From NCBI RefSeq assembly GCF_964340395.1, contig NC_135555.1, positions 15,415,246 through 15,479,245 on the forward strand: a DNA stretch of 64,000 nt, written 5' to 3'. Position numbers and translations under genes: made by a program. The DNA comes from Glandiceps talaboti. Lineage: Eukaryota > Hemichordata > Enteropneusta > Spengelidae. The notes under the pieces were generated by a model. That model was not told the origin of the DNA, did no database searches, and saw nothing but the letters and a program-made list of their open reading frames with translations. Of the stretch, positions 1-64,000 are shown piece after piece (the first letter of the stretch is position 1; each line of letters starts with the position of its first letter).

Positions 1-480
1 TTTATGATATACATGTACCGGTTGAGAACATAAATAGTATAGTAGTACAGTATATTATATTTGACATGAAATAATGGAAAAAACATACATTATATAGAGT
101 CAAAAACAACATACAGAAACAGCAAAAACAAAAATAAATAATTATAATATACTTTTAATTGAATACAATGATAATAATGAATATTAGAGAATTTTCCAAA
201 GCTATTACTAGTGATAAAATCACCATTTGAGCTCATTATTCTTTTGAAATATTCTTTTTTGAGACAATTTTAAAAGACTTTGATGATATATTTCGATAGT
301 TCTTTGAAATTGGTTTCTCGCTTCAATTACACAGATGTGTTGCTATAATGCATTATAGCATGGATTTCATCACCAATAGCTTTAGTATTACATAAATGAC
401 ATATTCTTTCATCTGGGGGAATTCCTTGATATCGTAGTCTTTCGACTGGTACATGTAAATTGTGTGCTGAGATCCAGAGC
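1..480 (-). mobile_element. LINE (non-LTR retrotransposon) 3' end
   Basis: Read on the minus strand, about 478 to 308 encodes a piece resembling the C-terminal tail common in invertebrate LINE reverse transcriptases. It has the pattern ISAHNLHVPVERLRYQGIP followed by a CxxC pair (ERICHLCN) and an acidic-His stretch (GDEIHAI). An AT-rich 3' untranslated tail follows towards position 1. Positions 1-200 match, in reverse complement, the sequence at about 2250-2440, so both are 3' ends of one family. Only the last part of the element is present, so it is a dead 5'-truncated copy. The clade (CR1/L2-like) is a guess from the style of the tail. Confidence 0.6.
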
Positions 481-564
481 TTGTAGTTATGCTGATTCTG
501 TGCCAAACATTATTTACTTGTTAAAATACTGTTCAAACTCATAATTTTTAAAAAATATGTTATA

Positions 565-603
565 TACATGTACATGTACATGTACATGTACATGTACATG
601 TAC
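565..603. repeat. (ACATGT)n simple repeat
   Basis: About six uninterrupted copies of the hexamer ACATGT/TACATG. Single copies of the same motif are scattered throughout the window, which looks like a genome-wide habit of this species. Confidence 0.9.
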
Positions 604-783
604 GTATAGTAATATTTTGTTGTCAGTTTTTTTAATCGTTGGTATCCAAATACTATCAATATAAAAGTTTTAATACAATTTTATTATTGTAACGGATGAA
701 TATGTCTTCAAAGCAAGGTGGTGTGGTATTTGACAATTTGATAACCTACCCATCATATATTCCCACAATGTGTAAACATACGT

Positions 784-1000
784 ACATTAGATTAGATTAG
801 ATTAGATAATAATAAAATATGTTTATTCAGGGTAGCTCAAGTAAGTATTACAGTACAAAAGTAAGTGAAACACTTCTTTCCGTTGAGGCCCTCACACTGG
901 ACAAAAAAAAAAATCATACACACATGCTCAGACAGAACGAAAGCAAAACACTGCACAATAAATTAATGTGAGAAAAAAAAATACTCGATGAGCGAATTGT
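784..1000 (-). mobile_element. LINE 3' tail ending in (TAATC)n
   Basis: On the minus strand the sequence reads GGGCCTCAACGGAAAGAAGT, then AGCTACCCTGAATAAAC, then a short (TAATC)n run at 787-806. A 3' UTR with AATAAA followed by a pentamer repeat is typical of CR1/L2-type LINE tails. No coding part was recognised upstream. Orientation is opposite to the tail at 2250-2520. Confidence 0.5.
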
Positions 1001-1357
1001 GAACTAACACACAACAGCAGTGACAAAGAATTCGCAAACGGCTGCAATGAATACAAAGTTACATGACTGAACAAGGGGACAGAAACAGCTGAAACTAAGA
1101 CAATTGGTGATAACTCTTCTTGTACCTGGCTGAAAAACCAGGTGACGTTTTAGCACCTGGCTACTTGGGCTGAGCGTCCAAGTAGTGGGTTTTGTATAGC
1201 CTTTTAAATATACTAGTGTTACTAGATATAACTTTATTACAACTGTATAGAAAATTGACTTGAATACATACCTTGTTGGAACCACAGAGTAGGTTAAACT
1301 TCCATGTTGGAACTGTCAACAATAACTTGATTGCTTAATAGTGTGTCAATGTTTATA

Positions 1358-1358
1358 C

Positions 1359-1398
<40 letters not shown>
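1358..1398. repeat. (CTGT)n microsatellite
   Basis: About ten perfect tetranucleotide copies. They encode a QTDR-type repeat if read as protein, which is an artefact. The surrounding 1000-2240 stretch shows no gene that I can support. Confidence 0.9.
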
Positions 1399-2244
1399 GT
1401 TGGCCAGATTATCATTAGCAAGCGAGGATATACATTTGTGACTCTCAAGTCTGTTCATATGTAGATCTGAGCTCTGCATTTTGCTTGGCCTGCCAAAATC
1501 TTGGACCTGGGTCCTCTTTCTGTCAGGTCACACCTTTGTGTGATTTGTACCTCCCAAGTCACTATAACCACCCTCTCTGGGCAACCAACCAAGTCTCTGG
1601 GCAACAGTTCTCACTGATTTTATCACAACTAAAGTTAACAAAGAACTTTAATACAGGGAGAGTGATAAAGTTTGTGACAAGCCTGCCCAAAAACTAAACT
1701 CAGACATGGCAATGTGAGCCAGTTGAAACTTTCATCTATCAAAACCAATCCTCTGAAATGGATGAAACTTGTTATTGCTCACCTTGTTGTATAGGCAAAA
1801 CTTTTCATGCTTGTTCTTTTGGTTGGCTACAACTTTTTAACTGAGTCCCGTTCTGCTAAAAAAAAATCAAAATGATGTACCAGCTTTCCCCCTAAGTAGT
1901 CTTGATGCCAACGTGGTCTCTAAACCTTGTGAGTGGGGATGTAAAATCGTAACGATACCTTTTAGGGACTAGACTACTTTCCTCCTTCTGCACAGTGAAT
2001 AAGAAAACAAATGAATGACTGGTAAATAGTGGAAGGCTGTAAAGGAGATTACATTGATTAGAAGCATACATGTTGATCCTGGACACACTCCAAGTCCAGG
2101 GACTATTTGTTAGGAGATACTCAAGTAGATTAGCTGTTACTGGTACTGGTATAAAGGTCATCCACTTAAGTTTGTGTATGCACGTGTAGTTGTAAATTGT
2201 ATTCTTACATACATACCAACACAGGATATCATAGTAATACTTAG

Positions 2245-2520
2245 CAGTTTGAAAATTCTCTAATTCATTATTATCATTGTATTCAATACTGTAGTTAAGT
2301 GTTTTGTATATTTAATTATGTTATTTTTGTTTTTGTTGTTTCTGTATGTTGTTTGTAACTCTAGATAACGCGTTTTTTTTTACATTATTTCATGTCAAAT
2401 AAAATATACTATATTATACTATTATAAGCTGTGTTCTTCTGTTCATGATCAGATGTAGCACGGCATACCATCTTTTCTTCAGCAAGTAAATGGATTCTGT
2501 AAATGAATGAATGAATGAAT
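2245..2520 (+). mobile_element. LINE 3' UTR ending in (GAAT)n
   Basis: This is the plus-strand counterpart of the element at 1-200. It starts at GAAAATTCTCTAATTCATTA and shares about 190 bp with the reverse complement of 1-200. It contains AATAAA near 2399 and ends in a (GAAT)n run at 2502-2520, just before the EMC8/9 exon at 2573. Such a terminal tetramer repeat is characteristic of L2-like LINEs. Confidence 0.55.
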
Positions 2521-2572
2521 TTGTCGCCTACTTATCTCCTACCTTATTTCTTTTTCCCCCATTTCTTTCTAG

Positions 2573-4985
2573 ATTGATTCACATTGCAGACAATTAGGAT
2601 TAGTTATAGCAGGCTATTACCAGGCAAATGAACATTTATATGACTCAGAGTAAGTCCCTTGTTATTTGTTTATATACTATGACTGGATTGGTGTTAGTTT
2701 TGCTGTACTTGTAGGCATGGCATACAATGTAGTGTCTTTATGACATATTTGTCTATTGTGTGTCTGTGTCGGTCTCTCTATCTGACTGACTATCTCTCTG
2801 TACATACATTTTTGTTCATTCATTCATACATACATACATACATACATACATACATACATACATACATACATACATACATACATACATACATACATACACA
2901 CATACATACATACATACATACACACAAACACACACACATACATACATGTACACACACATACATGCATACATACATACATGCATACATGCATACATACATA
3001 CATACATACATACATACATACATACATACACACCAGTACATAGATATGAACAAATGTACATTGTACACACATACTTTTGTGTATGTACGTACGTACGTAC
3101 GTAAATACATGTACATGATGTACACACACACACACGCTCACACACACACACACACACACATACATACACATACACATGACTAAAGTTGATAACTAAATGT
3201 AAATTGCAAAGGGAGAGAAAAATATTAACTGAATTACTGTCTCGTAGCAATGGTGTGGTCGTTGTATTTAATAATTTGTAAAATCTTCTGTACATTTTGT
3301 ATTTCAGTCCCAATCCAATAGCAATCAAGATTGCAGACAAAATAAGAGATAATGCTACCGAGGCATGTCTTTTTATTGTAAGTTTAATAGTATCAAATAC
3401 ATCTATATGTGTGTGTGTGTGTGTGTGTGTATGTACATTGTATGTGTGTCTGTATGTATGTATGTATGTATGTATGTATGTATGTATGTATGTATGTATG
3501 TGTGTGTGTATGTATGTATATATGTGTGTATATATGTATTATATAATATATTTGGTTATTTTACACACTAAAAGCTGGCATTACACGTATGGTCATATAC
3601 ATTGTAGAAGCACTACCTAGTGGACACCATTCTCGCAAACCAGAGCTGTTATTTCTTCCGCGACAGTTGATGATGCATTTTGGACGGTGCTGTAAAAGAG
3701 GCCGTGTTTTGTGACGATGAGTGGACACCATCACTAGCTCTTTAACATTTGGTAGAATAAACATTAGCTGCTCAGATGCTATACATGTAGTTGTAATCAT
3801 TGATATGGGATAATACAAAGTGTATTACCGTCGTCACTTAGTGTTCAGAAGTACAGTAACGTAAGGCTATATGGAATTATGGAATACATACATGTACATG
3901 TTTATACAGTAGTATGTGTAAGTTCTCAATTTGTTGTTCTCTATTCATGTGACTCCCTTACAGGTTGATAATCAGAAGATGTCTATAGATTGCAAAGAAT
4001 TAGCACTCAAATTATTCATGTACCAAGAAAATAAAAATGAATGGAAACGAAAAGATGCAGTAAACGAGTAAGTTGACTTTTCTTAACATATCTTATGAAT
4101 AGCGCCCTCTAGAGGTTGGCATTTCAAAATCACTGAATTTGTTGATATCCTAAGAAAATAATGATTGATTGAACATAAAGTGATGTAGTAAGAGTGAGTG
4201 AAAGTTGAACAGATAAGCTATTTGTCAAGGGAAAGAGATCAGGGAGAAATGATGTCATCACAAGACGATTACCCACAAACCCTTGCAGGGAATCACCAAA
4301 ATGGCTGAACATGGTGCTTCTTTACAAAATTTCAAAAGCTGAATGTTACCAAGGTGATATTTTATAACCCAAACCAAGATGACAGTTGACAGCAATAATC
4401 AATACAAGTGTACTAAAGACAGAAATAAGTCTGATTGGACTTTTTCTTTAATTAAGTTGATAGCAGTAATCAACAAGTGTAGTAAAGGCAGTCTGACTGG
4501 ACTTTTACTTTAAGTTGATAGCTGTAATCAATACAAGTGTACAAAAGACAGAAATAAGTCTGACAGGACTTTTCCTTTAAAAGACTGTGGTAAACATATC
4601 TTGTTTAAAACATACAATCACAGGCCATCTCAATGGAAAACTGCCAAAGTAGGCTATCCATTGCACTAACTTTCAAAAAGTAATGACTTTTTATCACTCT
4701 GTACATATTGGCACATGTGATGAAGGGATTTGGTTGAAAATGATCCAATAATAATCGCTTCTTTCATGCCATGGCACAGGCACTATTTGAATTTAACATG
4801 TTTTGTTTTCTTTCTTTTTCCATAGAATTGAATTGGAAGACGATGAGAAGTGCCTTGTCGTGGCGTCGGATTTATTGAGAGCCAAACTTGCGAGGGATTT
4901 AGTGGACTTTGATAATCATTTAGACGACATCACATTAGACTGGTTAAACCTGGATGTCAATAGTTTAATTAGTCAATGTCAATAA
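2573..4985 (+). CDS. EMC8: ER membrane protein complex subunit 8/9, 3' exons (partial)
   Basis: This is the C-terminal two thirds of an EMC8/EMC9 orthologue, a cytosolic-facing subunit of the ER membrane protein complex, which inserts tail-anchored and multipass membrane proteins. Four coding exons are visible: 2573-2649, 3308-3377, 3964-4067 and 4826-4985, with stop TAA at 4983. All have AG/GT borders and phases agree, giving 136 codons before the stop. Diagnostic matches to the human family, from memory, are IAGYYQANE (human VIAGYYQANERV), NPIAIKIADKI, and LVDFDNHLDDITLDW (human LVDFDNHLDDIRNDW). The inactive MPN-like fold is therefore C-terminally complete. The usual N-terminal about 70 residues are not found in 1-2570, so the first exons probably lie to the left of the window. 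Introns carry long (ATAC)n and (GT)n tracts. AATAAA overlaps the stop codon at 4981-4986. EMC8 and EMC9 are vertebrate duplicates, so an invertebrate single copy is better called EMC8/9. Confidence 0.93.
2821..3178. repeat. (ATAC)n/(AC)n microsatellite in EMC8/9 intron
   Basis: About 360 bp of ATAC, ACAC and TACG tetramers inside an EMC8/9 intron. It produces long spurious open frames in several frames (HTYI- and CMYV-type repeats). Confidence 0.95.
3407..3545. repeat. (GT)n/(ATGT)n microsatellite in EMC8/9 intron
   Basis: A purine-pyrimidine alternating tract, starting 30 bp after the donor of the exon ending at 3377. Complementary in sequence to the (ATAC)n tract in the preceding intron. 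Confidence 0.9.
4168..4600 (+). repeat. Dispersed repeat with three internal ~75-bp units
   Basis: Three diverged tandem units lie at about 4383-4600, each with the pattern AGTTGATAGC...AATCAATACAAGTGTA...AAGACAGAAATAAGTCTGA...GGACTTTT. The same upstream segment (ATGATGTCATC, ATCACCAAAATGGC, TGCTTCTTTACAAAATTTC) followed by similar units recurs at 29718-30025 inside KIF15. This indicates an interspersed element of unknown class. No TIR or coding capacity is seen. Confidence 0.6.
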
Positions 4986-6505
4986 ACTGATAGTCAACAT
5001 TCAGTTATTTTACACGACGGCGGGTTTACACATATGTACATGTATGTGCAAATATCCAGTCGTGAATTTATTTCAGAAAGCAAATGGTATATGAAAATGA
5101 GAATATACCAGTATATGGTTTGTAACTGTATTTGATATCAGGAATGGAACAACGTTGGTGATTCTTAACTTCTATATGTAACTGTCATATGGGAGATATA
5201 CAATGCAAGTAGACAGGTGGATACATGAATGTTCTATTGAGATTGTGTGTTATATATGTTTGCTTATGTCTATGTATATGTATAATTCTGTGTATTTATG
5301 TACATGTATGTGCGCGTGTATGCATGCATATATACATGCATGCTGGCTGTATCATGTATGTATGTATGTATGTATGTATGTATGTGTGTATATATGTCTC
5401 TCTGTATGAATGTACATGTATGTATCTATGTATGTATGCATGTATGTATGTACTGTGTGTATGCTTACATCCATCCATACATGCATGAACACATACAATG
5501 TACACATACTACATCACATGTACACGTCTATGTTTTGCTGGCATGTATATATATAAAACACTGCATGTTTAACCATGTTTTTACATGCACACACACACAT
5601 GCATACAAGTACGTGATGTTTCTAACCCTAAAGATGAATATTTCTGTTGTTCGCGTGGTCCATCTCACTAGAAAACTGGTGAAATTGAACTAATTTTCAA
5701 AAAAGTCATGTATGTACTTGTACATGTATGCGTTTACTATACTAGTGAGCTCCCCAAAGTAGATCAAAATTGAGACTAAATGTAAATGTGTCATCCATTA
5801 AGAAATATTTTACAGTACCATAAGAAGAGCTTGCTATGTCTCGAGATAGATGTAATAGTACAGAGATTCTTACGTTTCTTGTTATATAATGTATGTATTT
5901 TAACCCTCTTTCTACTGGGATGGGGGTATTTTTTTGTACACAAAAAACTACACAGGAAAAATAGGATTTTACAGCTAAAATGATGTTGGTTTGATGTTCA
6001 CTCATGTAATATGACATTTTTTACACACTGACAACTTTTAATGCAAAAGAAACAATTACATAGGTGCTGCATGTAGTGGCAATGCAGAAGTAATCAAGTT
6101 GATATGTTGATTATCAGCTAGAAAATAAACAACTGAAGTGATTAGAATCAAGTTCAAGTGTAATGTTTTTATTAGAAGCCTGTTTTTACCGCAGTGTGAA
6201 AGAATAGCAATGCTTTACACTGTTCAATATGATTGGGCAAAGGATCCTGCTGTGTTTGTTGTGTCTCTGTTATTATTATTCTAGAGTTGAAATGTCTAGC
6301 TTTGTGTCAAAAAACGTAATGTCCCATGAGTGAAACACCAAAGCAACATTATTTTAGCTGTAAGTTTATTATTGAACCCAGATAGCAGAATGTACCTTGA
6401 GTGAATCTAAATGTGTGAAATACAAGACCTAACAATTCCTTGCCAAGCTCCAAGACTTGTCCAGGTATACATATGCATGTATATCTGCAAGAACTTGTCA
6501 TTTCA

Positions 6506-6543
6506 GGTGGGGTGGGGTGGGGTGGGGTGGGGAGGGGATGGGG
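6506..6543 (+). other. G-rich run, candidate G-quadruplex
   Basis: Five or more GGTGG/GGGG blocks with one-base T or A spacers (pattern GGTGGGGTGGGG repeated). This satisfies the four-tract G-quadruplex rule. It sits in the intergenic stretch, not near a recognised promoter. Confidence 0.6.
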
Positions 6544-7014
6544 TAATTGTCTGTTAGGTTAAAATTCACTAGTAAAATCTAACTTTCACAATATACAAGA
6601 TTTTTCCTACATCATGAGTGTGTTTTTTGACAAATTTTATGTACATGTTTATTATTTGTGATTATTGACAAAATATACACAAATCCTTTAGATTTTGTCA
6701 ATATTGATTCATTTATTGGGGAAAGAGTAATAATTTCTCCAGTATTGTAGTTTCTTCCACAAGCTGCCAAAGTGAATAGTTGGTATTACATTGTATTTGT
6801 ATGGTTATCTGTCTTTTAAATTTGTACTTTTGTACACACTGGTAGAATTGCAATTTCCACCGAAATGTATTGCGTTAAGAGTTACCCATTTCTTTCATTT
6901 TCAAAAATAATGTCATTTAAACTCTTTGTAAGTGATACATCATGGAGTTAAAACTTTTGAATGTTTGGAAGGACTGATTCAGTATTTTCATTGCTACCAT
7001 TTGTTAATAATTAA

Positions 7015-7090
7015 GTCCTGGGCCAGGATTTGAACCACCGTTGTGCCCCAATCAACCAAGCAGAATAGATAGATGGGAACCTGCCAGGAT
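7015..7090 (-). repeat. tRNA-like SINE fragment
   Basis: The minus strand contains GGTTCAAATCC, a good match to the RNA polymerase III B box, preceded by GTTGATTGGGGCACAACGGT. Related sequence recurs at about 13990-14085 (GATTTGAAC...GTGCCCCAGTCAACC) and 15195-15250 (CATTTGAACC...CAAGTCAACCGAAG). Three diverged copies suggest a SINE family rather than a tRNA gene. I could not fold a complete cloverleaf. Confidence 0.4.
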
Positions 7091-10000
7091 GACTATTGTT
7101 ATGTGTCGGGTTTAGTTTTGTGTGCATTTACAAAATAGGCTCACAAAGGAGTTTAGAAAGTGCAAAAGATTTGTACTGTTGTAAGTCTGTGAAAGGGGTT
7201 ATACGTTACTTTAAGCACACTCCAGTGTGGGAAATCATTAAAATCTCCATAATTACATTAGATCAAATGAAAACATGTAGTTAAGATCAGATAGTGTAAA
7301 TGTTTACTTTACACAGTAACACATGTTTATGTAAATATAGATACTCAATATGCATAAAATTTTCATAATTATAGTAATTCTTTTTAGGTCTTTGTCAATT
7401 TCCTTCTTATAGTCTGTCTTGTATGGACTTTGATTATATAATAGACTTATGTAGTCTGGTTGAAGTCTCAGAAAATGGTGAGTGTAACACCGTTGTGTGA
7501 CTGAGGCCCATAGTTGAAATCAAGTTTGCAAATTGTCGTTCCAAAGTGACTTTCAGTATGTACACAATATCATTATCAAGGATACATTAAGTTAATGTAC
7601 AAAGCATCTGCTTTTTGTAAAGGTTTTAAATTGTGTGTAGGAAGTGCTGCCATGTTTTTCTACCTTTCAATCACCCAGTTTGTTGTTATATCAATAATGT
7701 AGTGAGAGCTATGAAATTTGCATAATATGCAAATGCATTAGTTTATATGTAAATATATATCCCATTTTGTTTTCACGATATCTTAGGATGTAAATCCAAG
7801 CATATCATGATGCGAGAGAACCTGGCATGGTAGGTTATTGTGTAATTATTTCCTAATGTGTCTGTTGCCATAGAAGTTATAGAATTTCCACATTGTTACA
7901 AACAAGTCTTGTATTTTTTTTTTATATTGACCACATACCAGTTGGTTCACAATAAATAATCGATCACTTTTTAAGTCATTCAGTAAGTTATATGTTATCT
8001 GAAGAATAAATTAAATGAAGTTGATTTGATGTAGTCTGAGGTTGTCTAGTGTTTGTGAAAATGTAAAGTTGACTCGTCTTGCATTTACTTATAATTAAAA
8101 TGCAAAGTTGCCTAGCAACAAGACCACATCCATAGCAATGGCCAAATACAGTTGTGCTACAATGCCATTTTAATAAAAGTGCAAAGTTGTCTTGTGTGGG
8201 CCAAGTCGTCTGGCATGTGTTGTAAAACAATACAAGCAGTAACAATACAATCGGATTTGTTTTATTTGATAATTGAGATGAAGGCCGAGAAACTGCTTAG
8301 AGGGTTTTTATGTTAGTGAAACAGACACTCGGCACTGCTTTGATGAAAATGGGGTACACATACAACAAAAATTGCCTTTTTGACAATTAATTTGAAGCAT
8401 TTCGGATCAAAATTTCAAAATTTTGTCTAGACAGATTTTGACATGTATATTTATGAAGACAATTGTAAAAAAAATGTTTTTAAAAAAATCAAAATTGCCT
8501 ATTACAGAGTGGCAAATATGAAAAATATGATAAAATAATATACACAGGTGTCAAATTTCATCATTTATTAAACAAACTATACTTTAATGTTTTTAATGTC
8601 ATGATGAATATTTAAGGGACAAACTCAGAAAATTTGGAGACAATATCTTTATTTTTAACAATATTTCTACAATAAAGAATTGGGTGAAAAATAGCCTATA
8701 CAACAACCTTAATGGAAGTTCCCTAGCTAGGCCCGCATGTCACTTCCACCCAAGTTCAGATCTGTGCCAACTCTACTGTACAGATAAGTGAAAGTGAATG
8801 ACCCCAATGCATTTAATCTTGTTTTCAGTAAACATAATTAATGAATTCATAAGGTGTCCTTTCCCTATTGAAGTGAGTGCCATGTTGTCTAGCATGTGTT
8901 GCGAAAGTCCAAAGTCATCTTGCGTGTGTTGTGAAAGTGGATTGCAATTACCTAAAAGAAATCATGGCATGACGGACAGAGATGAAGTTTCTTTAATTAC
9001 TGTCTGATGCATAGAGCTACCTTCCATACACAGTGAAGAGTAGGTGTATTGAAACGTGTTCTAGTGTTGTAAATAATGACACTTCAATATCATTCACCAA
9101 GTTGAAGCAACTGCCAGACAAGAAATAACACAATATTTTTTTAATTATTTACAAGTTTAATCCATTATCCAGGTATTATTTATACACAATATAATTCTAA
9201 TACTAAAAATAGTGTTAATTCAGCTCATTCATAACATGATTCTCTTAATCTATTCTATCAAAATATTTTCTTTTAACTTCCAATTAAACTTCCATAGAAC
9301 TAGATAATTGTCAGTGCAGATTTTGCGGTGACTATCACATTGAATTTCTTTTTAAAAAACCACCACTTTCTATATATCACAAATAAAAGAGAATGAAATA
9401 TAGTTCTAGGGGTTAAAAATAACAACTTAAGGCACTGCTGTGATATTTGGGGGAAAATCCCCTAAACAAAGGCTCGGATGAATCAGCACACACATTTTGC
9501 CCCGATAGATTTGTACCACTTGCACACAGGAAGCTCGCCTAAAAGAGACAAACTTTGAGGAAAGATATTACACCACACAAGGTAGTGTCATAATTAAGTC
9601 GATAGGAAGTGAAGACAGTTGGAAGCACAAATGAGAAGGAAGAACAAACATTCTGAAATGTTACAAAATTTATGACACGAATCGCAATTTCATTTTACCG
9701 TTTCAAGTGCTCAAGTATGTGTTTAATCATGGCTCTACTGGTGTCGACATATTCTAGAAATTTCAGGAATCAACATGTCTCGACTGCATGCAAAAGTTGC
9801 ACTTAAACGTCTACACTGACATAAAAGTCTATGAGTTCATGGCATCCATCTAAGCCAATAGTACACAAGTTTTTATTGATGTTGACTGCAACACACTGCC
9901 TTTACACCCACAAGGTGAGCAAGGAACAAGCACACATTCAATCAGCTGAGTAATCAACATACATGTACAAATGCAACTATCACAGGAAAACATGCACACT

Positions 10001-10348
10001 CAAAACCAATGTCATCTTAGTAACCAACTGACAAGTCTTACATGAAGATATACATGTACATGAATGCAGATTCTCCACCACAGACATGTTACTTATCTGG
10101 AGCAGGCAACTAGTATCACATGGAGACATGCACAATCATCATGTCATCTCGGTAATCAGCTCTCAACTATCATCACATGAATGACATACAGATGTATTAA
10201 TTCTCCACCAATGTCACTCTTAGTAATCAGTATTATCACTCAAACTGCCAACTGAAGACCCATACATAGGATCCATCAGAGTCCTGAATACACAGTTTGG
10301 GCAGGATGCCATCAGAGTCCTCAGTTGACAGTTTGGACACATTAATAC

Positions 10349-13300
10349 TCAGTCACTTAGTGGGTATGGTTCAATGTTCTCCTTAGCACCAGACATGTTC
10401 AAATCAAAAAGTTTACGAGGCTTCTCAAAATCTTTCCTGTAGTTTTCAAGTTCTTGTTTCACTCTTGTACATTCATTTTTCACTTTGCTCAGTTGCTGTA
10501 AAAGACAACATATGTGGCATTAATAGATGTCTGGGTGTTGGCTAAAACGATTTATGTTTTAGCATACATGTATTGTTTACTGTAAGCAGTACAGTGGTTT
10601 TAGTGCTTTTGCTATGTTTCATATATTGTCATTATTGTCACTACTATAGGTTTCTGCCACATACAGCTGAACAAACTAAGCTGTGTAGAACAACAATCAG
10701 CATTATTTTCACCCAAACGCTTCTTGTCAAATTTTTGGTCAAATTATGTCCTCCATGTATTTTGAAAATGGATGATCCCCAGCTCCTTTTCTTAATGGTA
10801 TAATGAACAATAGAACTTTCGGATGAATAGTAAATCATACATTTCTAATAGCCATCTAGAACTACATATATTTGTAAAATATGTTATGGTGCATGTATAG
10901 GGGATATGTGTGTGCAATTTATACACTGAAGAAAACTGAAAGGTAAACACAAACAATTCTAAAATCGGACTAGGTGATACAATCATTAGCAGTACTTTAA
11001 TAGTTGGTTCATTTCAGTGAAGCAAAGTGGTTAGGACAGTACCACCAACAACTCCGTGCCAACAAAGTGTAATTTGATAATCTACTCACTTCTTTCAATT
11101 GGCTGTTCTCCATCTTAATCTGTAGATGATAGTGTATTTTCTGTTTCAGATTTTGGTGTCCAACCAGTTTAGCTTTTTCTACCGATACTTCATCAAACTT
11201 ATCTTCCAGTTTCTTCATTTCCTACAATTGTAAAATAATACATAACATATTATCTTGAAATCACTCTCTTCCACACACACTAAATATTCCTAAGTACATG
11301 TATTGAAGTCATACGTAGTTACTATGTGCTGGATTTATGTTATCTGAATATGCACAAATGTTTATCCTGCTGAAGCATGTTTGATTTCTACAAACTTTTA
11401 AATTAAGCATCTTGTGAGTAAAATAACGATAATAAATTATTGAAAACAAGTCAATACTTAAAGTGCGGTGTTTATTTTGCGGGTATTTATTTTGGATTTT
11501 TATGGCTTCCTACTTGAAATATTGATGTGAAACAACATTGACAAAGTCTGTGTTTATAACTAATTATACTGCAAAATGCTAAAAAAAAATGTGTATTGAG
11601 TTACAAACAAGGACTTGGTATATGTTGTTTCACAAGTTGATTTTTCAATTAGGAAGCCAGACAAAATTGTTTATAGATTAAAAATCCAAAATAAATACCC
11701 AACCCTCATCCATATGGCCACTTTAAAGGTCCAGTATGGATTAAAATTGGGTGTGAAACCCATTCGTCTGGCTGGGCTACAATAGAAAAAACTGGTCCAG
11801 AACAAAAGAATGATCCAATGTAATCCTTGTGGCTTCATTGATTAGATACCACTACTGTAAGAACCTGGGATTGAGGCCTTAGTCTTTAATACACACCTTA
11901 ATCAGTTTACTTTTCTCCTCAATTGTTTCTTCAAGCTGTGATCTTAAATCTTCTTTCTCTTTGAAGTGAGCTATCTCCAGATGTTGAGTCCTACAATTAG
12001 AAACATTGACGCAACATTAGTTGGCAGTATCAAATATAGAAGAGGCATCAAGGCATTACAACCATTACAGCTGATGAATAGAAATTACTGTGATCAGAAT
12101 GTTCTATTATCAGCGTCAAAGAATTAAAACTGGCTTTGCAAGAACTGGAAAATATTCTCCTTATCACATTATTAAATAGTTGTAAATTTTTGTACCCATT
12201 AGGCCTATATTTTAGAATAGGTGGAATAGGTACATTTTTGGGGGGAATTAATTTTTTTCCGCATCCATTGTTTCTTGTGAGACTTCACAATTTTCTTTAT
12301 TTTATTATTTTTTTCTCGAATGCGTAAAACAAAGTTTAGGGTCAGCAGTGAAAAACTAGGTGGGGTTGTGTAACCGGAACCAAACAATTTTTTGGGGCCT
12401 TACACACAGCAGGATGCAATCCACAATGAAAATATTCTGCAGAAGTACTTCATACCACCTACTAAATAGTACAGACTTGAATATCATGTGTTCAGTGTGT
12501 ATTTGTGTACATTGCATCCTGCTGGCCATGTGTATCTGTAAGAGAATTTATGTGAGTTTGATATATTTGCACAGCCTTATTATAGAAACCAAGTCCTAAC
12601 AGAGCTACATGTACAGTTACTTTTCATTGTAGCATGTTCCTAGTATAACAGGAATTGGTGATGAAAGGGTTAATTAAATTAAGTGGTTCTTTTATTTACA
12701 ATTAACTTCACTTTCACAAAATTACTTTACAAAAATAAATGATACTTCAACTTTGACTGACCTTTCCAATTCTTCACTGATTTCTTTGTTACTTTCTAGT
12801 TGTACTTCCATGTTAGCTCTCATCTGTGCTAGTCTGGCAAGAATAAATTAGAAAGAAAATGTCCATTGGTAGATTAATGTCAACATGTCACAAATAATAT
12901 AAAATTGATAATTTTTTTGTTTTCAAATGAAAATCTATGTATGTTGGTAAACCACTGTATCTGTTCCAAACACAAACTTGAAAATTGTCACCTGCTATTT
13001 TTGACTGCAGTCTTTGTCAACTCAACAGACAGAACCACTATTCAGAACATGTGACCTCACTATCCTGGACATCGAATTGACATCGAAGATCACTTCAAGA
13101 ATGTTCTCATGAATATCAGTAATACTTTACATAGTTACACAGCTGTTGTACATAATTATCTATCGACACAATCGTATATCCCTTACATCAATATTAGTTG
13201 TAATTCACTTCCTGTAATCTCTGGATTTTAGTTTTACTTTTTATCATTTGGAAATAAAGCATTCCAATTTTAGCTACAGTACGAGCTACTTTTCTCTCTC

Positions 13301-16300
13301 TCTTTGTTGACATTGACGGCAATTTGAAAATCCTAGACACTGAAACCAGGCACTTTGAATTCATTAAACAGACATCATGACTTATCACAACATTTTTTTT
13401 TATTAGTAGTGTATTAAAGTATTAAAATCATAAACTTCTGGGTAGAAATTTATAAATCTGCTTTTCGAACGAAAGTTTCATTCACATGCAAACTATATTC
13501 CTTTGTTTCTGTCTCAGGTTGTCTAGTGATCTCGCCAAAGTAACATTCAATTTACTGTATATGACAATATACGTTACATATCAAAAGTTTCTTACTGTGT
13601 TTCTAGTCTGATTTTCTCATCAATTGTCTCATCTTTCAGTCTATTGGCACTGTAGTAGGCAGCACTGGCTCTGCTTAGTTCAACCTTAGCACTCTCTAAC
13701 AATGCCTTCAGTTCTGTTTCCCTGTAAGTGCAAACATCAAGTCAGTTGCTGCTATGTGGATGTGTATGTTTTATTGAAAATGGCTCACAACACTGCTGCC
13801 CAATTCATCAACAAAACAAGTTGGTCACATCACAACAATCCTAAAACAACTGCAGTGGTATTATAAAGTTAAATGATTAAATTCATTCTGAAATACAAAG
13901 ATGAAGGCATCGGTATGGATAGAGTGGTGACTGGCTTCAAATCTGTATGTTGGTGGTTTGATCAATGCCTGGAGTTACTTACTGATTGTTTTGAATGGCT
14001 ACATTCTGTGGACAAGATTTGAACTACATGTAGTATCATTGTGCCCCAGTCAACCCAGCTCTATAATAACCACTCAAATACCAATAAATGATGCATGTTC
14101 ATAATAGATCAAGTTTAGTACATGTATTATAAGAGCACAGATCTTACCTTTCCTCTGCTTGATCCCTGTCAAATTCACTGTCATACTTCAAACGCTTGTA
14201 ATTTGCTGCAAGAACTTCCTTCTCTGTAGTCAACCTGTCAATTTCCATCAGTTGAGTCTGGACAGGAAGAACAATATCAAGCAATTAATCAAAACTGGGA
14301 GATGTGACTGTTCAGATTTAGTTTTGAAGGTTTAGCATAAGTAGAAGAAAAGTTAGTTTGTGTCAAAATCAAAACCATGTATTATAATCTGACCATGCAA
14401 ATTTATCCCTGACTTACTTCAAAACAAGTTGTATAAATGATTAAGTCATATCCATTTTTCCCGATGTCTCCACGCCATACAATCTGGTACAAATTCCATA
14501 TTATGTAAACAATTCATTCAGGTAAAATTTAAACCACATTTTGCAATGAGTTTAGTTACAGGCAGCTATACAATAGAGAATGATGTATTGATGTCAGATG
14601 TCTTTTTCTGATCATATTATTTTAACTCTAAGACTTTGTTCATAGATTTTATACATCCTGCCCAGCAGCTTACTTTTGTGTGATCATTGTGAAATAGCTT
14701 CTACGGATTTCATAATCAGTAAAAACCATTATAGTCTATCTTATCATTGCCCATGATATTAAAATTCCACCTACCTTCAGCATATGAATTTCTTCATTTT
14801 TCTCCTTCCTCGTGTTTTCAAACTCTTCAAAGATTTCTGTCATCTTGGTTTGATCAGTTTTCAATGTAAGCATAGTTAAGGAATTATAAACAACTTCTTT
14901 TTTTTCTACTCATGAATCTGGCCATATCATGAGAAATACCGATATGGTCTAACAACAACTAAAGAAATCAAAATGTCTCTCATTTACAGCTGTTAATAGT
15001 CATATATTCGTACAAATTGAAAAAGACTTGCAAAGGGAACTCAGCTTGGGCGTTCAATAAATACAGAAGTTATGACAACAATCATACATCATGGAGTCAT
15101 GATGGTTGATTGATTAAAGTTGAGAGCATGTTGCTGACACGAACATCACCTTTGATATTGTTTTTGAATGGTCAAGGTCCTAGGTCCTAACACACCATTT
15201 GAACCATCACTGTACACAAGTCAACCGAAGTATATAATGGGAACCTTATAAAACAGAGATTGATAGAATCAGCAGGGATGTCTGCTCCCAATGGAGTTTT
15301 GTGAATTTCAAATGTGTGACTGTCTCATTAAACTACGAGTCCAATGCTCCATGCAATTCTACAAACCAGTATTACCACACTAAGATCTGTCACCACTCTA
15401 GGCACTTTCATTGTTAGTGTATTTTTTCTTCTATCGTCAACTTGTCACACTTCCTTTGTTGGTATATATACATAGGGAGGATCAAGCTAGGTGTTCACAG
15501 AATCTTAAATAAAAAACTTGATAAAATAAAAGCACTTGGCTTTTGTCTGCAGGAAGGTGCTAACTCAGCGCATCTCAGCATAGCATTGCCAGAGGGTCTC
15601 TTTGAACTCCCAGCATTCTGCAAATCACTCATTCACTGTATTGCTAACATGGAGTTTCTTCAACTAGAAAGAACTCTCTCCAACTAGTATTTTGCAAACT
15701 ACTGCATTACTGAAAAGGATATTGAATAATTTCACTCCTCTGTTCCTCTATTGTGGTTAACAATTCAAAATTCTGTGTTTCCACGACAACAGTTGAAGTA
15801 TTGGCCTCGGCTTCTTTAAGTCTTTCCTCATAGTCAGTTTGTAAGGTCTCTAGTTCTTCCTTTAACTTCTTCACCTGTACATGTACAGACAGATTTTGTT
15901 CAAAATATTAACATTTCTTACTCAAGTGGAAATATGAAACCTTTACTACATAGTGATGATACGTTATCTTTGGTATATTATGCATAATTGTCAGGTACTT
16001 TATTTATTTCACATATCAATCTTCTGCATACATAATTATAATTCTCCAAAGTTTTTCATCATCCAACTGGAAAATGCTTGTGAGCCTTCTGGTTTTTGAC
16101 TCATTTTTGACCCCAAGTGTCAAAGCCCTATCTACCATTCATATTTTCCTCAGATCAAAAAAAGAAATATGTTAGGTAATACTATTTTTTATCCCTTAAA
16201 AAATGTAGTCCAAATATTGAGTGTATAGTGATTAGTATGGCTGTCACTTGCAATCTTCAATTTGAACAGACAGTCTGCAAGTCAGTTATAGTTATGTATT

Positions 16301-19300
16301 ATTTCCTTCTACCTGTTCCTTCAGTTGACTAGCTTCTACTCAGTTCTAGAGAACTATTATCTCGTTCAGTTTGTGTTGTCTGCAATACATCTTACCTGTT
16401 CTTTTAGTTGCCTAGCTTTTACTACTATCTCCTTCAGTTTGCGTTGTCTGTATTACATCTTACCTGTTCTTCCAGTTGCCTAGTTTCTAAAGAACTATCT
16501 CGTTCACTTTGTGTTGTCTGTAATACATCTTACCTGTTCTTTCAGTTGCCTAGCTTCTAAAGAACTACTAATACTATCTCCTTCAGTTTGTGTTATCTGT
16601 AATACATCTTACCTGTTCTTTCAGTTGCCTAGCTTCTAAAGAACTACTAATACTATCTCCTTCAGTTTGTGTTATCTGTAATACATCTTACCTGTTCTTT
16701 CAGTTGCCTAACTTCTAAAGAACTACTAATACTATCTCCTTCAGTTTGTGTTGTCTGTAATACATCTTTCCTGTTCTTTCAGTTGCCTAGCTTCTAAAGA
16801 ACTACTAATACTATCTCCTTCAGTTTGTGTTGTCTGCAATACATCTTACCTGTTCTTTCAGTTGCCTAGCTTCTACTACTATCTCCTTCAGTTTGTATTG
16901 TCTGTAATACATCTTACCTGTTCCTTCAGTTGACTAGCTTCTAAAGAACTACTATCTCTTTCAGTTTGTGTTGTCTGTAGTACTTCAGCCTGTGCATGTA
17001 ACTCTGCTGTTAGACTCTGACATTGTTCTATTGTCTCCTCTAGTTCATCATTCATTAAGTCCAACTGCATAGTGGAAAGAGATGAAAGGTTTGGTTGGAA
17101 TGTGTAGAGTAGTGAATACAATAGCTGACTAAATGGATAATTAGATAGTGTGCAATCACTGAATACATTATTCTACTGACTCCCATGATGCAATAGCCCA
17201 TAGAAAAGATACTCTATAAAGGCACAAGATCATCTTGATGTTTCTATGAAACCACAAGTAATTTGTATATGTAGGTGATGTAAAATCATGAAATGACTCT
17301 CCAGAATCCATGCTTTATCATGTCAATGTTTCCAGGAGTGGTGTTCACCTTTTAATGTTCTCTATTGTACATTCAAGAAACTAGTGACGTTACAGTGCAC
17401 CTATAGTTTTGAGAAAGATGACATCCATGACTTTATATAGGCCAAGGAAGAACTCAGATAGGTATGAAAGCATAGAACATGATTTTTGGACATGTGATAC
17501 AAGGTGGAATGTCTATTAAATTTAGTGAATGACATATGACCAGTGTGCTATCTAATCATGCTACAGCAAGCCAATTTGTTATGCTACTGACTACTGGCAT
17601 GCTATTTCATGTGACACACCAAAAGTTGTTGGTCTCTATTATGTGGCAATGGAAAATAAATCCTAGTTCTTATCATTTCAACCCACATCAGTTGTTTTCC
17701 TTTTATTACAGAGCACACTGTACACAACAATTACTGACCTCTACATTATGTTTAGCAGCCTGTGATTGTTGAGACTCTGTCTTCTTCTGAATTTCTTCTT
17801 GTAGAGTTTGAGTTAGTGATGTAATTTCTTCATTGGTCTGTTGTAATGATTCAGAATGACTTATGGCATCTTCTAGGTCACTGCTTAGACTAGATATACA
17901 GTCATCCTTAGCAATAATGGATGCCCTCAACTCTTGCACTGTGGTCATCAGCTTAGACATGGCTTCCTGCAGAGTAAAAATATGACAATAGATATGCAAA
18001 TGATTCTATGCACACTTAAACTCTGTGGTACTAGCCAGTACTAACATCATATTAACTTTTCATTTTCCAATGCAAACAATTTAGAAAGCAGCTTTCATCC
18101 ATCTTTTACTTCAGTCTGCTGATGAAGTGTAAATGACAAAAGCTTCAGATACAGCTTTCTAAAACGGTTTGTGTAAATTATGTTAGTTATGCAAATGATG
18201 TAATTAATATGTAAAATATGCTAATGAACACATGTATGAAGTTAACATGTTCCATTCAAAAGTTAAAACAGTGTCTCCCCTACAACGTCACACTCGTTTC
18301 TAATTACCATTCCAAAGTAACTGTATTTTACTCTCCTAAAACACTTTAGTAAACATGTACCAATCTAATTCTTTCAACCAAATGCTTGTCAAGATCGATA
18401 CACTCCACTTCAAGTTTTAATTATCATGCAAATTAAGCTCATCAATATGGATATTTATGTCAAGTTGACTTTGCAGACTGTGAAACGAAAGTGTAAAATC
18501 AGGGAATTTTAATATGAAATTCTTGTGTAAAGATAAATAATTTGTTTGTTTCCAAGAAGTGAAAGGTGGCAAATATTTTAAAATATGACACGACAATATC
18601 TTTGCTTTTAATGTTACATTCAGTCTCAATCTGCTATTACGCCCTCTAGTGGCAGCAAGTGAACAAGGCGCTAGAGGTTCTTATCAAAAGTTTTTGGTAA
18701 TGCTTTCATATTTGCAGTTTTGTGATATTCAAAACATAATAAATTTGTGTTCCTGGTTTTTCCTAACCCCACCGCAGCTAGCCTGACCCCATGTCTGACC
18801 TCTGACTTAGTATAAATTACAATACCTTGTCCTCAGCTGCTCTCTTTTGTTGTGTCGTAATAGTGCCATTAGCCATCTCTAACTCAGTCTGTGTTTTCAA
18901 CATCTCATCTCTCTGAAAAACAAAAAACATCAATGAATCTACAAGGCATGTATGATTGCATTTTTTTTAGTAACTACACAACACTTGGATAATTAGATAA
19001 CAGTATCCTGAATAACATTTAGACATTCTCCGCTGGAAAACCTGGAAAGGTTACACCACACTTACCATCCTTAACAACAAAAACACTGACTACTTTACTT
19101 ACCAATTGTTCACACTGAGAAAGCAGATCAATATTCTTTGTTTTCAGTTGACTGTTATCCTCTAAAGCCTTTAATAATTCCTTCTCTTTGTCTTCTTGTT
19201 TTAACTGAGCTTCCAAAGCTGTTGTCTTCTGGGTTTCTGTTTCCAGTTTCTCAAGCAATAGCTGAAAACATTACAATTTATTATAGCAATAAATATATTA

Positions 19301-22300
19301 CTGGACACCAGAACAATATTCTGAGAGGTTTTCGTCATAGATTCATGAATTCCTTCTTACTTGGTATGAATTCCTAAAATGTTATCTTCCTAATATTACA
19401 CATTTTTTCAACTACATTTCATATTTAACCAAATGTTACAATGTTATGGCATTTAATTTTAAACACTGCAAAGAACCACCTCTCACTCCAAATACTTGAG
19501 ACTGAAGTATTGTAATAATTCCTCTTTTTTCCAAACCCCTATTCCCAAATTCCACCAGTCTTGAGGACGACATTAATTTATTCGTTCTGTCCAAATGTAA
19601 CAATAAAACATTATACTTACCATATTTATTATACTTAGGCCTAATAAAAAAAATTGTGTGGTTCCGATTACGCTCAATTTTAGAATAGGTGGGGTAGGTA
19701 GATTTTTTAGTTTATTTCATTATTATTATTTTTTTCATGTGTGAGTGTCTAGTTCAGGTTTTCTATTGTTTTCCAAATGGTCTTTGTGTTGTTTATTTGC
19801 TATCAGATGTACAGCCATTACAGATTGGAAGAACAGTTTTAGAGTGCCTTTTTAAGTTAATGTCAGTTTCCGTACCCATTATTTCTCGTGAGACTTCACA
19901 ATTTTTGCGATTTTATTATTTTTATCATTTTTGTCTCGAATACATAAAAAAGTTAAGGGTCAGCAGTAAAAAAACTATGTGGAGTCAGGTAACCGGAACC
20001 AAACAATTAATTTTTTTAGACCTTACTTATCATTTTAATTTGGTTGATTGACTGGGTGAACAAGTCTTGTTGGTTGAAAAGACTAGTTGACTGATTGATT
20101 GATTGATTGATTGATTGACTGACTAACTGACTAACTGACTAATTGATTAATTGATTGAATGATTAATTGATTAGAAAACAGTCTACACTCCTACCTGCAT
20201 TTCTTGTTCAAGTTGTTTGACATGTTCATTTTCTTTCTTCAGTTGTGATTTCATGTCGTCTAGTTGTGTCTCTATCAACTCTTTTTCCATCTCTGATGTC
20301 TGGTAGTCATTTTGACATCGATCACTCTCCTCTCTCAAGTCATCAAGTTGCTGTTGCAGGTCAAAGGTCACCGTTTCCAGTCTCACTACCTTGGCATCTA
20401 AGGCTGCTTTCTCTTCACTGTGTACTGTTACCATGGCAACATCTTTCTGTTTTGCTTCCAGTAGCTGTTTGTCTGCCGAGTTGAGTAACAGTCTCAGGTC
20501 CTCAGCTTCACTCTTCAACACTGCAACACAAAACAATGGGTAAATGCATGAGATTCCTTTGATAAGAGTGTGGTGATCAAAATCTCATTCACATTTGCAG
20601 TCTCGGTTACCCAGACTCCCCTGCTGGAGGGTTCAAGACCACCCAAACAACAGTCTGGGGAAACCGTGTTTCAACTACCCTGCCCTGGGAGTTTCACTGT
20701 ACATTTCTTCCAAGTCATAAAAAAACCGGGCTTATTTGTTGTAATTTAGATGTATCACTCCCTTGAGAAGTGACGACGTGTCGAGAAAGTACCTAAATTG
20801 CTTAGTCTAAAATGTTGGACATGGAGTATTCCCCAGCATGCACTGCTCCTGGGGGCATACCAGCTTAAATGGTATATGCTCAACTTATGATGGTTTTGAT
20901 GGGTAATTTCTGCAGTAGTCTATGTCCTGAAAAAGGCAGAACTTAAAACTAGTATTCAGGCAAATCTATCAAACGATTCAAACGATTCAAACGATTACAG
21001 TAGTATAAATAGACTAAAAAGTTGGGGAACCCTATAACCTATGATGTATACAATCAGCTGCACTAACAAGACCAGAAGATGACTTTCAATGCCACAAGTT
21101 ATGCAATAACATTAATTAACATTACATTGCAATAAAAGTTTCATGTAGGTTTTCATGGAAATTTTTTCACCCAAGTGAAGCTAACTCGACCTCACATGAT
21201 GCCTAACCTTTGACCCAAGAGTCAGCTAAGCATGAATAGCAATACATTTGAAATAACAGCATAATGTTATTACAGCTATTTTGTTCAAATAAAATACTGT
21301 TTAAAAAAAATAAATTGGCTTTCATTGATTTTTAAGGAAAAATTTGCTACACTAAGTGATTTAATTTACCGTCATGATCCATTGTCAGTGCTTCCAGTTG
21401 TGCAGTCAGTCGAGAGATTTGATTGGTCAATTCTTGCTCCTTGGTTGCCCAATCAGACCGATTGGACTGTAGCATCTGTAATGAGAGAAAGTGCTTGGTC
21501 AATATCATTAATCATAGATATAGATGTACAATAAATGAAAACATTTTTTTGGCCAACAGCCCTGCTCTTATTGTATTGAAAAAAGTTGTGAAATTAATCA
21601 TTTGCTAACTTATATGAAAAAAAAAGGTAACCAAAACCAAAAAATTTTGTTTAGGCCTAAGTGACAGACATTGCTGTTAAATCTAGATGCCTTTTTTGCA
21701 TGACATGTCTATGTCTTTGAGCACTAGAAGACAGCAGAGTACTTCAGCTGAAAAATTAGTCTAGTTCTTATACAGTATCGCTACAACCATGGACGTATAC
21801 GTCCATGCTACGACTCACAGTACAGTCTAGTCCCTGACCAAAGGTGTTAATTATGGTTCAACCTCATGATGAACGAAGCGCTAAAAGCGCTCGTCAAAAT
21901 TAATAACAGGCTGTTGTCACCGCTCATTAAATATTCATTTGGTACAGCTGTTTTTGACGATGTCCTATGTCCAACCAGGACTCCACAGCCAGTTCTGTTA
22001 AACTAAATCACGTGGGGATGCAACAATATAATCATGTTTATATGAACGCTGTACACGTAGGAGGCAGCACAGGAATGTGTGCTGATATAGGGAATTTTAC
22101 CAGACTGGGTTTGCATTAGAAACCAGTCTGGTCATCCAGACTACTGAAAAATATACATGCATTAGGTAAATTATTTAATATTCTCTGGAGTTTGGAACTA
22201 CTACAATTAAGATTATGTACATGTATACACATGCATTACATCTCCCCATTTATCTCCCAATTCCATGCAGGAAATCAAAGAAAATTAGTGAAATGAATAA

Positions 22301-25300
22301 TTACAGAGCAAGAGACTTACCTCATTCAATTGTTGGTTTTGATGTTCAAGTTTACACTGTTCTTGTTTCAACTTCAGACTACTGGATTGTTGTTGTTGGA
22401 GGTCTTCAAACATACTATTGTATTTCTCCTGTTAAGATGGAATCAATCAATCAATCAATCAATCAATGTCATAAATCAATAGAAATCATCTTGAATAATC
22501 AAGGCATTATGACTAGAATATCTATCTCAAATGCCTTAAAGGAAAGCCACTGAAACTCATGGGTAAGCAGTTGCTATGGTCATTGTCATGGGTAAATAGT
22601 TGCGATGGGCATTGTCATATGTATTCTGCTGATTTTGTCTCTCCAAGTCATATTTGTTTTGGCCTACAAAAGTTTCAAAATTCTGCTAACCTGGAATTTC
22701 TTCATTTCTTCAGTTAGTGCTTCACATCTTTGATCTGTCATCTCGGCTGGCATACCAACATCACCAATACCTTCCTCTCCGTCATCTTCGACATCACTCT
22801 GTCCTAGAGAAGTTGAGGTGTCTCCTTGACCACCAGATGATTTCACCACAATCATCCTGTTTCTCAAATTGTAGGCAGTTCTCTTGGGTGTTGTCATTGT
22901 CTGTATGAGGTAAATAATTCACAAGGTCACAACACTACCAGTAAGAGAAGTAACATCTATTATAGGGACTGTTTTTCTTCTAGATATTTCATTTTGCATG
23001 ATTGTGTGACCCTTGCTTTTTGTATGCACATATTTTCATAGATATCAAACAACCATACTAGTACTGTACAACTGCTGTATTGCTTTAATACAAGGTGTAA
23101 CTTTTTCATGAGTTTTCGGATATTGTGACAAGTTAAATAATAAAGCAATGTACATGTAAAGTAATAGACCTTTCCAAAATTTGCCATGGTGGTGCTCTAC
23201 TTCCTGTCTATGTGTATCTTGGGGGTATATATACATGTAGTAGAGGTTACTTAGTTAATCATAGGGCACTGCTGTTTTCCTTGATGTCTGAACAATACGA
23301 AAAACTAATTTACTGATTTACACTTCTACAGAATACAAGGAACAAAGCTCTTAAGAAACGGTATTATGAGGTGATGCGAAAAACTAATTTACTGATTTAC
23401 ACTTCTACAGAGTACCAAGGAACAAAGCTCTTAAGAATTGGTACTATGAGGTGACGATACCCCCAATTTGAGCGAAGGCACTGTATTCTCAATTTCCTGT
23501 TTGCAGTCTGGAATGGCCTATTCATATTTCCTTCATACTGTCCTGGGTCTAGCAAGGTCATGAAAATGGCCTAATATTAATTTGTTTGTCGGTGAAAGTT
23601 ATCATACCTTTATAGTTTCTGCATGGATGTCTTTCATGGCATCCATTTCCATCCTGTTTTTCACTTTGACACCTTCAAGGACTTTCTCTAATTCCGATAC
23701 TGTCTTATTTAGGGATGCATTTTCAGACTCCAGTTCAACCTGTTTCTGTCTGGCCACCTCTTCTTTCTCTGCTAACTCTTGTTTCGTCTGAGTGAAAGAT
23801 TACATAAGATCAAAATGAAACAAAAGTATAGTCTTTTTTGTCTATATTTGATAACATCGCAGGAGATACTTCTGAAAATTTTAAAAATATCTCATGGATT
23901 TTTGGCAGAAAAGACAAAGAGATGAAGTACACATTTACTTTCATGCAAATTATTCATGTACATGTACATATAGAAAGACACTGATGAATCAATTTCAGTG
24001 ATGAAAGTAATGTACAAGCAACACCGAAGTAAAGCTCTTTCTCTGTGCTACACTCATTTTTTATCATTCATATCATTCAGTGTAAAAGTATACTGTTTCA
24101 ATCGGTTTATTTACAAGCCTAGCATGTGGCCTTTGTAATGTGGTAAATTAGCAAATGAAACAGTATACCTTTACACTTGATATGGATGCTTTTAAAAGAT
24201 AGTGGTACATGTACATACAAAAAATGCTTTACGTCTTTGTTGTTATGGCTTGTAAAAACACATGCATGTAACTTTTCAAAACTTGTAAAAAAAAAATCCC
24301 TTATTTCCTCCCATGTATATAGGATGTGTAGAAAATAAATCAATAAAAGGCACTTGTCAAATCATGCAGACCAATAACCTAATATACATGAAGACTCCTT
24401 GTCCTGTTCAGGGAGAATGTACAAATTACAAGCAGGTCCATTTCCCTCTGCTGGGAGAACAGACATTACAAAGAGACCTCAGCACACATAAAATAATGTC
24501 ACAAAGTACAAATCAATACTTACTGATTCCAATGCTTGCTGTAGTTGTTGTATCTGTGCTTTGTATCTCTCTAGAGTTGCATTAGACACTTTGTCAGCAG
24601 GCTGGGGAGTACCACTAGGCGTCACGCAACCAGATCTATCTGGTACTGTATAGGAAAGAAAGAAGTTTAATAAATGAGCTAGTCCCAAATATATACTTAA
24701 TAGTGACACATACAATTTCATTTCTTAACAGTTGAAAATATTGGGACGGTAATTTGGTATATTGAAACTAAAAAAGATGGCTAAACAAATGATTTTGAAA
24801 GAAGCGGGCTGATTGGTTGAAGAAATCTTTCAATATCCTTGAGATTCAAACAAGATTTTCTATTACACAGGGTCAAATGTGGGAAGGCGGTGATCATCCT
24901 GAACAAAACAAACGACACAAAACAATAGTCTAGCTGTTAGACCTCAGGTGTTCTTCCGATACAAAACAACACACGACCGAACATTGCTATCGAGGATGAC
25001 ACATCTGAAGTCTAGCAAAAGTCATCTCAGCAGTTCAGGGATATAAATAACTGCCAATCACAGAACCGCATTGATGACAAGCACAAACAGAGGACAATAA
25101 CACATTTTTTCATGCATATTCAGTTTAAGGACGGCTTGTAAAAAGAATGACAACGTCTACACACTTATCAAACTAATAAGACGGTAGTTAGTAGTTTGTT
25201 ATTAGTAGCAGTTTGGTATAGAGGACATGAGTTATTGAAGACATTAACATATACACATGTATACATGTATACATTTGTATGCATACACGGCCCAACCCAT

Positions 25301-28300
25301 GGCCATATGTCATCTTAATGGAATGTCAAGTCTGAAAATGACATTAGCTAGATGTTCGGGCAAGCCCTCACTGCGAACTTCGTTCACTTATCGTATCAGA
25401 AGAAAGCCTGAACATCTAGCAGCAAGACTAACAAATCAATGGAAATAGAGGTAAATAAAGATATTTAGCTGCTTTCACCCCATCAGATTTTAATCAGATT
25501 GGGGTGGAAGCTGAGATAAAAGACTAATCCCTGAATATTTTACCTTCATTGTCAGTGACAAGATCTTTGTATTGTTTTTCTAGTTGTAATACCCGTTCTT
25601 CATCATACACCATAGCACTGCGTATGGACTCCAGTTGTTTAAGTCTCTTGATTTCTATCCTTAAGTTTTGATTTTCCATGGCATACTTGGCGACACCAGG
25701 ATGGTGCTCGATCTTCCCCTGTAGTTCCTTGATTTCTTTCTTGAGATTATCCTAGTCATGAAGAAATGCACAACAATGACATTGACAATATTGGTCTGAT
25801 GAAAATAAAATAATGGTCTCACTTATTACTAGCACAATTAAATCTCATGTTACACGTACAAATTGGAAAAGAGGAGTACAGTGTGCCCTCTAATGATAGC
25901 CAAATTTTGTTGTTGTGAGTCAAAATGATAAAAACTAGTATTTCTTGTGAGTCACCACATAGTAAGAGATAGGGGAACACCAAATTTAGTGCATCACTAG
26001 AAATTGTGTGCATCAGTGGCGCGTCAAATTGGCTTAGAGGGCACACTGGAGGAGTATCAAGTAGCAAATCTACCCTAAATTCTCTAGTCATATTACTAAG
26101 TTCGACGATCAATATTGTACAAAACATATTCAGTTTTACTTGCTTTTACACAATGTCATGTTTTGTATTTTGATATTGTGACACTAAAATGTCGAAAGAA
26201 TTCTCTATGAATCAAATTCAAAATATAAGATTACAGTCAAAATGTTGTTTGCAGCTAAACATTTGTTTACTTACAATAATGATATCTTTGGTATCAGCTG
26301 GTGCTAGTTCATTCTTCTGCACCTTCTCCAGTTGTATAATTGTGTTTTCACGGAATTTTATAATCATCTTGGAAGACTGCAGAAATCGTTCCTTCTTATC
26401 ACAATGTTCTTCTAGTCTTGCAACTCGATCCAACAAACTTCTCCGATCGGATTCCAGCTGTTCCCTAAAATACATGGCATCCAGGAACTGTTTTTTCCAG
26501 ACCCTTGAGTTACTGCTACCTTGGAGTCCAGCAGGAATGACGTCACCGTTCATCTGTAGTGGGACAACAGCACCGGAGTGGAATTTGGATAATGCATCTT
26601 TCAGTCTTTTAATTTCGGCTTGTAGGTGCATGACATTACCGTGTGTGTCCTCGTTAATTTTAGCCTTGTTCTTGATCATCTTAGCTCTTCGGGCAAAGTG
26701 AAGGGTGGATAAACTTTCACCAAAACACCGGACACCAGGATGAACACATGCTATGATGTATGTCTTGGCATTACCACCTAGGGCATCCTGAAGAAAAAAA
26801 AAATGATGCAAGGAAAGCAATCACTCTTTTATCAATAAGGGATTTTACGACTTGTTGCAGATCTCACGAGATATGCAAAGCTTTCACTGTGGCCATGTGC
26901 GATGCTGTTGAAAACAACAGAGTTGCTAAACGTTTGACACTTTCAGCTTGACCACCCTCAAGTAGTTGCTATGGAATGCACTGGCTCACACAGGATCTCA
27001 TGAGATCTACTACAAAACAAAAAATGGATTATTTGATGTGTACATTCTGAGGTGTGTATAGGTGATGACACACTCAAATGTTCCATTTACCTGGTGATTT
27101 AGTGGTGGATGGAAACACACACACCAGGGCTTGAAATTAGCAGTACCCCAGGGTACTAAAATATGGTATCGTGACGTCCAAATTTTTTGAGGTGGTAGCA
27201 GTTGTTAGATTCAAGGAAATCCTTAGAAGCCGTACTTGAAGCAGTTCACAGGTTAAATCTGACTACCATACTACATGTAGAACTTAAATTCTAAGCCCGA
27301 GTCATATGTGTTAAATTTTTTTGCATGTAAGTGACTAGAATACTATATCAACCATATTAAATTTGAGTTACAGTCAAAATCACATCAGATGACCCCAACT
27401 AAAATAAGTTGTCCTCTTCCTGCTTTTTCAATACAAGAAGCTAAATTAGAAATCTTACCATAAAAAAATGAAGTTCTAGTGAAATGTTGCAGGACAAATA
27501 TACATAATTTTTAATTTATTTATTTCTATTGACGACTGTTAGCAGGCCACCCCTACCCCCATCCTCATCTGTAATACTAGTATACATTTTATTTTCATTG
27601 AAAACTATTAGTATAACCCCCCCCCCCTCCACCTGTACTACCCCTACCCTCATTTGCAATCCTACTAGTATGGAATTGAGAGAGACTACTTACCCTGAGT
27701 AGAAAACTAAGTTTGGAGTCTCTGTACGGCACATGTCTGTTCTTACCATGTGCTATATCCACCAATGCCATGATAACATTACCCAAAGCAGACAGTGATC
27801 TGTTAATACTGCCAGCTTCCTTAAGTCTAACACCATGTGTGTTTGTATCTTTCTGTCTCTCACTACCAGCCAAGTCAACCAAACTCAGCTGTGATACTTT
27901 GATGTTGGACACACCTGCTTTCTTCTCCTGTTGTCAAAAAAAAAAAAAAAAAAAAAAAGCAGACGTTCATTCACTATGAACTCATAAATTGTGTCAAATT
28001 TGAACTGACAAGTACTTTACATGCAAATCACCTTTTCAGTACAATGTTCAAAAATGTTACTTTCATTTCATTTTGAACAAACTGAATGTCCCTTCTTCTA
28101 AAACACTTATAGAAAACATTGTTCATAACAAGATTTCTATGCCAATCACTTACAGTAAATTCTGTTCAATAAAACACTGTAAACATTCAAGCATGGTTGT
28201 CTTTGTTCATAATTTTCTACGCTAGAAAAAGATATTTCCTTTGCAGAGCAGAATGAATTCCAGACTATAAAGTAACATTTTTATCAATACCATATACCAA

Positions 28301-31166
28301 CCTTAGATTCAATGGAAAGAGTAAAGACTGCATGACTTCTAGAACTTTCTCTGTTCATTGACGTAGAAGCAACCCTCCTATTAATCCAACCAGCTGATAG
28401 TACCTGAAATGAAAGAAATACACAGTGCAATTAAACAACTGAATGCTTTATGAAATCATAGAACCTCCATCAACAGGAGTTGGTGGAGTGTGGAGGGTCT
28501 ATGGTGAAATCTACCCAAGTTCCCAAGTCATTTACTGTCAATGCCCCACCAACATTAGGGAATAACACATGCCAAACTACTGTAGAAATGAACTGACTGT
28601 CCATTTTGCTAAGTTGTAGCAGACAATTAATCTTGTTGGTTAACAGTTGAAAAGTAAACAATTGACCCAATAAAACTCATTGAGACCATGTGTGGTCATT
28701 TTAGTGTCAGTTACCCTCTTGTCTAGCTGTGGACTCAAACTTCAGATTTCCCCTTCTGTAATCAGAATTATAAAACCTTGACAAATATTGAAACAACCAT
28801 AGATCCTCCACAAACAACCTACTATTTCCCAATAGGTGGGTGGAGGGTCTATAATTTCCCCCATGAAATTTTACTGAATGGTATTTCTAGTATATCATTT
28901 ACACAAAGATATGATCAAATTATCATACCAATTAATTATAATTACATGTACAATTACTTCATCAGAAATTAACCATTATTCTTGAGTATGCCAAACATAA
29001 GTATGTAATAAAATAAATATCTTTACGATGTAATAATTAAATAATTGGTACAACATCAATATGTCAGAGAGTAGCACTTTGCCCTCTCGGCCACAGCATT
29101 GGCCTACATATAATATGAATCTCTCACATTTGCTTCACTATAACTCATACTATTTCATATTTTCGGTGTGATTAACGGAATTGTCATTTGAACTCAAAAC
29201 TGTAAGTAAAATATCGAATCTTTGTAAGTTCAGACAAATTGAATTCGACGATCACAAAATGTCTTATCTCGGTGCAATAACTCTTAAATCTCATCAAATC
29301 AAATCGAATCTAATCAAAGCTAATCTAATAAAATTTAATTTAATCTAATCAAATCAAACCTAATCTAATCAAATCAAAATACTTCATAACTCTTACCTTA
29401 TATGCATCGGTAGCACTTGATACAGTTTGTTCAATAAGACCATCTACAAATACTCCCTTTCTGATATCTTCTCTGAGATGAAGGCCTGGTGATGCCGTGT
29501 CTAGGAGGTCATAGATCTGTTCATTATAGATTTCTAAGAAGGAACACTTGCATAAAAACTCCACTTTGTCACCATGCTACAGAGAAACAAAGAAATATAT
29601 CAGAATTCAGTATTTCAAACACAACACTACAATTCGGTCAATTGAAAAAAATTTCTTTGACAACATCCACTGGCAGTCATATGAATTTCTGCTGTTAGTG
29701 CAAAGAAAGTCAATTTGGGTGAAAATGATGTCATCGCTAGATGTTTTATAAATACTTGCATGAAATCATCAAAATGGCCGAACACATGTTAAGAGCAGTT
29801 GGGCTTCTTTACAAGATTTCAAAGTTTACAGGTACAGTGTAATTCCAATACTTACAATGATACATGTACATGTAAGTTAATAACCATAATCAATACAGGT
29901 GTACTGAAGGCAGAAATTCATGCAAGTCTGACTGGACTATTCCTTTAAGTTCATAGCAGTACATGTAATCCATGATAAAATTGTATTAAAGACAGAAATA
30001 TTAAGTCTAACTGGACTTTTCCTTCATCTACATCAACATCATTGTACATGCAGTATATGTATGTCTTTATAAATTATATCTTTTACTTCTAATCTTTGAT
30101 CCAATATCAGATTTCATTGGTGGAAAATCTAGAAAGAAATAAGACTGTGTAGAAGACACAGCCCCTGAGGTACATGTACTCTAATTATATGTGACTGAAT
30201 GATGGCATGATTGAAAAAAAAAATGGTTTCAGCATATGCAAGAAATGAGTCAATTTTCATAACTGACCCTAAAGGTTAATTAATTAATGTCTTAAAAGAA
30301 AGCTGTACACCTGATAATATAGGTGCAGTTGCTTCAATGCAGAATCCACTGTAACCCCCCCCCCCATACATGTACAGTTTTTAAATTTTTTTATCCACCT
30401 GCTGAGCCATGCTAGATATACATGTACCGGTAGGTGTTTATTTGTTGAATGACTATTCAGTTGCCTGTCCAGCCCTGTTGTTATCTTTGAATATAGGCAA
30501 TCATTTGGGTGTTGTTATGGGCGTGATCATGTTGCTGTACATATTTGCATACATTTTTTGTCTGTCTGTTTATTTGTCTACGAATATATGAAGTTATCTT
30601 TGTGACATACAATGTACATCATCATATTATTGTTGCTATGGGTGTGGCCTTGTTGCTAGATTTGTTTGCATACATTTTTTCAATGTTTATTCAGTTGTCT
30701 ATTAATCCCTGTTATATTTGCAATATGTGATTGTTTGGCTGTTGCTATGGGCGTGGTCTTGTTGCTAGGCCCATTTGCATTAACTTTTGAATGTTTGTTA
30801 ACTTGTCTAAGAATCTTTTTTGATCAAAATTCACATTTTTACACCTAATTTCCTAATCTGCATATCATTGATGAGATCATTATAAATTATGCTTAATATT
30901 TCTTCATCTACATGTATACACCCCAATCCAGATAAATCCCCATTAAATTTCAGCCCAATCAGAACAAATCCTAATTTTACACAGCCCTAGGAATGTTTCA
31001 ACCAAAGTTCAGACCAACCTGTACATGTACAGCGATTTTTGAGTTTAAGTTTTTTGATCAAATCTCATACATGTCATGCGATCGTTTTGCTTTGAACAAT
31101 TTCCCAACTAGACACCAAAAAAGTAATGTCCTAAATACCATTACCAAGGCAAACGAGTTTAAATTG

Positions 31167-31225
<59 letters not shown>

Positions 31226-34200
31226 GGACAGACACCACACCATGCCTATAGCACTACTAAACCTTATCAGTTCAGTTGTGCTAAAAACTTGAAAAATCTC
31301 TTCAATAAATATATACTGGTACATTGTTTAGGACATTATAGTATAATTGCCACTGATGCCAAATAACAATAAAAAACTTACAAAACATGTAATGAATGGA
31401 TTGGTGTACACGTATGTGCACTTGTGTGTATATTTTGAATATGGTTCATTCATTCATTCATTAGTCACCCTTGTACATCCTGTATTAAACTTTTGACCTG
31501 TAAAATCAACATTGGTCTGTGGTGGCAGGTCATGACCTTGAGACAAGCCTATATAAGCTCTCCGTTTTCATGTAATTATGACAGTATACCAGAAGGGCGA
31601 GACTTATAAAGCTGTCATCACAGATAAGCCAATACAGGTAATACTTAAATAATTCTTTTCATATTAAATGTAACTTATGACATTACTTTGACTGTCATTG
31701 TATGCAGCATGGCAGCCCAACTAAATAACTCTACAAATTCTTTAAATATTGTTTTTTTTTCAATTTACATATGGTAGAATTTTTGCAAGCTTAACCAACA
31801 ATGTGAGTACATCATGTATACATACAATGCAAGATATTATGGATGGGTGAACAAAGCATACATTGAGATCTGATTAATCACAAAGATCTAAATGATTGTA
31901 TACATGTAGATTATGGACAGAATACAGTGTATCAGAACAAATTATGATATATTGCACATACTCATACTAAACGATCTATTGTTTGAGTACTTTTGAGACA
32001 GAAACTTCTCAAAATAAATATTATAATTATTGAATCTCTGTAAATTAAGAACTTGGTAAATTTGTCAAATGCACAGTCATGCATGTATATACATACAGGG
32101 CTCAAAATTAGCAGTAGTCTTGTGTCAATTGACGACCATTTTTTTCCAAAATGACTACCAAGTTCGAAAACTAAGAGGAGAAGACAAATCCTAGACAGAA
32201 TGACTTCCTATGTTTATAGATAGTAACATATAAGATTTGACACCACGTGCCTTGGTGCATACCATTTCTCTCTAGGGTTGGGTCATAGCATATTATTTTT
32301 TAATTTAAGGGAAACTGAAATGGATGGTGACCTTGTGTATTTTTTATCGTCTGACGTTTTATCTTTTACAAAGTAAATAATAATAAATAGCATAAATGCT
32401 CAGATTTGAGAGGGGAGCACCACAATTTTACACCTTTTGTAACCATCTTGACTAGACTGGTATTTAGTAATGAAGTTTTTAAAACATAATACTGCCCCAG
32501 TTTAGAATTCTAGACTACTTTATTAAAGTCAAAACCACTGGATCGATTGCCATTTTTGGTGGGAATATTACCTCAGGTGTCTAGTTGGGAAATTGTTAAA
32601 ATCAATATGATCTTACCACTGGCAGTGTGTGACGTGTCACATGCTTATGTACATGTATGAATCATACATGTATGTATGATATGATATGATATGATTTTAT
32701 TTGGGTAATAATTTATACAAGTACATATTAAAATACAAGGATAAAAAATCACCGAGGATAACACATAAAAGTATTTTTAAAAACACTTATTTCCAATGTG
32801 GTCCTCATAGGGGTATTCAAAACGCCATGGCAACAATGATACAACAACAACAAACAAACAAACAAACAAACAAAATATAAAAAATTTAAATGAAATACAG
32901 ATGACAGAGCACAAAAAAAATTATAAAATACACAGACTACACCCTCAATTTAAAAAGGAAGGACTAAAAAGTTACAAAATATTATGTTCTTTAACCTCTA
33001 ATTTGTTCCATAAAAAAGATTTGACATGGTTTCTAAAACTATGTTTTGTATGAGATTGTATGAATCATACATACACATGTACATAAGCATGTGATGTACA
33101 AAATGTAGTACATGTACATGTACCGGTACCATGCCAACAATCAAATTGAATTCAAGTCAATCAGCAATAGTCCCAAATATGACAAACCAAAACGAATTCT
33201 CAAGGTCAATGTACTACATCTACAAATATACCATTTGAAGGACATCATATTTTCTGTGAACCAGGACTCAGAAAACTGAAAATTTGAATTGGATTACTGT
33301 ATAGAATTAATTTCAAAATCAGCAGGGGAAATTTTTTGTTGACCTTGTCTGACTTTATTGACTTTGTATGACTTTGTCTTGCAAACAGGGGCAAACCAAG
33401 TGACATTCAAGTTATGTAAATTCAATCTTTCCCCTAAAGAAAACATTATACAAGTCATGCAATACAAAAAGAACTTGGAGCTTGGTAGAATTTAGTGAAT
33501 CATGAAAATCATTATGTGTAAATAGACTACTCAAGGCTGAAGATCCAAATACAAAAAAATCATCAGGCATCGATGCCAAAAGTGAGGGACTGATTCCTCT
33601 ACCCCAAAAGTGCACACACGTCTTATAATATACGTGTAACAGTATATTTAAAATATTGATCTGCTACTCAGGAAATTTGTGCTATATGGTTAACTACATG
33701 TACAAGTTATGCTGTGAAATAACATAGGGTCACTGCAATGGTCCATTATCACTGCTGAGAACCCACACTCACTGGGTGTCATTGCCAAGCCAAATTCATA
33801 AGTTATATTAGCAAGTTATTACCTATGGTTAACTCTACAGAAGGACTGGCTATCTATACAATAATCTAATACCTAACTCCTACTGTACATGGTCTGTGTT
33901 AGGTCAGCAGTGCAGTGTCCCAACAGGATGTTAATCAATGAGGGTGGAAGTGTAAGCTGTTTTAATACATGCAATTATTATGCTTATCAATCTAACTATT
34001 ATATGTAACTATATACATGTAGTTATTGTACCTTAGTGAATTTAGCCATTGCTACATGAAATACTCAGTAGTAAAAAAAATTTAGATTTGAAATTTTGAA
34101 TACTGAACTGTTGCATATATTCCTAAGCATGAGATGATATTATCATTATGTTGTCAAGATTTGTATTACAAAGTTTCTAAAACTAGACAAAAAGAGATGG

Positions 34201-35988
34201 AGTGTAAAATTAGGTGACTTACAACTAGCATGTTTATGTGTTATAACACACCACCATCCATGAACGTGCTAGTTGATGGCTGTCTTATTTCAACAATGGG
34301 GTTTAATTAAAAGATATCACAGAGTCATGATAATTTTGCATGTCTTATACATGTATTATACTAAATGTACTGCTAGTAAATCAGTTTACTCTTATATATA
34401 TTTCTATTTTGTGCACACAGACACAGCATGTTGCCCATCAAGCATAGAATGCTTATTACAACAGCATTAATCATAGTCTGTATCAATGGAATTGATACAA
34501 TAAAGTATCCATGTTCGTACAACTCTGATACATGTAAGTGATTTTGGCAGTTTTATGGTGTTTTAGTTGTTCAACTTGTTGATTTTTTGTGTCGATACAA
34601 ATACCTGAATTCCTCTTGCATGTCAAGGTTAATAAGATGTGAAATTTTGAACTGAAAAAAAAACTGCAACATTTCCATAGCATCACTGTGACTGTGAAAT
34701 ATATAAAAATGTTACAGTTTTAATATATCATTTAAATTCAACATGTCTATGGTGAATGTTTTAGAGAATCAGTACTGTTACTATTACAACACTTCTTTGA
34801 CTAGGAGTATACATGTACATGTAGAATACAATCTGTTAGTGAATACGACACAATTTCTTTACCTGTTTCCTGCATTTATTGTCCTTTGTTCTATTTTGTT
34901 TCCTGAGTGCACTAGCACAACCTTCCTACATCTGACACAATACCATAGGAGTTCATGTTTAAAATCCCTTGCGATGAGTATAACCCACTCAATCATTTCA
35001 AGAATGCATCTTATGTCGAAACTTACAGGTACAATGTACAGTACCTCTGACAGAACAGTATTCAACACTCTGTTGTGCAGACAACGATGTTACTGTTATT
35101 GTTTAGGTGGATTTGTTCATTTTCAACTTCAATCCTGGAAGGTTAACTGTACATGTAAGTAAGGTGGATTTTGATTGACCATGCTAAGCGAGGTTTGAAC
35201 ATGAACACCTATGGTATTGCGTCAGATGTAGGGAAGGAGGCACTCACTCACAGAAAAACAAAATCAAAATCAAACGACAATAAATGAACGACATAGACTG
35301 ATAGAGGTAAATAAAGAAATCAAGCCGTATTCACTACATCAGATTTTTAGTTAGGTTATAGAATTCTGCCCTTACATATACATGTACATTTTATCTTTCT
35401 CTGACATTATCTTAGTTGTATGTACATTTCTGGGAGATCGTGACTATGAAGTGAGGGCAAACACAAACATAAACACCTATGCTGAAGGTCAGTCACTGCT
35501 TTTGAATAGTGGATTCCATGAAGAAGTTTGTGTGTTATTCAAGGGAACCAGGAGTACACGTAAGTACATTTGTACAATGAGAAGTGCCGTTCTTGAATTT
35601 TCAGTTATGATCACTTTTCACTTTGAAAAACCCGAACTGTTTTGTTGAAAAGATAATGAAGATCACAGGGTGGGGCTACAAATATATGTCATATAAATTC
35701 TAGAATGAATGGATACAACTGTATACATGTACATTGTACTTTGTCAATGTATTTTATCAGTAAACCTTTTCAGCATAAAAAATGCAATATGTATTCGATA
35801 ATACTCCAGTTACAGCTACATTTGTATTAGTGAAGCTTAAACTTAAAGCCATAAATTACATTTGGGCAATAGCAATCACATTTCCCACTTCACAACTGAG
35901 AAATATCACAAATATACATATACATGTACCTGCTAAATTTCATAGTTACAATAAGTAATACTACAAGATTTTGGAGCCATCTACAATT

Positions 35989-36031
<43 letters not shown>

Positions 36032-39000
36032 AGTTTATAATGTGCCAGACTTCAGAACCAAAGTACAAATGTACTGTTCAATGGCACTAATAGTAATACA
36101 AGTCAAGCCACTCAAAATGCTTGGTTGAACATACATTTACAAAAATATGGTGCTCATGAAGGTGTCTACATTTGATGATTGCCATATACAAAATGTATGT
36201 TTGTACATGTATATCCAATGGTATAGAATTCCATAGTCTTTGGCACACAATTTCAAAATGCATGGCTACCGTATGTCTTGGTCTTGAACTGTGTTGGAAA
36301 TAGGAGATTCTTGTTAGCTGAACAAAGGGAACACATCAGAGTGTAACTTTGCAGAAGGTTGTGGATATATCCTGAAGCTTTGTCATTGAGAGTTTTGCTT
36401 GTGTCACAAGGAGAATTTTGTAGTGTATCCTGAAATGAACTGGCAACCAGTGTAGAGTTTGAAGGATAAGAGAAATATGGGTGAACTTGCTTGAGGGAAA
36501 CAATTGAATAGACTATACATGTACATGTATATGCTAGTATGGTGCATGTCCATGTATTCAGTCTCATCCTGATTGCAGCATCTGAGATATCCAAAGGAAA
36601 ATTTGTTAACAATATTAGTTTGTTCATTATACAGCGCAAGCCTTCAGATTCTGCTCCAGTGATGAAGAGCCTAATTCGCATGGCCTGACTCATCACAATG
36701 GCAGGTTTATCCATTCAGGCAACATGATCAGCTATAAGATACTAAGCCTGACAAAGGATGATGCAGGAAGTTACTGGTTCCAAACTTTCACAGGTGATGA
36801 AGTGTCACACACAGCTGTGACAATATTAGGTAGGTTTTCACAACAACTTATACTGGTATTACATGTAAACAGCATACAGATGGTAACGTATTTGCTACAA
36901 CTCCAGTATTACAACAAGGTGTGTGTTTGAATTGGTGGTGTAGGTCTACCAAAGTTAAAATATAGAAAACAGAGACACAAGACACTAACTAATCATTTCA
37001 TGCAAGGTGCCAAACGAGGCCCATGTGCATGTCACTTCAAAGTGGTCTAAGTTCAGATGATACTGATACTTGGAAGACAAGTAAATGACAGCAATACACT
37101 TCATCTCACTGAACTTCCAGGTTTTTATTAAACATAGTGAATTCTCAAGCCTTCAAAGACTGACATCCTATTTTTATGGTGTAATTACATGTACCGGTAC
37201 ATAGACTTACTACAGTAACCAAGTCACAATATTTAAACAATAATGTACGCCCTCCCAGCCCATAATGGACGAAAGCAAACTTTGAACGACATAATGGGCG
37301 AGGCGACAGCCGAGCCCATTATGGAGTGCAAAGTTTGCTTGAGTCCATTATGGACTGGGAGGGCATACATTATTGTTATTATTTTATAGTTTTGCCAATT
37401 CCAGTGAATTTGTAGACCGAGAAACGCAAAACAACGTATGATATACACAGCGCTGAACATCGTCTGTCATGTTCGGCCCGGAAGCTGAATACTAATCATA
37501 GCGACACACATACGTACACGTACACACACATATACACTTCAATGAACTGTTGTGAACACAAATTTGTTTCATGAATGCGTTGTATTTTTAAACAGTGGAA
37601 ATGACAATCATAAGTAACAACATACGTTTCGAAAAGATACCTAGTCGTATGAAGAAACAGAACAAATAAGCTTGTATTGTTATGCTCGTTCCGGGGCCGC
37701 GATGCCCAATAACGGAGTACATTATCAGTAATAATGTACAGCGATGACGTCACAAAATTCACTGGAATTGGTAATGCTATAATATAATTCTTGATAATGA
37801 CACTTAGATGTTATTCTTCAATACTTTTTCTTCCTTCAACCAAGAACAATACAAGTGACCTACATTGTACAGTATGTTGCTGGACTCGTAGTGACAAAGC
37901 CATCTTAAGTCATTTAAGTCATGAGTACTTTCCAGCTGAATGAAGAAAATTATTTTGGAAAATAACATAATTATACCAGTGCCAATAATATCAATTAAAG
38001 AAAAATGGGGAAAAGTAATGGCAATTTTGAATGTTTTGGGACAGACAAGCTTTGTAATAACATAGACGTGCGTTGTTGTGATGTAGAACAGCCAGGGTAT
38101 AAATTCCTTATTTTCTTGTTCAACTTGGCTTATTAATAATTTTATGCAATAGACAATGTTCTTTGTGCATCTATTTTCTATAACTATATTTTTCTTTCCA
38201 CTGTAGACCCTGGACAGACACCAATGCTTGGACATGCTAGGACTGATGTCCCTGCATGCATCATAACCAGACTGAACCAAAGCAACTCGATAGATGTTGT
38301 ATGGCGTACCACTGACATAAATGACCCACCATTATTTGAGATGATCATAAAGGATGGTGAGATTGACCATGAAGCCAGAGGATGCAATGTGATGGATACT
38401 GACAGGTCTCCTTTAGTTCAACGTGGGACATGTATTATCAACTATCCTAAGGTGACCCAGGATGATGAGACAACATATGATTTAACAGAGACTCATTATG
38501 ATTCTTCAGTATCAACATCTTTCAAACTACAGAGACAGGGTAGGTCTACTATACACATACATCATGTTGTATAAATTATTTTATGAATCCATTCTGCTTT
38601 GGCAGCCTGGTGTCAGCATGGTGTTAACACAGGGCTAAACAGTACATGTAAAACATCAGGCTGACATGTACGATATAGTTGCTACCATATATCTGTATGC
38701 GGATAAAGTGTTAGTGCCCACCTGGTGTTAGTACTGAGCAAGCCCGATATAGCCACGTCAAAAAAGAAATTCTTGAGCGTTACTGCTACCTACTGTAGCT
38801 TACATTTTGTACTTTTAAGTTCATATAGTAAATGTTTTTGTTTGAGGGCATTATGTTGGTGAAATCTACAAAGTGTTTTTACCTGGATTCCCAACCAAAT
38901 TATGGTATACATAGTAAGGAGTACATATGGCAATTTATGCAAATTTTAACAGGTTTCATTGCTCTTTCGCCAGGGTTTCAAAACATTAGCAGTGAGACAA

Positions 39001-42000
39001 TGCCATACAAAATGTATGTAGACTTTCTTGGACTTGTGAAATACCTGAACTACAAAAATGTAGTCAACATGATGAATGATTGTGGCTAACATACATGTAC
39101 ATGTACATTGTATACCGTACTGTAAGTGTTCTTGATCAAACGAAACATGTAAGGACCATAGTGGTGTTTTTTAAATGAAATATCACTGATCCCTAAGGGA
39201 AGTACATGTAATACTAAAAGAAATTGGACAAATAATTCCATTATTCAGTAGTTGTTCTTGCAAATGATGTATGACTGCAATGACAACAGAAACTAACAGT
39301 GTATGATAACTTTTCATTCCCCCTTTTTAAACAGACGACTTTCCCATACCCAGTAGAGCAGAAATAGTTGGTGATATGAATACAGACCTGACATCCACAG
39401 TTGCAAGTTCTGTGAAAGGTATGTAATGACCTCAATCCTTTGAACTTTTGTGATTTCAGATGGTTATACAAATCCATCAAATTATCAAATTTATGCAAAG
39501 ATTATCACCTTGTTTGGATTTTTTTTGCAGGTGCTGGTTCAACCCTATTTATTGATATCACTACTCTAGCACTAACAGTTATAGTTGGATATATCAATGT
39601 TATATTTGCTGTACAGTAGTGACCAGGTCTGGCCCCAAGATATTGTTGTTTATGTCAAAGGTGTTATTGATACATGTGTACATAATTTATTATATATATA
39701 GTTGTTATATTGACATGGATCATCAACTTTCTGAATGATTGACACATTTTAATGTACAACTTACAATCTCCTGTTCCCTGCCAATAAGGTTAAATAGATA
39801 TTCAAAACTTCTTGGAATGACACCTCTCAGTTCATGCTGGAAATTATCACAGTCATCATTTTCACTTGGACCTAAAGAGAGAGAATGAAAAAAAATGTAG
39901 CTTTTTATACCATGCATGAGCCAAGTTTTACAGAAAATATGGACTATACATTCTGGTTGTTCTACTTCACGACAATACATGTACGTGTCTATGTCACGAC
40001 AACAAGTGTCTATGTCACTGGTTTGAAATGAGTCAAAACGTTCAAAATAGCCATTACTTTCCCCCGATTATTCTTTGATATTACTGGTGCTGGTATAATC
40101 ATGTTATTCTCCAATATTTTTCTTCATTCAGCCGGAAAATACTCATGACCTAAGGGTTGTCACTACTCGTCTTGCGACTCATCATGACATACAGGCCCCC
40201 TTAGGTCACTCGTATTTCCCTTGGCTGAAGGAAGAAAAATATTGAGGAATAACATCTCATTAGGTATTGACTTGTCGACTTACATACTTAATCACAAATA
40301 GTGCCTTTTGATAATCTTTGTCACTTCACAATAAGTGTTGGTTTGTATTGGAAAGGAAGTTCAGTATAAAATTCATGTAAATCAATTTTTACAACAAAAA
40401 TACCGCTATGGAGAGGTTTAAAATTTAAAAGACAAGTATTTCATCAGCAAAAGTTCATATCTCAATAAATATTTGAAACATCCAAGACATTTTATATTAT
40501 TTCCTTTTATATGTTTTTTACATTAGTCATTAGCAATTATATCTGAAATGTACAAGACATTTTATATTGATCACGAAATGGTTAACATTTTGTTACATGA
40601 GATTTGAAATGCAAATAAAGTTGATCATTACATGATACATGTAAGTGTGCCCTCGTGTATTTTTCAATACAAAATTGTATACCTGTTTTCACTAATTAAT
40701 TTCTTCTGTTTATACAAATGTATATGTACAAAACAGTCTCTCGAAATGTCTGTTATTGATACTTTTTAATTTAAGTACTTTGGAATCATCAGTACCTTTC
40801 GCACCCTTACACTATTACATGTACATCAGGTATAATAAAAGAAATAAGATGTGATAACTTATATTTTGGTATATATTTTCATAAAGTTGGTAATCATTAA
40901 ACTTGTGGTTGAAATCAAATCACGAAAAAGATGTGATTTTTCACCTTCATAAATCATTGAGTTTGTTGTTCACCTGATTGCAAGCATATCATGTCCAAAA
41001 CCAAGTCCCAAGCAATTTGATCAAATGCAAAGTGTTGTCACTTACCTATCATAGTGAATGTTTTCCCTGAACCAGTTTGTCCACTGAAATCAAGAAAATC
41101 AGTTTTCCTCGTTAATTATAAAGGTTTTCTTTGACTTATACAATGTATGTAGTATTTCTAGTCAAAATTCCTGCCACATGTAGTCATTCATCATAGTTCA
41201 CAACACATAATGAACACTGGTGACACTTCAGAAATTTAACCCTTTTTGTTTCATTACCTGGTTCTTCACACTAATAAATTTTAAAGGCAATTTGAATTAA
41301 TAGGCAAAAGAAAAATAATTATATTGTTTGTAACTGAATCAACAAGTTTTTTTTCTTTGATTTGAAAAAAAATCTATTCATAGAAATACATGGTTGGATA
41401 ATAGTAAGACAATAACCCATATCAATACCAATTAGACATTATCCGGGTTATCACCAAAATTTTCTTTGTTCGGCCAAGGAAATTATGAACAGCATTTTTA
41501 CTTAACACTGGAAGTGAGCCTTGATGTGCACATGGTAAAATAAGATAATCCATATCTTGATGATAGTAATCCAGGTTAATAAGGTTTAAAGAGATAAAAT
41601 AGAAAAATGAAGATTTACATAAATATACATAAATAGAAATCACTTACTAGGCAAAGATCGTTCCATTATAACCTGCAACGCAACTTTCAATAATTGATCT
41701 ACCAACAGCTCCAAAAACGCCCTCCTGAAATATGAAAAAAGTTTTAACATTATAACAACTATACATGTAAATTACATCACTTCAGAAAATTAATGGTTTA
41801 GTCACCATAAAAACCATGGCAGTTGTAAAAAAAAAACTCTACAAAATGTTAGCTTTGAGACCCCAATTTCAATAGTTCTATAGGAGAGAGTGCAGAGTGG
41901 TCGTGGGTCGCATTTCCAGATGAAGTGATTATATTGTTGTCAATATGGAAGGTCTTAGGGACGGTCGCACAATGTCACACAAGCTCAGTAAGTGAACTTT

Positions 42001-45000
42001 GTTCATTTAGGGGGATCTGGCATCAATGTGATTGCTGAACTTCATTTCCGCACTTCTAACCACATTTCAAAAATGTTCACGCCTTCAATGATAACAGCTT
42101 CTGTATTTACTACTGAGATGTTGAAAATTTTTTTACTTCTAATGTCAGATATACATGTACATGTAGTTCTGGGTTTCCGGTAGTATTTTGAGGTGTTTAT
42201 TACCATCATCTCAGTAAACGGGTTCATCATGTTTACCATCATGTTTTAATACTGCACTGATTGTAGTGGTGTGACCAATAATTGAATATATTTTGCATCA
42301 TGGTTTATATATCAACGTTTGATACTGTACATGTGAACATTCGTTTAGGGGGAGGGGTTTTTGACCTACATGTAAACGAACGATGTTCATTTAATGAGCT
42401 TGTGCGACATTGTGCAATCGTCCCTTACCCAACCCTAGTTTTGATCATCATGCCATTGAATTTAGCTTATTTTCATGGCTCCAGATCACTTGTGGAAGAG
42501 TCTTGTGTTCATTTTACCAATTTCTGCTCAGTAATAAAGTTTTGTTGAGCATCCTGTTAATACTGCATGGCTTAGTTTTCATATCAGTATGGGACCCCAA
42601 GGTATGCATTTACATGTATACGGGTGTAAAATGGATGGCAACATTTAAAACCTTGATGACATTTACTGTAAGAACTAACATCTCTTCCAAATTCAAAACA
42701 AGTCATGCCAAACTCTATCTTTCATTTCAATTTGAATGTTGCACGCAATCTGCAGAAAACAACAAAACATACAATACCTGTGTCGTGTTGATATCTGCCA
42801 CATGGTCATAGGTGAATACTTTAGATTCAGGTTTACTGAATACAACGATACTGTTAGGAGGTGTGACCTTCAAACAATGTGCACTGTCAAGCTCACTGTC
42901 AGGATTATCAGGAGGCCGTACTCTGACATACACCTTGATTGAATCGCCTTCACTGTCAAATAAATAGTATAATATATATGTACAATAACTATAATATATC
43001 TCAAAACATAGTACAGAATTATTAGAACAAGCACAGTAAGATTCAGATGTACACATGTACTACACTTACTACAATTTTCATCAGGTTTCATGTACATTGT
43101 ACTTGTAATTTTTTATACGTTCCATTGAAGAATATTTACTAACACGCTACAATGTTGTACATTTGTATAGTACATTTTGAATGGACGTGTCTTTTTGCTA
43201 GTACAATGCAACTGTTCAACATGTACTAATAGACTTTTCATACATTTAGGTTTTGATATGGTTTGCCTATTTCTACAGTGTATAAATTAGTAAACTGTCA
43301 GGGCTTGAGATTAACTTGTTTCTTTGGTAGTCCTAGTGGGCTATACCGATTTCAGAAATTGGTAGCCCAAGTATTGTGACCATTAGCCCCATATTCCTGA
43401 ACTGAAAACAGAGTTCCTCTATTGCAAATATGTGTGTCACTTTTTTGTCCGTAAATCTTCCATCACTGCATAATTAGTGGTAGCCTTAAAGGGCAACAAG
43501 CTGCAACTGATGGTAGTCCCATGACAAGAATTGGTAGTCTGTGGACAAGGGACTACTGTTAATTTTGAGTCCTGACAACAGATACATTTGTATCTGCACT
43601 GACTAATAAATTGTGAAAAATAAAACTTTGGTGTCCAACATGATTCCTCTTAATTCAAATAAGAAATCACATTGCTATAACTAATGTTAATCTTATTACT
43701 ATAATCATGTATCAATCTAACATTCCCCAACTTACTAGCGACAAGAATAAAGAATGTTACATAGATATTTCCAGTGCTATGAGTTTGAATAATGTAAATT
43801 CATGATCTTTACACAAATACTAGTTTTTGGAGCTGATCCAAGAATTTATTGTACAGCACATACATTGTATTTCATTTGATTCAACAAGATGCTGTGTTTA
43901 ATGACTCATGCACAGACTTGTCAGAAAATAATTAAACTACTATGTAACATAATACACCTACTCTTTCTAGCTTTTGATGTTATCACTTTATATACATTTT
44001 ATTGTATGTATGTGTGTTCAAAAAAGTATTGATAACATACAAAAATGTACTGCCAACTTTTGAAAGTATTTTTTTTTTAAATCTTTAAAATTTGTAAGAT
44101 TTTATGTTAATGAATGACTACAATTTCACAAAGCAAATGGTACACTGTACAGTTTGTAATGTAGGCTTGGTGCAACCCTCGACACACTTGTAACATGCAC
44201 CCAACAGCCAAATCTGGGTTTGTTTGTTTTTTTTACACTTTTCTCAGTCGGTTGCTATCCAATACAGACTGCAGCCATAAATCAGCATTTACAGCCAAAA
44301 GTGAGCTGCCAACTGTCAGCCTCATTCTGTAATAATCTTGCAGCCATTTATGACAATTCAGCCATATACATATATTCTGCTATTTCAACCAAGAAACAGC
44401 CATCACAGTCAGTTTAGCAACTTTGAAGAGGGAGATTCTGTTCATGTAAATGCAGTTTAGTATTTAATTTTAGGTAAATTCTGTAGCTTGCCTACAAGTC
44501 TTGCTGCCAGACTCATGACAACATCATCCCTTTGTTAGGTGCAAAAAGTGTGCCCAGAGCAACAAAGCCGCAAGAAGTGAGTGACTTTAGCCCCAATATT
44601 CAGTGGTAATATTAATAACAAAATATGGCTAAAGTAAAGATGATAATTTCATGATAATCTTTCATATATTTGTTAAAGATTCCACAAGATATCTTTCAGA
44701 GATGTACACGTACCATCTTCAATAACAGCGGTTACAATTCATAGAAAAATTACGGGATCACTCACCGATATTCTCCACTAAAATTAAATTAGGCATTTTG
44801 CTGTGAAATATTAAATATGAATTTACATGTATATACCAAAAGGATACTAACCCCAAGAGTTGGCTTGGTGTTACTACATGTATCTCACGAAGCTGCAATA
44901 ATGGTAGCATTTTAATAAATTTTATATGTACCGGTAACTCGTTAGTTCTTTAAACTTTAATTTTGAGCTTTGATTTTGGGGGTTTTTTTAAAAATAATTT

Positions 45001-45104
45001 CAGGGGTTTGTATTCCAAACTAACCACGGTGGCACCACCACGAAAAAAAGCTCAAAAACAAACCAAACTAAAACAAAAAATCAAAACACTCACCTTGAAT
45101 TCAT
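10349..45104 (-). CDS. KIF15: Kinesin-like protein KIF15 (kinesin-12), 28 coding exons
   Basis: Plus-end mitotic motor of the kinesin-12 family; in vertebrates it crosslinks spindle microtubules with TPX2 and backs up Eg5. Coding exons, 5' to 3' on the minus strand: 45094-45104, 42778-42952, 41648-41724, 41046-41083, 39765-39871, 29397-29576, 28302-28403, 27694-27927, 26275-26787, 25544-25751, 24524-24645, 23608-23787, 22691-22900, 22321-22428, 21370-21475, 20195-20520, 19103-19261, 18826-18912, 17739-17966, 16918-17064, 15736-15874, 14775-14896, 14148-14257, 13596-13721, 12762-12833, 11897-11990, 11090-11221, 10349-10495. Every phase agrees, giving 1419 residues. The motor domain is about residues 5-350: P-loop GQTGSGKT (89-96), switch I NRESSRSH (213-220), switch II DLAGSE (248-253). 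The rest is coiled coil, with the family motifs [12 protein letters not shown] and [12 protein letters not shown] (about 1345-1356). The exons at 15736-15874 and 14775-14896 have weak splice sites and are less certain. The start ATG follows an acceptor-like CACAG, so a 5' UTR exon is likely upstream. It is head-to-head with KIAA1143. Confidence 0.95.
11459..11726. mobile_element. MITE with long terminal inverted repeats
   Basis: The left end TTAAAGTGCGG...GGGTATTTATTTTGGATTTTT...GGCTTCCT is mirrored by the right end AGGAAGCC...AAAAATCCAAAATAAATACCC...CCACTTTAA. The arms are about 60-70 bp and interrupted. There is no ORF. It lies in a KIF15 intron between the exons at 11897-11990 and 11090-11221. 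Confidence 0.75.
12199..12402. mobile_element. MITE copy, AGGCCTTA family (shorter copy)
   Basis: Begins AGGCCTATATTTTAGAATAG and ends GTAACCGGAACCAAACAATT...GGGGCCTTA. It shares GAGACTTCACAATTTT and GGGTCAGCAGT with the fuller copy at 19636-20026, but its left TIR is mostly missing. It lies in a KIF15 intron. Confidence 0.65.
16311..16985 (-). repeat. Minisatellite built from a KIF15 exon end and its splice donor
   Basis: Nine tandem units of 68-83 bp (most are 79 bp) have donor-side starts near 16311, 16394, 16462, 16532, 16611, 16690, 16769, 16848 and 16916. On the minus strand each unit runs ACAACACAAACTGAAGGAG...TTAGAAGCTAGGCAACTGAA AGAACAG, then GTAAGATGTATTACAG, then the next unit. 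The first unit is the true 3' end of the KIF15 exon 16918-17064 ([18 protein letters not shown]) with its donor. The others lie downstream in the intron. Eight units keep a GT donor, although the last (16311) is GTAGA; the unit at 16769 has lost it. The period is not a multiple of three, so read-through would shift frame. Confidence 0.9.
19636..20026. mobile_element. MITE, AGGCCTTA family (full copy)
   Basis: About 390 bp with TIRs. The left end reads TAGGCCTAATAAA...GTGTGGTTCCGATTAC and the right end GTAACCGGAACCAAACAATT...TAGACCTTA, an imperfect mirror of about 36 bp. No coding capacity. A lone end of the same family (GGTAACCAAAACC...TTAGGCCTAA) lies at 21626-21660. Both are in KIF15 introns. 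Confidence 0.75.
20080..20170. repeat. (GATT)n/(GACT)n simple repeat
   Basis: Imperfect tetranucleotide repeat of about 90 bp. It ends about 25 bp from the donor of the KIF15 exon 20195-20520. Confidence 0.8.
21626..21660. mobile_element. Solo terminal repeat of the AGGCCTTA MITE family
   Basis: GGTAACCAAAACCAAAAAAT followed by TTAGGCCTAA matches the right-hand end of the element at 19636-20026. No partner end is seen nearby, so it is a deletion remnant. Confidence 0.5.
23298..23455. repeat. Two-copy 79-bp tandem duplication
   Basis: CGAAAAACTAATTTACTGAT...TTAAGAA...GAGGTGA occurs twice, 79 bp apart, with only a few differences. It lies in the KIF15 intron between the exons at 23608-23787 and 22691-22900. 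No function is evident. Confidence 0.85.
27125..27300. mobile_element. Short TIR element, CAGGGCTTGA family
   Basis: Starts CAGGGCTTGAAATTAGCAG and ends TTAAATTCTAAGCCCGA, an imperfect inverted repeat. Related to the better-preserved copy at 43299-43574 and to a partial copy starting near 32096. It lies in the KIF15 intron after the exon 27694-27927. Confidence 0.5.
29285..29390. repeat. (TAATCAAATC)n-like simple repeat
   Basis: A degenerate array of AATCTAATCAA and AATCAAATC units ending a few bases from the splice donor of the KIF15 exon 29397-29576. The pentamer TAATC also ends the LINE tail at 787-806, so this may be the tail of an otherwise unrecognised LINE. Confidence 0.7.
29718..30025 (+). 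repeat. Second copy of the dispersed repeat at 4168-4600
   Basis: Shares ATGATGTCATC, AATCATCAAAATGGCCGAAC, TTGGGCTTCTTTACAAGATT and the internal units (AATCAATACAGGTGTACT, AGACAGAAATATTAAGTCTA, CTGGACTTTTCCTT) with 4168-4600. Same orientation. It lies in KIF15 intron 5. Confidence 0.6.
30420..31285 (-). mobile_element. TAGCACAACTG-family element, diverged copy
   Basis: On the minus strand it begins TAGCACAACTGAACTGA...TAGTAGTGCTATAGG at 31285. A (GT)n tract and internal units containing GCTATGGGCGTGGTC/TTGTTGCTAG follow (plus-strand orientation, about 30510-30770). These match the element at 59331-60701, including the phrase for ATTTCAGCCCAATC. The outer left boundary is unclear. It lies in KIF15 intron 5. 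Confidence 0.55.
31170..31222. repeat. (AC)n microsatellite
   Basis: About 26 CA dinucleotides inside the TAGCACAACTG-family element. The corresponding position in the 59331-60701 copy is a (CTGT)n/(CT)n tract. Confidence 0.9.
32680..32960 (-). mobile_element. LINE 3' tail ending in (ATATC)n
   Basis: On the minus strand it reads GAGGACCACATTGGAAATAA...TATCCTCGGTGATTTTTTAT...CCAAATAAAATC followed by (ATATC)n at 32680-32697. AATAAA followed by a pentamer repeat is the CR1/L2-type terminal structure. Upstream sequence includes (AAAC)n and has no recognisable coding part. Confidence 0.5.
34428..39619 (+). CDS. Nested Ig-like surface protein with C-terminal hydrophobic anchor
   Basis: Six exons on the opposite strand inside KIF15 intron 5: 34428-34533, 35416-35559, 36635-36829, 38207-38539, 39335-39418, 39531-39619, with stop TAG at 39617. 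All five introns are phase 1, as is usual for immunoglobulin-superfamily genes, and the chain gives 316 residues. The N-terminus ([14 protein letters not shown]) reads as a signal peptide. Exons 2-3 make a V-like domain whose end has the classic strand E-F pattern [12 protein letters not shown]. Exon 4 is a second domain, with DVPACII (strand B), SIDVVWR (strand C) and [12 protein letters not shown] (strand F). Exon 5 is a short Ser/Thr stalk. Exon 6 (GAGSTLFID...[14 protein letters not shown]) is hydrophobic to the last residue with no cytoplasmic charges, so a GPI signal is more likely than a transmembrane helix. In both domains the cysteine expected after the strand-F Tyr is absent. An N-glycosylation sequon NQS lies in domain 2. 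I recognise no named orthologue; role and ligand are unknown. Confidence 0.78.
35994..36028. repeat. (AATC)n microsatellite
   Basis: About nine tetramer copies in intron 2 of the nested Ig-like gene. A similar run is at 22441-22466 in a KIF15 intron. Confidence 0.85.
37238..37375. mobile_element. Foldback palindrome (~62-bp arms)
   Basis: CAATAATGTACGCCCTCCCA...CCATAATGGAC...AAGCAAACTTTG...ATAATGGGC is followed, after about 10 bp, by its near-perfect reverse complement ending TGGGAGGGCATACATTATTG. It can form a long hairpin. It lies in intron 3 of the nested gene and abuts the TIR element at 37376-37790. Confidence 0.85.
37376..37790. mobile_element. Short TIR element with CCAATTCCAGTGAATTT ends
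   Basis: The left end ATTTTATAGTTTTGCCAATT CCAGTGAATTTGT is mirrored at 37751-37788 by ACAAAATTCACTGGAATTGG TAATGCTATAATAT. About 35-bp TIRs enclose about 340 bp with no ORF of note. It may form one composite unit with the adjoining foldback palindrome, because the internal sequence again contains ATAATGTAC near its right end. Confidence 0.7.
39872..42777. other. KIF15 introns 2-4 with two short motor-domain exons
   Basis: Apart from the KIF15 exons 41046-41083 and 41648-41724, this interval shows no gene. Near 40084-40250 there is a weak inverted repeat (ATTACTGGTGCTGGTATAAT..., TTCAGCCGGAAAATACTC / GTATTTCCCTTGGCTGAAGG). Similar sequence flanks 37840-37990, so it may be another copy of a palindromic element. 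Confidence 0.4.
43299..43574. mobile_element. Short TIR element, CAGGGCTTGA family (best copy)
   Basis: Begins CAGGGCTTGAGATTAAC and ends GTTAATTTTGAGTCCTG, an imperfect 17-bp TIR. About 276 bp with no coding capacity. The CAGGG terminus resembles hAT-type non-autonomous elements, but I could not see an 8-bp target duplication. It lies in KIF15 intron 1. Confidence 0.65.
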
Positions 45105-47723
<2,619 letters not shown>

Positions 47724-49511
47724 AGACTAGCACTGAACACAACATAGACTGTATAGGCCATACATTAACCTTTAATGGGTATATCAAACTGGTACACGTT
47801 TAAGAATCTGTTGTCACTCAGATATAGTACATGTTCAGAGTTACATATTCGTGATATGACATTAACTTTTACCCTCTTTGTATTAATTGTTTAAAAGAAG
47901 TGCCACAAGAGGGTGCCCTTCATGAGTTTAAGTGATTGCTAGACATGTTTGGACTTCAACCAACTTCAGCCTATAAACATTTGAGAAATGATGAATTTGC
48001 AAAGGAGCTTTTTGTACCCATGCATCCGGTATGTAAAATCTGCCACCAAACAGCACTCCTCGTGGCCAAACTATACAATCTTTTGTTTTTCTGTTAACCA
48101 ACACTATCCCATATTGGAAAGTAGTCGCATAGTTTTCTTAAATTAAAAAAAAAAATAGTATTTTTGAATTTCCTGAAATCGTACATAATTTTTCATTCAT
48201 GTGCATTTTATATACGTCTCTGCAAAATTATTTTTTGGTTTGAAAGTGATGCATTCAAATAATGAATTGGTTTGTCAGGTATAAACATTAACAAAAGTAA
48301 CCATGCTTACTGTGAGGTAAATGGCCAGTTGGCTTTAATGACAACACGTCTCTAATAATTTATATGTACATGTATACACAGTAAATGTCATGTGGATTAA
48401 TGAACAAATGCTAGGAGTTTGGACTAGCTATTTTATCGAAATAAATGTAAAAAAACAGAGAAACTAGTGAATCCAGTAAAAACTGTTAAGAGTCCCCATG
48501 CCATATACTACATCAGAATATTTATACATGTAGCTAAATATGAGAAATGTTTGTAGATTTCTTGCTTAATTTTGTTTGTTTTTTATGTCAGAAATCAGAA
48601 ATACAAGAATGTAACACCAGTATCAAGCATGTAAAATACATTTTATATGGAATATAACGTGCGATAAAAAATAATAAATTTCCTTTTTGAATGAAGAACA
48701 TGAAATGAAGTAGCAGTGTATGGCGTCGGAACATGGGTCAGGCTTGATCGAATGTTACGTAGATTGATAGACAAGACTGAGCCAGTACTAGTTCAATATA
48801 ATGAGGGAGATGATTTCTTTATTAAAATAACGTTTATATCTTATGAGTGTAAACTAAGATAAAAGGAAAACATTACACATACTAACACAAGATGTTTTGG
48901 AGTGTTCAGGGAAATATCGATTTGTGGTTTAGAATTCATATATAATATTTCCCAAACAAAAAATACAAATCCTGTCTTGATTAACATTTTACAGTCACAT
49001 AAAGCAGACACATAGCGATAATGAGCAAATACTAATACTAATATCACAGAGTACTTGAGTGAGAAATAAACTGTATTCTCAATAAGTGGAGTTTGGATTA
49101 AAGTTCATGACAATTCACCATTGTAAACCACAGCCTCTTTTACGACACCATCCAAGATGCAGAAAACATGTACTCTGGCTTGTGAGAATAATAATAACTG
49201 TTCTATTTGGTCCATACAGTATCTGTCATCTAATATGTGAAATGTATACATTTATGACTGGTAATTGAAGTTTTGTTTTTCTAAGCACCAGCTATGTAGA
49301 TGTCGGCTAATCGTTCATTGCTATATTAGTTGCGTTATTTTGCCTGAATTGACCTTCTTGGTACATGTTTACATTTTTTAGCCTGATCGCCTCCTGTAAA
49401 CATGTACCAAGAAGGTCAATTCAGGCAAAATAACGAAAGTAAAATAGCAATGAACGATTAGCCGACATCAACATCGGATTTTAATCAGATTGTTGTGTGT
49501 ATGTACATACA

Positions 49512-49543
<32 letters not shown>

Positions 49544-50140
49544 GATACAATGTACATGTTAAAATAAAATTATAACATTACAAATTAATTTCCCAACAAC
49601 ACATACATAGCTTCTTGAATAATATACATTGCACATTTAGTAATCAAACATTTGTTACCATATATCGAATAGACTGGTTTTACACAAATTTGGGTGAAAA
49701 CCATGATCTTGATTTTTAAAAACATTTCGTAGAATTTTTTTACCAGCATTTTCACTCTGAAGATGTTAATGAGCTAATTTCACAATTGAGTAAACCAAGA
49801 ATAGCCCTAGCAAGTATGTGGATGTGTACGTGTATTTCTGATTCCTGGTTTGTACATGTACTGTCTTACAATATGGGTGAGTAGCTATCACAGGGTTGTT
49901 GTGGTTAAATTAAAATGTAGAATATATACACCTACACTACCTTGTAATACTGGAAAGTTTGCTCAAAAGTATGGGCTCAATTCTAGTTACACGTGTGTAA
50001 AAAGTATCACATTCATTCTTCTAATAGTTATCACTTTGCAAACTACTGTCATGTCAAAAATGTATATGAGCACATTCTCAGCACTTCCAATTGACAGTAT
50101 TATTGTGACACTAACTCTTTGTTATGTCAAATCCTCCACA
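47724..50140. other. KIAA1143 3' flank and intergenic stretch
   Basis: No coding gene is supported. It contains the KIAA1143 3' UTR, the foldback element at 49299-49469 and an (ATAC)n tract at 49504-49541. The facing gene at 50141-52651 is convergent. Confidence 0.6.
49299..49469. mobile_element. Near-perfect foldback (MITE-like) palindrome
   Basis: The left arm 49299-49373 (GATGTCGGCTAATCGTTCAT...GGTACATGTTTACA) is the reverse complement of 49395-49469 with only a few mismatches. The 21-base loop is at 49374-49394. The high arm identity suggests recent insertion or gene conversion. No ORF. Confidence 0.9.
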
Positions 50141-52651
50141 CTATGTTTCTTCATAGCAGTATACATGACCTCCCTCGACAACAAAAATTTTCTGTGATTT
50201 GTCATGTGTCACTGCTACTGCCATTGGGTTTTGTATTGTATGATCATTGACGGAGAGTTTGTATTGAAATTTCCCTGAACTGTGAACTTTTAGGACACAG
50301 TCAGGGCTTGCAGTTTTAAAGATATCTGATGCTAGTAAGCAAAGGAAAACATTGTCATCCTTATCTATGTCAGTATGGATAGTCATACAAGTTTTATGTT
50401 TCCAGATACGACAATACAGACACTTTTCACCATCAGCACTCCACACTTCCGCAAATCCAATAAAGGCCAGGGTCTCAAAAATTCTGAAATAAGTCGTCAC
50501 TTCCTCATGAGAGTACAATGGCTTCTTGGTATCTCCAATTAACACCACTTGTCCTTGACTAGCAGTGGTAACGAAATAATTAGAGCACTTCTTGCCCTTA
50601 AAACACTTGACGTGCTCATACTCGCCATGACATTCAAACATGTGTACCATACCAGAATCATTCTCTGTCACATACAACATGTTATTCTTCACATTCACAG
50701 CTAGACTATATGCTCCTTTCATCTTGCCTTCTCCAATTACTCTGATAAAATTACCATCTAAATCATATTCACACACTGGATGGGAGTCACAACCTGTCAT
50801 CAAACATGTGTTGTGAGCCGAAAATATGACTTCACTCGGGCAACACTTTTCACATTTTAAGGTTAACTTGACACTTTTCTCCTTACTAAGGTCTTGATTA
50901 AATATGTGCAAACCAGACCTTTCATCGTATGTGGAATAGGTAGCCACTATTAATTTACCCTGACTATTCACTGCTATCGATGATGCATCAGCCAATTCAG
51001 ACTGATTTTCAATGCTCTCATCTTCATACTTTATGCGCGTGACTTTAAAAGTTGGAATTACATCTCTGATTGTGAGTGATGAACCTTTCACATCCTTATC
51101 ATGCAATTTAACTAACACTTCAAGAACACCTGTTGCTAGCATCTCATATGTTACAGTGTGTGTAAGGTTTGTCCTTTGTTCTACTTGTACAGACTCAAAA
51201 CCTAATGTACATGTATGCACTTCGCCTTCACTATCTGTCAAGGTCACTTTCAACCCCTCATTGTCATACACATGATCCCCATAGTAATTCTTTGCGCACA
51301 TTTCAAATTTCAACCTGTCATACTTTCTGATGGGATTCTGATAACTTGGATTAACTAGTATGTGGTGAACAGTTGATAGTGCTGCAATAGCTGGTAAATA
51401 CAGATCATGGTTTCCATTTATCTGTCTAACCTCTACAGGAAGGTTATCAATGTACCAGTGGAGAAAGTCACTTTCCAATTGTTCACTTCGTTTCAGGTGA
51501 TCATTTATTGTGCTGCACTCTGTTAGTAATTTTGTGTCATTTTCAATGGACAAAACCTGTTTGAGATAGGTAATTGTTTCATCAATGACATCAATATTTG
51601 CTTGCAAATTACTGGTGTCCTCAGCTACATCTGACGTCATCGTTTCATAGTGATCTCTTAGTTCCTTAGACAACTCTATCTTTTTGTTTTCTTCACAAGA
51701 CAGGTTGCTTATCTGTTCTTGCTTTGTGGAGAAGCCTTGCGCCAAAACTTCAGCTGCTTTCTGTGCAGAGAGTAAGCTCTCCTTTGTTTTAGAAAGTTTT
51801 CTCTCTATCTGTGAAATAGAGTTTGTTATTTTTTCTTGACGCCAAGACTGTGCTGCAACTTTTATATCTAACATTTGATGATCTCTGTGTTGAATGCGTT
51901 CACATATGGAACAGATAGCTTCAGCACATTTTTCACAGTACATGCTAAGATGATCATTTTCATGTTTCTGACAGTAGATTTTGTTCCTTTCTCTGAAATC
52001 TATCATCTTCAGTATAGACTGCACTAAGTCTTCTGCTTCTTCCTCTTTGTACCTCCATTCCCCTAGACTTTCAATGTACTTTTGTTCATGTTCACTGTCC
52101 AGAGAACTAGTTTTAAGTTTTTCAATGTCATCCTTTTTGGCACCAAGACGGACCAGTACCTCAGCAATCTCACACCAGTAACCTTGAAAATGCAAGTCAT
52201 TGACACTTGTTTGACCATGACAAAGTTCATTACGATAATACTTGATACGGGCAATATCAGCTTCTTTACTTGTGTCAGATGTTGGTGGCAAGTTATCCCA
52301 CCCAGTCTTTGGTGGGTGCAGGTTACAAATATTCCTAAGCAGAGCCGTCAACAATGTGATGTCAAAGTGCATGGAATTAACTTTTCCAGTCGTAGGATAC
52401 AAAATATTCCACTGTTTAGGGTTGATGACTCTAGGTTTCAGTTTGTTCAGACTCGTTTTGTTATTAAACTGAGCAAGATTATTAGTTAGACTATTAGGTG
52501 GATGGACACTATCAAAGACTTCTCTCAAAGCTCTGGTACCACCATCAATCAGAAGTCTACATAACCTGGCATAGTTGGTCTTTTCTGGTGTTGTCTTAAG
52601 TTCTTCAGACAGATCAAAGTTGGCTGCCATGTCTTCTTTCTTGATTTCCAA
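50141..52651 (-). CDS. HEPN (DZIP3-like) / B-box / coiled-coil / filamin-like / NHL-like protein, RING-less
   Basis: A single 836-codon reading frame without introns. Residues about 20-190 form a DZIP3-type HEPN domain, with the Rx4H signature R140-NELC-H145 (YYRNELCHG). Residues 227-258 are a canonical B-box 2 zinc finger: C227xxH230, C239xxC242, C247xxC250, H255xxH258. A coiled coil follows (about 265-370). A filamin-like beta domain is at about 435-545 and a six-bladed NHL-like propeller at about 550-836 (repeated blades such as SSIAVNSQGKLIVATY and AYSLAVNVKNNMLYVTE). There is no RING, so it cannot be assumed to be an E3 ligase. Similar HEPN/TRIM-like architectures are common in lancelets, hemichordates and molluscs and are thought to act in innate immunity, but the role here is inferred. 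The second Met (residue 8) could be the true start. The upstream 5' UTR may be spliced. Confidence 0.88.
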   Translation of the reverse strand: MEIKKEDMAANFDLSEELKTTPEKTNYARLCRLLIDGGTRALREVFDSVHPPNSLTNNLAQFNNKTSLNKLKPRVINPKQWNILYPTTGKVNSMHFDITLLTALLRNICNLHPPKTGWDNLPPTSDTSKEADIARIKYYRNELCHGQTSVNDLHFQGYWCEIAEVLVRLGAKKDDIEKLKTSSLDSEHEQKYIESLGEWRYKEEEAEDLVQSILKMIDFRERNKIYCQKHENDHLSMYCEKCAEAICSICERIQHRDHQMLDIKVAAQSWRQEKITNSISQIERKLSKTKESLLSAQKAAEVLAQGFSTKQEQISNLSCEENKKIELSKELRDHYETMTSDVAEDTSNLQANIDVIDETITYLKQVLSIENDTKLLTECSTINDHLKRSEQLESDFLHWYIDNLPVEVRQINGNHDLYLPAIAALSTVHHILVNPSYQNPIRKYDRLKFEMCAKNYYGDHVYDNEGLKVTLTDSEGEVHTCTLGFESVQVEQRTNLTHTVTYEMLATGVLEVLVKLHDKDVKGSSLTIRDVIPTFKVTRIKYEDESIENQSELADASSIAVNSQGKLIVATYSTYDERSGLHIFNQDLSKEKSVKLTLKCEKCCPSEVIFSAHNTCLMTGCDSHPVCEYDLDGNFIRVIGEGKMKGAYSLAVNVKNNMLYVTENDSGMVHMFECHGEYEHVKCFKGKKCSNYFVTTASQGQVVLIGDTKKPLYSHEEVTTYFRIFETLAFIGFAEVWSADGEKCLYCRIWKHKTCMTIHTDIDKDDNVFLCLLASDIFKTASPDCVLKVHSSGKFQYKLSVNDHTIQNPMAVAVTHDKSQKIFVVEGGHVYCYEET

Positions 52652-54461
52652 TGATATAAATATTTATCTGACAACAATCTGTTTAAGAAAATAGGGGTAT
52701 GTGTGATTTACTTAGCTCAAAAATGTGACGTTTTGGCCAAAAATCTTTAATTCCAAAAGTCTGGGCAGATTGGACAGACAAAAGGTTAGAATGTTTGGGG
52801 GTTTGTTTGGGATAAATAACGTACGTACCATGACTGAACTCTGTTGTTCAGTTGTGCTAAAAAAAATACTGACACACATATAGACCCCATATATGCCTTA
52901 CAACTAATAACATGTCAGCATACTCAGTGCCCTTTGGTAACATAATGATAAGTGATGAAACATTCAAATATAAACAAAAAACTAACAAAAAATAAAAAAG
53001 TCAATTATTTTGATAGTTTACAAATACATCGAGCAGTGAGCTTTTGAAATTATATATTAACTTCATTAACCTCCAAGTTACCATTATGGCCATGCCATTG
53101 TTGTATGGCTGAAGTGTTACCACCAGCTTTGGGCATGTCCTAACAAAATATTTTAAAAGCCATAGCAACCACTGTAAAGTATTGGCTTATTTTTATACTA
53201 ACATGTGGCAACATTACTACTGAAGACATATCTAGGAAACTTTGTGTGTCAGTCTCTGCCTTCTTTGGTTGTTGCGTGTGGGAATACATGGCGGATGACG
53301 GGTGGGGAGAATGGACCATGCACTTTGGCTTTGTCAACCAGACTCTGACGAAGCCAGCATAGAAACGTGAATTGTTCCAATTGAATGCACAAAATTTACA
53401 CAGTCAGTTGTGCTACAATACGATTGGAGCTATTTTAGTAATTTTGTAGTCACACTCTCTAGAGTATACCTATATGCTATCAAACGTTTAAGAAAGCAAA
53501 TTGCAAGCCTTGACTTACCACAGAAATTGTTTGATATAGGGGACGTTAGTTTGTTGATTTTTGCTTCTGAGTCAGCAAAATGTCAGTAGGCGTATACTTC
53601 CTTCATTAAAGCTGTAGTCTCAGTATCTGGAAATTAAGATACATTGTAATATCACACGATTGACAAAGATTTTACATAAGGAAAGAATATATTTTTTGAA
53701 ATAACAGTTAAAAGCCAGGGATTCTATACCCTATAAACAACTACCCAACCCTATCACCACTGCTATGTGAGAGGGACAGGCATATACACCTTTCCAAGGC
53801 GTATCTACTAAGGCGCTATTTTTACTTTATTTGATTTGTTTTTTAAAAATACCAGCTGATTATAACTCTTTAAGTGTTTCATATGTTGGCATTCAGAGTC
53901 TGAGTCATACCCTGAATGGTGTCCAGAAAAAGTTTGGTATTTATATATTTGCTCTTACAATGTAGGTGATAGAGAAATGGTAGAAAGGCCTAAGCTTGTA
54001 GAGGTCATAGTTAACATCCCTGTTGTGGTTATTAGGGTTTCATGTCCGCCTTGTATATGCACGTTCACACATTTCAAAATTAGCACAAGAGTATATCTCA
54101 CCTTCTTACATGTACCAGTAATATTCCAGTTCGAATTCTATAACAATATATCTACAGAGGGACCAACACAGACCAGGAAATATAGCAGTGAGAATGGTGG
54201 AAATTAGACAAATGTAATTCTGAAAGAGCCTACCTGCTGGAAAGTCCCAGTTATTTATAGAAATGACCCACACCTGCAAATATGTTTGATCAGTCAGGAT
54301 TTTGGTTAAATTTTAACCAGTCCCCAATAGTTATTCGGCTGATGTGTAGATATGATATCAGGAGTTCTGTCAAGGGGCACTCAGGCTTAGTTAGTTATGT
54401 TTGCGAAAACAAACAAACAAATAAACTAAATAAATAAAACAAACCAGCAAACAATAAATAA

Positions 54462-54523
<62 letters not shown>

Positions 54524-55464
54524 GAATTTTGGCGGGAAGAATACTACATTCAGCGGAGAAGGATAACCAATAGGAACCAATAGGAAGCCAATAAACAGTC
54601 TGAACAGTGATGTTTTTTCACTTAATATCATAATAAGCGCAAAAATGTATTCAACGTGTGTATTTATTCATGAACTACAAACACGGCAACGGCTGTATGT
54701 ATTTACTGCATGTGTACATTCATTCATAGAGACACCACCAACATGAGACAGTCAAGCATGATATTACAGAAAAATGAAATACGCTGAGCAAAATTACACA
54801 ATAAAACGTATTCTTGTCGACGTTTGTGAATACAATTTGTGTACTTTGTTTTGTGGAACTTTTGTTTATTTTGATATTGAAGTTTCAGTATGTGGTCTCC
54901 AGTCACCAATAACTATGGGCAAAATAAAATTGAAACATTATATAATGAGGACCATCACCCATTCCAATTTAATGGTACTTGTGAACTCCCGTGTGGGGAT
55001 GGGGGAGAGGTGGGGGGAAAGGTGGCCTGAACAAAGGAATATAAGTTTATGTGTACCATTCCGAGAAATACTCTAAATAATGTAATTTTAAATCGATTGT
55101 GTGTCATGTCCATACAAATCCACAATCACACATACACAAGTTAAATAAAGTCACTACCACAAATACTTTTACGTTATGCCGTAACGATGTAATATTATTT
55201 TGACCCTTCACCATATGGATAAAAATGAACATGATGTTCATGGATATCGAATTAATACATATCAGTTTTAATAAGAGGAAACAAATACCAAATATACTTT
55301 CCCCACAAAATGGCAAGCAACATTATGACTCATTTATGCATATTAACTTTAATAATAACCAATAAATTGTTTGTCTATTTGAGAATCAACTCTGCACAAT
55401 GCACTACATAGCTACGCAATTATTGAATTAAAATAATAGACTGGACTCTCTGTTAATCCATAAC
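52652..55464. other. Intergenic stretch, repeats only
   Basis: No gene seen. It contains two TAGCACAACTG-type ends in the same orientation (CAGTTGTGCTA near 52850 and 53406), remnants of the family described at 59331-60701. A (GATA)n microsatellite is at 54464-54523 and a G-rich stretch near 54995-55030. Confidence 0.55.
54464..54523. repeat. (GATA)n microsatellite
   Basis: About fifteen perfect GATA copies. Confidence 0.95.
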
Positions 55465-58400
55465 CTAAGGTCTGGCTTGGTACTTAGCCTCCTCAGGAGA
55501 TGGGCCATGGCGTTTTCCTTGTTTGGGATCTTTGGCACTCATTTTCTGGTTACTCTTGCGACCGTGTCTGCGATCACGTCCTGATGTATCAGAGCGTTGT
55601 TTACGCAAATTCTCACTCTTGGTTAGTGTCTTTTTACCGGTGTCTCTTTTCCAGTAGCCTGAATGATAATATCCAGATATTAGCTTGAGACAATAAAAAG
55701 CTCGCTTGGAGTATCATTTCTACGAGGCCAATATAATATATGCTGGCCAGGGAGACATAGGCAGAAAGAGACAGAAGGAAAGCGGGAAATTCGACTTTCA
55801 GGTAATTCCATTACACACATATTTAAAAAGTTGTTGTTCAATGCCGATGGTAGCCTAAAGCCAGGCGCACACTAGAGCAATCAGCTGAGCAAAATTTCAT
55901 TCGTGGTGTAATTTGTTCAGCCGATTCCTCTCGTTTGCTGCCAAATTTTCATGAGATTTTGGTCATTCGTGGCCGTGAGCCAAATATCTAGCGATAATTT
56001 GATAATTTTGGCCACGAGTGAATTTTTGCTCAGCTGATTGCTCTAGTGTGTGTGCGCTGATGAACGTGAGCAAAATGCTTACGACTTTCTCTAAAGAGCG
56101 CACATGTAGTGATGACGTACACTACAAAATGTGTGCGATCACTCGACTCCTTCTCAGTCTAAAATATAGATGAGTAACTTCTTCGTCAATAACGACTGTA
56201 TTATCGTGATTTTGGAAGACAAACGTTTCGATTTTTGGCATAAATAGCTGTAGGCAATGCTTTCCTGAGAGGGAATAGTCTGGAAACTATCCCAAACGAG
56301 ATAACTATCTCAAATTGTGACACAATAACAGCGTCTTGTTGACTATATTCCCTCTAAGGCACTAGCCATGAGTCAGTGGTATACCAACGAAGTTTGTAAA
56401 AGTGGGACGGGATATCTTTCGTATGAATTGAATTGAATTGAATGAATTGAATTGAATTGAATTGAATTGAATTGAATTGAATTGTATTGATTTATTCCCA
56501 AGATGCAAACGAAGACAAGCGATAAAAAATGACGCTATAATAAGCCTGTAATCAAGATAGTTTACAAAGTCAAAGTCAAAGAAAGTATCTACTGGAAGAT
56601 CAATACCACAGAAATAAATTTTTGACAAAACTAGCTTTTAGAGAGACTACCCTGCTATGACTGTAACTACATCAACATTCTATCTTTCAGTGATGAGTCA
56701 ATCCAAATAATAAGACCGAATGAAAACTAGCCAATGCCTCTATGTAACATTTATATAGTATTAAATACATACCACAGTACATCTCATCGGAATAATCTTC
56801 ACAATCATTCCAACCATCGCAATACCAGCTGGAATAAATACACTGACCATTTCCACATTCAAACTGATCAGCAGGACACGAACCTGGTTAATGGAATATT
56901 CATTACACTTTTACGATATCAAATAGATTGATAAACCACGAAAATAAGTAAGCCAAATGTTCCTCATATGGTTTTCAATTCAGTTGACTATTACAATACA
57001 GTTTGTACAGTTAACTTACTATGACGATATAACCGAACATACCAAGTGAGTCAGTTGCCCTTGAAAATGAAGTTCACTGTAATAGTGATAAGATGAAAAG
57101 TCGATATACAAAGTTATAAGATGAAAGATCGATATTCATTTCGATGTAGACATTTCAATTGGATCTACTTTCTAAACCACAGGAGTTAGTACCCAGTAAA
57201 TTCAATACCAGATCATTTAAGTACACATATGCTCTGAACAACGGTGTTCAATGTCAATGTTACACCAACTAATTGGGTTACAGTGTGTGATGTTATATAA
57301 GGTATATTGGTATGATGATGGAATCAACCTCTAATCAAGAAAGTTTAAACAATTGAATACCACCACACTGTGAGTATAATTACACTAATGTTTTTATGTT
57401 GTGTTGCAGCTGTTATAGCTTTTAATAAGTCTGTACCCCTACTATCCGAAAGCTACTTCTCCGCAGTAGTGTAACATAACTGGTGTCAATTTCCATGACA
57501 GATGCGACAGTACCTTATTATCTTTAACTAAGTCTGTCCGAATAAGACCAAGTGTCATCTTACTAAAGCCTACACGTGATATTTATATACGAATAAATAA
57601 ATATATATTCATACTGGAACAGTCCACCTCATCTGAATTATCACCACAGTCATCCCAGCCATTACAATGCAAGCCGTAGTAAATGCAGTTACCAGTCATA
57701 CATTAAAACTGGTCGGTAGTACAACCTATTCCAAATAATTTCGATTTTCTACATCAACATATTAGATGAAGAAACATAAGGTTTGAAAAACATCATCCAT
57801 ATACCTTTCAGTTCGTTGTTACAGAATAACTCATAAATCATGCTCATAGTTTTCCCAACTGTTCTCCGAAGTGGCATTTCTTTCTGATACATAGATGCAC
57901 GCCATATATAATGAATTTATGGCACTGTACATGCATGATATTTAGCAAGGAATACACACTTACTACAACCGATCTCATCTGAATTATGATCAAATGAACA
58001 AATACATAAGGACTGAAGTACAACATCTTAGATTACCTAGCACGTTGGTACATCTTAACTCAAAACCGACACAAACATTTTCGCAAACTTTGGAACTTAT
58101 TTGGGAAGCCAATTCAAACTCAGAACGTTTTTAAAGTGAATCTTCCTCCTGAGAGATGCATTGACACGATACATTGTATTACTAAAATACAACATCTACA
58201 TACCACTTCTTTCTTTCTTACAGTATAACTCATATTTTCGCCATGATTTGGAGCTCATTTGGAACACCAACTGGGACGCAAACTGTTGTAAAGTGAAAAA
58301 TTTGCTTCTTACAGATGCCGACACACGATATTTTTCATACAATTTATGCACTTTTATAGCAAGAATGAAGCTAAAACGTATGAATTGAAAGTGTTTTTGT

Positions 58401-59373
58401 TTTTGTCTTGGCATTAAATTTTAATGAAATTGATCTGTTTCACGTTCTCTTCAGGAATCGTGGCTCGTTTTAATTCTACTCAAAGGAAGAATCGTTTTTA
58501 CATAGGATTTTCAGTTTCATCATTACTTTGTAAAACGCCGACTTATTTTCCAGTCTCAATAATGTTATTAATAGTTGATTTGTGAATTTTACGGGACTTT
58601 TGGTAATTTTATCTTTGTTATTTTTTGCATTTTTTATTAATTTGATTGTAGTTAGTCTTTCCCAATTTCCGTTTCTGTAAATGGGATGATCTTGTAGACA
58701 TCTCAAATAATTAAATACAAAAAAATGCTATTTTGAAAGCAAGTCACTCTGACAGCAGTATGTTATTGCTCATTTTCGTTACAGTTTTGAGTTGATATCA
58801 ACTGCATTAACAGGAAAAATATGCCACGGAAAAATACATAGGAAAATAACGTCAAACAGATAGACAGGCTAGGAAAAGCAAAACTTAGGAACGGAAAAAT
58901 ACAAAAAAAGGACAGACAAATGCTTACACAATCGTACTAAGATAGATTTGTAACCATGGCTACAAAAGTTACAAACTATATATGTCATCTAATTCTGCGG
59001 TAACTACAATTGTAAAACATGCCAAGTACTTGTGCAAATATGAGCATTTCTCTCACTCTATATAAGGACATACCACAATTCAATTCGTCAGAGTAATCGC
59101 CACAGTCATCCCTCTGATCACACAGCCATTTCGAAGGTACACAATTACCATTCCCACATATGAAGTCATCTGTAGTACACAAACCTGTTGAAATGAAAAA
59201 CATGAGTGTGAGTTTTCACCACGGCATTATCTCCCGAATTCAGGTTCCAAATTACGTTTAATTGTGTACATACATTGACAATGACAAAATGCATGTGTCA
59301 TATATCAGAGCAATACACCCTTTATATTTTTTAGCACAACTGAACTGAGGTTCAGTAGTGCTATAGGGATCGC

Positions 59374-59410
<37 letters not shown>

Positions 59411-59412
59411 GG

Positions 59413-59487
<75 letters not shown>

Positions 59488-62400
59488 GTGTGATCAGGTA
59501 AAGTAAGATTTTTTCATGACATGATGATTCCATCAGTAATATGCAAATTAGGGCTAAAATGTGTTTGAGCAGATTGGGCTGAAATTTAATGGGGATGTAT
59601 TGACGAAGAAATATTAAGCATACAATGATTCCATGAGTGATATACAAATTTGGTGTAAGAATGTTCATTTTTGGTCAAAAACTTATATCTCAAAAAGTAC
59701 TTGGTCAATGAGTCTGAAACTTGTTGAGATGTTTCAGCAGATTTTCTTCAAAACATTTTGACAAAATTGACCCTAGTAACCATGACCACGCACTTAGCAA
59801 CAAACAAATGGCAGTATATTTTGGTCAAATAACAACATCATCTGGCAAGTGGCAAGTGAGTAAACATTCAAAAGAATGTATGCAAATACCCTAGCAACCA
59901 TGATCACGCCCATAGCAACAGCCAAACGGTCGTGTATTTCACAAAGATAACAGGGTTTAATAGACAATTGAATAAACATTCAAAATGTGTATGTAAATAT
60001 GCCTAGCAACAAGACCACGCCTATAGCAACAGCCAAATGATCACATATATTGCGAAGATAACGGGGATTAATAGACAATTGAATAAAAACATTTTTTTAA
60101 AGTATAAATTTGCCTAGCAACAAGACCACGAATATAGCAACAGCCATTACAAAGATAATATCAGGAATTCATACACAGGTGAACAAAAACATTCGAAAAT
60201 GTATGCAAATATATCTCATGACGGATTCTTTGCATTAGCAGTTCAAGTGCTACTTTCCCGACTTGGTGAGCCAGCAAGTCGAGTGCCATAAAAATTGTTT
60301 GCATCTCTAAGGCTATTTGCAATGTCACTGATAATGGGTCAGTAAAACTGATAACAACTGATATGACATTAGGGGCTTCACACTTAGATATTGAGCTTAG
60401 CCTGATGTGTTATGTAATAGTGCTTTATCACATTTGTAAATATTGCCAACAGACATTATTCAGTGATAAGAAAGATAAGAAACCCCACTTCCTTAGCTAA
60501 TGGCTTGATTCTGTAATGTAGCAACATGACCATGCCCGTAGCAACAGCCAAATGATCGCGTATATCGCAAAGATAGCAACATGGTGGGATAGGCAACTGG
60601 ATTCAGCAAATGAACACCTATTGTTAGCATGGACTAGCATATGGATAAACATTTATAAAAACTGTACAGTTGTGCTACAACGCCATTGGTGGAATGTTTT
60701 TTTAATTTGGAATTTACAGAGATGATAAGAAAGCATATTAAGAAAATAATCATAATGAAAGCGATCGTTTACATCTGGTTATTGTAACTTATATATAGGA
60801 ATAGTAAGCGACCATACTGTAATAAGAGTTTATCCAGATTTAATATCACTTTATAATTAGTATTAGATATAATTATAAAGTTATTCTGACATGCGACGGA
60901 AGAAGAGACAGCATAAACGTTAACTGTACATTGCATATCACGAGCAAACATTATGAGCTTTAAGTGTGTGATTTTTGAAAATAAAGTTATACCGCATATC
61001 TCATCAGAATTATCACCACAGTCATTTTCTCGGTCACACTCCAAGTGCAAAGGAATACAGTTACCATTATCGCATGAGAATTCGCTGCTACTACAGGAAT
61101 CTGGTGAAATAGAAATCGGGTATCAGAGTGTCAATCAACGTGTAAATTAATCTAAAAAATCACAACAGTCGTGGTTTTAGAACAATAATCAGAAAACTTC
61201 TATTCAAAGGTTGTTCCCGTTTTGGGATCAATCTTTTATACATTATGGTATTTCAATGCTGATATTTACAGATGTATTAAACTTAAGAAATGTGAAGCAT
61301 AAATGCTACATTGTACGTAAAATAGCATTTTTTTTCAAACCGTTCCACAATATTTATCCAATCAACCCAAATAACTAGCACTTGACTGTTAGGTAATCGT
61401 ATGTGTGTATCAATTAATTCTACGGCAACAACAATTGTAAAACTCGCCAAGTACTTGTGCAAATATGAGCATTTTTCACTTTATTTAATTTGAAAATAAA
61501 GACATACCACAATCCGATTCGTCAGAGTTATCGCGACAGTCATCCGTCTGATCACACACCCAATTCAAAGGTACACAATTACTATTCAAGCATGTGAAGT
61601 CATTTATAGTACACAAACCTGTTGAAATGAAAAACATGAGTGTGAGTTTTCACCACGGCATTATCTCCCGAATTCAGGTTACAAATTACGTTTAATTGTG
61701 TACATACATTGACAATGACAAAATGCACGTGTCGTATATCAGACCAATACTCCCTTTATATTTTATATAATTTGGAACTTACAGAGATGATAAGAAAGGA
61801 TATATGAAAATCATGATGGAAGCGATTAGTTTACATCTGGTTATTGTAACATATATATATATATAGGAATAGTAAGCGACCATACTGTAATAAGAGTTTA
61901 TCCAGATTTAATATCACTTTATAATTAGTATTATAATTATAAAGTTATTCTGACATGCGACGGAAGAAGAGACAGCATAAAGGTTAACTGTACATTGCAT
62001 ATCACGAGCAAACATTATGAGCTTTAAGTGTGTGATTTTTGAAAATAAAGTTATACCGCATATCTCATCAGAATTATCACCACAGTCATTTTCTCGGTCA
62101 CACTCCCAGGTCAAAGGAATACAGTTACCATTATCACATGAGAATTGGCTGCTACTACAGGAACCTGGTGAAATAGAAATCGGGCATCAGAGTTGTTGTT
62201 GCTTCATATATGTCATAATGAAAATCATTTTCAATCAACGTGTAAATTAATCTAAAAAATCACAACAGTCGTGGTTTTAGAATACTAATCAGAAAACTTC
62301 TATTTCAAAATTGTTCCCCTTTTCGGGTCAATCTTTTGTACATTATATTATGATATTTTAATGCTGATATTTAGCGACGTAATTGAAGAAATGTGAAGCA

Positions 62401-63482
62401 TAAATGCTACATTATATGACGAATAGCAAACATTTCAAACCGTTCCACAATATTTATACAGAAACTGAAATAACTAACACTTGACTGTTAGGTCATCGTA
62501 TGTGTGTATCAACTAAGACATTTACTTCATTCTATACCGTTCAACCAGGAAACAATAGTTACAAATAGTTACCAATGTCGTGGTAAGTTCCAATTAAGAT
62601 CTCGGTACGTCATCCAAAACCTGATGATATGGAAATCGTACAACAGTAATTTTCTATTGCAATATATGTCTAGATGACGTTCAGGTGTGTATTGGTAAAC
62701 GTCTCCAAGTATGTTATTTAACCCATCAACATTAAGTATAATTGCTAAAAACACACACCACATCACATATTAAGATATAACTATTTTCATTCAAGCATTG
62801 TGCGATACTTGAAAATCAAGACATACCACAAAAGAGTTCGTCTGAATTATCACCACAGTCATTCATCTGATCACACTCCCAGTACGAAGGAATACAATAA
62901 CCGCCAGACCCACACGAGAATTGATCGTCACCACAGAAATCTGTTGGAAATGAAATCATGAAGCTATTGGGCTTTTGTTAGTGAGTTAGTGTTTGTTTCT
63001 TTGTATTTTATAGCTCGCATGTCTTGCTGAAAATATAATACATGGAACCAATGCCGTGGTAAGTTTCAATTAAGATCTCGGTACGTCATCCAAAACCTGG
63101 TGATATGGAAATCGTACAACAGTAGTTTTCTATATCGTTATAGGCTTAAATAACTGAATAACTAGCACAAAGTTATGAATAAAGATCTCAGCATTGTCTA
63201 TGGAATCAGAAAAAAAACATACCACAATGACTCTCATCAGAGTTATCACCACAGTCATTTATGAGATCACACTCCCAGTAGTAGGGAATACAACTACCAT
63301 CGGTACATGTGAAGTCACTGCTAGAACAGGAACCTGTTGAAATTGAAGTGCGTGTATCTGAGCTGTCATTGTACTATCTAATTCATCTGAATTATCACCA
63401 CAGTCATCTATCTGATTACACTGCCAGTCCCAAGGAATACAACCCCCATTCAAACATGGGAAATTACCGAGGTCACATAAAT
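55465..63482 (-). CDS. LDL-receptor class A multi-repeat protein, 3' part (partial)
   Basis: Nine exons each encode one LDLa module (six Cys, calcium-binding DCGDxSDE), and a final exon encodes a tail: 63375-63482, 63223-63333, 62827-62940, 62057-62164, 61508-61618, 60993-61100, 59074-59184, 57615-57725, 56773-56883, 55465-55658. Every intron is phase 1, so modules can be gained, lost or skipped without changing frame. Typical module: [15 protein letters not shown]...[15 protein letters not shown]. LDLa modules bind lipoproteins, proteases or other ligands in secreted or membrane receptors. The last exon encodes a Lys/Arg-rich 63-residue tail ([20 protein letters not shown]...YQARP) with no membrane segment, so this isoform appears secreted. 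The gene continues past the right edge, so its N-terminus is unknown. Two modules look damaged: the first here lacks its sixth Cys, and that at 57615-57725 has an in-frame stop. Exon pairs 62057/61508 and 60993/59074 are tandem duplicates. Confidence 0.85.
55864..56058. mobile_element. MITE with GCGCACACTAG inverted ends
   Basis: Left end GCGCACACTAGAGCAATCAG CTGAGCAAAATTTCATTCGTGG. The right end is its mirror (CCACGAGTGAATTTTTGCTC, AGCTGATTGCTCTAGTGTGT, GTGCGC). The roughly 42-bp TIRs are nearly identical; the core is about 105 bp with no ORF. It sits in the last intron of the LDLa gene. Confidence 0.88.
56408..56520 (-). mobile_element. LINE/SINE 3' tail with (AATTC)n
   Basis: On the minus strand GCATCTTGGGAATAAATCAA is followed by about 15 copies of AATTC (56408-56483 as GAATT on the plus strand). 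AATAAA and a terminal pentamer repeat again suggest a CR1/L2-type retroposon tail. Confidence 0.55.
57615..57725 (-). pseudogene. LDLa exon with in-frame stop
   Basis: Same 111-bp length and phase as intact modules, and it keeps TTDQF...GNC...[12 protein letters not shown]. However, the codon where QFxC normally has a sense codon is TAA (57703-57705). The donor is shifted to CCA|GTATGA, which preserves length. Because the exon is symmetric (phase 1-1, 111 bp), skipping would restore the frame. It is therefore either a decaying module, a stop giving a shorter isoform, or a sequencing error. Confidence 0.7.
57961..58005 (-). pseudogene. Relic of an LDLa exon
   Basis: On the minus strand CATAATTCAGATGAGATCGG TTGTAGTAAG encodes HNSDEIGCS, the end of an LDLa module, and is followed by a GTAAG donor. 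No recognisable first half or acceptor lies upstream. It is probably a truncated duplicate module. Confidence 0.5.
58985..62515. repeat. Tandem segmental duplication of LDLa exon pairs
   Basis: Unit A (about 58985-61410, exons 59074 and 60993) and unit B (about 61410-62515, exons 61508 and 62057) share exon and intron sequence throughout. Examples: GAGTGTGAGTTTTCACCACG, CATTATGAGCTTTAAGTGTG and ACAACAGTCGTGGTTTTAGA occur in both. Unit A is longer mainly because of the insertion at 59331-60701. Intron similarity implies the duplication is fairly recent. Confidence 0.9.
59331..60701. mobile_element. TAGCACAACTG-family non-autonomous element
   Basis: About 1.37 kb beginning TAGCACAACTGAACTGAGG and ending near CAGTTGTGCTACAACGCCAT, giving an 11-bp inverted end repeat. 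Inside are (CTGT)n and (CT)n tracts (59378-59483) and four diverged units of about 100 bp at about 59770-60210 (CCTAGCAACAAGACCACG, CATAGCAACAGCCAAA, AATAGACAATTGAATAAA). No ORF. Comparison with unit B of the LDLa duplication, which lacks it (empty site near 61758-61770), defines the insertion cleanly. Confidence 0.8.
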
Positions 63483-64000
63483 CTGTTGAAATGGAATTCT
63501 GATAAAGCAACATTTCTAGCACTTATTTTAGTGACAATAAATAATAACTAATATAACACAATTTGAGGCTTCTTTCTTCAGATGACATTACTAAATCAGT
63601 TGTGTATTTAGAAACAAAAATCTATATTATACTCGCGCACTTTGGATCGATCTGTTAAATATAATATTTCATTTAGATCTATCATACAGTCATTAGCAGG
63701 TGTGACCGGAGAAGGACAATGTCATCAAGATAACGTTATTTATGCTATGTATATCAGATAACAAACTTTATTTAATATGCTTTAATAGTAGAAATGTTTT
63801 GGAAACAATCAACCAAAATAACTTATACCTGAGGACACAGTTATTACATGTTGCGATCAAATCCGACATTTCATTACATCTACTTTCTTGACGTCCTTTT
63901 ATAGCTTTATTTAATAATTTTTCAATTGCAAGTCGTCATAAACTATGACAATTACAAGCCAACATGAGTTTATATGAATTGAACTGCAATAAAGGGGAAA
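63483..64000. other. LDLa-gene intron at the window edge
   Basis: AT-rich sequence with no exon recognised. The gene must continue to the right, because the exon at 63375-63482 begins with a splice acceptor. Confidence 0.6.

Follow-up and report, generated by a model that had tools for sequence, protein, structure and literature searches.

The closest described relatives of the structure presented here are the mirages of lancelets. The globin genes of amphioxus contain minisatellite-like duplications of intron–exon boundaries, termed 'mirages' after Adh3 (PMC3087553). In the accessible sections of that report many of the units carry AG and GT, the arrays differ in length between haplotypes, the inner units are homogenized, and RT-PCR suggests regular splicing. 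PGBD5 and TnC have been added as lancelet cases (PMC3902484). Both papers, in the sections available, describe mirages in a few lancelet genes, report that they do not disturb splicing and suggest that new introns can arise from them. Among the papers listed in a literature search, with most subscription papers outside its reach, there was no report of mirages in hemichordates.

Human genes within segmental duplications have variable internal tandem repeats at exon–intron boundaries (PMC2812944). According to the accessible text these resemble the KIF15 array described below in being minisatellites at an exon–intron boundary, and they can create new introns. On average a unit of 30 bp is repeated four times in them, and they are documented by differences between paralogues and by RNA. 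Introns have also been gained by tandem duplication in potato RdRp (PMC4974935) and by duplication in Cryptococcus CNN00420 (PMC2395259). As far as the available parts of those papers describe it, the duplication places splice sites in register, as in KIF15. The KIF15 locus differs from both in that an intron already follows the exon.

The window, that is the whole stretch of 64 kb that we analyzed, contains a KIF15 gene on its minus strand. A kinesin motor exon matches the Pfam Kinesin family with E = 4.3e-26, and the best four matches of this exon in a search of the PDB are all KIF15. The gene finder models KIF15 as 29 exons on the minus strand, running from 42952 to 11090; a version without an exon cost over-predicted exons and was replaced. 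The splice scoring matrices are generic and hand-entered, and were not trained on the Glandiceps talaboti genome. The exon bordering the array (16918..17064, minus strand) has 49 codons of coiled-coil-like sequence ending in QLKEQ, with the 3′ boundary GAACAG/GTAAGA, and in the gene model its acceptor scores 8.5 and its donor 11.4. This donor, the GTAAGA at 16912..16917 (minus strand) by both the reading of the units and the gene model, ranks second among the modelled donors outside the array, the highest being that of exon 22428-22321 at 11.9. The next KIF15 exon (15720..15874, minus strand, its 3′ end being approximate) starts VKKLKEEL and follows the acceptor CTGTACATGTACAG at 15874/15875, scoring 7.1; it is absent from the automatic 29-exon model. 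A join from 16918 to 15874 connects phase 0 to phase 0 and keeps an open frame. The original prediction had taken the first unit of the array to be the genuine end of the exon, and both the modelled exon and this join bear it out.

From the exon the repeats run into the intron. Direct reading of the boundaries gives eight units after the exon copy, U2 to U9, spanning 16917-16313 on the minus strand with lengths of 68, 79, 79, 79, 79, 70, 68 and 83 bp. The source copy U1 is the last ~66 nt of exon 16918..17064 (minus strand) by alignment and by Tandem Repeats Finder (TRF), and makes nine copies in total. TRF reports the array as 16494-16983 (period 79), 16423-16983 (period 158) and 16310-16983 (period 237), and it likewise assigns 66 nt of the exon to the array. 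Nine tandem copies of 68-83 bp had been predicted, with which the unit boundaries agree, and Pfam, the PDB and the unit boundaries concur that this is a minisatellite repeating a KIF15 exon–intron border. Beyond its end a non-repeated stretch of intron (15875..16312, minus strand) separates the array from the next KIF15 exon.

Every unit opens with a spacer of 16 bp, either GTAAGATGTATTACAG or a variant (GAAAGA at its start in U4), which is followed by a copy of the exon tail of 52, 63, 63, 63, 63, 54, 52 and 67 nt in U2 through U9, respectively. On the minus strand U2 occupies 16850..16917 (16 + 52 bp), and is followed by U3 at 16771..16849 and U4 at 16692..16770 (each 16 + 63 bp), the identical 79-bp units U5 at 16613..16691 and U6 at 16534..16612, U7 at 16464..16533 (16 + 54 bp), U8 at 16396..16463 (16 + 52 bp) and U9 at 16313..16395 (16 + 67 bp). 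The donor behind the unit is GTAAGA in six of the eight (U2, U4, U5, U6, U7 and U8). It is lost behind U3, where the sequence is GAAAGA (16770-16769), and U9 is followed by the weak GTAGAA. Thus GT is kept in seven of eight, in line with the expectation that most units retain it and one has lost its donor. Identity between units is 80-100% by alignment; U3 to U6 are 96-100% alike, and U5 and U6 are the only identical pair. The motif TCAACTGAAGG is common to U1 and U9, with GGCAACT at the same place in U2 to U8, so that the inner units are homogenized and the edge units U1 and U9 have diverged.

The composition of the spacer points to the origin of the array. Its right part (GTATTACAG) aligns with the exon's GTACTACAG and its left part resembles the start of the intron, from which we read the duplicated segment as ~66 nt of exon plus ~7 nt of intron. 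On this reading the acceptor-like sequence that had been noted in each unit is indeed present, but is mostly carried-along exon sequence, the exon's own TACTACAG joined to ~7 nt of intron. The array would have arisen by tandem duplication of the exon end together with the start of the intron, including the donor, and later have grown into the intron by slippage or unequal exchange. Ungapped extension had mixed results and recovered no more than 26 nt of the exon in KIF15, perhaps because the units differ by insertions and deletions. Another KIF15 intron has, at 23298-23454, two copies of a 79-bp unit of its own, which on the plus strand carries the acceptor-like CTTCTACAG and the donor-like GAGGTGAG.

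The copy number might be an error of assembly in which a repeat has been collapsed or expanded. The array comes from a single assembly, a search of which returned a single match. Yet the units differ from one another and comparable arrays stand at other sites of the same assembly; an error could alter the count but could hardly invent an array, and we consider this explanation very improbable.

In its anatomy the KIF15 array closely follows the lancelet mirages Adh3, TnC, BflGb6, BflGb9 and PGBD5, as these are described in the accessible sections of the reports. In both, the repeats lie across an exon–intron border, the tandem unit holding the end of the exon and the start of the intron, and the AG/GT splice signals are present in many, not all, units. 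Judged from sequence, the terminal copy is the authentic boundary and the others are intronic. As in BflGb6, homogenization extends to the inner units and excludes those at the edges, here U1 and U9 with their shared motif. The unit size of 68-83 bp compares with 10-72 bp in Adh3 and 150-160 bp in the globins. The gene is different, and probably the phylum. The lancelet mirages are known with RNA and haplotype lengths, whereas the KIF15 array is read from one assembly.

How would such an array be spliced? We think it likely that the KIF15 array is a mirage, its units being silent intron and the first donor being the one used, and that it is probably harmless. The spliceosome would join 16918 to 15874 and drop the eight extra units as part of the intron, this join being the most likely because in the first copy the exon is complete and its donor very strong. 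Against this reading, six further donors match the real one by the matrix: six of the eight copied donors score the same 11.4, with 5.4 for the GTAGAA after U9. Where identical donors compete, those farther downstream can be preferred. Some transcripts might use a later donor and be degraded, with the length of the array setting the level of KIF15 mRNA. When any later donor is used, translation terminates at codon 59 in whatever frame, ten codons past the end of the exon, a fate that all six strong downstream copies share. The original prediction had argued that the 79-bp period would make later donors add frameshifted sequence; the period stands, and the argument is incomplete in that the stop is reached in any frame. 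A reading of the array straight through as exon was rejected because of the same stop. We regard regulation by such later donors as unlikely. The lancelet mirages are reported, in the accessible text, without aberrant mRNAs (PMC3902484, PMC3087553), and the normal splicing reported for them counts in favour of the units being most likely silent intron. Moreover, the arrays at RPB7 and FHIT in this genome have higher copy numbers (17.6 and 30.5), and array-dependent mis-splicing would be costly in those genes, which again counts for normal splicing.

The units could instead act as cassette exons, U4 to U7 being sometimes included as in-frame segments of 54-63 bp that lengthen the coiled coil, with adjacent units mutually exclusive because only 16 nt separates them. 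Five of the eight cassettes defined by TGTATTACAG (U3 to U7) do keep an open frame, in phase 0. Introns between non-adjacent units would be at least 84 nt, and 63 bp corresponds to 21 residues, or three heptads. Moreover, the unconstrained gene model picked U4, U6 and a 16-nt piece of U7, so that three of the 29 modelled exons fall inside the array; these three are probably spurious. The array as a whole is poorly suited to such a role: U2, U8 and U9, three of the eight, are out of frame, U3 (one of the five in frame) lacks GT, and of 20 non-adjacent combinations with GT donors just 7 stay open and keep the frame. For the TGTATTACAG acceptors the scores are 0.8-2.2, compared with 7.1 for the next acceptor and 3.9-13.3 for 25 of the 26 modelled exons outside the array (the doubtful exon 14905 has 0.5), a comparison that is partly circular and indicative only, since the same generic matrices built the exon model. 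Other AGs within the array reach into the range of the modelled exons, one at 5.1 and several at 3.4-4.7, an argument against describing the array as poor in acceptors. Measured against the 57 nt of the exon, the copies of its tail have length differences of +6, −3, −5 and +10, two of the four classes being multiples of three, so the frame is not visibly protected. Taking this together, we consider the inclusion of cassettes distinctly improbable. A variant with introns of 16 nt, under which all of the array would be coding (63 + 16 bp units), was rejected, the gap being too short and three of eight copies out of frame; 16 nt is far below the size of animal introns.

We therefore return to the silent intron. 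The array would be tolerated because it has an intact donor in front, weak acceptors, and the early stop seen on translation from the later donors. The use of later donors or cassettes proposed in the original prediction has less in its favour, and from the sequence these consequences appear unlikely, even with AGs scoring up to 5.1.

How general are such arrays in this genome? We searched the assembly (590 Mb, 47 contigs) for three donor motifs CAGGTAAG separated by 50-80. This pattern gave 905+946 matches, against 360+140 for the reversed motif. The corresponding numbers for AAGGTAAG are 785+709 against 217+409 for its reverse, and the broken motif CAGGAAAG gave 85+252, its reverse 414+30. 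Large arrays yield many matches, and for this reason distinct arrays were counted by hand among roughly 100 listed places for each search. On contigs C1 and C2 the two donor motifs mark at least 24 distinct arrays, compared with four for the two control motifs. For CAGGTAAG there are at least 11 among the matches listed (C1 to C2:31.76 Mb), and for AAGGTAAG at least 13 among the matches listed (C1 to C2:33.34 Mb), one of which is a GGTAA microsatellite. The controls GAATGGAC and CAGGAAAG have one and three, respectively, over all of C1 and C2. The reverses of AAGGTAAG and CAGGAAAG were left out of the array counts; at 626 and 444 matches, they fall short of the donor totals by less than the numbers of arrays would lead one to expect. 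Across the window, leaving the array aside, CAGGTAAG, AAGGTAAG, GAATGGAC and CAGGAAAG occur 0, 2, 2 and 2 times on both strands together, so that the donor motifs are not simply commoner, although these counts are tiny. One of the control-motif arrays (G000:C1:1499658-1499857, 64-bp spacing) contains the acceptor-like TTTCTACAG and the donor-like GTGAGT, and each of its units could be a whole mini-exon.

Many of these arrays begin at the end of an exon. In 17 of the 24 arrays we inspected the first donor-like site with an exon score that combines a coding and an acceptor term, and 257 donor-like decoys from the window served as reference. Nine of the 17 (L007, L012, L019, L023, L027, L065, L066, L067 and L068) reach a level met by at most six of the 257 decoys, where ~0.4 would be expected; the start of L027, which scored low at the TRF start, was set by hand to include an upstream donor. 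L069 fails by exon score (45-48 of 257 decoys), yet its peptide matches residues 42-94 of RPB7 up to the donor with E = 1.2e-27. In total 10 of the 17 lie at a convincing exon 3′ end, a share that is not an unbiased estimate because searching by motif favours arrays with strong donors. The original prediction had called the KIF15 array unusual; within this genome it is not. Two more, L062 (13 of 257) and L025 (19 of 257), are possibly at exon ends, and by exon score against the 257 decoys an exon end is unsupported for L002, L017, L018, L063 and L064. The exon of L019 matches FHIT (E = 9e-11), that of L027 a galaxin repeat (E = 8.8e-9), and that of L066 Neuron navigator 2 (E = 3.3e-5) in a region that we take to be the calponin-homology domain; a Pfam search with L066 gave no match. 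The remaining array exons had no match above the family cut-off.

In 8 of the 11 exon-anchored arrays, KIF15 included, no more than 13 nt separate the end of the repeat from the last donor (27, 52 and 55 nt in the other three); the same holds for one of the seven other arrays. This is a weak test (P = 0.04), for which the TRF periods of 237 (KIF15) and 157 (L007) were used, both favouring the result, and the proximity of the donor to the repeat end is only a lead. By eye, several arrays have microhomology at the exonic breakpoint.

Three of the arrays have further features of their own. The RPB7 array (L069, G000:C2:33337301-33339400, array 611-1242, reverse strand) repeats the end of an exon with a 36-bp unit, a multiple of three which by eye has no stop in the frame of the exon, in which respect KIF15 differs. 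The FHIT array (L019, G000:C1:33252490-33256056, array 1336-2648) has a 43-bp unit that includes the donor, and positions 1-611 hold another array, whose unit is 63 bp. A 111-bp tandem repeat in the window (59853-60146) has a unit that by eye is similar to the sequence immediately following the FHIT array, and is perhaps a dispersed element. The third locus, L023 with L024 (G000:C2:4967138-4970609), has 15.7 copies of a 58-bp unit at 1460-2370. Upstream is exon-like sequence with a weak match to a lamin-tail domain (E = 0.03, below the cut-off), and the last unit continues for a dozen codons, by eye, into what appears to be sequence of the same exon. Such an array could represent an intron that has arisen within an exon.

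Two other features of the window were observed. At 50144-52660 there is a single long open frame with matches to HEPN_DZIP3, B-box and, below the cut-off, filamin. On the minus strand between 58985 and 63522 several exons resemble LDL-receptor class A by eye, of which 61917-62186 is confirmed by Pfam.

The nature of the host is indicated by contig C40, which has three copies of COX1 at intervals of 15,435 bp, a concatemer as from a circular mitochondrial genome. The order of genes in the fragment is ND2, tRNA-Asn, tRNA-Trp, Ala, Tyr, COX1, Ser, COX2 and ATP6, the protein genes having been named by reading and the tRNA-Trp being called SeC by the tool. Neither AAA nor AGG occurs in the ND2 and COX2 frames or in 447 codons of COX1, whereas a count of AAA over the fragment irrespective of frame gives 51. 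Of four ATA codons, three stand at sites that are presumably Ile or Val in mammals. In Balanoglossus mitochondria AUA encodes Ile, and AAA and AGG are absent according to Table 3 of PMC3121625; another passage of the same paper, as available, gives the missing codons as AAA and AAG. The accessible text of PMC2697986 describes the Balanoglossus mitochondrial gene order as virtually that of vertebrates, and those of echinoderms as very different. C40 suggests a Balanoglossus-like acorn worm, unless it comes from a companion organism. A sponge, to which the gene content had first pointed, was rejected on the evidence of this contig.

With an acorn worm as host, mirages seem not to be confined to lancelets. 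The KIF15 array seems to be an ordinary member of this little-known class, in an apparently new lineage, and the class and its abundance across the genome outweigh the single array in importance. Tentatively, and with rather less than even confidence, we suggest that minisatellites are seeded preferentially at the 3′ ends of exons. Many genes would then carry tandem copies of their own donors, offering a continuing natural test of how donors are chosen and a breeding ground for new introns, and scaling from C1 and C2 KIF15 would be one of perhaps a hundred or more. If mirages are indeed common in a second lineage and seeded more often by donors than by other sequence, long-read RNA from one animal would show how a donor is chosen among identical donors, and the path from tandem duplication to intron would be readable from the same source.
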